In this document: positions 1-64,000 of the stretch, in pieces
Position numbering within the stretch: the first letter of the stretch is position 1
How the letters are laid out: every line of letters starts with the position of its first letter
DNA from: an uncultured Ruminococcus sp.
GTDB lineage: Bacteria > Bacillota > Clostridia > Oscillospirales > Acutalibacteraceae
Direction: 5' to 3'
NCBI GenBank assembly: GCA_902799245.1
Contig: CADBZY010000016.1
Location: 1-64,000 of the forward strand
Length of the DNA stretch: 64,000 nt
Notes under the pieces: model-generated
Seen by the model: only the letters and a program-made list of their open reading frames with translations
The model's database searches: none
What the model was told of the DNA's origin: nothing
Made by a program: the position numbers and the translations under genes

Positions 1-67
1 AGGAAAAAATGAATAATCCCTTGCCCAAAATCGGAGAAAAAACCTGCGAATTCCAATGAGCCAATTC

Positions 68-107
68 CCCGATTGACACTATTCTTACACTTTTACAATC
101 GCCTAAT
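68..107 (+). repeat. Right-end copy of a dispersed element, promoter-like
   Basis: This 40-bp stretch recurs at 13371-13410 with one mismatch, where it forms the right end of a larger inverted-repeat element. Here only that right end is present. It contains TTGACA at 73-78 and TACAAT at 94-99, a 15-bp spacing that is shorter than optimal. It lies 31 bp before the polC start, so it may serve as the polC promoter. The preceding 67 bases show no gene. Confidence 0.6.
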
Positions 108-138
108 TTGTTTTTGAGAGAAGGAGAACCTTTAAGGA

Positions 139-3075
139 ATGACAAGCAGGATAACAGATATTTTTAAGGAGGCAGCCGACAGCTACAGCGTCAGGCAGAT
201 CAGCGACGGCGAAGTGACGCGTATACGCTTCACAGACAAATGCAGGGCGATGATCATCTGGGCTGAATTCTGCGAGTACATCGACCGCGAGCTTCTTTTT
301 AAAGCGGAGCACGACATCCGCGAAAGATACGGCTTTTCGTCGGTCATGATCCGACCGAAATTTCCCGAAAAAACATTCGGCAAATCAGTGCTCGACGATA
401 TGATCATGGAACTGAAACGCCGGATCTCCACCGTCAACGGCTCTTTTGTCAATTGCAGATGGACGTGGGACGCGGCGGACAATTCCGTCAGGTGTGAGTT
501 GGCGCACAACGCGATCAAGCTGCTGGAGGATAAGCATTTTTGCGAGGAATTTGTCAATCTGATACACGACGAATTCAGCAAGAATGTCGATATAGTGCTG
601 AGTTTTGACAAATCCGGTTCGAGAATCGTTCCGATACCGGAGCCTGTTCCCCAACCGGCATCCGAAGCGAAGCCTTCGTCAGCTCCAGCCGAACCGCCTC
701 CGTGGGAATCGGCTCCCGTGCCCGACCGTCCGGAATTCACCGGAGAGGTCAGGGCCAAGAAGGTCAAGGTGCAGGAAGGCCCTGCCAACCTCACCTTTGA
801 GGGAATACCCGAAAGGTATCACGATCCGGAGATTATTTACGGCACACCCAAGAGCATTCCGGCGGTAAAGATGGCGGATCTGAACCCGAATTACAAAAAG
901 GTTACGGTCTACGGCGAGATGTTCAGCTATTCGGTAAAGGACACCAAGGCGGGCGACAAGAAAATCGTTTCGTTTGCCCTGACCGACAAGACATCTTCCG
1001 TGCCGGTCAAGATGATCGTCAAAAAGGAAGACAGTGATTTTCTCAGTATGCTCGGTGACGGCGTCTGCGCCGCTGTGCAGGGCGAATATAAATTCGACGA
1101 CTTCGACCATGAATTTGCCATCCGGCCGCAGTGTATTGCCTCCATGAAGGAGACAAAGCGCACCGACAATTCACCGGTGAAGCGCGTCGAGCTTCACATG
1201 CATACCAACATGTCCGCCATGGACGCGATGACGCCTACCAAGAAGCTGGTAAAACGAGCCGCCGACTGGGGCATGACCGCCATCGCCATTACCGATCACG
1301 GCGTGGCGCAGGCGTTTCCCGACGCGATGAATGCCGCCAAAGCCTGCAAGAAGGACGGCAAGCCGATCAAGATACTCTACGGCATTGAAGCATACTATAT
1401 TGACGACATGGTCGATATTGTCAAGGGCGAGGACGATCGCCAGATTGACGGCGAATTCATTGTGTTCGACCTTGAAACCACGGGTCTCAGCGCGACCACC
1501 GAGAGAATCACCGAGATCGGCGCCGTGCGCTACAAGGGCGGCGAGATTTTAGATAAATTCAACACTTTCGTAAATCCCCATATGCCGATTCCTCCGAAAA
1601 TCGTGGAGCTGACCGGCATCACCGATGAAATGGTAAAAGACGCGCCGGACGAAATCGACGCGGTCAAAGAATTTCTCTCCTACTGCGGCGAGAATCCCAT
1701 CTTCGTCGCACACAACGCCAATTTCGATATTGGCTTCATGAAGGCAGCCTGTGAACGCTGCGGGATTGCTTTCAACCCCGTTTACATCGATACCGTTCCG
1801 CTGGCGCGAGCGCTTCATCCGACGCTCAAGAATCACAAGCTCGACACCGTGGGCGAATATCTCGAAATACCGCCCTTCGAGCATCACCGGGCATGTGACG
1901 ACGCGCTGGCCTTAGCGCAGATTGTGCAGAAGGAATTCGAGCTGCTGGTCAAGGAATACCAGGTGAATTCCGTCAAGGACATCAACACAAAGGCAAAGTC
2001 CACCGACACCACCAAGCTGCGTCCGAATCACATGATCATCATCGCGCAGAACCTTGTGGGACTTAAGAATCTCTACAAGCTGATCTCCGCTTCCAACCTG
2101 AAATATTTCCACCGCAAGCCGAGAATTCCGCGCAGTGAGATCATCAAGCGGCGCGAAGGCCTGATTATCGGCAGCGCTTGCGAACAGGGCGAGTTGTACC
2201 AGGCGATTCTCTTGGGACGCAGCGAAGCGGATATTGAAAAGATAGCCGATTTTTACGATTACCTCGAAGTTCAGCCGCTCGGCAACAATGAATTCATGCT
2301 GCGCGACGGCAAGGTCAAGGACAGACAGGGACTCATTGACATCAACAAGAAAATTATAGACCTCGGCGACAAGCTCGGCAAGCCGGTCGTCGGTACCTGC
2401 GACGTGCATTTCATCGATCCGGAGGATTCGGAGTTCCGAAAGGTGCTGATGGTGCAGCAGGGCTTTACCGACGCGGACAAACAGGCGCCGCTTTACCTGC
2501 GCACTACGGAGGAAATGCTTTCCGAATTCGACTATCTGCCGCCGGAAAAGGCGTATGAGATCGTCGTCACCAATACCAATAAAATTGCCGATATGGTGGA
2601 GGAAATCAAGCCGATTCCCGACGGCGTTTTCCCGCCTTCCATCGACGGCGCGGAACAGCAGCTCCGCGACATCTCCACCGCAAGGGCGCACGAGCTGTAC
2701 GGTGACCCGCTGCCGGAATACGTGCAGGCGCGGCTTGACAAGGAGCTGAATTCCATCATAGGCAACGGCTTTGCGGTCATGTACATGACCGCGAGGAAAA
2801 CGGCTATCTGGTCGGCTCCCGAGGTTCTGTCGGTTCGTCTTTTGTCGCCACCATGTCGGGCATTTCGGAGGTCAATCCCCTTGCGCCGCATTATGTCTGC
2901 CCCAATTGCAAGTGGAGCCAGTTCTTTGAAAAAAGCCTGGAATACGGATCCGGCTTCGACCTGCCGCCGAAAAAATGTCCCCAGTGCGGCGCGGAACTCA
3001 ACCGCGACGGACATGAGATACCGTTTGAAACCTTCCTCGGCTTCAACGGCGACAAACAGCCGGATATCGACCTGA
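139..3075 (+). CDS. polC: DNA polymerase III PolC, N-terminal part (frameshifted)
   Basis: Gram-positive replicative polymerase. The ATG follows AAGGAG at 121-126. Visible in order: N-terminal domain (to about residue 190), a proline-rich linker, an OB-fold (about 250-335), a PHP domain (from about 350, [14 protein letters not shown] and ITDHG), an inserted DnaQ-type 3'-5' exonuclease (from about 442, FDLETTG, ending HRACDDA), then the start of the polymerase domain up to [11 protein letters not shown] near 2787. Downstream the frame is wrong: family proteins continue with a Lys-containing stretch and then a GYLVGSRGS motif, which here is found in another frame from about 2793. Compared with the family about 22 nt are missing. 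The last 95 or so codons to 3075 are therefore out-of-frame tail. Together with the next entry the gene spans about 1450 codons, normal for PolC. Confidence 0.9.
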
Positions 3076-4499
3076 ATTTCTCCGGCGAGGTACAGTCCAA
3101 GGTGCATAAGTACACGGAAGAGCTTTTCGGCAAGGACAACGTCTTTAAAGCCGGCACCATTTCCACCGTCGCCGAAAAGACCGCCTACGGCTATGTGAAG
3201 GGCTATGAGGAAAAAATGGGTCTTCACCTGCCGGCCGCGGAGATCGAACGTCTGAAACAGGGCTGTATGGGCGTCAAATCCACCACGGGTCAGCACCCGG
3301 GCGGCATGGTCGTTGTGCCGAGGGATATGGAGATCGAGGACTTCTGCCCCGTGCAGCATCCTGCCGATAAGAAGGATTCCGACACCATTACGACCCACTT
3401 CGACTTTCATTCCATACACGACACCATTCTGAAACTTGACGAACTCGGACACGATGTGCCGACCATCTATAAATATCTGGAAGAATACACCGGCGTGCCG
3501 ATTTCCGGCATCACCATGAGCGATCCGCAGGTCATGAGCCTGTTCACTTCTACCGAGGCGTTAGGCATTACGGAAGAACAGTGCATGAGCAAGACCGGCA
3601 CCTTCTCGCTGCCGGAGGTCGGAACGAATTTTGTCCGTCAGATGCTCATCGATACGCAGCCCAAAACCTTCTCCGACCTGCTCCAGATCGCGGGTCTGTC
3701 CCACGGCACCGACGTTTACCTCGGCAACGCGCAGGAACTGATTGCCAACGGCATCTGCTCCATTTCGGAGGTTATCGGAACACGTGACAGCATTATGACC
3801 TACCTCATCGCCAAAGGCGTTCCCAATCAGATGTCCTTCAAGATCATGGAAATCGTGCGTAAGGGCAACGCCAAGAAGCTGCTCACCGAGGAACATGTGC
3901 AGACCATGAAGGACAACGGCGTTCCTGACTGGTACATCGATTCCTGCTTCAAGATCAAATACATGTTCCCCAAGGCGCACGCGGCGGCCTATATGATCGC
4001 TACGCTCCGTCTCGGCTGGTACAAGGTGCATACGCCGGAGGAATACTACGCAGCCTACTTCACGGTGCGCGCGGACGAATTCGACGCGGAACTGGCAACC
4101 TCCGACATGAAAAATATCAAGGCGGTTATCAATGAGCTGGACGCAAAGGGCAGAGGCGCGACGGCGAAGGAGCAGAACAAGCTCGCCACGTTGCAGATTC
4201 TCAACGAAGCCCGTGAACGCGGCGTGGTGTTTCTTCCGGTCGATCTCTATAAGAGTGACGCTAAGAAATTTCTCATGGAGGGCAAGCAGGTGCGTCTGCC
4301 CTTCACCACATTGAAGGGGCTGGGCGAAGCGGCGGCCATCAGCCTTGTGGATTCCCGCGCGGACGGGTATCAGTTCATGTCCAAGAGCGATGTGCAGATG
4401 CGCTCCGGCGTTTCCAAGAGCGTTATGGAAATATTGGAGAATGCAGGCGTACTCAGCGGCATGGCGGAAAGCAATCAGGTCAGCCTGTTCGATTTCTGA
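2853..4499 (+). CDS. polC: DNA polymerase III PolC, C-terminal part (frameshifted)
   Basis: This reading frame is open from about 2793 and carries the rest of PolC: the conserved [17 protein letters not shown] region, the zinc finger (CPNC and CPQCG, about 2895-2995), the catalytic PDIDLNF motif with its metal-binding aspartates (about 3060-3077), KLDELGHD, and the C-terminal helix-hairpin-helix region. The ATG at 2853 is only the first ATG in this frame and lies inside a conserved segment, so it is not a natural gene start. The nearest parsimonious reading is one gene broken by a small deletion or assembly error near 2787-2793. PolC is normally essential in Firmicutes, so true loss would be surprising. 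It ends 120 bp before the putative his promoter. Confidence 0.9.
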
Positions 4500-4619
4500 T
4501 TATTTTTTGCATCGTCATTTTTCGCAAGATGTTTTGATAGTGATTGAAGCTAACAAGTATTCAGAATCAGGCAGTTTTTTGTTTGCAATATCGAAAATAA
4601 GGCCGGATGATGAAAATAA

Positions 4620-4648
4620 TTGACTTTCCTGTGCTAATATGTTATCAT
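4620..4648 (+). promoter_or_regulatory. Probable sigma-A promoter for the his cluster
   Basis: TTGACT (4620-4625), 17-bp spacer, TATCAT (4643-4648). The expected transcription start near 4655 leaves a leader of about 100 nt before hisZ. No T-box-like features or leader peptide rich in His codons are evident. The rest of 4500-4619 shows no gene. Confidence 0.6.
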
Positions 4649-4671
4649 AGTAGCACGCTAAAGTGAATTGC

Positions 4672-4740
4672 GGGTAGAAGGTAGCAGGTAGGAGGTTTTG
4701 AAACTCTCCGACACTTCCCACTTCCCACTCACCACTAAAT
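4672..4740 (+). repeat. AGGTAG / CCCACTT low-complexity dispersed repeat
   Basis: The run GGGTAGAAGGTAGCAGGTAG is followed by a TTCCCACTTCCCACTCACC tract. The same kind of sequence recurs at 13411-13464, 44041-44075 and 46115-46167. It sits in the hisZ leader and would encode an artificial N-terminus if translation began at the upstream TTG at 4698. Confidence 0.6.
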
Positions 4741-4754
4741 TGGAGTTGAGATAT

Positions 4755-5945
4755 TTGAGAAAAAACTATAAAATAACCCCCGAGGGAACAGGCGATCTGC
4801 TCTTTTCCGAGTGCGTGGAACGCCGCGCGGTGGAGTCCAAGATCTGCAAGATGTTTGCCCGCGGAGGATATAACGAGGTGCGCACGCCGTTTCTGGAATT
4901 TTATGACGTGTTTAACCTCGGCGACAGCTTCCTGCCGATGGACAGCATGTACAAGCTGAGCGACAACAAGGGCAGGTTGATGGTGCTGCGTCCCGACAAT
5001 ACACTTCCCATTGCGCGCATGACCGCTACCAAGCTGAGCAACGCTCAGCTTCCCATCAGGGTGTACTATTCGCAGACCAGCTTCGCCATTGGGCAGAGTC
5101 TTCGGGGCGAAAGCGACCAGAATAAGCAGACCGGCATCGAGCTGATCGGCGCGGGCGGCAGAAAGGCAGACCTGGAAGTTATCGTTATGGCGATCAATTC
5201 CCTTCGGGCCAACCTGGACGACTTCCGCTTTGAGATTGGTCATTCCGGCATCTTCAAGGCACTGGCGGATAATCTCAACGTCAGCGAGGAAACGAAGGAA
5301 GAACTTCGTGATTACATTGAGTCCAAGAATTACGGCGCGCTCTCTGAGGCTCTCGAGCAGATGCCGGATAGCAGCTCCGTGCGCGCTCTCCGACAGCTGC
5401 CGAGGATGTTCGGCGGCGGAGAGGTACTCACACAGGCATATGAAGTGTTTGAGGGCTGCGGTGTGACACAGTATATTGATTATCTCGGCGACATTTACGG
5501 CAGACTCAATCAATTAGGTTTGGGTGACAAGCTGATTATTGACTTCGGTATCGTCCACCGCAAGGATTATTACACCGGCATCGTGTTTACCGCGTATGCG
5601 CACGGTTCGGGCAACAAAGTGCTTTCGGGCGGTCGTTATGACGGACTTCTGGAAAAATTCGGATTTCCGACGCCTGCCTGCGGCTTTGCGGTAGACATCG
5701 ACGCGCTGACAAAAGCCTGCTCCCATTCCCAGAAGGTGACAGCCAAGATTCCGCAGATTCTCGTACATTCCGATGAAGGTTTTGAGATCAAGGCGCTGCA
5801 ATACGCTCATAAGTTAGCCGGCGACAAGCACATTTATGAATATTCCGTGTGCGACACGCTGGAAGATGCCGTGGAATATGCACGCGCCAAGGGAATATCC
5901 CGCGTCGATCACATCGGCGAGGAAATAGAGATCGTTGAAGTATAA
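4755..5945 (+). CDS. hisZ: ATP phosphoribosyltransferase regulatory subunit HisZ
   Basis: HisZ is a class II histidyl-tRNA synthetase paralogue that lacks aminoacylation activity and forms a hetero-octamer with short HisG for the first step of histidine synthesis. The protein (396 aa) starts RKNYKITPEGTGDLLF and shows the synthetase-like core, for example LRPDNTLPIARM and HRKDYYTGIVF. I chose TTG 4755 because GGAG at 4742-4745 sits 9 nt upstream and HisZ proteins usually begin at this point. A longer frame from TTG 4698 would read through the low-complexity repeat and has a badly spaced Shine-Dalgarno. hisG follows after 21 bp. Confidence 0.93.
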   Translation: MRKNYKITPEGTGDLLFSECVERRAVESKICKMFARGGYNEVRTPFLEFYDVFNLGDSFLPMDSMYKLSDNKGRLMVLRPDNTLPIARMTATKLSNAQLPIRVYYSQTSFAIGQSLRGESDQNKQTGIELIGAGGRKADLEVIVMAINSLRANLDDFRFEIGHSGIFKALADNLNVSEETKEELRDYIESKNYGALSEALEQMPDSSSVRALRQLPRMFGGGEVLTQAYEVFEGCGVTQYIDYLGDIYGRLNQLGLGDKLIIDFGIVHRKDYYTGIVFTAYAHGSGNKVLSGGRYDGLLEKFGFPTPACGFAVDIDALTKACSHSQKVTAKIPQILVHSDEGFEIKALQYAHKLAGDKHIYEYSVCDTLEDAVEYARAKGISRVDHIGEEIEIVEV

Positions 5946-5966
5946 AACGTTTGGGGAGGTCTTTGA

Positions 5967-6596
5967 TTGAAACCTTTGAGAATAGCGCTCACGAAGGGCA
6001 GACTGGAAAAGGATACGGTCGCTCTGTTTGAGAAAATCGGTTACGACTGTTCGGCGGTCAGAGAGAAGGGGCGAAAGCTGATTCTCCCTGTCGGTGACAG
6101 TATAGAGGTGGTGCTTGCCAAGGCGCCTGACGTGATTACCTATGTTGAAAACGGCGTATGTGATCTCGGTGTGGTGGGGAAGGATACCATCATCGAAAAC
6201 GGTTCCTGTTTTTATGAGATACTGGATTTAGGTTTCGGACGCTGCAAATTTGCCGTTGCGGGAAAAAAGGGTGTGGATTGCCTGTCGGGATTCAGCACCA
6301 AGACAATTGCGACCAAATATCCTAATGTGACCCGCCGCTTCTTTGAATCCAAGGGAATGGACGTGCGCGTCATCAAGATAGAAGGCTCGGTAGAGCTTGC
6401 GCCGCTGTTGGGACTCGCCGACGCGATCGTAGACATTGTAGAAACCGGCACCACCCTGAAGGAGAACGGTCTGGAGGTAAAAGAGGACGTTTGCCCTATT
6501 TCCGCGAGACTGATCTGCAACACGGCCAGTCTGAAGCTGCGCAAGGCAGAGATAGAGCTTCTTGCCAAGCAGATGGAAGACGCGATTATGATATAA
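5967..6596 (+). CDS. hisG: ATP phosphoribosyltransferase catalytic subunit, short form HisG
   Basis: Catalyses condensation of ATP with PRPP to phosphoribosyl-ATP, the committed step of histidine synthesis. At 209 aa this is the short form without the C-terminal ACT-like regulatory domain, consistent with hisZ directly upstream. Family features include ALTKGRLEKD near the N-terminus, VENGVCDLGVVGKD, and the PRPP-binding segment DIVETGTTLKENGL. Translation appears to start at TTG 5967 behind GGGGAGG at 5951-5957. Feedback control by histidine would act through the HisZ partner, as known for the family. Confidence 0.95.
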   Translation: MKPLRIALTKGRLEKDTVALFEKIGYDCSAVREKGRKLILPVGDSIEVVLAKAPDVITYVENGVCDLGVVGKDTIIENGSCFYEILDLGFGRCKFAVAGKKGVDCLSGFSTKTIATKYPNVTRRFFESKGMDVRVIKIEGSVELAPLLGLADAIVDIVETGTTLKENGLEVKEDVCPISARLICNTASLKLRKAEIELLAKQMEDAIMI

Positions 6597-6610
6597 CGGA
6601 GGGATGATCT

Positions 6611-7051
6611 GTGATTAAAAAAATAGTTCCCGAAATGCTTGATGAGCTCACCGTCCTTTTTGTGGACACCTTTAACGCTCCGCCGTGGAACGATATGTGG
6701 AGTATCGAGACAGCCAGAGCCAGACTGCGCGATATTATGAGAATGCCGAATTTCTGCGGCGCTGTTGAATACCGGGACGGCAATTTGGCAGGATTGATCA
6801 TGGGTCATGGAGAGCATTCATTCGACGGTATTCATTTCCAGATACTTGAATTCTGCGTAGCGAATGACATGAAGGGACAGGGCATTGGCAGCGGTATGCT
6901 GAGAGAATTTATAGATTATCTCGAACGCAAGGGCGTTACCTCGATCTATCTTCTCACCATGCGCGGCGCGGCCAGTGAGGATTTTTATGCGGCACAGGGC
7001 TTTGACACGGTCAGCGATATGTGTGTGATGAGCAGGCATAAAGATAATTAA
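6611..7051 (+). CDS. GNAT-family N-acetyltransferase
   Basis: This 146-aa protein has the GCN5-related acetyltransferase layout: a central strand pair and the acetyl-CoA loop NDMKGQGIGSGML (Q/R-x-x-G-x-G/A), followed by YLLTMRGAASEDFYAAQGF typical of the C-terminal strand and helix. The substrate cannot be inferred. GTG 6611 is supported by GGAGGG at 6599-6604. It follows hisG after 14 bp, probably in the same transcript, but it has no known role in histidine synthesis. It is the first of three non-his genes lying between hisG and hisD. Confidence 0.85.
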   Translation: MIKKIVPEMLDELTVLFVDTFNAPPWNDMWSIETARARLRDIMRMPNFCGAVEYRDGNLAGLIMGHGEHSFDGIHFQILEFCVANDMKGQGIGSGMLREFIDYLERKGVTSIYLLTMRGAASEDFYAAQGFDTVSDMCVMSRHKDN

Positions 7052-7105
7052 GAGTGTATTTTACATTTTGGCGATGATGATTCATCCATCAAGGGGGTAA
7101 AAATA

Positions 7106-8320
7106 ATGAAAAAAATAACGTTCATGAAAAAGGCTGCATTGCTGCTGGCAGCCGCTATGCTGTTTCCAATGTTTGCCGCAGGCTGTGAATCCGCGCAGAA
7201 CATCATCAAGCAGCGTGAACGCGCCGATGAAGTGAGCAAGCTCGCCGAGGCATACATGCAGGAAAAGTACAATCGCGGCTTCAAAGTAAGTAAGTGTGAA
7301 GCGGCGGCCGGCGATGAATATGAAGGCGACTTCTTTATTTCGTTTAACGGAGGCGTACACGCATTCTACGATACCGACGAGGATTTGTTTTTTGATGACC
7401 GTCAGTCGGATTCCATCAACGAACTGATTATGCGCGAAATCTGGAGACCCTTGTTTGAAAGCCTGAAAGTGCCGTATGATAATATTAACGACCAGACACA
7501 GACCTTCAACATGGTCTACCGTGTGGAACGCGGCGGCAAAGTGACTAAATACAGTATGTATCACGATAACTATGAAGTCACCCCGCAGTATTTTGCGGTG
7601 AGAAGCAATCTGTCTGTGACAACAGACAACATTATCTTTGTCACAGAGAATCGCGGAGAATGCAAGACTGTTTTTGAAAAGATCAGTGAAACCATCGGTA
7701 CCTATTTCAAGGGGCAGGCCAAAGGCGAGATGAATGTATATGCCGTTTCCAATGATCTTCATTCGAAACTGGATTTTGATGCAGAGTCTATTGATGAGAC
7801 GACAGAGGGCGTTGTAGCGCATCTTTACTTCGGAAACAGAAAATACTGCGCTTATACCGGTTTTTCAAAAGTGACAGAAGGTCTTTACGGCAACATCTGT
7901 CATTTAAGCGAAATGATACTGAATGACGGCGACATTATTCTTACTCCCGTTGATGACTTTGAAACTGTCAAAAAGAATATCGTTGAGAACATGGACAGCA
8001 AAGAGATAGGAATCTTAGACAAGTATACAGGCAAAAAACGTGACATCGATTTTGGAGATGCTATTTACAAAGTCGAAATCACTTCGAGGCTCAATCAAAG
8101 TAATTGGGAGAACATTACACTTGCATTCGTGATGAAGGACAGCGACGCTCCGATCGAAAATTACGCAGAAATAAACGAGCAGGAGCGCAGTTTCTTTGGT
8201 TACAACATGAACGGTACGGAATTCAATGCTACCTGTCTCTGTTCGCAAAACAGCCGCTCCGTGATGTTTAAATACAAGGTAGGCGACGAGGTTTACTTCT
8301 GGTTCGGAAGTCAGAAATAA
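7106..8320 (+). CDS. Predicted lipoprotein of unknown function
   Basis: The 404-aa product has a type II signal peptide: KK, a hydrophobic stretch, then FAAGC with the lipidated Cys about residue 27. The mature part begins with a short helical segment rich in charged residues. I recognise no enzymatic motif in the rest. ATG 7106 is preceded by AAGGGGG at 7091-7097. It lies between GNAT and the DIP1984-family gene (14 bp downstream), inside the interrupted his cluster. It should be anchored to the outer face of the membrane. It is AT-richer than its neighbours, which may mean separate origin. Confidence 0.75.
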   Translation: MKKITFMKKAALLLAAAMLFPMFAAGCESAQNIIKQRERADEVSKLAEAYMQEKYNRGFKVSKCEAAAGDEYEGDFFISFNGGVHAFYDTDEDLFFDDRQSDSINELIMREIWRPLFESLKVPYDNINDQTQTFNMVYRVERGGKVTKYSMYHDNYEVTPQYFAVRSNLSVTTDNIIFVTENRGECKTVFEKISETIGTYFKGQAKGEMNVYAVSNDLHSKLDFDAESIDETTEGVVAHLYFGNRKYCAYTGFSKVTEGLYGNICHLSEMILNDGDIILTPVDDFETVKKNIVENMDSKEIGILDKYTGKKRDIDFGDAIYKVEITSRLNQSNWENITLAFVMKDSDAPIENYAEINEQERSFFGYNMNGTEFNATCLCSQNSRSVMFKYKVGDEVYFWFGSQK

Positions 8321-8334
8321 CGGAGGAAAACAGT

Positions 8335-8793
8335 ATGAAATTAGCAGAAGCTTTACAGGAACGAGCGGATTTAAATATCAGTATTCAGCAGCTCAAGAAC
8401 CGACTGGAAAATAATGCCATCGTCCAGGAAGGCGAGAAACCCACCGAAAACCCCGGTGATTTGCAATGGGAGCTTGACAACAGCATTAAGCGTCTGACAT
8501 GGCTCATTAGCCGGATCAATATTACCAACTGCCTCACGCAGGTGAACGGCCAGACGTTGACCGAACTGATAGCGCAAAAGGATACTCTTTCTTTGAAGCT
8601 GTCAATTTACAGAGATCTGGTCAATACGGCAGGTCATTGTTCATACCGTGCGCGTCAGACGGAGATCAAGATGCTTCCCACCCTTCCGGTGGCGGATCTT
8701 CAAAAGCAGGTTGACCGCATGGCAAAAGATCTTCGTTTGCTGGATAACCTTCTGCAGCAGACCAACTGGACAACAAATCTTATAGAAGAATAA
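8335..8793 (+). CDS. DIP1984-family protein (formerly annotated septicolysin-like)
   Basis: A 152-aa, mostly helical protein opening MKLAEALQERADLNISIQQL and carrying NNAIVQEGEKPTENP, which I recognise as the signature of the DIP1984 (DUF6847) family. No catalytic motif is visible and the molecular function is not established. Heptad-like Leu and Ile spacing suggests helical bundles. GGAGG at 8322-8326 gives an 8-nt spacing to ATG. It is the last gene of the insert between hisG and hisD. Immediately downstream lies a promoter-like sequence and a highly structured, untranslated region, which may be functionally linked. Confidence 0.75.
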   Translation: MKLAEALQERADLNISIQQLKNRLENNAIVQEGEKPTENPGDLQWELDNSIKRLTWLISRINITNCLTQVNGQTLTELIAQKDTLSLKLSIYRDLVNTAGHCSYRARQTEIKMLPTLPVADLQKQVDRMAKDLRLLDNLLQQTNWTTNLIEE

Positions 8794-8796
8794 AAT
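8767..8796 (+). promoter_or_regulatory. Candidate promoter for the structured RNA
   Basis: TGGACA (8767-8772), 18-bp spacer, TAAAAT (8791-8796). It overlaps the 3' end of the DIP1984-family gene and predicts a start near 8803, exactly where the structured region begins. Confidence 0.45.
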
Positions 8797-8802
8797 AATT
8801 TT

Positions 8803-8982
8803 ATACAGCGGTAGCGGAAAACAGGGCGAATGTCACCGAATCAGCCTGAAAACTGATTTTCTTTAGGATAAGCCGCAGGGCAGGCTTGACGGGTTCGAGT
8901 CCCAGAGAATTGTTAGCCCCGATTGCGTACAAATGCACGGTTACTTCTTATTGTTATCACCAGGACATTGACTGCATTCCGT
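8803..8982 (+). ncRNA. Candidate structured non-coding RNA with tRNA-like arms
   Basis: There is no credible reading frame here. By hand I find a closing long-range helix (8815-8819 with 8977-8981, 8822-8824 with 8972-8974, 8829-8834 with 8964-8969). It encloses the hairpins 8839-8844/8853-8858 (6 bp, 8-nt loop), 8870-8874/8883-8887 (5 bp), and GGG/CCC around a TTCGAGT loop at 8894-8900. That loop fits the tRNA T-loop consensus. AGCGGTAG at 8807-8814 resembles a D-loop. The arms do not add up to a normal tRNA. Size and architecture recall stand-alone clostridial RNAs such as the raiA motif, or tRNA-mimicking Y RNAs, but I could not verify either. Confidence 0.55.
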
Positions 8983-9004
8983 GAGGGAGGGCAAGGGGAA
9001 AAGC

Positions 9005-9052
9005 GCAGCTTTGCAAGCAGATATGCTTTCGCACATCCGCTTGCAAAGCTGC
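9005..9052. repeat. 14-bp perfect inverted repeat
   Basis: GCAGCTTTGCAAGC at 9005-9018 and its exact complement at 9039-9052 enclose a 20-nt loop. No T-run follows on either strand, so it is not a classic terminator. It could protect the 3' end of the upstream RNA. Downstream, 9053-9110 holds short AATGAATAGTGAATA-like repeat sequence and nothing else. Confidence 0.55.
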
Positions 9053-9123
9053 TAATGAATAGTGAATACTGAAGAATGAATGAGCGCTTCGCTCTGAATT
9101 GTATTTTGAGGAGGAAATTTTAC

Positions 9124-10410
9124 ATGATAAAGATAGTGAAGGCGGACGGTGTCGCCGAGAGGGAGTTTCTCAGTAAGCTCCGCGAGAGAAGCGGCGAGAC
9201 TGACAGAAAGGTGACGGAGATCGTTTCCGGTATTCTTTCTGACGTCCGTGAAAAGGGTGACGAAGCAGTCAAGGCATACACCGCAAAATTCGACTGTGCC
9301 AGCCCGCAATATTTTGAAGTGCCGAGGGAAGTCATTGACGGCGCGGAAAAGAAATGTGACAGTGAATTAATCGCCGCCATGAAGAGAGCCGCGGCGAATA
9401 TAAAAGATTTCCACGAGCGGCAGGTGCAGCAGAGCTGGCTGACATCCAAGGAAAACGGCGTTATCTTGGGGCAGAGAATCCGCGGTCTGCACAGGGTCGG
9501 CGTCTACGTTCCCGGCGGAACGGCGGCACTGTTTTCATCGGTGCTGATGAATGTCATTCCCGCCAAGATTGCAGGCGTGAAGGAAATCATTATGGCAACG
9601 CCTCCTTGCAAGGACGGCAGCGCCAACCGTGAAATCCTCGCGGCAGCCGCCATCGCCGGCGTGGACAGGGTGTTCCTCTGCGGCGGCGCGCAGGCGATCG
9701 GCGCGCTTGCCTACGGCACGGCTTCCATACCCAAGGTTGACAAGATTGTCGGCCCCGGCAATATTTTTGTCGCCACAGCGAAAAAGCTGGTTTACGGCGC
9801 TGTCGATATTGATATGATCGCCGGCCCCAGCGAAATTCTTATTGTAGCCGATGAAAAGGCGAATCCGAAATTCCTTGCAGCAGACCTCATGAGTCAGGCG
9901 GAGCACGATAAACTTGCCTCGGCGATTCTTGTCACCACAAGCGCCGAGCTTGCCGAACAGACAGACAAAGAGCTTGCCCGTCAGTGCGCTTTGCTCTCCC
10001 GTAACGAGATCATTGAGGAATCCATCGCCAACTACGGCGGCATCATCGTCTGCAACACGCTCGATGAAGCGGTGGATATGGCAAACGAGCTTGCGCCGGA
10101 GCACCTGGAAGTCTGCGTGGAGAACCCGATGGAATATATAGGCAGACTTGACAACGCCGGTTCCGTATTCCTCGGCAATTACGCTCCCGAACCGCTGGGC
10201 GATTATTTTGCCGGGCCGAATCACGTGCTTCCCACCAGCGGAACAGCGAGATTCTTCTCACCGCTGTCGGTGGATACATTCATCAAGAAGTCCAGCTTCA
10301 TCTATTACAATGAGCCTGCTCTGCGCGAGGTCAAGGACGATGTGGTGATCATGGCGGAGAATGAAAGCCTTACCGCGCACGCCAATGCGATTAAGGTTAG
10401 ATTTGAATAA
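9124..10410 (+). CDS. hisD: Histidinol dehydrogenase
   Basis: Catalyses the final two NAD-dependent, zinc-dependent oxidations of histidinol to histidine. The 428-aa protein shows the family segments VGVYVPGGTAALFSSVLM, GAQAIGALAYGT, GPGNIFVATAKKLV, IDMIAGPSEILIVAD, AEHD (zinc ligand region) and a C-terminal PTSGTARFFSPLSV. ATG 9124 has GAGGAGG directly upstream at 9110-9116. The same frame is open to 9076, but that part is repeat-derived. It is separated from hisG by three non-his genes and a structured RNA, and is followed by hisC after 32 bp. Confidence 0.96.
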   Translation: MIKIVKADGVAEREFLSKLRERSGETDRKVTEIVSGILSDVREKGDEAVKAYTAKFDCASPQYFEVPREVIDGAEKKCDSELIAAMKRAAANIKDFHERQVQQSWLTSKENGVILGQRIRGLHRVGVYVPGGTAALFSSVLMNVIPAKIAGVKEIIMATPPCKDGSANREILAAAAIAGVDRVFLCGGAQAIGALAYGTASIPKVDKIVGPGNIFVATAKKLVYGAVDIDMIAGPSEILIVADEKANPKFLAADLMSQAEHDKLASAILVTTSAELAEQTDKELARQCALLSRNEIIEESIANYGGIIVCNTLDEAVDMANELAPEHLEVCVENPMEYIGRLDNAGSVFLGNYAPEPLGDYFAGPNHVLPTSGTARFFSPLSVDTFIKKSSFIYYNEPALREVKDDVVIMAENESLTAHANAIKVRFE

Positions 10411-10442
10411 TTATTGCTACTGTTTCGAAAGGAAATAACACA

Positions 10443-11504
10443 ATGTCCTATCAATTGAACCCCAAAGTGCGCGATATGGTGCCTTACGAGCCGATCAGCG
10501 GCAATTACCGCATCCGGCTTGACGCGAACGAATCCTTTCTGGAAATGTCGCCCGTCATGAAGGCGGATATTTTGGCGCGTATTTCAAAGCTGCACCTCAA
10601 CCGCTATCCTGACCCGACCGCGTCGGCCGTCTGTGTGAAAGCAGGCGGATTCTTCGGCGTCAAACCGGAACACATCACCGTCGGCAATGGCTCCGATGAA
10701 CTGCTGACACTGATCACGCAGGTGCTTATGTCCAAGGGTGAAAAATTAGTGTACACGACACCCGATTTTTCTATGTACCAATGTTATGGTTATCTCGCCG
10801 AGAATGACTGCATCGCATTCCAAAAGGACGGGAATTACAATATCGACGTTGACGCGCTGATCGAACTCATCCATCGTGAAGGTGCGCGGACGGTCATCTT
10901 TTCCAACCCCTGCAATCCTACCGGCGTAGGGCTTCCGAGAGAGGAAGTCATCCGGCTGATCGAAGGCGTGCCGGAATGTCTGGTGGTCGTCGATGAAGCC
11001 TATATGGAATTCTGGGATCAGTCAGTGCTGGACTGCGTGGAAAAATACGACAATCTCATGGTGCTGAAAACCTGCTCCAAAGCCCTTCGCATGGCTGGCA
11101 TCCGCTGCGGTCTTGCGATAGCCAATTCCACCCTTACCACAGCCCTTCGCGCCGCAAAGTCGCCCTATAATGTCAATTCTATGACACAGGCGGCGGCGGA
11201 ATGTCTGTTTGAATACCCCGATGAGCTGAAAGCGGCGGCGCGTGCGGTGATCACCTCGCGCGATGAGCTGTACAATTCCTTCATCGCGCTGGCGGAAAAA
11301 TACCCCGGCAAGCTCTCGCTTCTTCCTACATCGGCGAATTTCGTCTATGTCAGATTCCCCGATGTGCAGGCAAAGCGCATCTTTGACGCTCTGAAGTCCG
11401 AGGGAATTGTGGTGCGCTGCATGGGCGATCATCTGAGAATCACCTGCGGCACTGAGGAAGAAAACGCCGAAGTCATTCGTCTTCTGGAGGTATTTTTATC
11501 ATGA
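10443..11504 (+). CDS. hisC: Histidinol-phosphate aminotransferase
   Basis: PLP-dependent class II aminotransferase converting imidazole-acetol phosphate to histidinol phosphate. The 353-aa sequence shows RLDANESF near the N-terminus, GNGSDELL, SNPCNPTG (substrate-binding region), VVDEAYMEF, and TCSKALRMAGIRCGL with the PLP lysine. AAAGGA lies 9 nt before ATG 10443. Its stop overlaps the hisB start by 4 bp (ATGA), indicating translational coupling. Confidence 0.95.
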   Translation: MSYQLNPKVRDMVPYEPISGNYRIRLDANESFLEMSPVMKADILARISKLHLNRYPDPTASAVCVKAGGFFGVKPEHITVGNGSDELLTLITQVLMSKGEKLVYTTPDFSMYQCYGYLAENDCIAFQKDGNYNIDVDALIELIHREGARTVIFSNPCNPTGVGLPREEVIRLIEGVPECLVVVDEAYMEFWDQSVLDCVEKYDNLMVLKTCSKALRMAGIRCGLAIANSTLTTALRAAKSPYNVNSMTQAAAECLFEYPDELKAAARAVITSRDELYNSFIALAEKYPGKLSLLPTSANFVYVRFPDVQAKRIFDALKSEGIVVRCMGDHLRITCGTEEENAEVIRLLEVFLS

Positions 11505-12082
11505 GCGGACGCAAGGGCGAGATCATTAGAACCACCAGAGAAACCGACATTATCGTAAACATCGATCTTGACGGCGGCGAAGTCAAGGTCGACAGCGGCA
11601 TCGGCTTCCTCGATCACATGCTGACGGCATTCGGCGTACACGGCGGCTTCGGGCTGAACGTCTGCTGCAAGGGCGATCTGGAAGTGGACGGACACCACAC
11701 CGCCGAAGATATAGGTATTGCCCTGGGTCAGGCGTTCGCGCAGGCGATAGGGGACAAGAAGGGAATCGCCCGTTACGGCAGCTTCTACATTCCGATGGAT
11801 GAAGCGCTTGCCTTTTGTTCGCTCGACATCAGCGGCAGACCGTTTCTTGTATTCGACGCGCAGTTTCCCCAATGGCGCTGCGGCGAATTCGACTGCTGCC
11901 TGACGGAGGAATTCTTCCGCGCCTTCGCCATGAATTCGGGCGTAACTCTGCACATCAAATCCATGTACGGCAACAATTCCCACCACATCATCGAAGCCAT
12001 CTTCAAGGCGGTGGCGCACGCGCTCAAAGCCGCCTGCAAAATTGAGTACGAAGGCACCCTTTCCACCAAGGGAGTACTGTGA
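11501..12082 (+). CDS. hisB: Imidazoleglycerol-phosphate dehydratase
   Basis: Manganese enzyme that dehydrates imidazoleglycerol phosphate to imidazole-acetol phosphate. The 193-aa monofunctional form lacks a histidinol-phosphatase domain. Both metal-binding clusters are visible: [16 protein letters not shown] with [16 protein letters not shown], and [18 protein letters not shown]. It overlaps hisC by 4 bp. In many Firmicutes hisH follows hisB, but here hisA-hisI comes next. Confidence 0.95.
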
Positions 12083-12108
12083 TTAGATTGAAGGAGCGAA
12101 CAAAAAAT

Positions 12109-13155
12109 ATGATACTATTTCCCGCGATAGACATCAAGGACGGCTGCTGTGTGCGACTGGTCAAGGGCGATTACGCCACCGCGCACAAAGTGGCAAACGA
12201 TCCTCTTGAAACAGCAAGAGCCTTTGAAGCGGCAGGCGCTGAATGGATTCACATGGTTGACCTGGACGGAGCCAAGGACGCGGCGCTGGTCAACAAGGAT
12301 ATTTTCATCAGGGTAGCGCGTGAAACAAATCTCAAGTTGGAAGTCGGCGGCGGCATCCGCAGCATGGAAGCGGTGGACTACTACCTGTCAAACGGCATTT
12401 CCCGTGTTATTCTCGGTTCGGCGGCTGTCAAGAATCCGGCATTTGCCCGGGAAGCGGTCGCAAAGTACGGCGAGAAAATCGCCATCGGCATCGACGCGCG
12501 GAACGGCATGGTGGCCGCAGAAGGCTGGCTGGACACTTCCGACGTGTATTTCACCGATCTGGCGGTGGAAATGGAAAAAATCGGCGTAAAGACGATTATC
12601 TTTACAGACATTTCCCGTGACGGAACGCTGTCCGGCCCCAACCTTGCGCAGCTGATAGAACTCAGCGGCGCGGTGTCCTGCGACATTGTTGCAAGCGGCG
12701 GCGTTTCGGGCATCCATGACATTATCGCCCTGCGTGATGCCGGACTGTACGGAGCGATAGCAGGTAAGGCGATCTATACAGGCGATCTTGTTCTTGCCGA
12801 AGCCATTGCGGAAGGTGGCAAGCCAAGGGACTTGACACGTTATTTCGCCAAATCGGAACTGATTCCGGCGATCATTCAGGAGGCTTCAACAGGCGAAGTG
12901 CTGATGCTTGCCTACATGAATGAGGAATCTCTCCGTCTGACGCTGGAAACCGGACGCACGTGGTTCTGGAGCCGTTCCAGAAACGCTCTGTGGAATAAGG
13001 GCGAAACCTCCGGACATTATCAGAAGATCGTGTCGGTCAGCGGCGACTGCGACGACGACACCCTTCTCATCCGCGTGGAACAGACCGGAGCCGCCTGTCA
13101 CACAGGCAATCATTCCTGTTTCTTCCAGCCGATAGGGTTCAGGAAATTTAGATAA
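12109..13155 (+). CDS. hisA-hisI: HisA-HisI fusion: ProFAR isomerase plus phosphoribosyl-AMP cyclohydrolase
   Basis: The 348-aa product joins two enzymes. Residues 1 to about 235 form a HisA TIM barrel ([39 protein letters not shown], and the GKAIYTG phosphate loop). These are HisA rather than HisF signatures. From about residue 243 the HisI domain follows, with [37 protein letters not shown], and zinc-ligand cysteines in [13 protein letters not shown]. The HisE domain usually fused to HisI is encoded separately downstream. ATG 12109 has AAGGAG at 12091-12096. No frameshift is needed between the halves. hisF, which often lies between hisA and hisI, is missing. Confidence 0.92.
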
Positions 13156-13157
13156 GG

Positions 13158-13409
13158 TTAGGCAATTGTAAAAGAAAAAAAAGGAAAGCGCGAAGCGCAC
13201 TAACTAGCGAGCGAATGCGAGCGTGGGAGTCCAGGGGGAACTAGTTCCTCCTGGCGGGTCAAGGGCAGGGTCCTTGCAGGGTACTTTGTCAGCAAAGCTG
13301 ACAAAGAGGGGCAGCGCCCCTCGCTGCAATAACCCTGGAAAAGAATACACCCCGGGCGCAACCGATAAAGCCCGATTGACACTATTCTTACACTTTTACA
13401 ATTGCCTAA
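13158..13409. repeat. MITE-like element with 16-bp terminal inverted repeats
   Basis: The ends TTAGGCAATTGTAAAA (13158-13173) and its complement (13394-13409) are perfect 16-bp inverted repeats around about 220 bp without a believable gene. The interior is densely structured: CCAGG-GGAACTAGTTCC-CCTGG at 13231-13254, CTTTGTCAGC/GCTGACAAAG at 13284-13306, and GAGGGGC/GCCCCTC at 13306-13322. Its right end is repeated upstream of polC at 68-107. It separates hisA-hisI from hisE. Confidence 0.65.
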
Positions 13410-13410
13410 T

Positions 13411-13464
13411 AAGGTAGTAGGTAGGAGGGATATGCTTGTTTACCAGACCTGCTACCTTCTACCT
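13411..13464. repeat. AGGTAG-type repeat forming a hairpin
   Basis: The arms AAGGTAGTAGGTAGGAGG (13411-13428) and CCTGCTACCTTCTACCT (13448-13464) are near-complementary. The sequence belongs to the same family as 4672-4695 and 46115-46167. It abuts the MITE-like element and lies 46 bp before hisE. Confidence 0.6.
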
Positions 13465-13510
13465 GGTTCAAAGTCTCATTTAATCCAATAATAAAGGAGT
13501 ATATACAAAC

Positions 13511-13855
13511 ATGCAGAACGAAAACCAAACTATCGACGTATTGCAGGCACTTTATGAAACGGTCATTGAGCGCCGCGACAATCCGCAGGAAAAATCCTAC
13601 ACCTGTTATCTGTTGGATACAGGACTGGATAAAATTCTCAAAAAAGTGGGCGAGGAATGTTCCGAAACCATTATCGCAGCCAAGAACGACAGCGACAGCG
13701 ACCTTGTGGGCGAGATCAGCGATCTGCTGTATCACCTGATGGTGCTGATGGTCAAGCGCGGCATTCCGCTGGAGGAAGTTTACGCCGAGCTTGCCAAGCG
13801 CAGCCTGAAAAGCGGTAATCTAAAGACCTTCAAGCAGGTGGATAAGAACAGCTGA
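13511..13855 (+). CDS. hisE: Phosphoribosyl-ATP pyrophosphohydrolase
   Basis: Second step of histidine synthesis, hydrolysing phosphoribosyl-ATP to phosphoribosyl-AMP and pyrophosphate. This 114-aa MazG-fold protein shows KKVGEECSETIIAAKND and GEISDLLYHLMVLM, which carry the acidic metal ligands (EExxE and ExxD). It is encoded separately, not fused to HisI. AAAGGAG at 13493-13499 precedes ATG. Its stop overlaps the next start by one base (TGATG). Confidence 0.95.
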   Translation: MQNENQTIDVLQALYETVIERRDNPQEKSYTCYLLDTGLDKILKKVGEECSETIIAAKNDSDSDLVGEISDLLYHLMVLMVKRGIPLEEVYAELAKRSLKSGNLKTFKQVDKNS

Positions 13856-14310
13856 TGAAGATTAGAGAAATTACAACCGGCGACCTGTCGGAACTGCTGG
13901 AACTGTACACCCACCTGCACGAAACATGCGCACCCGAGGACAGCGAACATCTCCGCAGCACATGGGCGGCGATATGCGATAACCCGAATTACCACATCAT
14001 TGTGTGCGAGGAGGACGGCAGAATCGTTTCCTCCTGCACCTGCCATATTCTCCCGAATCTGACAAGGAACGTCCGCCCCTACGCGCTGATTGAAAACGTT
14101 GTGACGCACGCCGATTACCGCGGAAAAGGGTACGCCACCGCCTGTCTGACTTACGCAAGGAAGCTGGCGGTCAGCGCCGATTGTTACAAGATGATGCTGA
14201 TCACAGGTTCCAAATCGGACAGCACCCTTCAATTTTACAGAAACGCCGGCTTCAGCAGTAATGGTAAGACGGCGTTTTATCAATTGCTGGATGATACAAT
14301 AGTTTTTTGA
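13855..14310 (+). CDS. GNAT-family N-acetyltransferase
   Basis: A 151-aa acetyltransferase with the acetyl-CoA binding segment VVTHADYRGKGYATACL (RGKGYA as the Q/R-x-x-G-x-G/A motif) and a C-terminal SDSTLQFYRNAGFS typical of the fold. It is coupled to hisE by the TGATG overlap, so it is probably the last gene of the his transcript. The substrate is unknown. It is not closely similar by eye to the GNAT at 6611. Confidence 0.85.
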   Translation: MKIREITTGDLSELLELYTHLHETCAPEDSEHLRSTWAAICDNPNYHIIVCEEDGRIVSSCTCHILPNLTRNVRPYALIENVVTHADYRGKGYATACLTYARKLAVSADCYKMMLITGSKSDSTLQFYRNAGFSSNGKTAFYQLLDDTIVF

Positions 14311-14332
14311 GAAATATAAAACCTTACAAAAA

Positions 14333-14350
14333 TGTCACCCCGCTGTCACC
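14333..14350 (+). promoter_or_regulatory. Putative response-regulator box (TGTCACC direct repeat)
   Basis: Two identical heptamers at 14333-14339 and 14344-14350 are 11 bp apart, about one helical turn, as expected for OmpR-family dimers. They end 8 bp before a weak -35 (TGGCAA, 14359-14364), which has a 17-bp spacer to TACAAT (14382-14387). A poor -35 preceded by direct repeats fits activator-dependent transcription, plausibly by the BceR-like regulator encoded downstream. Confidence 0.5.
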
Positions 14351-14371
14351 TGAATCGATGGCAATCAAATA

Positions 14372-14407
14372 CCGTTTCATTTACAATGGAATTACCAAAT
14401 GAAACGG
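14372..14407. promoter_or_regulatory. 11-bp perfect inverted repeat over the bceA promoter and ribosome binding site
   Basis: CCGTTTCATTT at 14372-14382 and AAATGAAACGG at 14397-14407 are perfect complements. The left arm overlaps the -10 box and the right arm overlaps the CGGAGG at 14405-14410. It may be an operator for a dimeric regulator. The left arm probably lies upstream of the transcript start, so an RNA hairpin is less likely. Confidence 0.5.
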
Positions 14408-14420
14408 AGGTAACTGAAAA

Positions 14421-15185
14421 ATGGAAATACTGAAAGTCAACGACCTCAAAAAGACCTATACGTCCCGAATGGGCGGCAGTCAGGTGCAGGCGCTCAAAGG
14501 CGTCACCTTCACGGTGGAGCGCGGCGAATACGTCGCCATCATGGGCGAATCCGGCTCCGGCAAAACGACGCTGCTCAATATTCTCGCGGCGCTCGACAAA
14601 CCGACAAGCGGTTCGGTGGAGCTGGACGGCAAGCCGCTCGCCTCCGTCAAGGAACGTGACATGGCAGCCTTCCGGCGTGAGAATTTAGGCTTTGTGTTCC
14701 AGGAATTCAACCTGCTCGACACCTTCAATCTGCGTGACAATATCCTGCTGCCGCTGGTGCTGGGCGGCAGGAGCGTAAGCGAGATGAAAAGCCGTCTCGA
14801 ACCGATTGCATCTTCCCTCGGCATTGAGGAGATTCTCGACAAGTACCCCTATGAAGTGTCCGGCGGTCAGAAGCAGAGAGCCGCGGCTGCAAGAGCGCTG
14901 ATCACCCATCCCAAGCTGATTTTAGCGGACGAACCGACCGGCGCGCTGGATTCCCAATCGTCGGCGGATCTGCTGCGGGTGTTCTCCCGGATGAACCGCG
15001 ACGGACAGACCATACTCATGGTGACGCACTCCACCGACGCGGCATCCAATGCCGGAAGGGTGCTGTTCATCCGCGACGGCGTGGTGTTTCATCAGTTGTT
15101 CAGGGGTGACAATACAAACGAGGCGTTCTACAAAAGAATCTCCGACACCCTGACCATGCTGCGCACGGGGAGGGATTCGGAATGA
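14421..15185 (+). CDS. ABC transporter ATP-binding protein, BceA-type
   Basis: ATPase of a peptide-antibiotic detoxification transporter. The 254-aa protein has Walker A GESGSGKTT, Q-loop QEFN, signature SGGQKQR, Walker B LILADEPTGALD and switch His in VTHS. It is close in layout to BceA/LolD-type ATPases. CGGAGG at 14405-14410 supports ATG 14421. It overlaps the permease gene by 4 bp and is followed by a two-component system of the matching type, so the unit probably senses and removes cell-wall-active peptides such as bacitracin or lantibiotics (inference from family). Confidence 0.92.
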   Translation: MEILKVNDLKKTYTSRMGGSQVQALKGVTFTVERGEYVAIMGESGSGKTTLLNILAALDKPTSGSVELDGKPLASVKERDMAAFRRENLGFVFQEFNLLDTFNLRDNILLPLVLGGRSVSEMKSRLEPIASSLGIEEILDKYPYEVSGGQKQRAAAARALITHPKLILADEPTGALDSQSSADLLRVFSRMNRDGQTILMVTHSTDAASNAGRVLFIRDGVVFHQLFRGDNTNEAFYKRISDTLTMLRTGRDSE

Positions 15186-17230
15186 AGCTGGGGTTTTACG
15201 GTAAATTAGCGCTCAACAACATCCGCAAGAACAGCCGTTTCTTCCTGCCGCGGATTTACACGGAAGCCGGACTGATTGCCTGTTTTTACATCATGCTGAC
15301 ACTGGCAATGGACAGCCGCATGCGACACGTAAAGGGCGGCTCCTACCTGCCGACCTTCATGTGGATGGGAGCGATTCTTCTCGCCCTGCTTTCGGCGGTG
15401 CTGATGCTCTATATCAACCGGTTCCTGATGAAGCAGCGCAAACGGGAATTCGGCGTTTACAATGTCTTAGGCATGGAAAAGCGCCATGTCGGCAGGGTGC
15501 TTTTCTTTGAAAATGCCATCAGCAGTCTGCTTTCCGTTCTTGGCGGTCTGCTTTTGGGAACGGTTTTCTATAAGCTTTGTTCGCTGCTGATCTGCCGGTT
15601 GCTCCAGACCGACGCGGTGGCGGGATTCTATTATTTCACACCGATTACGCTACTTCCCACAGCGGGATTTTTCCTTGCGCTGGATTTCTTCATCTTCCTG
15701 CTGAATCGAATCAGCGTCGCGCTGATGAAGCCTGTTGAACTTCTGCAAAGCGCCAGCGCAGGGGAGAGGGAGCCGAAAATCAAGTGGGTCATGCTGGTGC
15801 TTGGCGTGCTTTCCCTCGGCATCGGCTACTATCTGGCGCTCACGACAGAGTCGCCGCTGAATGCCTTAATGCTCTTCTTTGTGGCGGTGCTTCTGATCAT
15901 CGCCGGCACGTACTTTCTCTTTGTCGCCGGAAGCATTTTCGTGCTGAAAATGCTCCGGAAAAACGAGAAATTCTACTACCGTCCGCAGAATATGCCTGCG
16001 ATCGGAGGACTTCTCTACCGCATGAAGCAGAATGCCGTGGGACTTGCCTCTATTGCCGTTCTCGCGACAGGCGTGCTGGTGATGATCTCCACCACAATGA
16101 CGCTTTACGCCGGATATGACAAGGTGCTGACAAAGAATTATCCGCAGCATCTCTATCTCCAAGCCGGATTTGCAAATGACAAAGGCGAGATAAAATTCCT
16201 CTCGCCCTCCGACCTGGAAGCCATCGTGCGTAAAGCCGCTGAAAAGTACGGTGCCGAAATCAAAAACGTGGAATACCACGAGTACCTGCTTTGTTCCTAT
16301 TATCGCAAGGACGACAGGCTCTTCATGCAGACGGAAATGGATGAAGCCAGCGTGATGAGTATTTCCTCCGGCATCGGGAATTATTTCTTTATGACCGAGA
16401 AGACCTACAGCGACCTCACGGGCGAAACCCTCGGACTCTCGGGGGATGAAATGGTCGTCTGTTCCATCTACGATCCGAACGGACTGAAAGACCTCACCGG
16501 CAAGCTGACCGTCCACGGCAAAACGTACACCATCCAAAACAACATCTATCATTATCCCATATCGGCAAGCTATCTCGCTTCCATGTTTGCCTGTTACGGG
16601 GTAGTGGTTCCCGATGAAAACACACTCGGTGAGATCTACGCCGGTCAGAAGAAAGCGCTCGGCGAACACGCTTCGGAATACACCAGAAGAATCGCCGTGA
16701 CCTTTGCCGACCTCGATCAGGCCGAGGCTGTCGGGGATCAGATCAACGGCGAAATTAACAGGGAACTGACCAAACGCGCAGACGGAAGAGCGCGGTTTTC
16801 CAGCCTTGATACACGCTGGAGCGCGAAGGAATCCATGCTCGGCATGTTCGGAACGCTGCTTTTCCTCGGATTGCTGCTCGGCGCGGTGTGTCTTTTCGCT
16901 ACGGCGCTGATCATCTACTACAAGCAGATTTCCGAAGGCTATGAGGACAGGACGCGCTTCCAGATCATGGAAAAGGTGGGAATGAGCCGGCAGGAGGTCA
17001 GAAAGACCATCGGCAGGCAGGTGCTTTTCGTGTTCTTCCTTCCGCTGGCGGTCGCGGGACTTCACATGGCTGTCATGTTTCCGATTCTCAAGCGCATGAT
17101 GAAGATCCTGATGTTTTTCAGCGTCAAGCTGTTTGTCATCTGCACGCTGCTCACCTTTGCGGCATTCGCTCTGGTGTATGTTTTCATCTATCTCGGTACG
17201 TCAAAGACGTACTATAAAATCGTAAGATAA
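15182..17230 (+). CDS. ABC transporter permease, BceB-type (FtsX domains)
   Basis: A 682-aa membrane permease with about ten predicted transmembrane segments: one near residues 28-45, three by about residue 170, two FtsX-like units, and a large extracellular region of roughly 200 residues (about 320-555) between late helices. This is the hallmark of BceB permeases, where that domain contacts antibiotic-lipid complexes and the sensor kinase. The start overlaps the ATPase stop (ATGA). Family designation is confident, but the specific substrate is not readable from sequence. Confidence 0.9.
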   Translation: MKLGFYGKLALNNIRKNSRFFLPRIYTEAGLIACFYIMLTLAMDSRMRHVKGGSYLPTFMWMGAILLALLSAVLMLYINRFLMKQRKREFGVYNVLGMEKRHVGRVLFFENAISSLLSVLGGLLLGTVFYKLCSLLICRLLQTDAVAGFYYFTPITLLPTAGFFLALDFFIFLLNRISVALMKPVELLQSASAGEREPKIKWVMLVLGVLSLGIGYYLALTTESPLNALMLFFVAVLLIIAGTYFLFVAGSIFVLKMLRKNEKFYYRPQNMPAIGGLLYRMKQNAVGLASIAVLATGVLVMISTTMTLYAGYDKVLTKNYPQHLYLQAGFANDKGEIKFLSPSDLEAIVRKAAEKYGAEIKNVEYHEYLLCSYYRKDDRLFMQTEMDEASVMSISSGIGNYFFMTEKTYSDLTGETLGLSGDEMVVCSIYDPNGLKDLTGKLTVHGKTYTIQNNIYHYPISASYLASMFACYGVVVPDENTLGEIYAGQKKALGEHASEYTRRIAVTFADLDQAEAVGDQINGEINRELTKRADGRARFSSLDTRWSAKESMLGMFGTLLFLGLLLGAVCLFATALIIYYKQISEGYEDRTRFQIMEKVGMSRQEVRKTIGRQVLFVFFLPLAVAGLHMAVMFPILKRMMKILMFFSVKLFVICTLLTFAAFALVYVFIYLGTSKTYYKIVR

Positions 17231-17363
17231 CGGCGCTCACATGCGTTCGCTAAGTGAATACTAACAGTGAAACATGAATAGTGACAGAAGGCGCGCAGCG
17301 CCCCTTCATTATTCATTATTCATTTTTCAGTTTTCAGTTAGCGAGCTTGCGAGCGCCCTTGGG
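17231..17363. repeat. AATGAATAGTGAATA-type intergenic repeat region
   Basis: This spacer holds short repeats such as GTGAATACTAACAGTGAA and TTCATTATTCATTATTCA with GC-rich palindromes (GGCGCGCAGCGCC and GCGAGCTTGCGAGCGC). Similar sequence occurs at 9053-9110 and 37518-37590. It appears to have displaced the normal upstream region of the response regulator gene. Confidence 0.55.
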
Positions 17364-18044
17364 GTGATTGCTATTTATCGAATATTTTTAGTGGAGGATG
17401 ACCGCGCGCTGGCGGAGGAGCTGCAAAGACAGTTGCAGCGCGGAGGGAATGAGGTGCGCTGTGTCACGGATTTTCACAGAGTAAGTGAGGAATGTCTTTC
17501 CTACGAACCGCACCTTGTGCTGATGGACATCATGCTTCCCTTCCGTGACGGGTATTATTGGACGGCGGAACTGCGCAAAAGCACCACCGTTCCCATTGTG
17601 TTTCTTTCCTCTGCGTCTGACGACCTGAATATCGTCATGGCGATCAACATGGGCGGCGATGATTTCATCGCCAAGCCGGTGGAGCCGATGGTGCTGAATG
17701 CCAAAATACAGGCGGTGCTCCGCCGGACATATGAAATTCACGGCAGCACCGACACGATCGCGTTTTCCGGCGCGGAGCTGCATTTGACCGACGGAAGCGT
17801 CCGCTTTCAGTGCAACCAAGTCGAGCTGACAAAGAACGAGTTCCGCATTCTCCGCACGCTGTTAGAGAATAAGGGCAGCATCGTCAGCCGTGACGAGCTC
17901 ATGCTCCGGCTGTGGAACGACGACTGCTTTGTGGAGGAAAACACGCTGACCGTCAATGTCAACCGCCTGCGAAAAAAGCTGGAAAGCATCGGGCTTTGCG
18001 ACGTGATCACTACCAGAACGGGAAGCGGGTATATGATCAAATGA
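17364..18044 (+). CDS. Response regulator, OmpR family (BceR-like)
   Basis: Receiver domain (IFLVEDDRALAEEL, phospho-acceptor Asp in LVLMDIMLP, Lys in IAKPVEP) plus a C-terminal winged helix (about residues 130-225, ending TVNVNRLRKKL and TRTGSGYMIK). It partners the kinase that overlaps it by 4 bp. The start is uncertain: homologues begin with YRIFLVEDD, which here would require ATT at 17373, 6 nt after GGGGTG (17361-17366). GTG at 17364 is the nearest conventional in-frame start. The frame is open back to 17274 but that part is repeat sequence. Confidence 0.9.
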   Translation: MIAIYRIFLVEDDRALAEELQRQLQRGGNEVRCVTDFHRVSEECLSYEPHLVLMDIMLPFRDGYYWTAELRKSTTVPIVFLSSASDDLNIVMAINMGGDDFIAKPVEPMVLNAKIQAVLRRTYEIHGSTDTIAFSGAELHLTDGSVRFQCNQVELTKNEFRILRTLLENKGSIVSRDELMLRLWNDDCFVEENTLTVNVNRLRKKLESIGLCDVITTRTGSGYMIK

Positions 18045-19042
18045 AGATTTTGCATGAAGTATTAAGAAAAAACCGTCCGGCGATTCTGCTGTTCTTTGTG
18101 ATCAACGCGTTTCAGCTGACGGTTTTTCTGCTGTATAACGTGATGAAGGAGCCGCTGCTTTACGCGTCGTCTGTTTCTTTTCTGCTGCTGGTAGGGCTGC
18201 TTGCGGTCGATACTTTCCGGGAGGAGCAGCACCGCGCGGAACGTCTGCGCGCCGCCGAGTCCATTGCAAGGGACTGGAATTGCCTTCCGGAAGCACATTC
18301 GCTGGCGGAAGAAGATTATCACGCGATTATCAGCTCTCTTGTGGAAGGAATGGAGCGGCTCACGGCGGACTACAATACCCGGCGGCAGGATCAGCTGGAT
18401 TATTACACCTCATGGGTGCATCAGATCAAGACGCCTATCGCCGTGATGAAGCTGAAGCTGTCAGGCGACAGCCCGGAGAACCGTCTTCTGCTGGCGGAGC
18501 TGCTGCGTATCGAGCAATACGCGGACATGGCGCTGCAATACATCCGCCTTTCGGGTGAATCGAATGATCTGGTGATACGGGAGTATTCTCTGGATGAGCT
18601 GATACGGGAATCGGTGCGGAAATATGCGCCGCTGTTTCTGGAAAAAAAGCTGCGGCTCGATTATTCGCCTGTTGAAGAAACGGTCGTCACGGACAAAAAA
18701 TGGTTCGGCTGTATCTTAGAGCAGCTCCTTTCCAACGCGGTCAAATACAACACCCCTTCGGGCACGATCTCCATCGGGATAAAGGAGGGCTTTTTGTATA
18801 TAGCTGACAACGGCATAGGTATAGCGCCGGAAGATATGCCTCGGATTTTTGAACGCGGTTACACGGGACTCAACGGCCGTATTGGGCAGAAGTCAAGCGG
18901 TCTGGGACTGTATCTGGCAAAGAAGGCGGCTGACCTGCTGGCGATTTCCTTAACCGTGGAAAGCAAGGTCGGTGAAGGCAGTCGGTTTATGCTGAATATG
19001 AGGGACAAATTGACAAAGCAACCGAAAAGTATTATCATGTGA
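18041..19042 (+). CDS. Sensor histidine kinase, intramembrane-sensing (BceS-like)
   Basis: A 333-aa kinase with two N-terminal transmembrane helices (about residues 13-32 and 38-58) and almost no extracellular loop, typical of BceS-type kinases that sense through the partner transporter. The DHp helix carries SWVHQIKTPIAVMKL with the phosphoacceptor His. The ATPase domain shows N-box LLSNAVKYN, G1 DNGIGI, F-box and G2 GLGLYLAKK. The ATG overlaps the regulator stop. With the transporter it should form one regulatory unit. Confidence 0.92.
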   Translation: MKILHEVLRKNRPAILLFFVINAFQLTVFLLYNVMKEPLLYASSVSFLLLVGLLAVDTFREEQHRAERLRAAESIARDWNCLPEAHSLAEEDYHAIISSLVEGMERLTADYNTRRQDQLDYYTSWVHQIKTPIAVMKLKLSGDSPENRLLLAELLRIEQYADMALQYIRLSGESNDLVIREYSLDELIRESVRKYAPLFLEKKLRLDYSPVEETVVTDKKWFGCILEQLLSNAVKYNTPSGTISIGIKEGFLYIADNGIGIAPEDMPRIFERGYTGLNGRIGQKSSGLGLYLAKKAADLLAISLTVESKVGEGSRFMLNMRDKLTKQPKSIIM

Positions 19043-19140
19043 ACCACCAGTAATCTGTAAAATTATTGTAAACACCACGAAAATTCATAACGAACCGTCA
19101 TTTTTTGAACATATCGAAGAAATATTTAATAATTATATAA

Positions 19141-19170
19141 TTGACAATGAATTGTTTTGTGAGGTATAAT
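19141..19170 (+). promoter_or_regulatory. Consensus sigma-A promoter
   Basis: TTGACA (19141-19146), 18-bp spacer, TATAAT (19165-19170). It drives the pseudokinase and membrane-protein genes downstream. The region 19043-19140 is AT-rich and without a gene. Confidence 0.75.
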
Positions 19171-19239
19171 ACTTTAGTATCGGCGTGAAGTGTTCATTAT
19201 TTCGTTCTTGCCGAAAAAGACGGAGGTTGAATATTAGTT

Positions 19240-20880
19240 ATGAATTTTATGGATTCGTTTCTTGAAAAGATCCCGATCATAAGGGATATGGACAAGAAAA
19301 AGCGCATATTGGCAGCCGGATTTCTGGTGTTTGCATTAATATCTCTGATTGGCATTATTATTGACTCCGTTGCCGAAGCAGGAGGCGTTGTCGCCCTGCT
19401 ATCGGTTGCGATAGGTTTTCTGCTGATGGCTGCGCTGATCATAGCTGACTTCATTTTGTCACGCAAGGAGCCGCCGGAATATCCGCGCGAGCAGGAGCAG
19501 TATAATTTTTATGACGACAATCCCGATGATTACGGTTATCAGGACGAATCCGCCGGCTACATGCCCAACGACCGATCTGTCGGCAATTTTGACTCTCCGG
19601 ATTTCAGCGATGATATGATGGAGGATAATTATCCTGATGATATGGCTTTCCGTAACGACGGCAATTACCAGGACGATTTCGGTTATCAGGATGAGAAAAC
19701 ATTCAACGACGGACAGGACTACCGTGATGACGGTATAGAGTACACTGTTACTCCCGATCCGTCTTTATCACATGTATCTCCCGATGTGCGTGAAACCAAC
19801 CAGGAACCGGAAAGCGGTCGCCGTCCTGTTCCGTCCCGCTTTGAATTCCGTCCTTCTCAGGCGCAGAATACAGGTAGGGCGCCGGTGCTGTATGACGAAA
19901 ATGTCATAGGTAAACCGGTTATGATGTTTGACGCTCCCTCTCAGCCGGTGCGTGAAGAAGTCAGATTTGCTGCCGATGCCGTTGCGCCTCAGATCGTAAA
20001 GCCGGAGCCTGTGGATACGGTAGGCGGTCCGGTCATGTCCATTCCGTTCAGGGGAAACACTGCGGAAACAACCGCCGAGCCAGAGAAAGTAGAGCTTTCA
20101 GAGCCCGAAAAAGTAGAACCGGTTCAGCCGAAGCCTATTCAGAGTGCCTATGCGGCGCAGCTTGCGGCAAGGCGCGCGGAGAGAGGGCAGGAGATAGATG
20201 AGTTCTTTGACCATATGAGTGATGACGAAATCCTCTACAGCGACTGTGTAGAAGTTTGGGCCGCTGACGCAAAGCCCGCCGCCATCCGAATGCTTAAACA
20301 GGTGGAGTCCCTCGCCGACAAGAAGATGGCAGACTCCCTGGGCAGAGAAGCGGAATTTGTCAACGCTATGCTTGACAGAATCTATTACTTCACCATGCTC
20401 GACAGCATCAAGGACAACCTTGAATTGAAGAAATACAATTTTTCTGCGATGGTCAAGGAGTGTCTGAGGCGTTTCTCTCCCTTCTTTATGGAGAAGCGAA
20501 TCGGCTTGCTCTGGAAGGGTCTTGACATAGACATCATTACCGATAAGCGCTGGCTGATTTTCGCCCTGACGCAGGTCGTATTCAACGCGGTGGAGTTCAC
20601 CGGATTGGGCGGCAAGATCGCCATTTCCGCCAAAAAGGAAGGCAGCATGATTCATCTCATGGTGGATGACAGCGGCTGCGGTATTTCTGACGAAGATCTG
20701 CCGCATATCTTTATGGCCGGTTTCATGGGGGATAACGTTCCGAATGAATCGGGACATCGCACAGGTATGGGACTGTTCATCACCCGTTCAGTCATCGAAA
20801 AATTAGGCGGCAGCGTTACGGCGGAGTCCACTGTCGGCAAAGGCACGAGAATTACCATGATTCTGCCGGAAAAGATCTGA
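19240..20880 (+). CDS. Membrane-anchored pseudo-histidine kinase with acidic Tyr/Asp-rich linker
   Basis: The 546-aa protein has two transmembrane helices (about residues 24-46 and 49-70), then a long disordered region rich in Asp, Tyr and Asn (about 75-170, with repeated GYQDE- and NYQDD-like units) and a Pro/Glu-rich stretch to about 300. The C-terminal third resembles the BceS DHp/ATPase module: N-box NAVEFT, G1 DDSGCGI, G2 GHRTGMGL. In the DHp helix, where the kinase at 18041 has WVHQIKTP, this protein has WAADAKPAA, so the phosphoacceptor His is absent. No regulator gene follows. GGAGG lies 13 nt before ATG. It may bind ATP or act as an adaptor; function unknown. Confidence 0.75.
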   Translation: MNFMDSFLEKIPIIRDMDKKKRILAAGFLVFALISLIGIIIDSVAEAGGVVALLSVAIGFLLMAALIIADFILSRKEPPEYPREQEQYNFYDDNPDDYGYQDESAGYMPNDRSVGNFDSPDFSDDMMEDNYPDDMAFRNDGNYQDDFGYQDEKTFNDGQDYRDDGIEYTVTPDPSLSHVSPDVRETNQEPESGRRPVPSRFEFRPSQAQNTGRAPVLYDENVIGKPVMMFDAPSQPVREEVRFAADAVAPQIVKPEPVDTVGGPVMSIPFRGNTAETTAEPEKVELSEPEKVEPVQPKPIQSAYAAQLAARRAERGQEIDEFFDHMSDDEILYSDCVEVWAADAKPAAIRMLKQVESLADKKMADSLGREAEFVNAMLDRIYYFTMLDSIKDNLELKKYNFSAMVKECLRRFSPFFMEKRIGLLWKGLDIDIITDKRWLIFALTQVVFNAVEFTGLGGKIAISAKKEGSMIHLMVDDSGCGISDEDLPHIFMAGFMGDNVPNESGHRTGMGLFITRSVIEKLGGSVTAESTVGKGTRITMILPEKI

Positions 20881-20882
20881 GA

Positions 20883-22820
20883 ATGGATTTCGGCATGTTC
20901 TTTTCCGTCTGTTTTCCGTTGCTGCTGATAAGCGTTTTCTCGCTTCTGTTGAGTACAGCTGTCAATATCGGGTTTGGCAGAGCGATTCCTATTCCGGTTC
21001 TGTCTGTGATTGTATTTCTCTATCCGTTTTATGCAGCGGACAGTTTACGGATTGGCAGAATACTATTAGTGATTGTTTTATGTGTTCTGTGCATTGGCTT
21101 GACCGTGTACTGCCTTCGTGTTAAGGAATTATCCGATCGGTTTAAGAAACACGTTGTTTCAACGTCATTTCTGCTCTACTGTGCGCTTGTTTGCCTGCTT
21201 CTGCTGCTTTCGGCCAACAAATTTGTTTGTTTCTGGGATTCTCTCAGGTTGTGGGGAGCATATCCCAAAGCCTTATGGACATATGAAGCAAGACAGCTCG
21301 GAGCGGATGCCATTGTCTATCCCATCATGCAGTCTTATGCGCCGGGTATGCCGTTGCTCTGTTATTTTATGGAGAGCTTTTCGGGCAGTTTCCATGAAGG
21401 ATCCCTTTATTTCACATACGGTTATTTTGATGTCATACTTATTCTTCCGGTCATTGAGCTCGTCACGGGAAAAATAAGGAGGGCAGCGGACAAAGGGTAC
21501 CTGTTCTTTGCGAAAGCGTTGTTCTTTTCGATAGTGGCTGCCATTGTATTTCCATGGCTGATCTACAAAAACTGCGGCCCTTATGTCACGCTGTATATCG
21601 ATCCTCCCCTTGGCATCCTTGCGGGATATTATTTTGCTGTGTGCTTTGAGGGATTCGGCAGTGGGAAAATCCCATTTGTTTCCGCGCTGCTGTCCGGGGT
21701 ATGCCTGGTGCTTTTTAAGGATTCAGGAATTCTTTTTGCAGTGGCAGGTGTTATTGGCGCTGTCGTATGCTGCGAGAAAAAAACGTTGAAAAAGTCGCTG
21801 ATTGGTTCGGTGGGTGTGCTGACGGCTGTTTTAGTTGTGTGGTACTCATGGAGAAGTCTGCTGAATGTCTATTCGGTCAGCAATCATCTTTCGCATGAAT
21901 TATCCATTCCCGGATGGTCTGTGATAATGCGCTTTGTTGTCAACGTCCTACAACTTGACGCGGTAGAGCTTGATTTGGTGGCTGCACGGATCAGTATTTC
22001 ATTCCCTGCCGCGCTTCTGATTCTGCTGGGGCTTAAGCTGATTCCGGCCTATTTCAGCTTAAACAGCTTTAAAAGGGAGCTGCTGGAATCAGCAGTTATG
22101 CTGGTGACAGCTATCGTATTTCTTGTGGGATATTATTTTGTGTTCCAGTCAAGTATCAATGAGGAGAATTATTATCCCTCCTACTCGCGTTATCTCGGTT
22201 CAATCATCCTGTGTGTGATATACGTCTTGGCGCATGACTTTGCCCTCATACATCTCGGTCTGATCGACCGTCAAAAGAATAAACTGCTCGGACGGATTGT
22301 AACGAGTCAAAAAAAACAGACGTTCTTCAATGCAGTCAAATACTTTTTGCTGTCGCTGACAGTATTAATAACTGTTGGCTCCTTATTGTATATTTTTAGA
22401 GGAAAAGCGAAAATCACTGACCCTGACTTTGCAGAGGCGTCGGAGATAGCCAGTTCACTGCTTCACTCCGTGGAAACGGGTGATAAACTCACAGATGTTT
22501 ACCTGTGCATTCCGGGAGACTCTAAGGGCAATGAACGATTGCATCACCGTACGTATTTTGAACTGATCGATAAGCATATCCGGATAAAAAACTTCTATTT
22601 GACTACAGATATTACAAGCAGCGGTTCCGGATATTCTTCGGGGCAGTTTATCGACATATTAATAGCAGATCACTGTGATTATGTCATGTTTTCCGGGATC
22701 AGCGAGGACATCTATCATGAATTCAGTGATATTCTGGGCGATGTTTCCGTTGGAGAAAGCAATGTCATATATCGTGTCAATGCCAAAAGCCGGTCAATAG
22801 ACCGCTTTAATAAACAATAA
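20883..22820 (+). CDS. Polytopic membrane protein, possible GT-C-fold glycosyltransferase
   Basis: A 645-aa protein with at least ten hydrophobic segments spread from the N-terminus to about residue 500, followed by a soluble domain of about 130 residues. The extracytoplasmic segment FWDSLRLWGAYPKALW with YPIMQSYAPGMPLL resembles loops of GT-C transferases (ArnT/PMT-like or O-antigen ligase-like), but I see no decisive catalytic motif. It starts 2 bp after the pseudokinase gene, so they are surely cotranscribed. A cell-envelope glycan role is inference. It is AT-richer than the his and spoIIIA regions. Confidence 0.6.
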   Translation: MDFGMFFSVCFPLLLISVFSLLLSTAVNIGFGRAIPIPVLSVIVFLYPFYAADSLRIGRILLVIVLCVLCIGLTVYCLRVKELSDRFKKHVVSTSFLLYCALVCLLLLLSANKFVCFWDSLRLWGAYPKALWTYEARQLGADAIVYPIMQSYAPGMPLLCYFMESFSGSFHEGSLYFTYGYFDVILILPVIELVTGKIRRAADKGYLFFAKALFFSIVAAIVFPWLIYKNCGPYVTLYIDPPLGILAGYYFAVCFEGFGSGKIPFVSALLSGVCLVLFKDSGILFAVAGVIGAVVCCEKKTLKKSLIGSVGVLTAVLVVWYSWRSLLNVYSVSNHLSHELSIPGWSVIMRFVVNVLQLDAVELDLVAARISISFPAALLILLGLKLIPAYFSLNSFKRELLESAVMLVTAIVFLVGYYFVFQSSINEENYYPSYSRYLGSIILCVIYVLAHDFALIHLGLIDRQKNKLLGRIVTSQKKQTFFNAVKYFLLSLTVLITVGSLLYIFRGKAKITDPDFAEASEIASSLLHSVETGDKLTDVYLCIPGDSKGNERLHHRTYFELIDKHIRIKNFYLTTDITSSGSGYSSGQFIDILIADHCDYVMFSGISEDIYHEFSDILGDVSVGESNVIYRVNAKSRSIDRFNKQ

Positions 22821-22838
22821 AAGAAAGGAGGTGCTGAT

Positions 22839-23237
22839 ATGGTAGATAATCTTGATAATATCAACGCGGCAACATTGTTGGATTCCGAGCAAATTTCTCA
22901 GATGTCCACTGGAAGTCTTATTGTAGCGGTGCTGCTTGTTATCGCTATGTGGAAGATTTTCAGCAAGGCCGGTCAGGGCGGTTGGAAAGCGATTATTCCG
23001 ATTTACAATGTATACACTCTCTGCAAGATCGCTGATACAAGCGGATGGAAATTCCTTCTGCTTATCATTCCGATTGTCAACATAGTGTATTACATCATGC
23101 TCATGTACAGACTTGCGAAATCCTTTGGCAAGGGCATTTTGTTTACAATTGGACTTCTTCTCCTGCCGAACATCTTCACGCTTATTCTTGCATTCGGCAA
23201 ATCCCAGTACATCGGCCCGAAGGGTCAGCCCAGATAA
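22839..23237 (+). CDS. DUF5684-like small membrane protein
   Basis: A 132-aa membrane protein with about three transmembrane helices and the segment KAGQGGWKAIIPIYNVYTLCKIADTSG that I associate with DUF5684 proteins, some of which are joined to signal peptidase-like or PrsW-like domains. There is no catalytic residue set. GAAAGGAGG at 22822-22830 is a strong ribosome binding site 8 nt before ATG. It is followed by a stem-loop terminator, so it closes the operon with the pseudokinase and the GT-C-like gene. Confidence 0.7.
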   Translation: MVDNLDNINAATLLDSEQISQMSTGSLIVAVLLVIAMWKIFSKAGQGGWKAIIPIYNVYTLCKIADTSGWKFLLLIIPIVNIVYYIMLMYRLAKSFGKGILFTIGLLLLPNIFTLILAFGKSQYIGPKGQPR

Positions 23238-23245
23238 TGTTCTCC

Positions 23246-23287
23246 AATCGCTCTCCTTCTTTTTTGACAAAGCAGGAGGGCGATTTT
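23246..23287 (+). terminator. Probable rho-independent terminator
   Basis: AATCGCTCTCCT (23246-23257) pairs with AGGAGGGCGATT (23274-23285) over 12 bp with one G-U, and TTTT follows. It ends the 19240-23237 operon. Confidence 0.6.
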
Positions 23288-23345
23288 GTGTTATCAAACC
23301 AATCAAGAATAATTGGTTTTTCATTTAAAAAATCTCAAAAACAGC

Positions 23346-23375
23346 TTGCAATGTATAATGGGTATGTGATAAAAT
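23346..23375 (+). promoter_or_regulatory. Candidate promoter of cdaA-cdaR
   Basis: TTGCAA (23346-23351), 18-bp spacer, TAAAAT (23370-23375). A TATAAT at 23354-23359 is an alternative -10 with a weak -35. Confidence 0.45.
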
Positions 23376-23426
23376 AAAGAGAGGAAATTTTTTAGTTTAT
23401 ACTGACTGCCTCGACGGTGATTGCTA

Positions 23427-24326
23427 ATGGTGAATGATTTTTTTGAAATATTAAAGCGCCTTGTTACATACTTTACGATATTTGACCTTTTGGATATAGT
23501 CATAGTGTCTTTTTTGGTGTATTATCTCATCGTGTTTATACGTGATACACGGATTCAGCAGCTTATGAAGGGCATTCTGGTTATTTTTGTAGCCTATCTG
23601 CTTGCTTCGTGGCTAAAGCTCAATACACTGCTGTACATCATTGACATTATCGTCAATAACGGAATATTAGCCGTGATCATTGTATTCCAGCCGGAACTGC
23701 GCAGCTTTCTCGAGCACATGGGCAGGAGCAAATTCTCCGTCGGCATACTGTTTGGCGAGGAAGACGATCCCCATGAGGCACAGCTGAATTCCATCAACGG
23801 CGTTGTAGAGGCGTTCCGCACACTCCAGAAGCAGAAGATGGGTGCGCTGGTGGTGTTTGAACAGGAAGATATGCTGAACGACATAGCCGCCACAGGCACG
23901 CAGGTGGACGCTGTGCCGAATGCGGGCGTCATATCCAATATCTTTTTTAACAAGGCGCCGCTTCACGATGGCGCGGTGATCATACGCGACGGAAGGGTGC
24001 ATTCCGCCGGATGTATTCTTCCGCTGACCAAGAGCACCAATATTTCCATGGAACTGGGCACCCGTCACCGTGCTGCAATCGGAATGAGCGAGAATTCCGA
24101 TGCGGTGGTTGTTGTGCTGAGCGAGGAAACGGGACAGCTTTCCATCGCTATCGGAGGCAAGCTGCGCAGGTTCGATACGGTGACGGAGTTTACCTCGGAG
24201 CTGATGCAGGTGCTGTTGCCAAGCAACAATATTGAGCAGGATCAGGGAAAGAAAATTCCTTTCCTCTCGGAAGTAAAAAGGAAGCTAACCCGCAAGGGAA
24301 CAGGCTCCCATGACAGTAAAACGTGA
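23427..24326 (+). CDS. cdaA: Diadenylate cyclase CdaA
   Basis: Makes the second messenger c-di-AMP from two ATP. The 299-aa protein has three N-terminal transmembrane helices (within residues 12-85) followed by a DAC domain with the active-site motifs LHDGAVII and TRHRAAIGMSE. ATG 23427 has GGTGA 6 nt upstream; a TTG at 23421 is less likely. cdaR follows 104 bp downstream, as in most Firmicutes. The usual third gene glmM is absent from the window. Confidence 0.95.
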   Translation: MVNDFFEILKRLVTYFTIFDLLDIVIVSFLVYYLIVFIRDTRIQQLMKGILVIFVAYLLASWLKLNTLLYIIDIIVNNGILAVIIVFQPELRSFLEHMGRSKFSVGILFGEEDDPHEAQLNSINGVVEAFRTLQKQKMGALVVFEQEDMLNDIAATGTQVDAVPNAGVISNIFFNKAPLHDGAVIIRDGRVHSAGCILPLTKSTNISMELGTRHRAAIGMSENSDAVVVVLSEETGQLSIAIGGKLRRFDTVTEFTSELMQVLLPSNNIEQDQGKKIPFLSEVKRKLTRKGTGSHDSKT

Positions 24327-24430
24327 GTTGAATCAAACAGACAGAATCCTATGCTTGATTCCTTGCGTTTGGCAAGGACATAAAATGACATCAGAAATCT
24401 GTTTTCCAAAAATATAAAGGAATGATTGCG

Positions 24431-25786
24431 ATGGGAAACAACAAAAAGGGCGGCAGAGGTCTGTTAGTAGCCGCTTACAGAAAAGTTCGCGGATTTATCA
24501 ACCGCCCGTGGTTCTATAATAAAAAATTTCTTATCACATTATCGGTCATCTGTTCGGTGCTGATGTGGGCGACGCTTGCGATTAATATCAGTCCGGTTGA
24601 AACCAAGACGGTTTCTTCGGTGCCGATTACCATCAACGTGGATACCATCAAAGAGAATTTCGGGCTTGATTTTGTCGATATTATCAGCCCAGAGTCATTC
24701 AGAAAGATGGAGCTGGATGTAAAGGTCAGCGGAAGGAAATATCTGCTGACCCAGCTTACCGCGAATGATTTTTCCGCGGTTGCCTCGGCCAATAAGAGCA
24801 TTTCCAAGCCAGGGTCATATGATTTCACGCTCCTTGTGACATGCAAGAATCCTATGCTGGACGTCAAGATCGAGCAGAATTCACAGCAGATATACGTTAA
24901 ATTCGACAGGTTTGTCGAGAAGGAATTCACCGTATCGAATGTAAAGGCGGTCGGTGCGACCATTCCGACCGATTCCAATCTCACGATGGGTACGCCTTAC
25001 ACCAATGTCAACAATGTGAGTGTATACGGCCCTGAAACGGAGGTCAACCAGAGTGATTCTGTCATCGTGAGTGCGGATATCAACAAGGAACTGACCGACG
25101 GAGAGACTTTTGACGGTACCATCCTATTTCTCAATGAAAACGGAGATCAGCTCAATTTAGCTCATCTCACGGTGGGAACCGACATTACCGAAACCGTGTC
25201 TGTAACGATACCGATCCGCACATCCAAGGAATTCAAGGTGGGAGTGACGTTCAAAAACACGCCGTCCAATTTTGACGCTTCAAAGCTCCCGATTGTCATT
25301 TCACCCAGTACCCTCACCATTTCCGGCTCTCCCGACGCCATTAACAATCTGAAGGAAACCTACACCGCAGGAGAAATCGACATTTCCAAGCTGCGCAAGG
25401 GGACCAATACCTATCACTTTGATCTGTCGCTCAGCACAGGGCTGGAACCGGCCGAAAAGGTCGAAAAGATTAAGGTGGATATAGATTTGTCCAAATATAA
25501 GGTGGAGTCGTTTGATGTCAATGCATCCCAATCCAAATTTGACATTATCAATTACACCGGCACGCGAAAGGTGACATTCAAAACAAAAACGATCGATAAT
25601 ATCCGCATTATCGGCCCTGCGTATGTTGTGGAAAAGCTGAAGGGCAGCGATATTGTCATTGAAGCCGACATGAAGGGCATGGAAACCGTCACCGGAAAAT
25701 GCACTGTCAACGCCCTCATCTCAGTCAAGAACCGTTCCAATTGCTGGGCGATAGGCAATTATCAGGTGGATGTGAATATCGGTTGA
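24431..25786 (+). CDS. cdaR: CdaR, YbbR-domain regulator of CdaA
   Basis: A 451-aa protein with an N-terminal transmembrane anchor (about residues 35-55) and an extracytoplasmic region containing several YbbR-type beta-rich repeats (spaced roughly every 85 residues, for example VSVYGPETEVN and LTISGSPDAIN). In the family it binds CdaA and modulates c-di-AMP synthesis. ATG 24431 is preferred to ATG 24422 because AAAGGA (24416-24421) touches the earlier codon but gives a 9-nt spacing to the later one. Confidence 0.9.
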   Translation: MGNNKKGGRGLLVAAYRKVRGFINRPWFYNKKFLITLSVICSVLMWATLAINISPVETKTVSSVPITINVDTIKENFGLDFVDIISPESFRKMELDVKVSGRKYLLTQLTANDFSAVASANKSISKPGSYDFTLLVTCKNPMLDVKIEQNSQQIYVKFDRFVEKEFTVSNVKAVGATIPTDSNLTMGTPYTNVNNVSVYGPETEVNQSDSVIVSADINKELTDGETFDGTILFLNENGDQLNLAHLTVGTDITETVSVTIPIRTSKEFKVGVTFKNTPSNFDASKLPIVISPSTLTISGSPDAINNLKETYTAGEIDISKLRKGTNTYHFDLSLSTGLEPAEKVEKIKVDIDLSKYKVESFDVNASQSKFDIINYTGTRKVTFKTKTIDNIRIIGPAYVVEKLKGSDIVIEADMKGMETVTGKCTVNALISVKNRSNCWAIGNYQVDVNIG

Positions 25787-25813
25787 TTATTATTTCACTG
25801 GACGAATAAAAAA

Positions 25814-25850
25814 AACTCCCCGTGATGCTTTTTGTGGCTCACGGGGAGTT
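25814..25850. terminator. Bidirectional terminator between convergent operons
   Basis: AACTCCCCGTGA (25814-25825) and TCACGGGGAGTT (25839-25850) form a 12-bp stem. An A-run precedes it on the plus strand, giving a strong U-run for the minus-strand operon; for cdaR termination the trailing T content is weaker. Confidence 0.8.
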
Positions 25851-25869
25851 CGTTGTTTGGGGAGAAAGA

Positions 25870-27315
25870 CTAAAATTCAGACCTGTCGATCAGCGATGGA
25901 TCGATGCCCTGTCCAAGTAAATAATCGGTGAAGAATAGGCTTTCGCCGGGCTGCTTTTCCACTTTGACGGTTTTCAGTTCCTTCGAAGGGACTGTGTAGA
26001 CATTCTGCGTGTCCTTCATATATATTCCGTTGGCGCCGAAAAGCTCCTTGCTGCCGTAAAAGGTAGTGCCTACCGCGTAATTCAGACGGTATTTGCCCTG
26101 CTTCAGACAAACGGTTATCTTTCCGCCGTCAGTGAGAAAAATCTTAAGCACATGCTTTTCTTCGCCGGAATCATCCATCCTTATGACATCGACAATGATA
26201 TTTCCGTCACCCTTGGCCCGCTTGAATTCAAGCGGCCACTGGCCGTTGGACTTGCCGTCAATGACCTGTGTCGTTTCGGGAATCTTGATCTTTGTCAATG
26301 ATGTACCTATGGATGAACCGTATCGGGTGATGGCGCGAATGATATTGAAGAAAGGGAGCTTCATTTTGCCTCCGTCGCTCAGAAGATCGACAAGGTCGAT
26401 GTGGATGGTCACCTTTAGCACTCTATCTTCCGAGTAAACGCCGCTGAGCTTGTTCAGAGCGGAGACGGAAGGTTTCTTGGCGGTGGAGAGAGTTCCTATC
26501 ACATCGAGCGAATCGAAGGAAAGTGTGAGGTATCCCTTTTTATCCTCACTGTGAGAAAGAGAGATATTTCTCACGGAGCATAGATACGGGGTGATAACCT
26601 GCTCCATAGCAGACCGGATTTCCGATACCTCGCTCGATGTGCCGTTTTCCGTCGTCACTGCAAGTCCCTCGGAGGCAAACTGCCCTGCACATTCGTCGAG
26701 CCATCGGCTATAGGCTGGCTGATAGGCACCGTTTTCCTGAAAGGCTCTGTTCGGAAACGGTGCAGGTATAATCATATCGGTGAGCGCGTATGCAAAATTT
26801 TTGCTCGATGAGAGCGATTCGTTTTGCCATACTGTTTCAGCGGTTTCTGCGATTTTTTCAAGCGTATCAATCTCCACAGCCGGCAGATGATCACCCTCGT
26901 CACTTCCACAGAGACCCACTATTTCGATTTCTGCCGAATGGCCGTCGAACATTGTTTTAACCGTCTTATTCAGATAGTCACGTGGATTTTCATCGGAGTA
27001 CTTTCCCGCGTTATCAGAAGGGGCTGACAGTCTGAGCTTGGCCGAAAAGACCTTATTGCCTTCCGAGTCATTGTCGTACTGTATGCTCTTGATCTCGGCG
27101 TTTTCTATGATGGATAGCTGCGTGGCGCTGAGTCCGTATCCAGCGTTTTCACAAAGCGTGGAAAGATTGCTGCCGAGAGAAGATGAAAACTTGTCCTGTT
27201 TCGGCAGGTACATCGTGGATGCCGCGGCAGCGGACAGTATCATAACCGCAATGCTGGCAATAACTGCCGCCGTCATGATAATCTTCATGCCGCCGGTGGT
27301 TATGGGTTTAGACAT
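25870..27315 (-). CDS. Membrane-anchored extracytoplasmic protein of unknown function
   Basis: A 481-aa protein with one N-terminal transmembrane segment (about residues 10-32) and a large external part. I recognise no domain; the C-terminal region contains short beta-rich stretches (for example KYRLNYAVGTTFYG). GAAAGGAAA lies just upstream of ATG. It is the last gene of a minus-strand trio, 29 bp after the solute-binding lipoprotein gene, suggesting joint function at the cell surface. Two Cys residues in the external part could pair (inference). Confidence 0.65.
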   Translation of the reverse strand: MSKPITTGGMKIIMTAAVIASIAVMILSAAAASTMYLPKQDKFSSSLGSNLSTLCENAGYGLSATQLSIIENAEIKSIQYDNDSEGNKVFSAKLRLSAPSDNAGKYSDENPRDYLNKTVKTMFDGHSAEIEIVGLCGSDEGDHLPAVEIDTLEKIAETAETVWQNESLSSSKNFAYALTDMIIPAPFPNRAFQENGAYQPAYSRWLDECAGQFASEGLAVTTENGTSSEVSEIRSAMEQVITPYLCSVRNISLSHSEDKKGYLTLSFDSLDVIGTLSTAKKPSVSALNKLSGVYSEDRVLKVTIHIDLVDLLSDGGKMKLPFFNIIRAITRYGSSIGTSLTKIKIPETTQVIDGKSNGQWPLEFKRAKGDGNIIVDVIRMDDSGEEKHVLKIFLTDGGKITVCLKQGKYRLNYAVGTTFYGSKELFGANGIYMKDTQNVYTVPSKELKTVKVEKQPGESLFFTDYLLGQGIDPSLIDRSEF

Positions 27316-27344
27316 CTAAAATTTCCTTTCGTTATACTGAAAAG

Positions 27345-28883
27345 TCAGCGTTTTCCGTAAATATCCTTAATTGTCAGCTGTGTGTCGGCTATCATTCCGA
27401 GAGCTTCCCTTTTGGTGAGAATTCCCTTTGACATGCATCCGACAGCCAATGAGCAATGCTCCCAGAAGAAGCTGTTTTCCTGCGTCTGTGTGGTGACAAC
27501 AAAGCTGTTGGCATTCTCAACCGCCTTGATAACTCCGTTGTATATGTTGGATTTATTGGTAAGACCGTCACGGGTCTTCTTTGACAGCTTGCACAGTGAC
27601 GGTGCCTGATAACGATTGCACAGTTTTACCGCGTTTTCTTCTTTCAGAAAGAATTCCACAAAATCAAGTATATCCTCTCTTTTGCCCTTGTCATAATATG
27701 CCTTTTTGGTTATGTAAAATCCTTCTGTAAAGCTGACATACAGACCGTTTTCGGTCTCACCCGTCGGCGTGTCAGAGCCAGAGACAGCTTCATTCTTTTT
27801 CTGCGTAGGCTCAGGAGAATGACGGACGGTTTTCGTTGTTGTGGTGGTCGTTTCGTCGGGCAGCGTGTTGGCGGTAAAAGGCGGATAAACCGGGCCGGAC
27901 AGCGCATGGGAAGGATAGGAACTGAACTCGGTGGTAGTTTCAGACTGCGTGACAGTGCCTACCTCCGGAAGAGCGATATAGTTGCTGTCAATATCCGCAT
28001 CAATCTGTCCGCACATGGTATTGTCCATAAGCAGAATCGCAGCTTTACGACTGTTGTAAAGCTCGACAGGGGATGGTTGTTTGGTGGCGGATGTGTGCTT
28101 GAGATCGGAAGGGGAAACCAGGCTGTCGAATGCGCTCTTTGACATTTTGGGAAAGGCGTTTAGCCCGTCAAGTTCCTCGATTGCTTCCAGGACGGTGTTC
28201 CAGTTGCTGTCGGGAGAACCCTTCATGGCGGAGTAAAGAGAATCGGTACCGCCGAGTCCGCGAACCATGTATTCGATCAGTGCGCCGCTTTCCTCAAGGC
28301 TGTTGGCAAAGAGAGAAACCTTCTGATTCTTTTCAAAATGCTTAGCCGCGCGGATGATGTCTTCCCATTTTTCGGGAATCTTCAGCGAACTTCTGCGGAA
28401 GAGCGCGGCATTGATCACGATTCCTCGCCATTCACCGCGCACAGGAATGCAATATCTGCCTCCGTCGCTGGCTGCGGCGCTGTTGATGGCAGCCTCGGAA
28501 ATCTGCGACGCGAACTTCGGATAATCCTTCCGTATCTCATCTACCGTCATGAAGAAATCGGAAAGCTCGCTCATGTCGTCGATGGCCGAATAATAAATCA
28601 CATCGGGCGTACCGGCTCCGCGGTAAGTGGAAGCAATGGACAGCTCCATCTTGTAGCTGCCGGAGCGTGTGGTGGATGTGTCGTTGATCACGACGTTTTT
28701 GTGTGACTTGGAATACTCGGAAAGAATTTCGGAATAAGATACGGCGTCGGCTTCGGCTCCGAGCGTGCTGAACGTCCGCATCACGAAATTCTTTTTCTTG
28801 TCCTCACCGCATCCGCTCACGCAGGATATTAGCAGCGAAACTACCAGCGCAAAAGATAAAAGTTTTATCCTTCTGACTGACAA
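27345..28883 (-). CDS. Extracellular solute-binding lipoprotein with Thr-rich insertion
   Basis: A 512-aa family 1-type binding protein (maltose-binding-like) with a lipobox VSGC after a hydrophobic signal. Typical features: TPDVIYYSAIDDM, a hinge-like IPVRGEWRGIVINAALF, EKWEDIIRAAKHF, and a late GFYITKKAYYDKGKREDILDFVEFFLKEENAVKL. Between about residues 305 and 370 lies an unusual low-complexity segment rich in Thr, Pro and Ser (TTTTTTK and flanks), likely a flexible external linker. TTG 28883 is chosen since GGAG lies 9-10 nt upstream; GTG 28892 and ATG 28889 are too close to it. No permease genes are adjacent, so ligand import is doubtful. Confidence 0.75.
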   Translation of the reverse strand: MSVRRIKLLSFALVVSLLISCVSGCGEDKKKNFVMRTFSTLGAEADAVSYSEILSEYSKSHKNVVINDTSTTRSGSYKMELSIASTYRGAGTPDVIYYSAIDDMSELSDFFMTVDEIRKDYPKFASQISEAAINSAAASDGGRYCIPVRGEWRGIVINAALFRRSSLKIPEKWEDIIRAAKHFEKNQKVSLFANSLEESGALIEYMVRGLGGTDSLYSAMKGSPDSNWNTVLEAIEELDGLNAFPKMSKSAFDSLVSPSDLKHTSATKQPSPVELYNSRKAAILLMDNTMCGQIDADIDSNYIALPEVGTVTQSETTTEFSSYPSHALSGPVYPPFTANTLPDETTTTTTKTVRHSPEPTQKKNEAVSGSDTPTGETENGLYVSFTEGFYITKKAYYDKGKREDILDFVEFFLKEENAVKLCNRYQAPSLCKLSKKTRDGLTNKSNIYNGVIKAVENANSFVVTTQTQENSFFWEHCSLAVGCMSKGILTKREALGMIADTQLTIKDIYGKR

Positions 28884-28897
28884 AACCATCACTCCGA

Positions 28898-29230
28898 TTA
28901 TTTGATAATGGTGACAGCACCGATGACGGGAAGCGGGCTGAGTCTGTTTCCTGCGACATTGAATATTCCTATCAGCGAGAGCGCCAGAGAGGCCAGTCCG
29001 ATGAATACAGACAGCAGCACGGGAATGATATTCAGAAGAATAATCCCGCCGAATATCGCGTTAATGACAGAATGAATGATCATTCCGGCAAACTCACAGA
29101 GGAAGAGCACACATCCCTGATTCAGGTGGAAGCGAAGGGTAGGATCTCTGCGAATGTCGCTGAAAAGACCGACAAGAAAGAGAGGCCCCACATAAGCTAG
29201 ATAGCTGAAAGTTTTTGCGTCATTGTTCAT
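28898..29230 (-). CDS. Small membrane protein, DUF4870-like
   Basis: A 110-aa protein with three hydrophobic stretches and the pattern YLAYVGPLFLVGLFSDIRRDPTLRFHLNQGCVLF, resembling DUF4870/TM2-type small membrane proteins. ATG 29230 has AAGG 9 nt upstream; ATG 29239 touches the same AAGG. The gene ends 14 bp before the solute-binding lipoprotein start and heads that minus-strand operon. Function unknown. Confidence 0.65.
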   Translation of the reverse strand: MNNDAKTFSYLAYVGPLFLVGLFSDIRRDPTLRFHLNQGCVLFLCEFAGMIIHSVINAIFGGIILLNIIPVLLSVFIGLASLALSLIGIFNVAGNRLSPLPVIGAVTIIK

Positions 29231-29315
29231 TTGTATCATCCTTTTTGTTTTGATGGAAAGTCTTTTTTAATGATTGAAGATTTGAATGAGTGCTGACATC
29301 GAGTGACTGTAAGAA

Positions 29316-29708
29316 CTAATTTGTTATGACATCGTAGGATTGGTCATCCCTGCCGCCTGTGATGAGAATCACCACTTTGTGGGGCGCGCATACGATGGAA
29401 TGTTGGCTGTCAGAGATAGCTCCGGTTTTAACGCAGATTTTGTCAGGACAGGTCGCGTAGGTCATCCGCACACTGCCGCCGGAGATCTCTATGATATTGT
29501 CGTCGCTGATCTTGTAGACGCGGTCAATGTGCAGCGGCAGACGGGTTATTTCCATTCCGTCCACACGAACGGAAACATATTCCGGTTTCGGCTGATGGAC
29601 GGCAAAGAGAAACCCGAGAATCAACGATAATGCCATCAGCGAAACGAATACAATAACATCCCCTCGTTTAATGCCGAGCTTTCTGAGCGACCTATGAAGC
29701 CTGTACAT
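29316..29708 (-). CDS. NusG domain II-like membrane-anchored protein
   Basis: A 130-aa protein with an N-terminal transmembrane helix (about residues 15-38) and an external NusG-II-type beta domain carrying [15 protein letters not shown] and [13 protein letters not shown], the pattern of the PF07009 family. The frame is open to 29855, but that part overlaps the upstream M20 gene; ATG 29708 overlaps it by only 17 bp. No strong Shine-Dalgarno is visible, so coupling to the upstream gene is likely. Family members often accompany isoprenoid transport genes, which are absent here. Confidence 0.7.
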
Positions 29709-31101
29709 TTGCAATGTCAAGTTCCGCAATCCGGCACATCGCCCTGTAGCATATCTCCGCGTGCAGCATGAATTCATCGAGAGAGAGATTCTCGTCGGAC
29801 ATGTGCAGGTTGCAGGGCTTTTCAGTATCGGAGAATACCGGACCGAAGGCAACACCTCTGCCGTGAAGTGCGCGGGCGTAAGTTCCGCCTCCCATAGAGA
29901 CGGGAATCATGGGCTTGCCGGTGATTTCGGTATAGCAATCACCGAGTGCCTTGATGAGCGGGTGATCGGCAGGTACGTAAAGCGGCGGATTGTCATTTAT
30001 TACTTCGACGGTCACACCGTATTGGGCCGCCTCGTCTTTTGCTTTCGAAATAATGGGCTGACTGTCCAAAGTGGCAGGATACCGGATGTCTACGCTGACG
30101 GAGGTTTTTCCCTCACGGGATTCAATCAGCCCGACATTGAAGGTCAGTTCGCCGGAAAGTGCATCGGAGCAGGCTATTCCCAAATCTGTGCCCCTTGTAT
30201 CGTTGCAGACTTTTGCCGCAAAAAAAGCCTCCGCGCTGCCCGCTGAGAAAACATCGGCTTCTTCCGCAGCGGTGAGAAGATAATTGATAGCGTTTACGCC
30301 GTTTTCGGGACACATAGCATGAGATGATACGCCCTTTACGGTGAAAGCGTATCTGTTTTCGCCCGCGGGTGCAACAGCACATTCCGCATCGCTTGCGTTG
30401 ATAAGCACCTTGATGGCATTCGCAGTGGGTTCATCGCAGAAGAACACACCGGCACACTTGTCAGCCACACAGTTGATAGCGTCGCCGCCCTTTACGGAAA
30501 AAACCGCCGGATCGGTGTTGCCTGTGAATTTAAGATGAAGAATTCCCTTTTCGCAGTTGCAGGCGGGATAATCCGCGTCAGGTGTGAAGGCGAGCGCGGG
30601 AAGAGCGTGCTTGGAGAAATAATGTCCCATGTCGTCCATGCCTATTTCCTCGCCCCCGCCGAAAATGCAGCGTATCGGACGCTTCATGGGGACACCGTTG
30701 TCCTTCATGGCCTTCATACAATAGAGCGCGATCATAGCGGCGCCCTTGTCGTCGGCGACGCCTCGGCCGTAAAGATAGCCGTCCTTCTCAGTCAGTGTGA
30801 AGGGGTCGGTCTGCCATCCCTCGCCGGTCGGCACCACATCAACATGACAGAGCACAGCCGCGTAATCCTCATCACCGCCACTGCCAAGCTGCGCGTGAGC
30901 GGCGAAGTTGTCGCAGTTTTCCGTAGAGAAGCCGAAGCTGTCTGCGAGATCAGTCATGAATTGCAATGCTTCGGCTGATTTATTACCGAATGGGTACCCT
31001 TCGACCTTACAGTCCGGTACAGCTATCGATCGGATAGCCACCAGTTTTTTCAGATTCTCGAGTAACTCATCCCTGTATTTTGACATTACGGGTTCAAACA
31101 A
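29692..31101 (-). CDS. M20-family dipeptidase (PepV/Sapep-like)
   Basis: A 469-aa zinc peptidase. Metal-site motifs: [13 protein letters not shown] (His-Asp), [10 protein letters not shown] (bridging Asp), [11 protein letters not shown] (catalytic Glu pair), TPDADYP, and late GGGTYARAL with a His-containing segment. It should hydrolyse dipeptides in the cytoplasm. TTG 31101 is the likely start because GGAG ends 8 nt upstream; ATG 31086 is 23 nt away. It overlaps the NusG-II-like gene downstream. Confidence 0.88.
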
Positions 31102-31272
31102 ATAACCATCTCCGATTTACAAATAATATAATACCATTATAAAGTATGTGAGGGCAAAATATCAATATCAAATATGAAAAAACTATTAAAATATAGATAA
31201 CAAACGCGAGCACAATCATCTTTTGATGAGCGGATAATATAATAATAGCAGAACAGACAGGGAGGTAATCGA

Positions 31273-31569
31273 ATGAATTGTCGGATAGTTGATCTGAGAA
31301 ACAAAGAGGTAATCAACATAAAAAACGGTGCGCGGTTGGGGTATGTCAGCGATGTAGAGGTAGATACCTGTGACGCTCGGCTTGTGGCCATCGTCATTTA
31401 TGGCAGGGCAAGGCTCTTCGGGCTGCTGGGCAGAGAAGACGACTGTATCATCGACTGGTGCGATATTGAGATCATTGGGGAGGACAGCATTTTAGTCAAC
31501 TGCACGCCTCGCCGACAAAGTGGAGGCTGTCGCAGGAAGCTGCTGGAAAACATCATTTGCAGCCTGTGA
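31273..31569 (+). CDS. YlmC/YmxH-family PRC-barrel protein
   Basis: A 98-aa protein with the YlmC/YmxH signature: RIVDLRNKEVINIKNGARLGYVSDVEVD, then LVAIVIYGR, LFGLLGREDDCIIDWCDIEIIGEDSILV. The family is found in endospore formers and is linked to sporulation, but the exact role is unknown. GGGAGG lies 8 nt before ATG. It stands alone between divergently placed genes. Cys content in its tail (CRRKLLENIIC) is higher than usual. Confidence 0.8.
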   Translation: MNCRIVDLRNKEVINIKNGARLGYVSDVEVDTCDARLVAIVIYGRARLFGLLGREDDCIIDWCDIEIIGEDSILVNCTPRRQSGGCRRKLLENIICSL

Positions 31570-31658
31570 CCCGGGAGCAAATCAAATCATTGCTGCTTGA
31601 AAAAAGCATTTTAGTAATTATGGATTAAGATTACAAAAAATAATTTATGTAAAAATGA

Positions 31659-31687
31659 TTGACAAATCGTCGATTTGTGTGTATATT
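31659..31687 (+). promoter_or_regulatory. Sigma-A promoter of the BY-kinase gene
   Basis: TTGACA (31659-31664), 17-bp spacer, TATATT (31682-31687), in an AT-rich region. The leader is about 58 nt. Confidence 0.65.
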
Positions 31688-31751
31688 AGATGGTGACATT
31701 ATATATTTGATATATGAATTTATTATTACAAAGCATGAAAGGAATAAATAA

Positions 31752-33227
31752 ATGAAACGCATAAATTCAGTAAACGATATTGTCAATATTGTCATAAACA
31801 GACTGTATATCATTTTGCCAAGTATGCTACTGTTTGGCACAGCATTTTTTTTGTGCGCAATGTTTTTTCTTCCTGATCAATTTGAATCATATGCTTCTAT
31901 GTATGTAAAAAACAGTAACGAAAAAAATTACTCAGAGAACGTCAATATTAATGACCTGAATGCTTCGAAGTCTTTGGTTGAAACATACATCGAGGTGTTA
32001 AGCAGCAATGCGGTTCTGAATAAAGTCGGAGAACGACTGGTAAGCGACACTGATCTGAATGATTTACAAAATCAGTTTACGATGGAAGACGGTGTCATAT
32101 CAGCGGAGGAAATAAGAAGCTGTATTACGATGAAGGCGTCTAATCAGACCGAGGTTCTCAAGATAACGGCGCGTACCAAAAAACCTGAGATTTCAGCTGA
32201 GATATGCAATACGGTGGCTGAAATTGCGCCTGAGTTCTTAAGCCGTATTGTGGGTGCTGGTTCTGTTGAAGTCATTGACAAAGCGGTTCCTGTTTATTTA
32301 CCTGTTGCGCCCAATGTTCCGTTGTTCACGGCATTGGGTGTTGCGGTAGGCTTTTTACTGTCATTTGGCGGAATATATTTGTTTGATCTGCTTGATAATA
32401 CAGTGACTGACAAGGATTATATTGCGGAAGTGTACAAAAAGCCGATATTGGGTACAATTCAACATATTTTCGTAAATGATAATAACGGAAACAGTAAAAA
32501 TAAAAAAGCAAAAAATAAAATGAAAAAAGGTGACAGCCGCCAGCTGATATTGACCGAAAAAGTACCTTTTAATTATGTGGAAAGCTATAAGTCTATCAGA
32601 ACCAATGTTCTGTTTTCACTTGGTACCGTCGAGCGAAAGATCATTGCCGTGACAAGTTCCAGTCCTGATGAAGGAAAATCCACTGTTGCCATTAACCTTG
32701 CGATGGCGCTGGCACAAAGTGGGAAAAAAGTATTGATCATCGATGCTGATCTGAGAAAACCGGTGCTTCACAGAATGATGAAGATGGAGAACAAGAGCGG
32801 TCTTTCTACCGCCATTATTGACGTAACCCCGTTTCCAAGCGCTGTCAAGACCAATGTCATCCCCAATCTCGACCTTTTGACGTCAGGGCCTACTCCGCCT
32901 AATCCTTCGGAACTGCTGGCAACCAAAAACTTCCGCAAGATTATTGATCAAGCGGAAAAATCATATGATTATATTATTATTGATACGCCTCCGATCAATG
33001 TGGTGAGCGACTGTATGGTAATGACTGATATTTTCAGCGGAATCCTTCTTGTGCTCAGGTACAAGAAAACAACATATAATGACGTTTCAGAAGCAATGAA
33101 TACAGTTAAGCTCGCAAATGCCAATCTGCTTGGCTTTATCATCAATGACGTAAATCCCAAGGGGTTGAATACATATTACAGAAGCTATTATGCTTACAGG
33201 GACAGTTATTCTGAGAACAATCTATAA
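31752..33227 (+). CDS. Wzz-BY-kinase fusion (polysaccharide chain-length/tyrosine kinase)
   Basis: A 491-aa protein with an N-terminal Wzz-like domain flanked by two transmembrane helices (about residues 20-42 and 194-215), then a cytoplasmic bacterial tyrosine kinase domain (Walker A SSPDEGKSTVAINLA, A' LIIDADLRKP, Walker B YIIIDTPP) and a C-terminal tyrosine cluster (YYRSYYAYRDSY), the autophosphorylation site. Such proteins control capsule or exopolysaccharide export. No glycosyltransferase, flippase or phosphatase gene is adjacent, so it is an orphan here. It is clearly AT-richer than its neighbours. No single-ORF split as in CapA/CapB. Confidence 0.9.
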   Translation: MKRINSVNDIVNIVINRLYIILPSMLLFGTAFFLCAMFFLPDQFESYASMYVKNSNEKNYSENVNINDLNASKSLVETYIEVLSSNAVLNKVGERLVSDTDLNDLQNQFTMEDGVISAEEIRSCITMKASNQTEVLKITARTKKPEISAEICNTVAEIAPEFLSRIVGAGSVEVIDKAVPVYLPVAPNVPLFTALGVAVGFLLSFGGIYLFDLLDNTVTDKDYIAEVYKKPILGTIQHIFVNDNNGNSKNKKAKNKMKKGDSRQLILTEKVPFNYVESYKSIRTNVLFSLGTVERKIIAVTSSSPDEGKSTVAINLAMALAQSGKKVLIIDADLRKPVLHRMMKMENKSGLSTAIIDVTPFPSAVKTNVIPNLDLLTSGPTPPNPSELLATKNFRKIIDQAEKSYDYIIIDTPPINVVSDCMVMTDIFSGILLVLRYKKTTYNDVSEAMNTVKLANANLLGFIINDVNPKGLNTYYRSYYAYRDSYSENNL

Positions 33228-33308
33228 AAAATTACTCATAAGTGATTAAATCATACTGCTTTGAACAATATAAACAAAATCTTTCATCTAACACACAGGT
33301 ATTCTTGC

Positions 33309-33337
33309 TTGACAAAAATGAAAAAATAGTTTATCAT
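33309..33337 (+). promoter_or_regulatory. Sigma-A promoter upstream of citrate synthase
   Basis: TTGACA (33309-33314), 17-bp spacer, TATCAT (33332-33337); start near 33344, giving a leader of about 120 nt before the gene. Confidence 0.6.
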
Positions 33338-33352
33338 ATTCATTAAATAAAG

Positions 33353-33433
33353 CGGAGTATTGGAGCAAAGGTGCGGACATTTACTTTACGGAAAAATGCC
33401 CCGTCTTTGCTCTTTTTTATCGATAGTACTCCG
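33353..33433 (+). promoter_or_regulatory. Leader stem with intrinsic terminator (candidate attenuator)
   Basis: GAGCAAAG (33363-33370) pairs with CTTTGCTC (33405-33412), extended inward by several pairs and CATTT/AAATG (33378-33382/33394-33398), and is followed by TTTTTT (33413-33418): a textbook terminator. CGGAGTA (33353-33359) can pair with TACTCCG (33427-33433) around it. Because the promoter lies upstream, it could attenuate citrate synthase expression; alternatively it simply ends the BY-kinase transcript. Confidence 0.6.
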
Positions 33434-33466
33434 ACTGTCATCCAAAATAACGGGGAGATGAAAACA

Positions 33467-34846
33467 ATGAATAAATACGAAGTTGTTCAGTTTGAACAGA
33501 GCCAGACGGATCTCTTTGACGAATTTTACAATAATGCCATGCTGTCCGGCATGATCGATGTGAATCTCTATGAGGAATTCGGCGTCATGCGCGGGCTTCG
33601 CGATTCCAACGGCAAGGGCGTGCTGACAGGTCTGACCGAAATATCCGACGTCGTGGCCACCAAGACGGTTGACGGCAGGAAGCTGCCCGATGAAGGCTCG
33701 CTTTATTACCAGGGCTACAATGTTTATGATCTCATCGAGGGCATGAAAGACAAGCGCTACGCCTTTGAGGAAACGACCTATCTGCTTCTTTTCGGCGATC
33801 TGCCGAGCGGTGAGCATTTCGAGCAGTTCAAGGAGCTGATGTCCACTTTCTGCCCGCTTTCCAATGAGTTTACGCGCGACGTTATCCTGAATAAACCGAG
33901 TGAAAACATCATGAACGGCCTGCAGCGCGGCTTGCTGACGCTTTATTCTTATGACGACAGCCCGGAGGATATTTCACCCGCGAATATTTTGCGCCAATCA
34001 CTTCAGATTATTGCCAAAATGCCGGCGATGGCGACTTATCTGTATCACGCCTATCAGCATATCGTTTTAGATGAAAATCTCGTCATCAAGAATCCCAAGC
34101 CGGAGTATTCCACCGCAGAAAACCTGCTTTACATGCTGCGGCCCGACGGACAGTTCACTGAGCTGGAGGCAAAGGTGCTTGATGTGGCGCTGGTGCTTCA
34201 CGCAGAGCACGGCGGCGGCAACAATTCCACTTTTACCGCTCATGTGGTAACTTCTTCAGGAACCGATACCTATTCGGCTCTGTCTGCGTCCATAGCATCG
34301 CTGAAAGGGTTCCGTCACGGCGGCGCAAACCTGAAGGTCAAGCACATGATGGAAGAAATCATGGAGAATGTCAAAAACTGGGAAGACGAGGAGGAGATAC
34401 GCGATTATCTCATCAAAATTCTCGACAAGCAGGCATTTGACAGAAACGGACTGATCTACGGCATAGGACATGCGGTTTACACCTATTCCGACCCGCGAGA
34501 GGTTATTCTGAAGCAGTACGCCGAGAAGCTTGCGGCCGCCAAGGGACGCGAGCGTGAATATGAATTTTATGACCGTGTGGAGCGGATTGCCAAGGCTACC
34601 ATTGCGAGCCGCAGACACCTCTTCAAACCGATCTGCGCCAATGTCGATTTTTACAGCGGTCTTGTCTATGACATTTTAGGCATCCCCGAATCGCTTTTCA
34701 CACCGATATTTGCTATTTCCAGAATTTCAGGCTGGAGTGCGCACAGACTGGAGGAAGTCATCAACAAGGGCAAAATTATCCGTCCGGCGTACAAATATGT
34801 GGGACACCACAGGCCGTACAAGGAAATGGACGTTCGCAACGGGTGA
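33467..34846 (+). CDS. Citrate synthase
   Basis: Condenses oxaloacetate and acetyl-CoA to citrate. The 459-aa protein shows the catalytic segments VLHAEHGGGNNSTFTAHVV (His), GIGHAVYTYSDPR (His), and a C-terminal catalytic Asp region (CANVDFYSG). ATG 33467 has GGGGAG (33452-33457) 9 nt upstream. The frame is open to GTG 33371, which also has a GGAG, but that extension is encoded by the terminator stem. icd follows after 54 bp; together they make the oxidative branch from acetyl-CoA to 2-oxoglutarate for glutamate synthesis (aconitase is not in the window). Confidence 0.93.
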   Translation: MNKYEVVQFEQSQTDLFDEFYNNAMLSGMIDVNLYEEFGVMRGLRDSNGKGVLTGLTEISDVVATKTVDGRKLPDEGSLYYQGYNVYDLIEGMKDKRYAFEETTYLLLFGDLPSGEHFEQFKELMSTFCPLSNEFTRDVILNKPSENIMNGLQRGLLTLYSYDDSPEDISPANILRQSLQIIAKMPAMATYLYHAYQHIVLDENLVIKNPKPEYSTAENLLYMLRPDGQFTELEAKVLDVALVLHAEHGGGNNSTFTAHVVTSSGTDTYSALSASIASLKGFRHGGANLKVKHMMEEIMENVKNWEDEEEIRDYLIKILDKQAFDRNGLIYGIGHAVYTYSDPREVILKQYAEKLAAAKGREREYEFYDRVERIAKATIASRRHLFKPICANVDFYSGLVYDILGIPESLFTPIFAISRISGWSAHRLEEVINKGKIIRPAYKYVGHHRPYKEMDVRNG

Positions 34847-34900
34847 AATAAGGAAAACAATTCCCATGCCAATAATTAAATCCTAAAGGACTGATTCTCA

Positions 34901-36115
34901 ATGAAAAAAATACAGATGAAAACACCGCTCGTCGAGATGGATGGAGACGAAATGACCCGCATCATCTGGAAGATGATAAAGGATATTCTGATTTGCCCCT
35001 ATGTTGATCTTAAGACGGAGTATTACGACCTCGGCCTTGTTCACCGCAACGAGACGAATGACAAGGTGACATTTGACAGCGCCGAAGCCACCAAGAAATA
35101 CGGCGTTGCGGTCAAGTGCGCCACCATTACGCCGAACGCGGCGAGAGTGCGCGAGTATGACCTCAAAGAGATGTGGAAGTCTCCTAACGGCACGATCCGT
35201 GCTATTCTGGACGGTACGGTATTCCGCGCACCGATTCTGGTCAAGGGCATCACTCCCTATATTCCTACGTGGAAAAAGCCGATCTGCATAGCCCGTCACG
35301 CATACGGCGATGTTTACAAGAACACCGAAATGGTAGTTCCGCAGGGCTCAAAGGCGGAGCTGTGCGTTACGAATCCCGACGGCAGCGAGCAGCGCAGCCT
35401 GATTCACGATTTCTCCGGCTCTGACGGAATCATTCAGGGCATACACAACCTCGACAGCTCGATCAGCTCCTTTGCGAGAGCCTGCTTTAATTACGCCCTC
35501 GATCAGAAGCAGGACATCTGGTTCGCCACCAAAGACACCATCAGTAAGAAGTACGATCACCGCTTCAAGGATATTTTCAACGAGATTTTCGAGAAGGAAT
35601 ACAAGGCGAAATTTGAGGCAGCCGGCATCGAATATTTCTATACCCTGATCGACGACGCTGTTGCGAGAGTCATCCGCAGTGAAGGCGGCTATATCTGGGC
35701 CTGCAAAAATTACGACGGCGACGTCATGAGCGACATGATCGCCACCGCATTCGGTTCGCTTGCCATGATGACCAGTGTGCTTGTTTCTCCCGACGGCGTG
35801 TATGAATATGAAGCGGCACACGGTACAGTGCAGCGCCATTACTATAAGCATCTCAAGGGCGAGGAAACCTCTACCAACTCGGTTGCCACACTCTTTGCGT
35901 GGAGCGGCGCACTGAGAAAGCGCGGCGAGCTGGACGGCACTCCAGATCTCTGCGAGTATGCCGAAAATCTTGAAAAAGCCACTATTCAGACCATCGAGGA
36001 AGGCATCATGACAGGCGACCTTTATCTTCTTTCCTCACTCGAAAACAAGAAGAAGGTCAGTACAGAACAGTTCCTTGTAGAGGTAGATAAGCGCCTTGCG
36101 ACTATGTACGCTTAA
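34901..36115 (+). CDS. icd: Isocitrate dehydrogenase, NADP-type (eukaryotic-like subfamily)
   Basis: Oxidative decarboxylation of isocitrate to 2-oxoglutarate. The 404-aa protein opens [17 protein letters not shown] and contains [18 protein letters not shown] (substrate Ser/Asn/Arg), the metal-binding [16 protein letters not shown], and the NADP-site [13 protein letters not shown]. These are signatures of the homodimeric IDH subfamily shared with mitochondrial enzymes. CTAAAGGA precedes ATG. It ends before a promoter and hairpin that belong to the ClC region. Confidence 0.94.
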
Positions 36116-36142
36116 ATCGAAAAAACAGCTTTAAAAAAGCAA

Positions 36143-36171
36143 TTGACCTTTGGAAAAAATTATGATATAAT
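36143..36171 (+). promoter_or_regulatory. Strong sigma-A promoter upstream of the ClC gene
   Basis: TTGACC (36143-36148), 17-bp spacer, TATAAT (36166-36171). The predicted transcript start, near 36178, lies inside the left arm of the following hairpin. Confidence 0.65.
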
Positions 36172-36174
36172 TTC

Positions 36175-36218
36175 CGGCAGACTGTGTGTAGTGACAGACA
36201 GTCTGCCGATTATTTTTT
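36175..36218 (+). terminator. Intrinsic terminator overlapping the ClC promoter start
   Basis: CGGCAGACTGT (36175-36185) and ACAGTCTGCCG (36198-36208) form an 11-bp perfect stem with a 12-nt loop, followed by ATTATTTTTT. It probably ends the icd transcript, but it also sits at the very 5' end of any RNA from the promoter at 36143. Confidence 0.7.
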
Positions 36219-36227
36219 AGGGTGATA

Positions 36228-37517
36228 ATGTTGCCTCTTTTTATCAGAAAATTCGAGCGAAAATCAAAGGAAGAATTCAGTCACGGCGTTACTCATTTCA
36301 GAATGTTCTTCAAGTGGTGTCTCTGTGCGGTGATCATAGGCGCGGTAGTGGGCTGTGTGGGAACGCTGTTCCATTATCTGATCAAGATTTCCGCTGATAC
36401 CTTTGCGCTTTCAAATCTTAAAATGGTGTGGCTGCTGCCGCTCGTCGGTGTGGTGATCGTTGCGTCTTATAAGTTCTGCGGAATGGACAATGACAAGGGA
36501 ACCAATATGATTCTCGTGTCGGTTCGCAGCGAGGAGAAGCCGCCTATTTTCACCGCTCCGCTTATCTTTTTGTCGACAGTGCTGACACATCTTGCCGGTG
36601 GTTCGGCGGGACGTGAAGGCGCCGCCATTCAGATGGGCGGCGGCATTGGTTATCAGATCGGCAGAGCGCTCCGACTGGATGAGAAGGATCAGAAGCTGAT
36701 CATCATGTGCGGCATGAGTGCAGCGTTTTCCGCGCTGTTCGGCACGCCTGTGACGGCTGCAATTTTTTCTATGGAAGTCATCAGCGTCGGCGCGATGTAT
36801 TATTCCGCGCTGGTTCCGAGTGTCATTTCCGCCCTTGTCGGCTACTGCATCGCCATTCGTTTAGGCGTGGAAAAGACATTCTTTGAGCTGAATTTCATCC
36901 CCTCGATCACTATTCCGTCGGTTATCAGGGTGACGGTATTAGCCGTGCTTTGCGGACTGCTGAGCATCCTTTTCTGCATTGTCATGCACGGCACGGGAAA
37001 GCTGCTGAAAAAGGCTTATCCGAATAAATATATCAAAATTCTTGTCTGTTCGGCGATTCTGATTAATCTTACATACATCATCGGCAGCGCGGATTACAAC
37101 GGCGCGGGAATGGCGCTGATCATCGAAGCGGTGCTTCACGGCCAAACCATGCCGCAGGCTTTTGCCTTAAAGCTGCTGTTCACGGCGATCACTCTCGGTG
37201 CGGGTTTCCGCGGCGGCGAAATCGTGCCGTCCTTTGTGGTGGGCGCGACCTTCGGCTGCCTTGTCGCGCCGATTTTAGGCCTTAGCGGTACCTTCGCGGC
37301 GGCAGTCGGAATGATAGCGGTTTTCTGCGGCGTTACCAATAGTCCCATTACGTCGATTATTCTTTCGGTTGAAATGTTCGGCCCGCAAGGACTCATTTTC
37401 TTTGCCGTTGCCGTTGCCACCAGCTACATGCTGTCAGGCTATTACGGCTTGTACATGGGTCAGAAAATTCTCTATTCCAAGGACAAAGCGGAATTTATCA
37501 ACACCAGCGCGCACTGA
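36228..37517 (+). CDS. ClC-family chloride channel or transporter
   Basis: A 429-aa polytopic membrane protein with the ClC selectivity-filter motifs in recognisable form: GGSAGREGAAIQMGGG (GREGP-like, with Ala in place of Pro), GTPVTAAIFSMEV, and the late GAGFRGGEIVPSFVVGA. No C-terminal CBS domains. It moves chloride or a related anion, possibly in exchange with protons. ATG 36228 follows AGGGTGAT, complementary to the 16S tail; GTG 36222 is an alternative. No fluoride-riboswitch signature is seen upstream. Confidence 0.88.
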   Translation: MLPLFIRKFERKSKEEFSHGVTHFRMFFKWCLCAVIIGAVVGCVGTLFHYLIKISADTFALSNLKMVWLLPLVGVVIVASYKFCGMDNDKGTNMILVSVRSEEKPPIFTAPLIFLSTVLTHLAGGSAGREGAAIQMGGGIGYQIGRALRLDEKDQKLIIMCGMSAAFSALFGTPVTAAIFSMEVISVGAMYYSALVPSVISALVGYCIAIRLGVEKTFFELNFIPSITIPSVIRVTVLAVLCGLLSILFCIVMHGTGKLLKKAYPNKYIKILVCSAILINLTYIIGSADYNGAGMALIIEAVLHGQTMPQAFALKLLFTAITLGAGFRGGEIVPSFVVGATFGCLVAPILGLSGTFAAAVGMIAVFCGVTNSPITSIILSVEMFGPQGLIFFAVAVATSYMLSGYYGLYMGQKILYSKDKAEFINTSAH

Positions 37518-37590
37518 AGCGTTCGTTAACTGAAAGACGAAAACTAAAGACCCAAAAATGAAGAATGAATGAGCGCATTTGCGCTGGATA
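37518..37590. repeat. GAATGAATGAGCGC-type short dispersed repeat
   Basis: GAAGAATGAATGAGCGCATTTGCGCT-like sequence here matches that at 9070-9096 (GAAGAATGAATGAGCGCTTCGCTC). The GAGCGC...GCGCT part forms a tiny hairpin. Both copies lie just before a strong ribosome binding site (birA here, hisD there). Confidence 0.5.
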
Positions 37591-37606
37591 ATAGGAGAGA
37601 ATATCC

Positions 37607-38581
37607 ATGAGCGTCAGGGAAGATGTATTGAAAATATTTGAGAACGGCAGGGGAGAGTATTTTTCCGGCGAGGAGCTTGCCGTTCGTCTGAATGTCAGCC
37701 GCACCGCTGTCTGGAAAGCGGTACGGCAACTGGAATCCGAAGGATATGAATTCGACGCGGTGAGCGGCAGGGGGTATTCCCTCAGCAAGACATGCGACGT
37801 TATTTCCAAGCGCGGGATAGAGAAACATCTCGGAGATGACGCAAAATACTTCGATATTAATGTATACAAGACCGTTACCTCGACCAATACTTTGCTTAAG
37901 GAAATGGCGGCGAACGGAGCCGCGGAGGGAACAGTGATTGTTGCTGCGGAGCAGACCGCCGGCAAGGGACGAATGTCGCGCCGCTTTGTTTCTCCGTATG
38001 GAACGGGCTTGTATCTCAGTATCCTGCTGCGACCCAAGATCAATGCCGATGAAGCCCTCTTCATCACAACCGCTGCGGCTGTCGCGGTCGCGCGGACGGT
38101 GGAGGAGGTTTCCGGCAAAAGCGTTGGCATCAAGTGGGTCAACGACGTGTTCATGGACGGCAGAAAGATCTGCGGCATACTCACCGAAGCATCATTTGAC
38201 ATGGAGAGCGGCAGACTGGAGTACGCCATCTGCGGTATTGGGGTGAATATTCTTACCCCGAAAGGCGGTTTTCCGGAGGAAATAAAGAACATTGCCGGCG
38301 CTGTATTCGACGAACAGCCTTCTTTTGACGCAAAGAACCGGATTGCGGCAGGAATTATCGAAAAATTCACCGAGTATTATAAAAGACTGCCGGAACACGC
38401 TTTCTTTGAGGAATACAAAAAGCGCTCGGTGACGGCGGGAAAGAGAATCACCGTTCTGGGCAGCGACGAGCCTCGAAGCGCAACTGCTGTGGAGATCGAT
38501 GAAAGCTGCCAACTTGTGGTGCGCTATGATGACGGCAGCGAGTGTGCACTGAATTCTGGTGAAGTCAGCATAAGAAATTGA
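37607..38581 (+). CDS. birA: Biotin-protein ligase and biotin repressor BirA
   Basis: A 324-aa bifunctional protein. An N-terminal winged helix (about residues 1-65, GEELAVRLNVSRTAVWKAVRQL) should bind biotin operators. The ligase domain has TSTNTLLKE, EQTAGKGRMSRRFVSP (the GRGRxG-type adenylate loop, here GKGRMS), KWVNDVFMDGRKICGIL, and a C-terminal SH3-like domain. It attaches biotin to acyl-CoA or oxaloacetate carboxylase carriers. GGAGAG at 37593-37598 precedes ATG. It is a single-gene unit. Confidence 0.92.
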   Translation: MSVREDVLKIFENGRGEYFSGEELAVRLNVSRTAVWKAVRQLESEGYEFDAVSGRGYSLSKTCDVISKRGIEKHLGDDAKYFDINVYKTVTSTNTLLKEMAANGAAEGTVIVAAEQTAGKGRMSRRFVSPYGTGLYLSILLRPKINADEALFITTAAAVAVARTVEEVSGKSVGIKWVNDVFMDGRKICGILTEASFDMESGRLEYAICGIGVNILTPKGGFPEEIKNIAGAVFDEQPSFDAKNRIAAGIIEKFTEYYKRLPEHAFFEEYKKRSVTAGKRITVLGSDEPRSATAVEIDESCQLVVRYDDGSECALNSGEVSIRN

Positions 38582-38591
38582 TAAATTATAC

Positions 38592-38620
38592 TTCACAAGT
38601 CGCAAAATGTATGATATAAT
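38592..38620 (+). promoter_or_regulatory. Promoter of the CotH/lamin-tail gene
   Basis: TTCACA (38592-38597), 17-bp spacer, TATAAT (38615-38620); predicted leader about 38 nt. Confidence 0.6.
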
Positions 38621-38664
38621 AATTCAGAGTTTAGACGTTAAATTGACAGATAGGGATGATATTG

Positions 38665-41574
38665 ATGAGTAAAACCTCTGAGAAACGCAAAAGAATTCCT
38701 TTTATCATAATACTAATTGTGATTCTGACGGTTGCGGGATGCGTGGCATTTTATTTTTTCGGTTCCGACAGCAGCGTTTCGGGGAACTCACCCGTTATTA
38801 ATGAGGTGCTGTGCTCCAACAGTGCCAGCTTCAAGGCGTATGACGGAAGGTTTTACGACTGGATCGAGCTGTATAACCCCACTTCCTCTGAGATGCCGCT
38901 GGACGGCTACTATCTTTCAGATGATGCTGAATCCCTGACGAAAAATCCTCTGAGCGGTCAGACCATACCCGCCAAAGGCTATCTTGTCATTTACTGTTCA
39001 GGCTTGAATCTCACCGATGAGCGTGGTTTCCTTCACACGAATTTCAAGCTGTCTGCTTCCGACGGTGAGAAAATCTTCCTTTCTGACACCAATTCCGTAA
39101 AATCCATAACTGTCCCCTCGTCAAAGGAGAATGTATCCTACGGACTTAACGAAAAAGGCAAATACGTGTGGTTTGATGTTCCTACGCCAGGAACCAAGAA
39201 CGGAGAGGCGCAGTCCATCCAGCAATCCGAAATTCGGATCAATGAATACATGATTTCCAATACCTTTACAATTTACGACTGTGAAGGCGATTTTGGCGAC
39301 TGGGTGGAGCTTTACAATGCATCCAATGCCGATAGAGATATTTCAGGCTACAGTCTGACGGATGAAGAAGGTGTTCCTGACAAGTTTGTGTTCCCCAAGG
39401 GAACAACAATCAAGGCAGGCGGTTTTCTGCTTGTATTTTGTGACGGCAAGAACAAGACCGACAAGAACAACATGCTGCACACGTCTTTCTCACTCAGCGC
39501 GAAAGACGGCGCCGTTTCGCTTTATTCCAAGAAAAAGGCGCTGATCGGCAAGGTGGCAATCAAGGAAATGCCCGCGAATGTCTCGTGCGGATGGGATGAC
39601 GTCAGCGGAGAGTACCGATTCTTCGCGCGTTCCACTCCGGGCAGAGCAAACATTACAACGGCATTTAAAAAGCTGTCGGAGGATTTTGCGCATTTCTCCG
39701 GCGGCGAATTGATTATCAGTGAAGTGCTGTCCGCGTCTTCCAAATCGACTCAGAACGCAAAGACAGATTTTGTGGAACTGTACAACACAACACCGGATAC
39801 CATATCTCTTAAAGGCTACACCCTGTCAAAAAAACCGGGCGAAAAGACGTATACATTTCCCGACGTAAAGATTAATGGAGGAGCGTATCTGGTTGTCTAT
39901 TGCGACGGCAAATCCCGCGTGGCCAACAAGCAGGTATATTCTTCCCTAAAGATCGGCACCGGCGGTGCAACACTTTATCTCGCAGACTCTTTCGGTGCAG
40001 TCTGCGATGTTTTTTCCACCGGGAAAGGGCGTCTGGGTGTTTCCAGCGGCAGAGTTTCTGGCGATACCGTGACGCGCTGCTTTTTCACTTCTCCCACTCC
40101 GGGCAAGGCGAACAGCGGCAAGAAATACACGTCATTTGCTCCCGTTCCGACTTTCAGTGTGGAAGGAGGCGTGGTAAAGAGCGGCACCTCTGTCAGTCTT
40201 TCTGTGCAAGGCGATTATACGATTGTTTACACCACTGACGGAACCGAACCGACCAGGTCTTCAACGGTGTACAGCTCGCCTTTTACCATTAATCAAAACA
40301 CTGTCATCAGAGCCGCTGCGTTTAGTAAGGATTCGCTGATAAGCGACTGTGCGACGCAGACTTATCTCACATCCAATCCTCATACCATTCCGATTTTCTG
40401 TATTTGTGGCAACCCTGCCAAGCTGACAGAGGGCAAAGGAATATTTGTGGATAAGACGGACAGCTCCGAGCATAAGATTTTCGCCGAATATTTCACCAAG
40501 GACGGCGTTAAGGAAACGGAGTTTCCCTGCGGCGCCAAGCTCTTTGGTCACAGTTCCCGCGAAATGCCGCAGAAGGGTGTCAAGCTGAGCCTGCGTGAGA
40601 TATACGGCGTCAATGAAATCACCTATCCGTTTTTCAGTGAAAATGAAAACGCGGTGACCACCTTCTCGACGCTTCTGCTTCGTCCCAGCGGAGAGGATCA
40701 GATCTACAGCAAGCTGAGGGACGAACTGATTCCAACGCTGATGCGAGGCAAAATGGATCTCGATTTTGAGGAAGCGCAGGCCTGCGCGCTGTATATCAAC
40801 GGCGAATACTGGGGCTTCTATTATATCCGTGAAGCACTCAACGCGGATTATTTAAAATCCTATTACGGTTACGAAAAAGGAACCTTTGACATCATCAAGG
40901 GTGAGAGAAACGCGCAGGAAGGCACCACGGCCGCCTACAGAAAGCTGACCAATTTCTGTAAGACCCATGATCTTAAGGACAAGAACAACTATGAGACGGT
41001 CAAAAAACAGGTGGATTTTGATTCGCTCATCAATTTCTGGATAGTGGAAACCTACTTCGGCAATACCGATACGGTCAATATCCGCTGCTATAAGCACAAG
41101 GACGGCAAGTGGCGCTGGATGGTGTATGATATGGACTGGTCGATGCAGACGTCCAAACATATGCGCGAAAAGAATTTCATTGAGTGGCATCTGCTCAATC
41201 CCAAAGGACACGGCATAGGACATTTTGACAATTCCATCATTCGTAAGCTACTGGAAAACGAGGAATTCCGTGATCATTTTCTGACCGTTTACTGCTATCA
41301 CCTGACTAACACACTTGCGCCCGAGCGTTCGGTGCCGCTGTATGACAATCTGGTCAGCAGTGTGGAAGGCGAGATCAAGCTGAATGAAAAAATCTGGCGC
41401 AGACCCGCTTACAGCTCATGGTCCAATTTTATGGTTCCTTACCTTCGCAGTTTCCTGAATGAAAGACCGGATGAAACCAAAAAGGCACTCAAAGAGAGCT
41501 TCCATCTCAGCGAGAAGGACTGGGAACACTACGTCGAGTTGTCCAAAAGCTATCACCCAGAGAAGACGAAGTAA
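38665..41574 (+). CDS. CotH-kinase protein with lamin-tail and chitobiase-like domains
   Basis: A 969-aa secreted or anchored protein. After an N-terminal hydrophobic segment (about residues 12-32, a Cys is present but the lipobox is poor) come three lamin-tail (LTD) modules, each with INEVL/INEYM/ISEVL, a DWIELYNP/DWVELYNA/DFVELYNT core, and GYYLSDD-like turns; then an Ig-like chitobiase C-terminal domain (YTTDGTEPT); then a CotH domain (from about residue 600, GHSSREMPQKG, NGEYWGFYYIREAL, VYDMDWSM). CotH proteins are atypical protein kinases in spore coats and surface proteins. ATG 38665 is preferred, since AGGG (38652-38655) abuts ATG 38656. Confidence 0.88.
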   Translation: MSKTSEKRKRIPFIIILIVILTVAGCVAFYFFGSDSSVSGNSPVINEVLCSNSASFKAYDGRFYDWIELYNPTSSEMPLDGYYLSDDAESLTKNPLSGQTIPAKGYLVIYCSGLNLTDERGFLHTNFKLSASDGEKIFLSDTNSVKSITVPSSKENVSYGLNEKGKYVWFDVPTPGTKNGEAQSIQQSEIRINEYMISNTFTIYDCEGDFGDWVELYNASNADRDISGYSLTDEEGVPDKFVFPKGTTIKAGGFLLVFCDGKNKTDKNNMLHTSFSLSAKDGAVSLYSKKKALIGKVAIKEMPANVSCGWDDVSGEYRFFARSTPGRANITTAFKKLSEDFAHFSGGELIISEVLSASSKSTQNAKTDFVELYNTTPDTISLKGYTLSKKPGEKTYTFPDVKINGGAYLVVYCDGKSRVANKQVYSSLKIGTGGATLYLADSFGAVCDVFSTGKGRLGVSSGRVSGDTVTRCFFTSPTPGKANSGKKYTSFAPVPTFSVEGGVVKSGTSVSLSVQGDYTIVYTTDGTEPTRSSTVYSSPFTINQNTVIRAAAFSKDSLISDCATQTYLTSNPHTIPIFCICGNPAKLTEGKGIFVDKTDSSEHKIFAEYFTKDGVKETEFPCGAKLFGHSSREMPQKGVKLSLREIYGVNEITYPFFSENENAVTTFSTLLLRPSGEDQIYSKLRDELIPTLMRGKMDLDFEEAQACALYINGEYWGFYYIREALNADYLKSYYGYEKGTFDIIKGERNAQEGTTAAYRKLTNFCKTHDLKDKNNYETVKKQVDFDSLINFWIVETYFGNTDTVNIRCYKHKDGKWRWMVYDMDWSMQTSKHMREKNFIEWHLLNPKGHGIGHFDNSIIRKLLENEEFRDHFLTVYCYHLTNTLAPERSVPLYDNLVSSVEGEIKLNEKIWRRPAYSSWSNFMVPYLRSFLNERPDETKKALKESFHLSEKDWEHYVELSKSYHPEKTK

Positions 41575-41654
41575 GAATTTTGTTATGGGTAGGAGGCTGA
41601 AGTCGTTCGACTTTTTACTTTTACTACTGATGATACACAAAGGAGAGATGAAGG

Positions 41655-42380
41655 ATGTCAAACAAAAACACACCAACACCGCACATCAAGGCATCACCGG
41701 AGGATTTTGCCCCAACGGTACTCATGCCGGGGGATCCTCTCAGAGCGAAATTCATAGCGGAAACATATCTTGACAACGCCATTCTTGTCAATAACGTGCG
41801 CGGCATCCATGGCTATACAGGCGAATACAAGGGGACGCGCGTTTCGGTCATGGCGAGCGGAATGGGTATGCCGTCCATCGGAATCTACAGCTATGAGCTG
41901 TTCAATTTCTTCGGTGTGGACAACATCATCCGAGTGGGAACGGCGGGAGGCATCAGCGCCGATGTTCATGTGCGCGATATAGTCATCGCCATGGGAGCGT
42001 GTACTAATTCCAATTACGCATCCCAGTACGGTCTGCCCGGAACTTTCGCCCCGATCGCGAGCTACGGGTTGATGAAGACGGCCATTGACAAGGCGACAGA
42101 GCACGGCGCAAAATTCCACGTCGGAAACTGTCTTTCCTCCGACACATTCTACTGCGACGACCTGACCGCCACCGCCAAATGGAGCAAGATGGGCGTGCTG
42201 TGCGTCGAAATGGAAGCGGCTGCTCTCTACATGAATGCCGCGAGAAGCGGCAAAAACGCCCTGGGCATTTTCACTGTTTCCGATCACGTCTTCACCGGAG
42301 AAGCCACATCATCGGAGGAACGTCAGACCTCCTTTACCCATATGATGGAAATAGCGCTTGAAACAGCGGTGGCCCTATGA
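41655..42380 (+). CDS. deoD: Purine-nucleoside phosphorylase, DeoD type
   Basis: Phosphorolysis of purine (deoxy)nucleosides to base and (deoxy)ribose-1-phosphate. The 241-aa protein has MPGDPLRAKFIAE (phosphate site), GMGMPSIGIYSYEL, RVGTAGGI, CVEMEAAALY and VSDHVFTGE, all DeoD hallmarks. Strong Shine-Dalgarno region AAGGAGAGATGAAGG. Its stop overlaps the deoB-cdd start (ATGA), so phosphorylase, mutase and deaminase act in one salvage route. Confidence 0.95.
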   Translation: MSNKNTPTPHIKASPEDFAPTVLMPGDPLRAKFIAETYLDNAILVNNVRGIHGYTGEYKGTRVSVMASGMGMPSIGIYSYELFNFFGVDNIIRVGTAGGISADVHVRDIVIAMGACTNSNYASQYGLPGTFAPIASYGLMKTAIDKATEHGAKFHVGNCLSSDTFYCDDLTATAKWSKMGVLCVEMEAAALYMNAARSGKNALGIFTVSDHVFTGEATSSEERQTSFTHMMEIALETAVAL

Positions 42381-43936
42381 AACGTTGCAAGAGAGTTTTC
42401 CTCATCGTGCTGGACAGTCTCGGTGCCGGCGCGCTTCCCGACGCGGAGAAATTCGGCGATAGGGGAGCCCATACCCTGCGGTCGCTTTCACGTTCGGAGA
42501 AGCTGTTCATTCCGAACCTCCGGCGGCTTGGCATCGGCAATATCGAAGGACTCGGCTTCCTTGGAACAGAAGCATCGCCTCTCGGCGCGGTCTGCAAGCT
42601 GTCGGAACGCTCCAACGGCAAGGATTCGACCATAGGCCACTGGGAAATGGCGGGTGTGATTTCGGAAAATCCCCTTCCGACCTTTCCGGACGGCTTTCCC
42701 CCTGAAATACTCGATGAATTCAGCAGGATCACCGGACGCGGCGTGCTCTGCAACAAGCCCTATTCCGGCACGCAGGTGATCGCCGATTACGGCGAGGAAC
42801 ACATGCGCACGGGAAATCTGATTGTCTATACCTCCGCCGACAGCGTCTTTCAGATAGCGGCGCACGAGGAAATCGTTCCGCTGAACGAACTGTATGAATA
42901 CTGCCGCCGAGCGCGTGTCATTCTCTCGGGAAAATACGGCGTAGGCAGAGTGATTGCGCGTCCGTTCATCGGAAAGCCGGGCAGATTTACCCGGACGGCT
43001 CACAGGCACGATTTTTCGATAGAGCCTCCCGCCGAAACTATGCTTGACGCGCTTAAAAACGCGGGACGCGATGTCATCTCCGTGGGCAAGATTCAGGATC
43101 TGTTTGCCGGCAGAGGCATCACCCATTCCAACCCGACCTCCGGCAATTCCGATGGAATGGAGATAACGGCGTCGCTGGCTAATGTGGATTTTGAAGGCCT
43201 GTGCTATGTCAATTTAGTGGACTTCGATATGCTTTACGGTCATCGGCAGGACGTGGAGGGTTATGCGAACGCCCTCACGAAGTTCGATCAATGGCTGGGG
43301 ATATTCCTTTCCACGCTGCGCGAGGACGATATGCTGCTTCTCACCGCCGACCACGGCTGTGACCCTTCCGACGCAAGCACCGACCACACGCGGGAATACA
43401 TTCCGCTGATCGCATACGGCAGGGATATTCTTCCGGTCAATCTCGGCGTGCGCCGGACGTTTACGGATATTGCCGCCACCGTCACCGAAGCCCTCGGCGT
43501 TTCCTATTCCTGCGAAGGGAAAAGTATGCTCGGCGAGCTGACCGACATGCGCCTCCATCTCAGGGAAAGCGCCGTGCGCGCAATGGAAAAATCCTACAGT
43601 CCCTATTCCGAATTCCGGGTAGGAGCGGCGCTGCTTGGCGGCAGCGGCAGAATTTACACCGGCTGCAATATAGAAAATGCCGCCTATTCGCCCACCGTCT
43701 GCGCCGAACGCACCGCCTTTGCAAAGGCGGTCAGCGAAGGGGAGAGGGAATTCCGCATGATCGCCATAGCGGGCGGCAAAGACGGGCACATCGAAGGGCT
43801 TTGCCCTCCCTGCGGCGTCTGCCGTCAGGTGATGGCAGAATTCTGCCAGCCGGAATGCGAGATCATTTTAGCGATGCCAGACGGATATGAAATCCACACG
43901 CTTGGCGAAATGCTGCCCTTTGGATTTACGCTGTAA
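42377..43936 (+). CDS. deoB-cdd: Phosphopentomutase-cytidine deaminase fusion
   Basis: A 519-aa bifunctional protein. Residues 1 to about 390 are DeoB, an alkaline-phosphatase-fold mutase of ribose-phosphates: LIVLDSLGAGALPDA (metal Asp), GKDSTIGHWEMAG (nucleophile region, with Ser where Thr is usual), LVDFDMLYGHRQD, TADHGCDPS, TDHTREYIP. From about residue 395 a cytidine deaminase domain follows: YSPYSEFRVGAAL, GCNIENAAYSPTVCAERTA, PPCGVCRQ (zinc Cys ligands and catalytic Glu). No stop or frameshift separates the halves. Overlaps deoD by 4 bp. A terminator hairpin follows. Confidence 0.93.
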   Translation: MKRCKRVFLIVLDSLGAGALPDAEKFGDRGAHTLRSLSRSEKLFIPNLRRLGIGNIEGLGFLGTEASPLGAVCKLSERSNGKDSTIGHWEMAGVISENPLPTFPDGFPPEILDEFSRITGRGVLCNKPYSGTQVIADYGEEHMRTGNLIVYTSADSVFQIAAHEEIVPLNELYEYCRRARVILSGKYGVGRVIARPFIGKPGRFTRTAHRHDFSIEPPAETMLDALKNAGRDVISVGKIQDLFAGRGITHSNPTSGNSDGMEITASLANVDFEGLCYVNLVDFDMLYGHRQDVEGYANALTKFDQWLGIFLSTLREDDMLLLTADHGCDPSDASTDHTREYIPLIAYGRDILPVNLGVRRTFTDIAATVTEALGVSYSCEGKSMLGELTDMRLHLRESAVRAMEKSYSPYSEFRVGAALLGGSGRIYTGCNIENAAYSPTVCAERTAFAKAVSEGEREFRMIAIAGGKDGHIEGLCPPCGVCRQVMAEFCQPECEIILAMPDGYEIHTLGEMLPFGFTL

Positions 43937-43955
43937 ATAATTTTATGACAAACAA

Positions 43956-44000
43956 AACACGCTGCGAATTCATGTGTACCGCATGAATTCGCAGCGTGTT
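43956..44000. terminator. 19-bp hairpin between convergent genes
   Basis: AACACGCTGCGAATTCATG (43956-43974) and its exact complement (43982-44000) flank a 7-nt loop. T-rich sequence follows on the minus strand, so it probably serves both deoB-cdd and the HAD gene. Confidence 0.65.
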
Positions 44001-44040
44001 CTACTGTCTGAAAAATGAAATAATGTTCTTAAAACAAACC

Positions 44041-44075
44041 TTCACCCTTCACCCTTCACCCTTCACCCTTCGCCC
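44041..44075. repeat. Tandem TTCACCC heptamer repeat
   Basis: Four TTCACCC units and one TTCGCCC (44041-44075). The stop codon and final codons of the minus-strand HAD gene lie inside it. A similar heptamer-like tract occurs at 46115-46167. Confidence 0.75.
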
Positions 44076-44701
44076 TGACAAAATCCCTTCAACCTGAAAA
44101 TAAGTTGACGGAGGTTATCGACCGTGTAATCGGGCGTTTCTTCTTCGGAAACGGGAACGGCAAATCTGCCGAAGCCGCGCATGACGCGCACGGTGGTGAA
44201 GCCGAGTTTCTTCGCGGGTGTAATGTCGTTGTCGAGGCGGTCGCCGATCATGACGGCCTGCTCAGGAAGACAACCCGCGCGGGAGAGCGCCAGCCGGAAT
44301 ATTTTCGGGTCAGGCTTTGCTATTCCTTCCTCCGCGGAAGCGATCACCACGTCGAAATATCGGTCGATGCCGAATGCGCGCAGCCGTTCCTCCGTTCCGA
44401 AATCCTGATTGGCGATCACGCCGAGTCTGTACGTATGACGCAGCCTTTCAAGGCAGTCTTTGGTATCTGGATATAATACTTCGTATTGGCTTTCCCACGG
44501 AGGCAGCCTGCAACCGTATCTGGCAGCGGCGAGCTTGTCGCCCTTTTTGCTTTGACGGTAATAATCCATCATCGCCGAGAAGAATTCTTCATAGCTCACG
44601 GCGGAACCGTCGATCATGTGCAGGATTCTGCGGCGGTAACATTCGCTTTCGTCAATCAGCGTCGAGCCGAGGTCAAAGAAAAGCCATTGGATTTCACACA
44701 T
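44063..44701 (-). CDS. HAD-superfamily hydrolase
   Basis: A 212-aa haloacid-dehalogenase-fold phosphatase: motif I FFDLGSTLID (second Asp replaced by Gly-Ser-Thr: D-L-G-S-T instead of DxDxT), a helical cap, motif II-like IANQD, motif III Lys, motif IV MIGDRLDNDITPAKKLGF. ATG 44701 has AAGGAG 8-9 nt upstream, and starts 5 bp after the radA stop, suggesting coupling. Loss of the second motif I Asp (general acid) would favour a phosphonatase- or dehalogenase-like or other non-phosphatase activity. The C-terminal residues are encoded by the TTCACCC repeat. Confidence 0.8.
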   Translation of the reverse strand: MCEIQWLFFDLGSTLIDESECYRRRILHMIDGSAVSYEEFFSAMMDYYRQSKKGDKLAAARYGCRLPPWESQYEVLYPDTKDCLERLRHTYRLGVIANQDFGTEERLRAFGIDRYFDVVIASAEEGIAKPDPKIFRLALSRAGCLPEQAVMIGDRLDNDITPAKKLGFTTVRVMRGFGRFAVPVSEEETPDYTVDNLRQLIFRLKGFCQGEG

Positions 44702-44706
44702 GGCGC

Positions 44707-46107
44707 TTACTCCTTTTCGAGCGCGTTCACCGCGTTGCGGACGGTTCTGACGCCGAAGAGCCTGATCCCGTATTCCTGCGGCGGCAGCGTGAGGGATTTG
44801 AGATTGTGATAGGGGAGAATACACCGCCGGAAGCCGAGCCTCGCGGCTTCGCGTATGCGGGCTTCGGCGTGATTGACGGCGCGGAGTTCTCCCGCCAGCC
44901 CTATCTCACCGAAGGCTATGACGTCCTCGCCGACGCATAGGTCTTTCAGGCTGCTGACCAGTGCGAGGGCAACGGCTAGATCAGCGGCAGGCTCGGAGAG
45001 CTTCAGTCCCCCGATAATATTGACATAGGTGTCCATATTGGCAAAGAAATATCCCGAACGTTTTTCGAGAACGGCAATGATCAGATTCATGCGGCTGATG
45101 TCAAAGCCGGTTGCCATGCGGCGCGGATTCCCGAAGCCGGAAGAAGCGGCCAGTCCCTGCACCTCGGCAAGAATCGGACGGGAGCCTTCCATCGTGCAGG
45201 CGACGCAGGTGCCGGAGACATTCACTGGACGACCTGAGAGCAGCATCATCGAAGGATTCTCCACTTCGCGCAGTCCGTTGTCCTGCATGTCGAATACGCC
45301 GATCTCATTGGTGGAACCGTAGCGGTTCTTGACCGCGCGCAGAATTCTGTAGGAGAGATGCCGGTCGCCCTCCAGATAGAGCACCGCGTCCACCACATGC
45401 TCGAGCACCTTAGGACCTGCAATCGCGCCATCCTTGTTGACGTGACCGACCAGAATGGTGGGAATTTCCAGCGCCTTGATGCAGCGCATAATCGCGCCGG
45501 TACATTCACGCACCTGCACAATGCTGCCGGGAGAGGAACTGAGGTCGCTCAGGCACATTGTCTGAATGGAATCGATCATCACGATGTCGGGCTTCATAAC
45601 GCGGATGTTTTCAATCACACGTTCCACGTCGGTTTCGGCCAGAACAAACAGGTTCTCACTGTTGACGCCTAAACGCATGGCGCGGAGTTTTAATTGCCTG
45701 CGCGATTCCTCGCCGGAAACGTAGAGGATTTTTAAACTGCGTCCCATGAATTCGCAAATCTGTAAGAGAATGGTGGATTTGCCGATACCGGGGTCGCCGC
45801 CGAGCAGCGAAAGGGAGCCTTTGACGATGCCGCCTCCGAGAACGCGGTCAAGCTCGCCCATTCCGGTGCTGTAGCGCGGTTCGTCGGCAGTGCTTATCTC
45901 CCTGATGGAAGTAGGCAGGTCAGACGCCGCCAGCGATATTCTTTGTGTCGAACCCCTTGAATTGCGCAGCGAAGAAGCCGCCGGAGCGGTTTCTTTGACC
46001 TGTTCTTCGAGTGTGTTCCACTCCCCGCAGGAAGGGCATTTTCCGTACCACCGGGCGGATTCGTATCCACATTCATTGCAGACATAAACGCTTTTCGATT
46101 TAGCCAT
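44707..46107 (-). CDS. radA: DNA repair protein RadA
   Basis: RecA-like branch-migration factor. The 466-aa protein has an N-terminal C4 zinc finger (CNECGYESARWYGKCPSCGEW, at residues 10-30), Walker A GGDPGIGKST, the RadA-specific KNRYGSTNEIGVF motif, and a C-terminal Lon-protease-like domain (from about 290, lacking a protease dyad by family convention). GAAGGGA lies 8 nt before ATG. It follows LRR1 on the same strand across a 53-bp repeat spacer. Confidence 0.95.
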   Translation of the reverse strand: MAKSKSVYVCNECGYESARWYGKCPSCGEWNTLEEQVKETAPAASSLRNSRGSTQRISLAASDLPTSIREISTADEPRYSTGMGELDRVLGGGIVKGSLSLLGGDPGIGKSTILLQICEFMGRSLKILYVSGEESRRQLKLRAMRLGVNSENLFVLAETDVERVIENIRVMKPDIVMIDSIQTMCLSDLSSSPGSIVQVRECTGAIMRCIKALEIPTILVGHVNKDGAIAGPKVLEHVVDAVLYLEGDRHLSYRILRAVKNRYGSTNEIGVFDMQDNGLREVENPSMMLLSGRPVNVSGTCVACTMEGSRPILAEVQGLAASSGFGNPRRMATGFDISRMNLIIAVLEKRSGYFFANMDTYVNIIGGLKLSEPAADLAVALALVSSLKDLCVGEDVIAFGEIGLAGELRAVNHAEARIREAARLGFRRCILPYHNLKSLTLPPQEYGIRLFGVRTVRNAVNALEKE

Positions 46108-46114
46108 ATATAAT

Positions 46115-46167
46115 CCCTTCTACCTTCTACCTTTGACCTTCAACCTTCAACTTTCTACCTTCACCCT
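46115..46167. repeat. CTACCTT/TTCAACC low-complexity repeat
   Basis: CCTTCTACCTTCTACCTTTG and onward, an imperfect heptamer-like tract of the family at 4672, 13411 and 44041. It fills the spacer between radA and LRR1, and the LRR1 stop codon falls inside it. Confidence 0.65.
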
Positions 46168-47492
46168 GTATAGACGATGTTGTCCCAAGAGGGGTATTCC
46201 TTGACCTTTTTCCAGTTTTTGAAGGCCTCGCGAATCTTTGTGTTCCGGGCGTTGGCGGTGGTGCGCCATCCGCTGAATACGCAGTTCGGGGCGGTGTAAT
46301 TGAATTCGCAGTCGAAAGGAATGCCGTTTCTGAGGGTGGAAATCTCGTTTCTGTCAAGGCTGCAATGGGAGATATAGAGCCTTTTGAGATTCGTGATGCC
46401 GGTGAGCACCGTCGGATTTTCCATTCTCGGGTTGTAGCAGAGATTGAGGTCTTCCAGCAAAGGCAGCTCGAGAAGGGGAGAGACGTCGCTGATTCTGTTC
46501 TGGAAAAGCTCGACGTAGACAAGCTCCTTAAGATCGGCGATGGGGGAGATGTCCGTGATGTAATTGTCCGCGAGAATCAGCGTGTGCAGTTTTTTGAGGT
46601 TTATTATCTCGCTGATGTCGGTGATTGCCATGTGTCCCAGATCAAGCGCTCTCAGCTCAGTGCAGTATTTGAAGACAGGCATAAAGGTTTCTGTGTCGCC
46701 GGGGCGGTTGTAATTGGTCGCCAGTGTGGAAAAAACCTGAATGTCGGTTCTGACCTTGAAATTCAGAAAGCGGATTGTCCAGACAAACTTGATTTGTGGG
46801 TATTCGTCGCGCAATCCCTGCATAACACCGTTGCTTAGTCCGCAGTCGCACATTTCTATGGTTTTGATGTTCGGGAAAAGCTCAATCGCCAGACAAAGAA
46901 GATCGGGCGATTGGATGGAAATATTGTTCAGATCAAGCAGCTCGGTGTTGTTGTCAAAGGGCACGCCATAGATTTTGGCGGAACAGTTTATCTGAACGTC
47001 GGGGTTGGTTTCGGTTGCGGAGGAAATCGCGGTGTACAGGCTGTCGCTGACCTCGGAGTCGGCTATGTTGAGCTTGTTTAATTCCGTGAAATATTTGACT
47101 TTGTACGCGTCGGTTTCCTGAATGTCGCCGGCAAAAGAAATCTCCGGGGTGTTGCTCGAGAGCCTTCCCTGCGATAAAGGTACCGACCAGATGATTTTTA
47201 CATTCTGCCCCAGTTGGGAACGCATGTTCAGATATTCATCGGGAGAAAGGTCGAGGGCGGTCACATCAAGGGTACGCAGGTTTTTCAATCCGGCAAACGG
47301 GGAATAATCGTCGGAATCATACTCCGACAGAGTGATGCTCTCCGTTTCGGGAGGATATTTTATACCTCCGGCTGTTACAGAAGAATCACGGTATTCCGAG
47401 CAGCCTGACGCTGGAAGGATGAGAACGGCTGCCAGTAAAGCCGCGGCAGCGAGCAGCGAGATTCCTTTGACGTTCATTCGGTCAAACACCAC
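46161..47492 (-). CDS. Leucine-rich-repeat lipoprotein, paralogue 1
   Basis: A 443-aa protein with a lipobox (PASGC) and an N-terminal module shared by the three paralogues (DSDDYSPFAGLKNLRTLDV, then VKIIWSVP), a middle segment (LFPNIKTIEMCDCGLSNG, VRTDIQVFSTLA), four or five LRR units of the SDS22-like type (LRALDLGHMAITDISEI and on), and a conserved C-terminus (GWRTTANARNTKIREAFKNW, EYPSWDNIVY). It should sit on the cell surface. GTG 47492 is chosen because AAGG (47504-47501) is 8 nt upstream; ATG 47477 is possible. It starts 10 bp after LRR2 stops. Confidence 0.82.
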   Translation of the reverse strand: MVFDRMNVKGISLLAAAALLAAVLILPASGCSEYRDSSVTAGGIKYPPETESITLSEYDSDDYSPFAGLKNLRTLDVTALDLSPDEYLNMRSQLGQNVKIIWSVPLSQGRLSSNTPEISFAGDIQETDAYKVKYFTELNKLNIADSEVSDSLYTAISSATETNPDVQINCSAKIYGVPFDNNTELLDLNNISIQSPDLLCLAIELFPNIKTIEMCDCGLSNGVMQGLRDEYPQIKFVWTIRFLNFKVRTDIQVFSTLATNYNRPGDTETFMPVFKYCTELRALDLGHMAITDISEIINLKKLHTLILADNYITDISPIADLKELVYVELFQNRISDVSPLLELPLLEDLNLCYNPRMENPTVLTGITNLKRLYISHCSLDRNEISTLRNGIPFDCEFNYTAPNCVFSGWRTTANARNTKIREAFKNWKKVKEYPSWDNIVYTG

Positions 47493-47502
47493 AGTGATCA
47501 CC

Positions 47503-48831
47503 TTATTTGTAAATGATATTGTCCCAGGTCGGATACTCCTTGACCTTTCTCCAGTTTTTGAAAGCCTCGCGCACTTTGGTGTTGCGGGCGTTTTTGGTGG
47601 TTCTCCAGCCGCCGTTGTAAACAGAGTTTTCGCAGGTGTAATTGAAGTCGCAGCCCTCGGGAATTCCCTTTTTGAGAGTGGCTATTTCTTTTTCGTCAAG
47701 GCCGCAGTGGGACATATACAGCTTTTTCAGCGACTTGCAATTGGTAAGAACAGTGGGATTGGAAACACCCTTGTTGTAGCAGATATTCAGGTCTTCGAGC
47801 TTGGGAAGTTCCGTAAACGCGGAAACATCGGTCAGGCGGTTGAAGAAAATCTCTATGTATTCCAGTTCCTTGAGATCGGCCAGCGGCGTAATGTCAGTCA
47901 CCTTGTTGTCGGCGAGAATCAGAGTGTGCAGTTTTTTGAGGTTCCGCATCTCGCTGATGTCGGTGATTGCCATATGTCCTAAATCGAGCGCTCTCAGCTC
48001 AGTGCAGTATTTAAAGAGCGGATAGAGATTCTTGCTGTTTCCGGGACGGCTGAAATCGGAGGCCAGAGTGGAAAATACCTGAATATCCGTGCGGAGCGTG
48101 TATTTCAGCACCTTGACAGTCCACACGAACTTGACATCCGGGTACTGCTCGCGCAGCTTCTGCATTTTCTCGTTGCTGACGCCGCATCCGCACATTTCAA
48201 TCGTCTTGATGCCGGGGAAAAGTTCGATAGCCAGATGAACGTTATCCAGCGATTTGACTTTTTTGTCATTCAGAAGCAAGGTGTCGGACGAAATGTCGTA
48301 ATCCGCTCCGTAGACAGTGATATTGCCTCTGATGGCGACGTCGGGATTGACTTCCTTAGCGGCGGCAAACAGCGTTTTCAGGTCTTCGCTGATCACAACG
48401 CCGGAGACGTTCAGCGTATTCATATCCTTGAAGTATTTAACCGAGTCGATGACTTCCTCTGTCATATCACCCGACAGATTCAGCTCGGTTGCGTTGCTTT
48501 TGACAGGTTCGTCCTTCACCGGAACAGACCAGATGATTTTGACGTCTTTTCCCAACTGTCCGGCAAGACGCTCATAATCCTCCGCTGAAAGATCGACCGC
48601 TGAAACGTCGAGTACCTCGAGCTTTTCAAACTGCGAAAGAACGGAATAGTCGTCGCTGTCAAGCTTTTCGAGGGTGAGTTCCCTGGAGCTTGCCGGGAAT
48701 TCCGTTCCCGAGACATTAATTTTTGGCCCTTCAAAAAGAGAGCAGCCTGCGAGCGTCAGCGTTAATGCCGCTGCACAGAGCGCAGCGCCTGCTTTTTTTG
48801 AAAAAATACCTGTCATGTTTTTTAAAGACAT
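47503..48831 (-). CDS. Leucine-rich-repeat lipoprotein, paralogue 2
   Basis: A 442-aa lipoprotein (lipobox TLAGC) with the same architecture as its neighbour: SDDYSVLSQFEKLEVLDVS, VKIIWSVPV, LFPGIKTIEMCGCGVSN, LRTDIQVFSTLASD, LRR units (LRALDLGHMAITDISEM, DITPLADLKELEYIEIF), and C-terminal GWRTTKNARNTKVREAFKNW with EYPTWDNIIY. The LRR block is almost identical at DNA level to paralogue 1 (for example 46600-46670 versus 47940-48010), pointing to recent duplication or gene conversion. Confidence 0.85.
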   Translation of the reverse strand: MSLKNMTGIFSKKAGAALCAAALTLTLAGCSLFEGPKINVSGTEFPASSRELTLEKLDSDDYSVLSQFEKLEVLDVSAVDLSAEDYERLAGQLGKDVKIIWSVPVKDEPVKSNATELNLSGDMTEEVIDSVKYFKDMNTLNVSGVVISEDLKTLFAAAKEVNPDVAIRGNITVYGADYDISSDTLLLNDKKVKSLDNVHLAIELFPGIKTIEMCGCGVSNEKMQKLREQYPDVKFVWTVKVLKYTLRTDIQVFSTLASDFSRPGNSKNLYPLFKYCTELRALDLGHMAITDISEMRNLKKLHTLILADNKVTDITPLADLKELEYIEIFFNRLTDVSAFTELPKLEDLNICYNKGVSNPTVLTNCKSLKKLYMSHCGLDEKEIATLKKGIPEGCDFNYTCENSVYNGGWRTTKNARNTKVREAFKNWRKVKEYPTWDNIIYK

Positions 48832-48993
48832 ATTGATGCATACCTCTCTTATATTTTTTTATTAATTATTTTTTGTGCCATAGGAAATTACCTTTGTCCT
48901 TTCGCCAGTATATACATGTCTGACAAATCCGGACATCTCCTGCGCAATTGGTTCCCCCGCGTCATGCGAGCGTAATGGACAGACAAAGTGTTT

Positions 48994-50349
48994 TTAAGCG
49001 GTATGATTGCTGCTGAAATCATAGACGTCCCTGTCCCAGTAAACAATGGTCTGCCAGTCAGGGAATTCCTTGACATTCTGCCAATTGGCAAAAGCCTCAC
49101 GGATGTTTGCGTTTTTCTCGTCGGTTCTCCAGTAGGAAATATCCGAGTATTTCTTTGTGTATCTCAACATGCAGCCCTCCGGTAAATTCTGCTTCAGCTC
49201 GGCGATTTCCGCGTTTGACACTCTGCACTGCGAACAGAACAGCTTTTTCAGATTCTTGCATTTTGTAAGGGAGGTAATGTTTTTAAGACCGTCGTTGCGG
49301 TCGATCTTGACGTCCGACATCAAAGGAAGCTCGGACAGAGGACTGATGTCCTTGATCTGATTGACCTGAAATTCGACATAATTCAGCTCTTTTAATTCCG
49401 TCAAAGGGGAAATATCCGTCAGATAATTGTCCGCCAGAATCAGCGTATGCAGTTTTTTCAGATTCGTAAGAGGACGAAGATCGGAAATGCCGTTGTGTCC
49501 GATGTCCAGTGCGCGAAGATCAGTGCAGTATTTGAAGATAGGCAATGCCGTTTTGTCGAAGATGAGCTTCTTGGCCGTCGGAGAAAGCGTGGAAAAAACC
49601 TGCACATCAGTGCGGATGGAATAACGCTCGATTTTCAAAAGCCAGACGACCTTTGTATCGGGATATTTATCGTTGAGCGCGGCGATCACTTCATTATCCA
49701 GTCTGCAAGAGCAGATTTCCACCGACTTAAGATTCGGGAAAAGGCTGATCGTGAGGTCGAGATCGGAAAGATCGGTGATGTCAATGGCGTTGAGATCCAG
49801 CATCTCGGTATCGGAACTGAATTCCACCCCGTACACACTGGTCTTGCAGTTGATTTTAATGTCAGGAAAACACTCCCTGGCTCCTTCGATAATGCTTTGG
49901 AGCTGCGGGGAGACTTCCATCGAGGAAACATTCACTTCCTTCAAATCGGTAAAATACTTGTAAAACGAACAGTCAACCACGGCCGTTTTGTCGGTTATTG
50001 TGATGGACTCCGTGTCGCTGGGAACTAAATCGTTTCCGACCGGGACATTCCACAGGATTTTGACATTGCCTTTTACCTGCGAAGCAATATAATCATAGTC
50101 CGCCTGGGTAAAATCAGTAGATGAAAAGTCTAAGGATTTGAGCGATTTAAATCTGTTAAAGACAGAATAATCCTTGATTTTGTCGCTGTCAGTGAAGGTG
50201 AACGATTGCGTATAAATCGAATACAGCTTGTCATTGACATTAACAAAGAAATAAAACCGGCCAATGAATGCGGCGGCGGCAATGATGATGGCTGTCACCA
50301 GTGCAATTTTCATTTTGGAGGATAAGGATTTATGCTTCTTTGCCTTCAA
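48994..50349 (-). CDS. Leucine-rich-repeat protein, paralogue 3 (membrane-anchored)
   Basis: A 451-aa paralogue with an uncleaved transmembrane anchor (about residues 14-35) instead of a lipobox. The same modules are present but more diverged: IKDYSVFNRFKSLKSLDFS, VKILWNVPV, LFPNLKSVEICSCRL, IRTDVQVFSTLS, LRR units (LRALDIGHNGISDLRPL, DISPLTELKELNYVEFQ), and the tail YWRTDEKNANIREAFANW. TTG 50349 has AAAGGAG with 9-nt spacing. A 162-bp spacer without a recognisable gene separates it from paralogue 2. Confidence 0.82.
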   Translation of the reverse strand: MKAKKHKSLSSKMKIALVTAIIIAAAAFIGRFYFFVNVNDKLYSIYTQSFTFTDSDKIKDYSVFNRFKSLKSLDFSSTDFTQADYDYIASQVKGNVKILWNVPVGNDLVPSDTESITITDKTAVVDCSFYKYFTDLKEVNVSSMEVSPQLQSIIEGARECFPDIKINCKTSVYGVEFSSDTEMLDLNAIDITDLSDLDLTISLFPNLKSVEICSCRLDNEVIAALNDKYPDTKVVWLLKIERYSIRTDVQVFSTLSPTAKKLIFDKTALPIFKYCTDLRALDIGHNGISDLRPLTNLKKLHTLILADNYLTDISPLTELKELNYVEFQVNQIKDISPLSELPLMSDVKIDRNDGLKNITSLTKCKNLKKLFCSQCRVSNAEIAELKQNLPEGCMLRYTKKYSDISYWRTDEKNANIREAFANWQNVKEFPDWQTIVYWDRDVYDFSSNHTA

Positions 50350-50464
50350 AAACGGTCTCTCCTTTACATAATAAACTGTCTGTCATTATAACATAAATCA
50401 TTCTTCAAATCAATATGAATCCCCTACAAAAAAGAAATTAACGGTATTTTTATTTATTTGATTA

Positions 50465-50493
50465 TTGACAATCCGAACGATAGAGAATATAAT
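50465..50493 (+). promoter_or_regulatory. Consensus sigma-A promoter
   Basis: TTGACA (50465-50470), 17-bp spacer, TATAAT (50488-50493): perfect consensus. It should drive the DUF1858 gene at a high level. Confidence 0.8.
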
Positions 50494-50567
50494 AGGAACT
50501 GTAACGGAAAGATACAGCGACCTGTATTACTGTAACACTGAAAAAGTTGAACGGAGGACAAAGCATT

Positions 50568-50768
50568 ATGGAAATCACAAAGAACACCATTATCGGCGAT
50601 ATACTCGACACAGACCCTTCTACCGCGCCCTTCTTCCTTGAGATGGGAATGCACTGTCTCGGCTGCCCTGCTTCCAGGGGAGAGACCATCGAGCAGGCGT
50701 GCATGGTACACGGCGTGGACGCTGATGCCCTTGTGAGCAAGCTCAATGCGCATATTCAGGGCAAATAA
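50568..50768 (+). CDS. DUF1858-family small protein
   Basis: A 66-aa protein (MEITKNTIIGDILDTDP, then GMHCLGCPASRGETIEQACMVHG), matching DUF1858, a ScdA/hybrid-cluster-associated domain with a CxxC. The pair of Cys may bind a metal or Fe-S cluster (inference). GGAGG at 50553-50557 gives a 10-nt spacing to ATG. It is a monocistronic unit between a perfect promoter and a terminator, so abundant expression is likely. Confidence 0.85.
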   Translation: MEITKNTIIGDILDTDPSTAPFFLEMGMHCLGCPASRGETIEQACMVHGVDADALVSKLNAHIQGK

Positions 50769-50794
50769 GGAATAATCTGTCACGTATCAAAGAA

Positions 50795-50843
50795 AACAAG
50801 GTCTGTCGCTGCATTGATATGCCTGTGACAGACCTTGTTTTTT
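50795..50843 (+). terminator. Rho-independent terminator
   Basis: AACAAGGTCTGTC (50795-50807) pairs perfectly with GACAGACCTTGTT (50827-50839), followed by a run of T to 50843. Confidence 0.85.
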
Positions 50844-50871
50844 GCAGTTGAACATAGGGAGCTGAGGTTTT

Positions 50872-51603
50872 GTGGAATCAGGCGGAGAAAAACTGTTTGA
50901 ACTCGGCGCACGGCTGTCAGCCTGCGCGGACTTTGTGAGAAGGGGAAGGATTCCGGCCGACATCGGAACCGACCACGCGTATCTTCCGATCTGGCTTGTA
51001 CAGACCGGGAGAGTGCCAGCGGCGTTTGCCTCGGATATTAACGAGGAGCCGATCAGATCGGCGATAAAAAACATAGAATCCCACGGACTGAGTGAAAAGA
51101 TAAAGACATTTACAGATGACGGGCTCGACAGTATTCCGCCACATGAGGTGGACGATATTATTATCGCCGGCATGGGCGGCGATAACATTTCAGCCATTCT
51201 CAGCGGCGGAGAATGGCTGAAAAATCGCCGTTACAGGCTGATATTGCAGCCCATGTCCAGAGCGTCTCGGCTGAGGGAATATCTTTTTACAAACGGATTT
51301 GACATCATCGGCGAAAAAGCAATATGTGAAGCAGGACGACTTTACACAGTTATCTGCGCCGAATACAGGGGAGCTGCTGTCGTTCATGACGATTCTTACA
51401 TATACTCCGGACGTCTGGACTGCTCCGATCCGAATGCGGCCGCGCTTTTGAAGAAGCAAGCCGAAATTCTGCTCTCTATGGCAGAGGGCTGCGCCGCCAA
51501 GGACGACTATTCCGGGCAGGCACATTATATTCGGCTGGCCGAGCAGCTGATCGAAAGCATTCAGGGAGGAATAAGCAATGATAAAGGTAAAGGAAGTATA
51601 TGA
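50872..51603 (+). CDS. trmK: tRNA (adenine(22)-N1)-methyltransferase TrmK
   Basis: SAM-dependent methyltransferase making m1A22 in tRNA. The 243-aa protein shows the family motifs ADIGTDHAYLPIWL (motif I), ASDINEEPIRSA, GLDSIPPHEVDDIIIAGMGG (catalytic motif), and LILQPM. GTG 50872 follows GGAGCTGAGG. It overlaps the Nif3-like gene by 26 bp, the usual partner in Firmicutes. Confidence 0.92.
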   Translation: MESGGEKLFELGARLSACADFVRRGRIPADIGTDHAYLPIWLVQTGRVPAAFASDINEEPIRSAIKNIESHGLSEKIKTFTDDGLDSIPPHEVDDIIIAGMGGDNISAILSGGEWLKNRRYRLILQPMSRASRLREYLFTNGFDIIGEKAICEAGRLYTVICAEYRGAAVVHDDSYIYSGRLDCSDPNAAALLKKQAEILLSMAEGCAAKDDYSGQAHYIRLAEQLIESIQGGISNDKGKGSI

Positions 51604-52372
51604 GCTTCTTAATGAAAAATACCCCTACTGCATCCAGGAGGATTACGACAACAGCGGCATTATGGCGGACTTCGGCAGGGAAATCGATAAGATCGTGGTG
51701 TCTCTCGACATCACCAATTCCGTGGTGGATTATGCCGCGTCACAGGGCGCGCAGCTGATCGTGTCGCATCATCCGATTATTTTCAGACCCATACGCAGCA
51801 TATCATTCCACACACCGCTGCAAAGACTGGCCGCGGCGGGAATATCGGCTGTTTCGGCGCACACAAATTTCGATATAGCTGACGGCGGCGTCAACGACGC
51901 GCTGGCCTCCCGTCTTGATCTGCAGAACGTGCAGCCTGTGTTCAAGGTCTCGGAAAAGCCCGTGAACGGCGCAACCCGAAAGAATTACATCGGCAGAGCC
52001 GGCGACCTTCCCAGAGAAATGACGCCCGGCGAATTAGCTGCTTTCGTCGGGGAGAGGCTGCGCGGCATACCGACAATGGAATATGTCGACGGCGGCAGAC
52101 CTGTTCGCAGGGTAGCGGTCGGCGGCGGCGCCTGCGGAGAATTCATTTTTGAATGTGCCGAAAACGGCATTGACGCGTTTGTGACAGGCGAATGCAAGCA
52201 CCACGAACTGCTCTACGCCAAGGACAACGGGATTACCATGATGGCGGCAGGACACTACGCGACGGAAAACGTCGCCTTAGTAGCCCTTGCGCAAACGCTG
52301 CAGGAAGGATTCCCCGACGTACAGGTGGAAATAACACGGGTCGACGACCCGATCAGTTTTGTCAGCCGTTAG
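51578..52372 (+). CDS. Nif3-like dinuclear metal centre protein
   Basis: A 264-aa member of the Nif3/YqfO (GTP cyclohydrolase 1 type 2 homologue) family. Metal-site residues are visible in VSHHPIIF, AHTNFD, and GECKHHELL with AGHYATEN. The YqfO-specific insertion domain is not present; length matches the short form. Function in the cell is not settled. It is translationally coupled to trmK. Confidence 0.9.
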   Translation: MIKVKEVYELLNEKYPYCIQEDYDNSGIMADFGREIDKIVVSLDITNSVVDYAASQGAQLIVSHHPIIFRPIRSISFHTPLQRLAAAGISAVSAHTNFDIADGGVNDALASRLDLQNVQPVFKVSEKPVNGATRKNYIGRAGDLPREMTPGELAAFVGERLRGIPTMEYVDGGRPVRRVAVGGGACGEFIFECAENGIDAFVTGECKHHELLYAKDNGITMMAAGHYATENVALVALAQTLQEGFPDVQVEITRVDDPISFVSR

Positions 52373-52447
52373 TGGTATAAAAGTTTTCGATTGTGAACGG
52401 GTTTATGTTTTCCAATCTACACGCAATCAAAAGGGGAGTTGATATAA

Positions 52448-54202
52448 ATGGCTCTTGACGGAGCAATGCTCCATCTGATAAAGAGGGAGCTTGAAGAAGG
52501 CATTTTGGGAGCGAAGGTGGACAAGGTGTTCCAGCCTTCCCGTGAAATGCTGATACTGGCCATGCGCGGAAAAAATATGAACCGCAAGCTGCTGGTGTCC
52601 GCTTCGGCGAATTCCGCAAGGATTCACTTCACCGAGTATCCGGTGGAGAATCCCGCACAGCCGCCCATGCTGTGTATGCTGCTGCGCAAGCGTCTGTGCG
52701 GCGCCAGGCTCTCGGCAATTGTACAGCCGGGGCTTGAACGCGTGCTGCTGCTGAAATTCGACGCGCACAACGAGCTGGGGGACGAGATAACCCTCACGCT
52801 GGCCGTCGAAATAATGGGACGGCATTCCAACATCATTCTGATCGACGAGCGCGGTCTGGTGATCGATTCCGTCAAGCGGATCGACAGCGAATTAAGCTCC
52901 ATGCGCCTGATACTTCCCGGCATACAATACGAGCTGCCTCCCGCGCAGGATAAATACAATATCGCGGAAGGTCTTCCCGATGAGGCCGCGAATAAGGTTC
53001 TCGCCTGCCAAGGACAAAGGCTCGACAAAGCGCTGATGGGTGTCATTCAGGGCATTTCCCCTGTTGTGGCGAGGGAAATCGCCTATCGCTCCACAGGATT
53101 CACGGATTTTGTCCTCGACGACATTTCGGATTCACAGAAGGATAAGCTGCGATACAATTTATCCTCGTTGAAAGACATTCTGGGCGGAAAGGGAGAGCCA
53201 AATCTCATCACAATAGGCGGCAAGCCAACAGACTTTACATTTATTTATCCGCGTCAATACGGCGCTTCGGCGGTTTCATCGACCTACGGCGACTACTCGT
53301 CCATGCTCGATGACTATTACTACCGGCGCGATCTTGGCGACCGGATGAAGTCGAAGTCGCAGGACATTTTAAAGCTGCTTGCCAATTCTTCCGCGCGCAT
53401 TTCCAAGAAACTGGATATTCAAAGCGCCGAGCTGAAAAAGTGCGCCGACAGAGAACAGCTCCGCAGAAACGGCGATCTGATAAACGCCAATCTGCACCTG
53501 CTGCAAAAAGGCGATATTTTGGCCGAAGTAGTGGATTACTACTCGGAGGATTGCGGGACAGTGAAGATCAAACTCGATCCGCTGCTCACTCCGGCACAGA
53601 ACGCGCAGAAGTACTATAAGGAATACCGCAAGCTCCAGGCGGCGGAGCAGCACCTCACAGGGCTGATCGAGCAGGGAAAGGCGGAGCTGGCTTACATTGA
53701 CTCGGTGCTTGACCTGCTTTCACGCGCCGAAAGCGAACGGGAACTCGCCGAGATCAGGCAGGAACTGACGGATGAAGGCATCATCAAGAGACGAAAGACC
53801 GCTCCGGGCAAGCAGCCGCCCAAGCTGCCGCCGCTGCGATTCCGGTCGGATGACGGGTTCCTGATTCTGGTGGGACGCAACAACCGCCAGAACGACAGCC
53901 TGACGCTCAAAGAGAGCCGGAATTATGACGTCTGGCTGCACACGCTGCATGTTCCCGGCTCGCATACCGTCATTGTCTGTGACGGAAAGCAGCCGCCGAA
54001 CAGGACGATCGAGCAGGCGGCGCAGCTCGCGGCGTACCACAGCGGCGCGCGTGCGTCGGGTCTTGTCGCCGTGGATTACACGAATATAAAATATGTCAGT
54101 AAGCCCAGAGGCGCAAAGCCGGGTATGGTGATCTATACCCATCAAAGCACATTGTATGTGCATCCGGATGAAGCCCTCGCCGAGAGACTGGCAGAGAAGT
54201 AG
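52448..54202 (+). CDS. rqcH: RqcH ribosome quality-control protein (NFACT)
   Basis: A 584-aa protein with NFACT-N (ALDGAMLHLIKRELE at the start, then EIMGRHSNIILID), helix-hairpin-helix and coiled-coil segments (about residues 200-440), and NFACT-R (DVWLHTLHVPGSHTVIV, about 500 onward). It binds stalled 50S subunits with peptidyl-tRNA and recruits Ala-tRNA to build Ala tails; formerly annotated as a fibronectin-binding protein. GGGGAG at 52432-52437 supports the start. Confidence 0.92.
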   Translation: MALDGAMLHLIKRELEEGILGAKVDKVFQPSREMLILAMRGKNMNRKLLVSASANSARIHFTEYPVENPAQPPMLCMLLRKRLCGARLSAIVQPGLERVLLLKFDAHNELGDEITLTLAVEIMGRHSNIILIDERGLVIDSVKRIDSELSSMRLILPGIQYELPPAQDKYNIAEGLPDEAANKVLACQGQRLDKALMGVIQGISPVVAREIAYRSTGFTDFVLDDISDSQKDKLRYNLSSLKDILGGKGEPNLITIGGKPTDFTFIYPRQYGASAVSSTYGDYSSMLDDYYYRRDLGDRMKSKSQDILKLLANSSARISKKLDIQSAELKKCADREQLRRNGDLINANLHLLQKGDILAEVVDYYSEDCGTVKIKLDPLLTPAQNAQKYYKEYRKLQAAEQHLTGLIEQGKAELAYIDSVLDLLSRAESERELAEIRQELTDEGIIKRRKTAPGKQPPKLPPLRFRSDDGFLILVGRNNRQNDSLTLKESRNYDVWLHTLHVPGSHTVIVCDGKQPPNRTIEQAAQLAAYHSGARASGLVAVDYTNIKYVSKPRGAKPGMVIYTHQSTLYVHPDEALAERLAEK

Positions 54203-54210
54203 ACAACTAA

Positions 54211-54248
54211 AAAAACGCCCTGTTTCCATCACAGAACAGGGCGTCTTT
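54211..54248. terminator. Bidirectional rho-independent terminator
   Basis: ACGCCCTGTT (54215-54224) and AACAGGGCGT (54235-54244), with A-run before and T-run after, serving rqcH and the convergent pseudouridine synthase gene. Confidence 0.85.
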
Positions 54249-54254
54249 TCTGTC

Positions 54255-55220
54255 TTAACGGATCTTCCCGGCGTAGAAATCGCTGAGAAAAGGCACATTC
54301 TCCACCTCAAAGCTGCGTCCTTCGAGGTAATTCAGCTCCTCCGCGTCGGAGGTAAAAGCAAACGTCAGCTTGTAGGAGCAGAGTGCCTGCCGGTAATAGC
54401 CCGTGGAACGGTTGACTTTGTTGGTGCCGTACTTGCCGTCACCGAGCAGAGGATGACCGATGGAAGCCATGTGAGCGCGTATCTGATGGGTTCTTCCGGT
54501 GAGCAGGTCGATCTCCACCAGGCTGAAATGATTGACCGTATCCAGCACTTTGTAGTGTGTGCGAATGGTCTTGCCGCTCTCCGAGCGCTTTTTTTCTATA
54601 TAGACGCGGTTCTGCTGCTCGTTCTTTTCAAGGTAGCCTTCCAGCGTGGCTTCCGCAGGAACAGGCCTGCCGCAGACGATGCATAGATACTTCTTGTGTA
54701 TCTCACGCGACTTCATTTTCGCGTTGAGAATACGCAGGGAGGCGGCGTTCTTCGCGGCGATGACCAGACCGGCGGTATTCCGGTCAATTCTGTTAACCAG
54801 TGCAGGTGTAAAGGAATTTTCCTTCTCAGGGTCGTATTCGCCTTTGTTGTACAAATATTTCTGAATACGGAAAATCAATGTGTCAGGTTCGTAGTTTTCG
54901 TCGGAATGAACGATCAATCCCTGCGGTTTGTTGGCAATAAGAACGTTATCGTCCTCAAATACGACGTCAAGCCGCTCGGACGCGTTGGTAAATTCGTATT
55001 TGTGCGGCGGCTGTACAAAAAATTCATCCTTCAACCATATGTCAAGCAGATCACCTTCACATAGCTTTTGATCAGGTGTACAGCGCTTCCGGTTGATTTT
55101 TATATTTTTTGTGCGTATGCTCTTGTACATCAGCGAGGGAGGAATGGCCGGAAAGGTCTTTTCTATGAATTTATTCAGCCGCTGTCCCGCGTCGTTTTTG
55201 TTAATGACAATCTGTTTCAA
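54255..55220 (-). CDS. RluC/RluD-family pseudouridine synthase
   Basis: A 321-aa enzyme with an N-terminal S4 domain (INKNDAGQRLNKFIEKTFP) and a catalytic domain with NRIDRNTAGLVIAAK (catalytic Asp), LTGRTHQIRAHMASIGHPLLGD. It isomerises uridines in 23S rRNA or tRNA; the target is not readable. TTG 55220 is chosen since GAGGT lies 6-9 nt upstream and it gives the usual S4 start; a frame open to 55265 adds an AT-rich N-terminus with no Shine-Dalgarno. Confidence 0.88.
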   Translation of the reverse strand: MKQIVINKNDAGQRLNKFIEKTFPAIPPSLMYKSIRTKNIKINRKRCTPDQKLCEGDLLDIWLKDEFFVQPPHKYEFTNASERLDVVFEDDNVLIANKPQGLIVHSDENYEPDTLIFRIQKYLYNKGEYDPEKENSFTPALVNRIDRNTAGLVIAAKNAASLRILNAKMKSREIHKKYLCIVCGRPVPAEATLEGYLEKNEQQNRVYIEKKRSESGKTIRTHYKVLDTVNHFSLVEIDLLTGRTHQIRAHMASIGHPLLGDGKYGTNKVNRSTGYYRQALCSYKLTFAFTSDAEELNYLEGRSFEVENVPFLSDFYAGKIR

Positions 55221-55447
55221 GGGGAATACCTCATTTTTCATGTTTTTGTTCTTATAGTATAGCATAAGAATGTGAATATACTGTTACGATATTGATTGAA
55301 ATGAATATTCATATAAAATACATTTAAAAAGTATCAATACGAAATTGTTTCATGTGAAACAAATTAATGTGAAATTTTATCAATCCTGTCATAATCCGGC
55401 ACACACATGAATAGACATTAGACAAGTGAAGGAAGTGAGAAAGGTAC

Positions 55448-56377
55448 ATGTCAAATGTGACGAAATTCAAGCAAATAGAATCTCTTATCCCATATCTTCC
55501 CGACGGATTGATGACCGAAGCGTCGAAACTCCTTCACGAGTTAGGAAATCGTGTCAATGAAATCCGGCTCAGAACAGGAAGACCGGCGGTTGTCATGATG
55601 GCAGACGGTTATCAATTCATGCGCAGAGAAAAACCAGTCAACGCGGATGAGATCACTCTATGTTTTGAAAAAATCTGCGGCTATTCGGTCTACAGCCATC
55701 AGAATGAACTTGTCAAGGGATTTGTCACACTGCCGGGAGGACACAGAGTGGGAATTTGCGGTACCGCCTGTCTGGACAAGTCCGGTAACAGGACAGTTAA
55801 AAATATCTCGTCCCTCAATATAAGAATAGCGTCCGAACACATAGGCTGCTCGAACGGGATTTTTGAGAGACTGTTTGCGGAAGAAATATCGGGAATTCTG
55901 ATTGCCGGGCCGCCGTGCAGCGGTAAAACGTCGCTGCTAAAAGATTTCGCATTGAAACTGTCCTCTGCTCCTTATTACAGAAAAACAGTGCTTGTGGACG
56001 AGCGTGACGAGCTGGCAGCCATGTACAGAGGAGCGCCCTGCAACACCCTCGGCGAGTTCTGCGACGTACTGAGCGGCTACCCGAAGGGAGAGGGAATCCT
56101 CAACGCGGTGCGAGCGCTTTCGCCGGATATAATCATTTGCGACGAGATAGGGGACAGGGAGGACGCGGAAGCCGTCTGTGATGTTATCAATGCCGGAATT
56201 GTGATGATTGCCACCGTACATGCTTGTAATGCCGATGAACTTTACAGGCGTGAACCTGTCCGTAAACTACTGCAATCGGGCGCTTTTAGAAAAATCGTCC
56301 TTTTGAAGGGCGGAAGCGCGCGGTGTGAAGCGGAGCAAATTATGGACATAGCCGAGGCGGAAAAAAATGGGACTTAG
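55448..56377 (+). CDS. spoIIIAA: Stage III sporulation protein AA
   Basis: ATPase of the SpoIIIA-SpoIIQ feeding-tube complex between mother cell and forespore. The 309-aa protein has Walker A AGPPCSGKTSLLKDFA, Walker B-like DIIICDEIGD, and secretion-ATPase-like GHRVGICGTA. GAGAAAGG precedes ATG. It heads an eight-gene operon. A mother-cell (sigma-E) promoter is expected by family knowledge, but I could not identify one confidently in 55266-55447, which is AT-rich and otherwise empty. Confidence 0.95.
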   Translation: MSNVTKFKQIESLIPYLPDGLMTEASKLLHELGNRVNEIRLRTGRPAVVMMADGYQFMRREKPVNADEITLCFEKICGYSVYSHQNELVKGFVTLPGGHRVGICGTACLDKSGNRTVKNISSLNIRIASEHIGCSNGIFERLFAEEISGILIAGPPCSGKTSLLKDFALKLSSAPYYRKTVLVDERDELAAMYRGAPCNTLGEFCDVLSGYPKGEGILNAVRALSPDIIICDEIGDREDAEAVCDVINAGIVMIATVHACNADELYRREPVRKLLQSGAFRKIVLLKGGSARCEAEQIMDIAEAEKNGT

Positions 56378-56873
56378 GCTTCTTTGCTGCGCGGTTATTT
56401 TCTCCTGTTCCGCGTTTATCGGGTTGGAACTGCGTCGCAGACTGTATGTCAGGCTGCGCAGCCTGCAATTCTTCCGTGAATATTTCAGGTCGATGAGGTC
56501 TTACGTTTCCCATTTCGGAATGACCCTTGACGATATTGCAAATGTGCTCGACAAAAGGGAAAATGCGTCTGCATTTAGCGCTATTTTAAGAGATAAAACA
56601 CAACATTCAGGTTTTCCTCTTGCGTTTACCGATACATTGCACGCAGTAAAAAACGCAATGTCCCTTTCAGACGAAGATGTATCTTATATTGGTTCGTTAG
56701 TGACTTCTGTTGGCAGCTCCGATATTGACGGCGCGCTGGAGGTTCTTTGTTCCGCTGACGAACGCCTGTCGGAACTCATTGAATCTGCCAGGCGGAAATG
56801 TGAATCCGACGGCAAGCTCTGTGTTGTCCTGTCGTTATCGTGCGGCGCCGTCGCCGCGCTTCTTCTTCTTTAA
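56367..56873 (+). CDS. spoIIIAB: Stage III sporulation protein AB
   Basis: A 168-aa protein with an N-terminal hydrophobic segment, a helical middle (LRSLQFFREYFRSMRSYVSH, then LPLAFTD-like LAFTDTLHAV), and a C-terminal transmembrane segment (CGAVAALLLL). Related to type II secretion F proteins. Overlaps spoIIIAA by 11 bp. Confidence 0.92.
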   Translation: MGLRLLCCAVIFSCSAFIGLELRRRLYVRLRSLQFFREYFRSMRSYVSHFGMTLDDIANVLDKRENASAFSAILRDKTQHSGFPLAFTDTLHAVKNAMSLSDEDVSYIGSLVTSVGSSDIDGALEVLCSADERLSELIESARRKCESDGKLCVVLSLSCGAVAALLLL

Positions 56874-56897
56874 TCAACCGGAAAGGACATGTTGTAA

Positions 56898-57095
56898 ATG
56901 ACAGACGTTGATTTTATTTTTAAAATTGCCGCCATCGGTATCATTGTAGCCGTGCTCAATCAGGTTCTTATCCGCGCGGGAAGGGAAGAGCAGGCGATGA
57001 TGACCACCCTTGCGGGAATCATTGTGGTGCTTATGATGATGATCTCCCGTATCAGTACGCTGTTTGACACGGTGAAGGACACCTTCGGGCTATGA
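56898..57095 (+). CDS. spoIIIAC: Stage III sporulation protein AC
   Basis: A 65-aa protein with two transmembrane helices (IAAIGIIVAVLNQVLIRAGR and GIIVVLMMMISRI). GGAAAGGA lies upstream at 56880-56887. Overlaps spoIIIAD by 4 bp. Confidence 0.95.
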   Translation: MTDVDFIFKIAAIGIIVAVLNQVLIRAGREEQAMMTTLAGIIVVLMMMISRISTLFDTVKDTFGL

Positions 57096-57481
57096 ATGTT
57101 TTTTCATTCATCGGCGCGGCGCTTGTCATGTGTGTCATGATTATCACTGTCCGTGAGCTGAAGCCGGAGCTGTCGCTGCTGTTGACGATTGCCTGCGGTG
57201 TGGTGCTGACAATGTTCCTGCTCGGCTTTGTTTCTCCGCTGGTCAATGAAATTTCCTCGATAGCCGCTGCGGGTGGCATTGACAGCGAGCTGCTTGCCAT
57301 TGTCCTGAAATCCTTCGGAATCTGCGTGGCAGTGCAGACCGCAGCCGACGTCTGCCGTGACGCGGGACAGACCGCCCTTGCGGGCAAGTTGGAGCTTGGC
57401 GGCAGGCTGGCGCTTCTGATTGTCGCCCTGCCACTGTTCCGGCGGCTGCTCGACCTCGCCATGGAGATAATAGGAAAATGA
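57092..57481 (+). CDS. spoIIIAD: Stage III sporulation protein AD
   Basis: A 129-aa protein with three or four transmembrane helices, with FGICVAVQTAADVCRDAGQT and an N-terminal helix. Translationally coupled on both sides (ATGA overlaps with spoIIIAC and spoIIIAE). Confidence 0.95.
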   Translation: MNVFSFIGAALVMCVMIITVRELKPELSLLLTIACGVVLTMFLLGFVSPLVNEISSIAAAGGIDSELLAIVLKSFGICVAVQTAADVCRDAGQTALAGKLELGGRLALLIVALPLFRRLLDLAMEIIGK

Positions 57482-58635
57482 TTTGTTTGTTGAAAAAGAA
57501 AGTTTTGAAAATAGCCGTCTCTGTGGCGGTTTTCGTTTTGGCTGTCCTGACGACGGGATCGCTGGATGTTTTCGCCTCGGGAGAATTTGACATTCAGTCC
57601 CAGTATGAAGTCAGCGGAGCGGAGGGCGTATTGCGTGCGCTTCCCGATTCCGTTCAGAAGCAGCTTGACAGCGTGGGAATTGACGCGGGTGATATTTCCA
57701 CGGCACAATCGCTCCGTCCCGACGGTGTGCTGCATTCCGTCATGCGTATGACAGGCGATGAAGTGAAGACTCCGCTTGCTGCTTTGGGGCTGGTGATGGC
57801 TCTGCTGCTGTTTGCTTCGGTGTGCAGGGGCGGCGAAAATGCGCAGGATTCTCCGCTTTCGCCCTCGCTGAATGCCGTCACATCGCTTGCGGCGGGAATA
57901 ACGCTTGTCATTCCCGCCGCGTCACTGATGAATTCAGCTGACGAGGCGGCGCAGACAGCCTGTAGGTTCACGGAATCCTTCGGGACGGTCTTTGCGGGGA
58001 TTCTCATTGCCAACGGACAAACCGCCTCGGCGGCCGGTTACAGCGCGTTTCTGACAGGCGCGGTCAATGCCGCCTCGCTCTGCGCCAGCGAGATTGTCAT
58101 GCCTATGCTGCGAATATTCCTCGCGCTGTCCTGCGTTTCGGCTGTTTCCCCGAACGTCAGGATCGACGCAGTGATCAGATTCTTTGAGAAGTACGCCAAA
58201 TGGCTGCTCGGCTTTACGGCAATGCTCATCTCCACCGTTCTGAGCATAAGCGGAATCATCTCGGCGTCTGCCGACAGCGTCGGCGCGCGTGCGGCAAAAT
58301 TCGTCATCTCGGGGTCGGTTCCTGTGGTCGGCGGAGCAATGAGTGACGCGTATCTTTCCATAAAAAGCGGAATGACGCTGCTGCGCAATTCCACAGGCGC
58401 ATTCGGAATCATCGCCACGGCATACATTTTTCTTCCGGTGATCCTACGCACGCTGCTGTGGAGCTTTGTTGCCGGCATCGGTGAAGCGGTGAGCGATACC
58501 ATGAATCTCAGCGACCTGCAAAAGCTGATGAAGTCGTTGTCAGCGACGTTTTCGCTGCTGCTGGGGGTGCTTGTCTTTTCGCTCTTTCTGCTGACGCTGG
58601 GCGGAATCATCGTGATCATGCAGCGTTCCGCGTGA
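57478..58635 (+). CDS. spoIIIAE: Stage III sporulation protein AE
   Basis: A 385-aa polytopic membrane protein with a signal peptide (KKVLKIAVSVAVFVLAVLTT) and about seven further helices, with the family stretch SGSVPVVGGAMSDAYLSIKSG. It is part of the feeding-tube membrane channel. Starts within the spoIIIAD stop. Confidence 0.95.
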   Translation: MICLLKKKVLKIAVSVAVFVLAVLTTGSLDVFASGEFDIQSQYEVSGAEGVLRALPDSVQKQLDSVGIDAGDISTAQSLRPDGVLHSVMRMTGDEVKTPLAALGLVMALLLFASVCRGGENAQDSPLSPSLNAVTSLAAGITLVIPAASLMNSADEAAQTACRFTESFGTVFAGILIANGQTASAAGYSAFLTGAVNAASLCASEIVMPMLRIFLALSCVSAVSPNVRIDAVIRFFEKYAKWLLGFTAMLISTVLSISGIISASADSVGARAAKFVISGSVPVVGGAMSDAYLSIKSGMTLLRNSTGAFGIIATAYIFLPVILRTLLWSFVAGIGEAVSDTMNLSDLQKLMKSLSATFSLLLGVLVFSLFLLTLGGIIVIMQRSA

Positions 58636-58656
58636 ATAAAAAAGAAGGTGATTGTT

Positions 58657-59142
58657 TTGGAAAATGTGAGAGAATGGTCGACGGCTGTCTGCTGCACATG
58701 CATTGTCGGCGCGATGCTGTCGATGGTGTCCCTGGGCGGAAGCAGCAAGCGGCTGACGGGAATGATACTGACGCTTATGACGCTGTGCGTATTGTTCCGT
58801 CCGGTTGCAGCGGCCGGGGAATGGGCGCTGCAACTCAGGAATTATTCCTTCGACGAAGCCGAAGTTCAAAACAGTGCGCTGGAAGCGGAGGTGGAGCAGA
58901 GCGCCAAAAGCGTCTATGCAACCTACCTTGCAGAAAACCTCTGTCGCGTGCTTGACGGCGCGGGCATTTCTTATAAAAGTATCGACGTGACGATGGATAA
59001 TTCTGAGGACGGCTGCATATCTATTGGACAGGTGGAGGTGATCGTTCAAAATGAGGACGTAGACAATCCGGAAGGAACAGAGAGAATAAAGGAGCTTCTG
59101 CGCGGGTACATCGGATTTGATCCGGCTGTGACGGCGCAATGA
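58657..59142 (+). CDS. spoIIIAF: Stage III sporulation protein AF
   Basis: A 161-aa protein with two N-terminal transmembrane helices (STAVCCTCIVGAMLSMV and GMILTLMTLCVLFRPV) and a soluble C-terminus with an RBM-like ring-building domain (ISYKSIDVTMDN, GYIGFDPAV). TTG 58657 is preferred; GTG 58648 is an in-frame alternative overlapping the AAGGTGAT Shine-Dalgarno. Confidence 0.9.
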   Translation: MENVREWSTAVCCTCIVGAMLSMVSLGGSSKRLTGMILTLMTLCVLFRPVAAAGEWALQLRNYSFDEAEVQNSALEAEVEQSAKSVYATYLAENLCRVLDGAGISYKSIDVTMDNSEDGCISIGQVEVIVQNEDVDNPEGTERIKELLRGYIGFDPAVTAQ

Positions 59143-59148
59143 AAGGAA

Positions 59149-59760
59149 GTGAAGCATCTGGAAAGCATAAGGACATATCTTCAGAGGGGAAGGCTTGGGG
59201 AACTGCTGTTTTCACCCGAAAAATCCGATCAGAGAGTGAAGCTGCTGCTGGCCGTCGGATTGGCCGCCATCGCGCTGCTGTTCCTTTCGGACTATCTGAA
59301 AAGCGGCGTCGCTGAAAACACATCTGCGGAGCCGGCGACATACGCAGCGACGGAAGCGAATTATGAGGAATACACCGCCAGTCTGGAACGCCGCCTGACC
59401 GAGCTTATTTCCTCGGTGGACGGCGCGGGAAACACCAAGGTGATGGTCACGCTGGAATGCGGCACAGAATACGTTTACGCCAGCCGACAGAAATCGACAT
59501 CAGCGGTGTCAGAGAATTCCAACCCTGACGGACGCGTCAGCCGGGACGAGAAGCGGAGCGGTGAGGAAAGCCTTGTGCTTGTCAACGCGGGCAGGGGAGA
59601 GGAACCGCTGATACTGAAGCAGCTGACGCCCACAGTTGCCGGCGTTGTGGTGCTTTGCAGCGGAGCGGACGACGTAAACGTCCGTCAGCAGATAATCAAT
59701 GTGGTGACGACAGCTCTGGGTACAAGCTCCAACAGAGTGTGCGTCACCCGACTGGCATAG
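59149..59760 (+). CDS. spoIIIAG: Stage III sporulation protein AG
   Basis: A 203-aa protein with one transmembrane helix (about residues 40-58) and an external ring-building motif domain (LISSVDGAGNTKVMVTLECG, VAGVVVLCSGADDVNVRQQI). In the family it forms a large ring. The start is unclear: GTG 59149 almost touches AAAGGA (59142-59147), whereas CTG 59158 has an ideal 10-nt spacing. Confidence 0.92.
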   Translation: MKHLESIRTYLQRGRLGELLFSPEKSDQRVKLLLAVGLAAIALLFLSDYLKSGVAENTSAEPATYAATEANYEEYTASLERRLTELISSVDGAGNTKVMVTLECGTEYVYASRQKSTSAVSENSNPDGRVSRDEKRSGEESLVLVNAGRGEEPLILKQLTPTVAGVVVLCSGADDVNVRQQIINVVTTALGTSSNRVCVTRLA

Positions 59761-59801
59761 TGACAGAATTGTATCCATCAAAAACACGGAGGTAAACCAT
59801 C

Positions 59802-60344
59802 ATGAAAAACGGAAAAAGACACATCATCCTTGCGGGACTTGTTCTCGCGCTAGGCACGGCGGTATATCTGAACTGGCAGTTTGCGCCGACGGAGTCATTC
59901 ACAGCGCCGACCCGTTCGAATGTGACGCGCACCGATCTTGGCAAGGCGGAATTTGTCAACGCGGAGGTTGACACAAACGCCGCGGCAAACAGGAACAGCG
60001 CGCTTGCGGAGAGCCGTCTGAACCGCCAGACCGCGCGCGACAAGGTGCTCGACGAGTTGGAGAAGCAGCTTAAGGACACGTCGGCGGATTCGGCGACAAG
60101 GGCGCAGGCGCTCGAAGCCCGCACGCAGCACGTCAAGACCATCCAGCTCGAAAACACCGCCGAAACGCTCATCAAAGCGAAGGGCTTTTCAGACTGTCTT
60201 GTGCTGATCAACGGAGAAAAGGTGTCGGTGCTCATTCCGGAATCCGACGGACTGAATGCCGAGAAGGTCTCTGTCATCACGGAAATCATCACATCACAGA
60301 CCGGCACGGATCTTTCCAATATCATCGTAACGCCGGTAAAATAG
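59802..60344 (+). CDS. spoIIIAH: Stage III sporulation protein AH
   Basis: A 180-aa protein with one N-terminal transmembrane helix (IILAGLVLALGTAVYLNWQF), a charged coiled-coil stretch (about residues 60-115), and a C-terminal YscJ/FliF-like domain (AKGFSDCLVLINGEKVSVLI). It is the mother-cell partner of SpoIIQ. ACGGAGG lies 9 nt before ATG. Last gene of the operon, ahead of a terminator. Confidence 0.93.
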   Translation: MKNGKRHIILAGLVLALGTAVYLNWQFAPTESFTAPTRSNVTRTDLGKAEFVNAEVDTNAAANRNSALAESRLNRQTARDKVLDELEKQLKDTSADSATRAQALEARTQHVKTIQLENTAETLIKAKGFSDCLVLINGEKVSVLIPESDGLNAEKVSVITEIITSQTGTDLSNIIVTPVK

Positions 60345-60354
60345 CAGAAAACAC

Positions 60355-60407
60355 AAACGGGCCTGTTTCCATCGTCTCAAGAAGTGAAACAGGCTCGTTT
60401 AGTTTTT
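60355..60407 (+). terminator. Rho-independent terminator of the spoIIIA operon
   Basis: AAACGGGCCTGTTTC (60355-60369) pairs with GAAACAGGCTCGTTT (60386-60400), 15 bp with one G-U, followed by AGTTTTT. Confidence 0.85.
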
Positions 60408-60415
60408 CAAATAAA

Positions 60416-60757
60416 TCAATCGAACTTTGGCTTGTCGTAATCCTTCATGACAAATTCCCCGAGGTCGTCAACGCTTTCCGCAGCGAGCAGTTTATCCGTC
60501 GGAATCATCTCATAGGGCTTGCCGATGGTGTAATAGTCGTAATAATCAATGCGGTACCCGAGCGCTTTTATTTCGTTTGCCATCTCCCTGACTCGTCTGA
60601 AAGACTCGGCTTCATCGGTGTGGAATGACAAAACGATCTGCGTCGGAATGGGCATATTTTTAGGAATCGCCTTCATGTCGAGTGTCAGCTTGTCTTTGTA
60701 ATCGTCATCATATAATAAACTGCCGAAACATCCGGCGATGGACATATCGGCAGTCAT
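60416..60757 (-). CDS. Hypothetical protein, possibly a 5'-truncated remnant
   Basis: A 113-aa protein without a recognisable domain. Visible features: IPTQIVLSFHTDEAESFRRV, an NEIKALGYRIDYYDYYTIG stretch, and an acidic C-terminus. No Shine-Dalgarno precedes ATG 60757 or ATG 60742, and the first residues look unlike a natural N-terminus, so it may be the 3' part of a longer gene. It sits between the spoIIIA terminator and the PH-domain gene. Confidence 0.4.
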   Translation of the reverse strand: MTADMSIAGCFGSLLYDDDYKDKLTLDMKAIPKNMPIPTQIVLSFHTDEAESFRRVREMANEIKALGYRIDYYDYYTIGKPYEMIPTDKLLAAESVDDLGEFVMKDYDKPKFD

Positions 60758-60817
60758 AAAATCAAATTGTCATACAACGGTTTCTCCGGCTCAGCCCTGA
60801 AAACGTTCGGGAGAATT

Positions 60818-61195
60818 TCAGTCGCTGTCGAGAATTTCAGTGCTGCGGAAGCCGCGGCGGGTCTTTTCCTTCTCGACGTTCTCGGAGAGGATGTTTCTGA
60901 ATTCACTGACGTGCTTTATGTTTTTGATTTCCAGCACGGGGCAGGTCTTATCCTGAGAATGTACCTCGATGGAGCCAAGACCGAAGAGCTTCTGACCGAG
61001 GGTGCGCTTTACGCTGATGTCCTGCACTCTGTAAAGAAGAATTTCTTCCTCATAGGTGCTGAGCAAGCCCTTTTTGTAGATAAGATTCTTCGTGGTAATG
61101 GCGTATGTGGTAAAAGACCAAGGAAGAGCGAAAAACACGCGTCTCTTGCGCTCCTTGATAAGCACCGGCTCCTGCTGAACCTGTTTCTTTGCCAT
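60818..61195 (-). CDS. Bacterial PH-domain protein (YdbT/bPH2-like)
   Basis: A 125-aa protein with a bacterial pleckstrin-homology-like domain: SFTTYAITTKNLIYKKGLLS, EEEILLYRVQDISVKRTLGQKLFGLGSIEVHS (bPH2 signature). No transmembrane helix is obvious. AGGAGG, 7 nt before ATG 61195, fixes the start; the open frame to 61255 is AT-rich upstream sequence. Function unknown. Confidence 0.78.
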   Translation of the reverse strand: MAKKQVQQEPVLIKERKRRVFFALPWSFTTYAITTKNLIYKKGLLSTYEEEILLYRVQDISVKRTLGQKLFGLGSIEVHSQDKTCPVLEIKNIKHVSEFRNILSENVEKEKTRRGFRSTEILDSD

Positions 61196-61358
61196 GTAAA
61201 TTACCTCCTGAAAAAGCAATAATAATTTGATTCGCCGCATAATACAGAAAATCAAACATTGTTTTATTAATTATAACATAAGATATTCAAAATAACAACT
61301 GATTTTTAATAATATTTATAAAAATGTAAAAAATGTAAAACACTGCCGGGAAAATTCG

Positions 61359-62639
61359 TCATAATGCCCTACAAATCATATATCCGTCACAGACCTCCGT
61401 GACAGTCGCCTCAATGATCCTGCCGCTTAAATGCTCGCCCTGAATGTGTGCCAGGGTGTAATTCTCGGTGTAGCCCTCGAAGACGCCTGGCTGAACTTCC
61501 CGTTCGGCGAGAATTTTTACAGTCCTGCCGAGCTGCGTTGCCAGAAAAGCCGCCGCCGAAGCCGCCGTCGCCCGGATCATTTCCTCGCTGCGAAGACTTT
61601 TTACGTGCTCGTCCACCTGATTGGGAAAACCGTCGGCACGCGTGCCCTTCCGTCTGGAATAAGCGAAAACATGCGAACGGGCAAAGCCGATTTCCTTGGC
61701 AAATCCGACCGACTGCGCAAATTCCTCATCGGTTTCACCGGCGAAGCCCACCATGATGTCGGTGGTGATGGAAGGATTGTCAAATGTGGAGCGGATTTTT
61801 TCGCATACATGCCGGAACTGCGAAGTGTCGTAGTGTCTGTTCATGCGTTTGAGCGTTTCGTCGCATCCGCTCTGAATCGCCAGATGAAACTGAGGACAGA
61901 ATTCGGGAATCCCTGCGAGCCCCTCGATCAGCTCGTCGGGGGTGAGATCAGGCTCCAGCGAACCTAGCCGCACACGCTCGATTCCCTCGGCGGAGGCGGC
62001 AGCCCTGACAGCCTCCAGGAGATTTGTGCCGATGTCGCTGCCGTATGCGGAAAGGTTGATGCCCACCAGCACCACTTCGCGGTATTTTTGACCGATGCGC
62101 CGCGATTCCTCCAGAATATCCTCAATCGCCCGGCTGCGCACGCGTCCCCGGGCGTAGGGAATAATGCAGTAGGTGCAGAACCGGTTGCAGCCGTCCTCGA
62201 TTTTGATAAAAGCCCTCGTGCGCTCGTTCATACCGCTGATGGAACATTCCTCGCCGTAAGTTCTGCCGTGCGGCTTGATGTCAATTATTCGCTGGTGGCT
62301 GCGCATGAATTTTTCTATGTAATCCACCAGAACGCCGCGGTTGGAATTGCCTATGATAATATCGGCTTCCTCTATCGCCTCGCATTCCTCCGGGAAGGCC
62401 TGCGGCATACAGCCTGTGAGAATGATTACCGCGTCAGGGTTTTCCCGTTTTGCGCGGCGCACCGTCTGGCGCACCTTTTTGTCGCCTGTCGCCGTGACGG
62501 TGCAGCTGTTAATGATGAACACATCCGCTTGCTCACCGTCGGCCGCCTGTTCAAAGCCGTGCGCGAGAAGGTTTTCCATAATGACCTGTGATTCGTACTG
62601 ATTGACTTTGCAGCCAAGCGTTGCTATTCCTGCCTTCAA
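61359..62639 (-). CDS. mtaB: tRNA (ms2t6A37) methylthiotransferase MtaB
   Basis: Radical-SAM methylthiotransferase that adds a methylthio group to t6A37 in tRNA. The 426-aa protein has UPF0004 cysteines (TLGCKVNQYESQ, INSCTVTATGDKK, LTGCMPQAF), the radical SAM motif KIEDGCNRFCTYCIIPYARG (CxxxCxxC), and a C-terminal TRAM domain. TTG 62639 is the start; GAGGG lies 12 nt upstream. It is separate from the ABC-F gene by 29 bp on the same strand. Confidence 0.92.
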   Translation of the reverse strand: MKAGIATLGCKVNQYESQVIMENLLAHGFEQAADGEQADVFIINSCTVTATGDKKVRQTVRRAKRENPDAVIILTGCMPQAFPEECEAIEEADIIIGNSNRGVLVDYIEKFMRSHQRIIDIKPHGRTYGEECSISGMNERTRAFIKIEDGCNRFCTYCIIPYARGRVRSRAIEDILEESRRIGQKYREVVLVGINLSAYGSDIGTNLLEAVRAAASAEGIERVRLGSLEPDLTPDELIEGLAGIPEFCPQFHLAIQSGCDETLKRMNRHYDTSQFRHVCEKIRSTFDNPSITTDIMVGFAGETDEEFAQSVGFAKEIGFARSHVFAYSRRKGTRADGFPNQVDEHVKSLRSEEMIRATAASAAAFLATQLGRTVKILAEREVQPGVFEGYTENYTLAHIQGEHLSGRIIEATVTEVCDGYMICRAL

Positions 62640-62668
62640 TTTATTAAATAACCCTCATTTCGTCTGTT

Positions 62669-64000
62669 TCAATCGTACAGTTCGTCGAGCAATGCGTACA
62701 GCCCGTCGATTTTTTCCTGCATATCGGCCGCCTGCTTTGTCAGCTCCATGATTTTGGCGTAATCGGAGCTGATTTCGGGCAGCGTCATGCGCTCATTGAG
62801 TTCGGATAACTCGTTTTCCAGCCGTTCGATTTCGCTCTCGGAATTCTCTATCTGCTTCTGGCGCTTGCGTTCGGCGGCCGCAGCTTCCTTGCGCTGTTTG
62901 TAGTCATTGACGCGCTTTTCCTTCTCTTCGTTTGCGGGAGCAGGGGAGAGGTTGTTGCTTTCCGAAGGATGTGCTGCGCGGTATTCGACAAAATCATCGT
63001 AATTGCCGATGTATTCCGTGACGGAGCCGTTATCCATATAATAAATGCGGTCGGCGAGACGGTTGATGAAATATCTGTCGTGCGACACCATGAAGATAGT
63101 TCCCTCGTAGCAGGTGAGCGCCATTTCGAGAGCCTCGCGGGAGATGATGTCGAGGTGGTTGGTCGGTTCGTCGAGCAGCAGCAGATTGCAGCGGGAGAGC
63201 ATTAATTTGAGAATGGCAACCCTTGCCCTTTCGCCGCCGCTGAGATCGCCGATGCTTTTGAAAACGTCGTCCCCTTTGAAGAGAAAAGCCGCCAGCGAGG
63301 AACGCACCTCTGTTTCGGTCATGTGCGGGTATTCGTCCCAAACCTCATAGAGCACGGTCTTGGCATTGTGCAGCGACTCCTGCGTCTGGTCGTAGTAGCC
63401 TATGTCCACGTTGGAGCCGAGAGAAATATAGCCCTTCGTGCCGCCGAGACGGGAACAGAGCATTTTGAAAAGTGTCGTCTTGCCGCATCCGTTGGGACCC
63501 AACAGGAAAACTCGTTCGCCCTTTTTGATGTCGATGCTGACGTCGCGAAATATCTCCTTCGCGCCGTAGGCAAAGGCAAGGTCGGTGCCTTTGAGAACGT
63601 CGTTGCCGCTTTCGTTTTTCACCGGGAAGTGAAAGCTGAAATCCTCAGGCAGGCGATCCACCGCGACGAGCGTCTTTTTGAGTCGTTCGATCTGCTTGAG
63701 CTTGCTCTCGGCAGTGCGGATGTTCTTTTCGCGGTTCCAGCGGCGCTGCTGTTCCACAATGCCCTCAATGCGCTTGATTTCGCGGGTGGTGTTCTCGAAG
63801 TGCCGGATGGCGATCTCGCGGTTTTCGGCCTTTTTGTCGATGTAATAGCTGTAATTGCCGCCGTAGACCGTCAGCTTGGCGTTTTCCAGCTCAAAGGTTT
63901 TGTTTGTCACCCTGTCCAGAAAATATCTGTCGTGGGAAATAACAATATAGGCCCCTTTGAACGACCGGAGAAAATCCTCCAGCCATTCCACAGAGGAGAT
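62669..64000 (-). CDS. ABC-F family ATPase, partial (5' end beyond window)
   Basis: The window holds the C-terminal 444 or so codons of an ABC-F protein. Visible: Walker B end and switch of the first NBD (VISHDRYFLDRVTNKTFEL), the inter-domain linker helix pair (about residues 60-110, HFENTTREIKRIEG), the second NBD with GPNGCGKTT, LSGGERARV, LLLDEPTNHLD and VSHDRYFINRL, and a C-terminal coiled coil (KQRKEAAAAERKRQKQIENSE on). ABC-F proteins act on the ribosomal E site in translation or antibiotic resistance; the C-terminal extension resembles YdiF/Uup types. Confidence 0.92.
   Translation of the reverse strand: MSSVEWLEDFLRSFKGAYIVISHDRYFLDRVTNKTFELENAKLTVYGGNYSYYIDKKAENREIAIRHFENTTREIKRIEGIVEQQRRWNREKNIRTAESKLKQIERLKKTLVAVDRLPEDFSFHFPVKNESGNDVLKGTDLAFAYGAKEIFRDVSIDIKKGERVFLLGPNGCGKTTLFKMLCSRLGGTKGYISLGSNVDIGYYDQTQESLHNAKTVLYEVWDEYPHMTETEVRSSLAAFLFKGDDVFKSIGDLSGGERARVAILKLMLSRCNLLLLDEPTNHLDIISREALEMALTCYEGTIFMVSHDRYFINRLADRIYYMDNGSVTEYIGNYDDFVEYRAAHPSESNNLSPAPANEEKEKRVNDYKQRKEAAAAERKRQKQIENSESEIERLENELSELNERMTLPEISSDYAKIMELTKQAADMQEKIDGLYALLDELYD

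What the first reader, a model, noticed from the sequence alone, without database searches (positions are those of the whole stretch)
8803..8982. Structured RNA with tRNA-like arms inside the his cluster, beside a DIP1984 gene
The spacer has no reading frame but folds well by hand: a multi-part closing helix over 8815-8834 and 8964-8981, an internal 6-bp hairpin, a 5-bp hairpin, and a GGG/CCC hairpin capped by TTCGAGT, which fits the T-loop consensus, preceded by a D-loop-like AGCGGTAG. A promoter-like TGGACA-18-TAAAAT ends just upstream. Sequence evidence is direct; identity with raiA, a Y-RNA-like tRNA mimic, or a new class is inference.
Basis: partly seen in the sequence, partly recalled or inferred. 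Interest (0 to 1): 0.8.

Follow-up and report, generated by a model that had tools for sequence, protein, structure and literature searches.

The report
Unlisted structured RNA paired with DIP1984
Directly behind a small bacterial gene of unknown function lies a compact, knotted RNA of about 190 letters that accompanies this gene in bacteria from several phyla, so gene and RNA probably work as one unit, and nothing like the RNA was found in the RNA-family library searched.

Summary
Alone it folds no better than chance (z = 0.63); comparison settles it. The same RNA follows the DIP1984 (DUF6847) gene in 78 of 80 public loci; the other two reach a contig end. Over 92 distinct sequences, 93.6% of cells in 34 proposed pairs are paired, with 646 two-sided changes against 174 in shuffles; slid versions give 33-46%. 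It has a closing helix, two hairpins, two pseudoknots, an optional T-loop arm and a G-rich tail. Median gap to the stop codon is 8 nt. No Rfam family matches it, raiA included. Gene and RNA are absent together from two congeners. Against a strict link, ten genomes in a spirochete's phylum have DIP1984 without detectable RNA; most of their proteins have lost residues constant in RNA-bearing ones (Q31, G33, N62, T64, N65, R134) while eleven other conserved residues stay. I infer a two-component protein-RNA unit with these residues as candidate contacts. What it does is unknown. I found no published description in the partial literature held.

The parts
8335..8793 (+). DIP1984 family gene (Pfam PF20935 DUF6847; NCBIfam NF038048), 152 aa, the RNA's partner gene
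   Evidence: PF20935 157.6 bits E 2.5e-46; NF038048 169.9 bits; PDB 3kdq is a solved relative named 'uncharacterized conserved protein'
8808..8999 (+). structured RNA (whole conserved element), 14 nt after the DIP1984 stop codon
   Evidence: model R1: 143.1 bits, E 3.3e-40 (the window is one of the 42 sequences in R1); covariation over 92 distinct sequences; gap
8810..8814 (+).
   Evidence: G, T and A among the unpaired positions conserved in at least 90% of 84 non-redundant copies; independent of the T arm
8814..8824 (+). 5' strands of closing helices P1 (8814-8817) and P1b (8822-8824)
   Evidence: P1 95.8% and P1b 89.6% of cells paired, all pairs with two-sided changes
8829..8834 (+). P2 5' strand, AATGTC
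   Evidence: 97.6% of cells paired with 8964-8969, all six pairs with two-sided changes
8836..8848 (+). PK1, 8836-8838 with 8846-8848, inside the P3 loop; weak in the window (8837-8847 is C-U)
   Evidence: 74.1% of cells paired over the family; window mapping
8840..8857 (+). hairpin P3, 8840-8844 with 8853-8857
   Evidence: 95.3% of cells paired, five of five pairs with two-sided changes
8871..8886 (+). hairpin P4, 8871-8874 with 8883-8886
   Evidence: 96.7% of cells paired, four of four pairs with two-sided changes
8878..8881 (+). PK2 5' strand GGGC in the P4 loop, pairs with GCCC 8916-8919
   Evidence: 96.1% of cells paired; two of four pairs with two-sided changes, one of them GC to AU in 27 sequences
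8891..8903 (+). T-arm-like hairpin, GGG TTCGAGT CCC
   Evidence: 96.8% of cells paired where present; missing in 23 of 96 copies
8916..8919 (+). PK2 3' strand, GCCC
   Evidence: window mapping
8920..8963 (+). central conserved stretch without a covarying helix (..GTACAAA..ACC)
   Evidence: no helix among the best mutual-information pairs; several positions conserved in at least 90%
8964..8982 (+). 3' strands of P2 (8964-8969), P1b (8972-8974) and P1 (8979-8982)
8983..8999 (+). conserved G-rich tail GAGGGnGGG..GGGG
   Evidence: tail motif in 92 of 96 copies by a loose pattern; linker base T 50, C 35, A 4, stricter pattern not matched 7

Best explanation
The DIP1984 gene and the roughly 185-nt RNA behind it form one two-component unit. 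The RNA is transcribed with the DIP1984 message as its 3' part, folds into a closed domain (long closing stem, two hairpins, two pseudoknots, optional T-loop arm, G-rich tail), and is bound by the DIP1984 protein, probably through a patch that includes R10, Q31, G33, N62, T64, N65 and R134; protein and RNA then act together as a small ribonucleoprotein. Shown here: the structure, the strand, the linkage, the common presence and absence, and protein residues whose conservation tracks the RNA. Inferred: co-transcription, physical binding, and that the RNA works beyond its own message. The task of the particle is not known.
For: Covariation over 92 distinct sequences. G-U pairs exceed A-C mismatches 155 to 58, which points to the DIP1984 strand. 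Median gap to the stop codon 8 nt, 64 of 73 measured within 40 nt, and no conserved promoter before the RNA. RNA found in 78 of 80 public DIP1984 loci, the other two being cut by the contig end; in all 14 genomes with DIP1984 above the cut-off among 60 relatives; in all 13 among 199 Bacillota, three of them only with filters off. Exactly one match per genome in 35 of 36 genomes or records searched. Two congeners lack both, and the flanking genes abut. R10-Q31-G33-N62-T64-N65-R134 is complete in 38 of 41 RNA-bearing proteins and in none of 11 RNA-less ones, while eleven other conserved positions are all kept in 10 of those 11; an RNA-bearing protein of similar divergence (L143) keeps six of the seven. 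Pfam-matched neighbours are all different.
Against: Ten genomes in the Treponema's phylum carry DIP1984 without a detectable RNA, and two tandem second copies lack it, so the protein can exist alone. DIP1984 is not basic (median pI 6.36 of 33). The residue signature was picked after the fact and rests on about two independent events; A4 (to G) also changes in the RNA-less group, one RNA-less protein (L177) keeps R10, Q31, N62 and N65, and in the second copies only R10 and N65 of the seven are changed. Hits in Acinetobacter and the Enterococcus phage contig are weak (12.7-14.9 bits), and so are some Bacillota ones. No transcript, cleavage or binding data were available, and the fold prediction never finished.
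Confidence: 0.6

Rival explanations
1. The RNA is a cis-acting 3' UTR element that only controls the DIP1984 message (stability, or feedback by bound DIP1984 protein) and has no role away from its message.
For: Tight spacing behind the stop codon, single-copy linkage in 35 of 36 searched, no conserved promoter; would also explain residues that track the RNA if the protein binds its own message.
Against: Elaborate, deeply conserved structure with two pseudoknots and 27 unpaired positions conserved in at least 90% of 84 copies is more than a feedback site usually needs (general knowledge); the RNA is kept when the gap has grown to 210-268 nt (L045, L057, L061) and is present twice in tandem in L032 and L033.
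Confidence: 0.2
2. A toxin-antitoxin or other maintenance module in which RNA and protein neutralise each other (type III-like).
For: Present or absent as a unit within a genus, patchy (13 of 199 Bacillota), common on Acinetobacter plasmids (342 of the 371 plasmid records with a DIP1984 match).
Against: No PADLOC match up to E = 1; the RNA follows the gene and is normally single, whereas type III antitoxin RNAs (recalled) are tandem repeats before the toxin gene; the protein is strongly conserved (18 of 157 alignment columns invariant in 33 sequences); the spirochete-phylum genomes keep the protein without the RNA.
Confidence: 0.1
3. A riboswitch or T-box-like leader for the gene downstream.
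For: The tail AGGGnGGGnA resembles the T-box sequence AGGGUGGNACCGCG (recalled), and a T-loop arm is often present.
Against: After 25 of 74 copies the next open reading frame (rough caller) is on the opposite strand; Pfam-matched neighbours differ; the linker base is T in 50 but C in 35 and A in 4 of 96, which would break CCA pairing; no Rfam match.
Confidence: 0.03
4. A bacterial Y RNA, partner of Ro60, with a tRNA-like module.
For: The window's genome and all six other tested members of its genus have a TROVE gene elsewhere; T-loop arm and GGTAG recall tRNA arms.
Against: TROVE found in only 2 of the other 42 searched genomes carrying the RNA; no Rfam match up to E = 5 or 10; T arm and GGTA are not linked.
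Confidence: 0.02

Closest known systems
raiA / ModT RNA (Rfam RF03072)
   Same: Conserved structured RNA of about 200 nt with two pseudoknots in its updated model, in Bacillota and another phylum, role not settled (PMC11706538, passages and abstract start seen)
   Different: No model match; raiA RNA most often sits by comFC and raiA genes, not DIP1984; L046 carries a raiA RNA elsewhere in the same locus
Bacterial Y RNA with Ro60 (recalled)
   Same: RNA linked to the gene of its protein partner; tRNA-like features suggested
   Different: Partner here is DIP1984; TROVE not found in 40 of 49 searched carriers; no Rfam match
T-box leader (recalled)
   Same: AGGG-n-GG tail and T-loop features
   Different: Lies behind a gene and in 25 of 74 copies faces a convergent reading frame; no Rfam match
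Type III toxin-antitoxin, ToxIN-like (recalled)
   Same: Small protein plus pseudoknotted RNA, moved as a unit
   Different: Order, copy number and RNA repeats differ; no PADLOC match
Ornate RNAs (OLE, ROOL, GOLLD)
   Same: Highly structured bacterial RNAs (PMC12286853, search listing and start of abstract only)
   Different: Much larger (recalled); no Rfam match at gathering score in the window or in 20 loci scanned, apart from one raiA and two tRNAs that lie outside the RNA

Membership tests
raiA RNA (RF03072) | match to the Rfam covariance model | tested here: not met
   no match up to E = 5 (window 8700-9130) or E = 10 (L040); the search can find raiA: 132.5 bits in L046
tRNA / tmRNA | ARAGORN or Rfam tRNA match | tested here: not met
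   0 genes in the window; none in Rfam at gathering score in the window; a sub-threshold tRNA-Sec match, 17.4 of 47 bits, E 0.51, over the Streptomyces copy in L139
bacterial Y RNA | Ro60 partner in the genome | tested here: not met
   TROVE found in 9 of 49 searched RNA-bearing genomes; met in the window's own genus (7 of 7 tested), so not met for the class rather than for this genome
bacterial Y RNA | D-loop and T-loop elbow | tested here: inconclusive
   T arm missing in 23 of 96; GGTA independent of it, p = 1.0; no three-dimensional test
T-box leader | leader of a co-directional downstream gene; Rfam match | tested here: not met
   next open reading frame convergent after 25 of 74 copies; no Rfam match
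DIP1984 protein family | PF20935 and NF038048 above curated cut-off | tested here: met
   157.6 bits, cut-off 27; 169.9 bits, cut-off 70
DIP1984-associated RNA (class described here) | match to model R1 directly 3' of a DIP1984 gene | tested here: met
   143.1 bits at 8808-8999, 14 nt after the stop; the window is one of the 42 training sequences, so the independent support is the covariation and the copies outside the training set
type III toxin-antitoxin | toxicity of the protein neutralised by the RNA | not testable with these tools
   needs expression; no PADLOC match

The most novel reading that the evidence does not exclude
A previously undescribed ribonucleoprotein, made of one small conserved protein and one pseudoknotted RNA, spread as a single two-gene unit through at least four and probably six bacterial phyla, acting in trans on some basic process (for instance on tRNA or the ribosome, suggested only by the optional T-loop arm and the G-rich tail).
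Probability: 0.45. Interest if true: 0.92.

Novelty: categorically new. Interest (0 to 1): 0.85.

Why it matters
Bacterial RNAs conserved across phyla are rare (so also the ModT paper, PMC11706538, passage), and fewer come with a dedicated protein gene. This one would supply the missing half of a protein family of unknown function (DIP1984/DUF6847, with a solved structure, 3kdq), makes a testable prediction of which residues touch the RNA, and would change how a gene labelled 'septicolysin' on Acinetobacter plasmids is read: its company points to RNA work rather than to a cytolysin (inference; the RNA match there is weak).

Tried and rejected
Single-sequence folding: not significant, so not used as evidence. 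raiA, Y RNA, tRNA and T-box identities: rejected as above. Pairing of 5' GGTAG with the conserved ACC, judged by eye on the alignment: rejected, since the second G varies while ACC hardly does. tRNA CCA pairing by the tail: rejected because the U is C or A in 39 of 96. A helix in the central stretch: none among the top mutual-information pairs. Own promoter: rejected. A conserved terminator: only 14 of 73 loci by a simple rule, so left open. Neighbour function: 20 neighbouring open reading frames from 11 loci scanned, some of them possibly not genes; 13 match Pfam, to 13 different kinds of protein. Viral contigs: no relative. phrogs: only a 14.6-bit chance-level match. Literature: DIP1984 occurs in one held paper, seen only as a search listing and abstract start; DUF6847 in none; further searches; passages read and one outline with abstract. 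These cover open-licence PubMed Central only; supplements, preprints and most subscription papers were not seen. The paper on RNA repair systems that I remembered as possibly relevant is not held and I did not see it.

Full report
What was claimed and what is there. The sequence elements are all present. The gene at 8335-8793 is DIP1984 by Pfam PF20935 (157.6 bits) and NCBIfam NF038048. Rfam gives nothing at gathering score in the window, and in a permissive scan of 8700-9130 only chance-level microRNA and snoRNA matches, all of which lie behind the RNA. Folding the window copy alone is no better than shuffled sequence (z = 0.63), so on its own it would prove nothing.

Relatives. A protein search of public genomes kept the best 80 DIP1984 loci (of 429 relatives). 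Printing what follows each gene showed the same element nearly everywhere. It returned 96 matches in 94 sources; L032 and L033, two near-identical loci, each hold two tandem copies, and the two public loci without a match, L085 and L093, end 11 and 90 nt after the matched gene. So 78 of 80 public loci have the RNA and the other two cannot be judged. The permissive Rfam search of a consensus-like copy (L040) found one chance microRNA match; of a Streptomyces copy (L139) three sub-threshold ones, two of them tRNA-like (tRNA-Sec 17.4 bits with a cut-off of 47, tymovirus tRNA-like 12.3 with 40), which reflect the T arm. Twenty whole loci gave two tRNAs and one raiA RNA, none at the RNA.

Structure. 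On A1 the proposed 34 pairs, including two pseudoknots, have 93.0% of cells paired and 203 two-sided changes against 62.0 in shuffles. On the realigned A3 (92 distinct rows) the figures are 93.6% and 646 against 174.3, with 32 of 34 pairs changed on both sides; sliding the partner by one to three columns gives 33-46%. Two cautions: A3 was fitted to the nested part of the structure and leans towards it, and the structure was drawn up from these same sequences, which favours it over slid versions. But A1 was aligned without a structure, and the pseudoknots were not in the model used for A3. Mutual information ranks helix pairs first. PK2 is strong (96.1%), PK1 weaker (74.1%). G-U pairs exceed A-C mismatches 155 to 58, so the transcribed strand is that of DIP1984. 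The 84 non-redundant copies average 54% identity, lowest 21%. The T-arm-like hairpin is optional: missing in 23 of 96.

Linkage. In 60 relatives, 14 genomes have DIP1984 above the cut-off and all 14 have the RNA; a fifteenth RNA (G001) starts at base 4 of its contig, where a gene before it could not be seen. In 199 Bacillota, 13 genomes have DIP1984 above the cut-off; ten had the RNA with strict filters and the other three with filters off. Some scores are low (29.5 bits for L115 and L116, 24.5 for L113, 18.9 for L118). In these two sets no genome had the RNA without DIP1984 apart from the contig-edge case. Among 36 genomes or records behind known loci, 35 had exactly one match (the genomes of L032 and L033, which have two copies, were not among them); the one without was plasmid pAB0057, where a weak match (14.9 bits) appears with filters off. 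Plasmid copies in Streptomyces, Mycolicibacterium, Paracoccus and Picosynechococcus score 40-54 bits, so the pair occurs in Actinomycetota, Pseudomonadota and Cyanobacteriota as well as Bacillota and, by the titles of two metagenome-assembled records, in one Treponema and one Paludibacteraceae genome. In 148 genomes of the latter's phylum only that genome has DIP1984. The 342 Acinetobacter plasmids with a DIP1984 match were sampled in two records only.

Results against a strict link. In 120 genomes of the Treponema's phylum, 11 have DIP1984 above the cut-off (12 genes); only the Treponema has the RNA, beside the gene. For the other ten genomes nothing better than 9.2 bits (E = 0.06) lies near the 11 genes with filters off, and nothing below E = 0.6 was found in the genomes at large, where 150 of 208 to 266 candidates per genome were scored. 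Tandem second DIP1984 copies in two Bacillota genomes (L121, L122) also lack it. So in what was searched the RNA implies DIP1984, but DIP1984 does not always imply the RNA.

A natural experiment in the protein. Compared were 41 proteins with the RNA, the 11 RNA-less proteins of that phylum and the two second copies. Q31 is kept in 41 of 41 against 1 of 11, G33 in 40 of 41 against 0, N62 40 of 41 against 2, T64 40 of 41 against 0, N65 41 of 41 against 1, R134 41 of 41 against 0, and R10 41 of 41 against 4. The full set of seven is present in 38 of 41 (exceptions L096, L140, L143, one residue each) and in none of the 11. A4 also changes (39 of 41 against 0, to G in ten) and E32 partly (40 of 41 against 5, otherwise D). 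The second copies have changed R10 (to K) and N65 (to L) and kept the other five. Eleven other conserved positions are all kept in 10 of 11 RNA-less and 37 of 41 RNA-bearing proteins. One RNA-less protein (L177) keeps R10, Q31, N62 and N65, and one translation (L180) has an unlike N-terminus, by my extraction or a frameshift, which adds noise at the first positions. The Enterococcus contig protein, as divergent as the RNA-less ones (mean identity 0.30), keeps six of the seven residues and has the (weak) RNA, so divergence alone does not explain the loss. The sites were chosen after seeing the data, and the number of independent losses is about two.

Gene order. In the window's genus the pair sits between a gene of unknown family and hisD. 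In G008 and G017, which have neither DIP1984 nor the RNA, the same two neighbours are 31 and 74 nt apart (aligned ends). In 11 loci of other genera the neighbours that match Pfam are all different (MatE, phosphorylase, DHH, glycosyltransferase and others), and after 25 of 74 copies the next open reading frame, by a rough caller, is on the other strand. The gap from stop codon to RNA, measured in 73 of the 79 loci, has median 8 nt and is within 40 nt in 64; in one (L047) the RNA overlaps the end of the open frame. A promoter-like pair is no commoner before the RNA than in shuffles.

Mechanism. The simplest reading is one transcript that carries gene and RNA, with the protein binding the RNA as a small particle. 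Binding is inferred from linkage and residue tracking; no experiment here shows it. The protein is slightly acidic (median pI 6.36 of 33), which does not help the case. The main rival is a cis-acting 3' element that controls its own message. Which of the two holds, and what the particle would act on, is open. In the window's genus Ro60 is also present (7 of 7 tested), so a side role with Ro60 there is not excluded.

Novelty. No Rfam family matches, and the held literature searched shows no RNA linked with DIP1984, septicolysin or DUF6847. Supplementary motif lists of the large RNA-discovery papers were not seen, so an unnamed motif there cannot be excluded.

Noticed in passing
window 139-3075 and 2853-4499: A polymerase-III-alpha-like coding region (name from my reading of the translation, no family search) is split over two overlapping frames, as if by a frameshift near 2850; assembly error or real is unknown.
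   Followed up: no
window 9005-9053: A long hairpin follows the RNA (it drew chance microRNA matches); no T run after it, so not a plain terminator.
   Followed up: partly
L032 and L033, 3463-3669 and 3731-3918: Two tandem copies of the RNA behind one DIP1984 gene.
   Followed up: no
L121, L122 (second copies in G155, G070): Tandem second DIP1984 genes without the RNA, with N65 changed to L and R10 to K.
   Followed up: partly
L046 1578-1739, minus strand: A raiA RNA (132.5 bits) lies about 1.3 kb before a DIP1984-RNA pair in the same locus.
   Followed up: no
L140, L142 (Acinetobacter plasmids): DIP1984 is called septicolysin and treated as a cytolysin in the Acinetobacter plasmid literature (PMC5559437, passage); the window's DIP1984 matches only DUF6847 in Pfam, so the name looks doubtful. 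The Acinetobacter proteins themselves were not scanned.
   Followed up: partly
window 7106-8320: A 404-aa protein with no Pfam match lies directly before DIP1984; it is found before DIP1984 in all 12 DIP1984-bearing congener loci compared, and before hisD in the two congeners without the pair.
   Followed up: no
L182, L183, L184, L185, L189, after the gene: These RNA-less DIP1984 genes are followed by a shared AT-rich stretch with CTTGGGTGGG and an AGGGTGGG-like motif; it might be a different or highly altered RNA.
   Followed up: no
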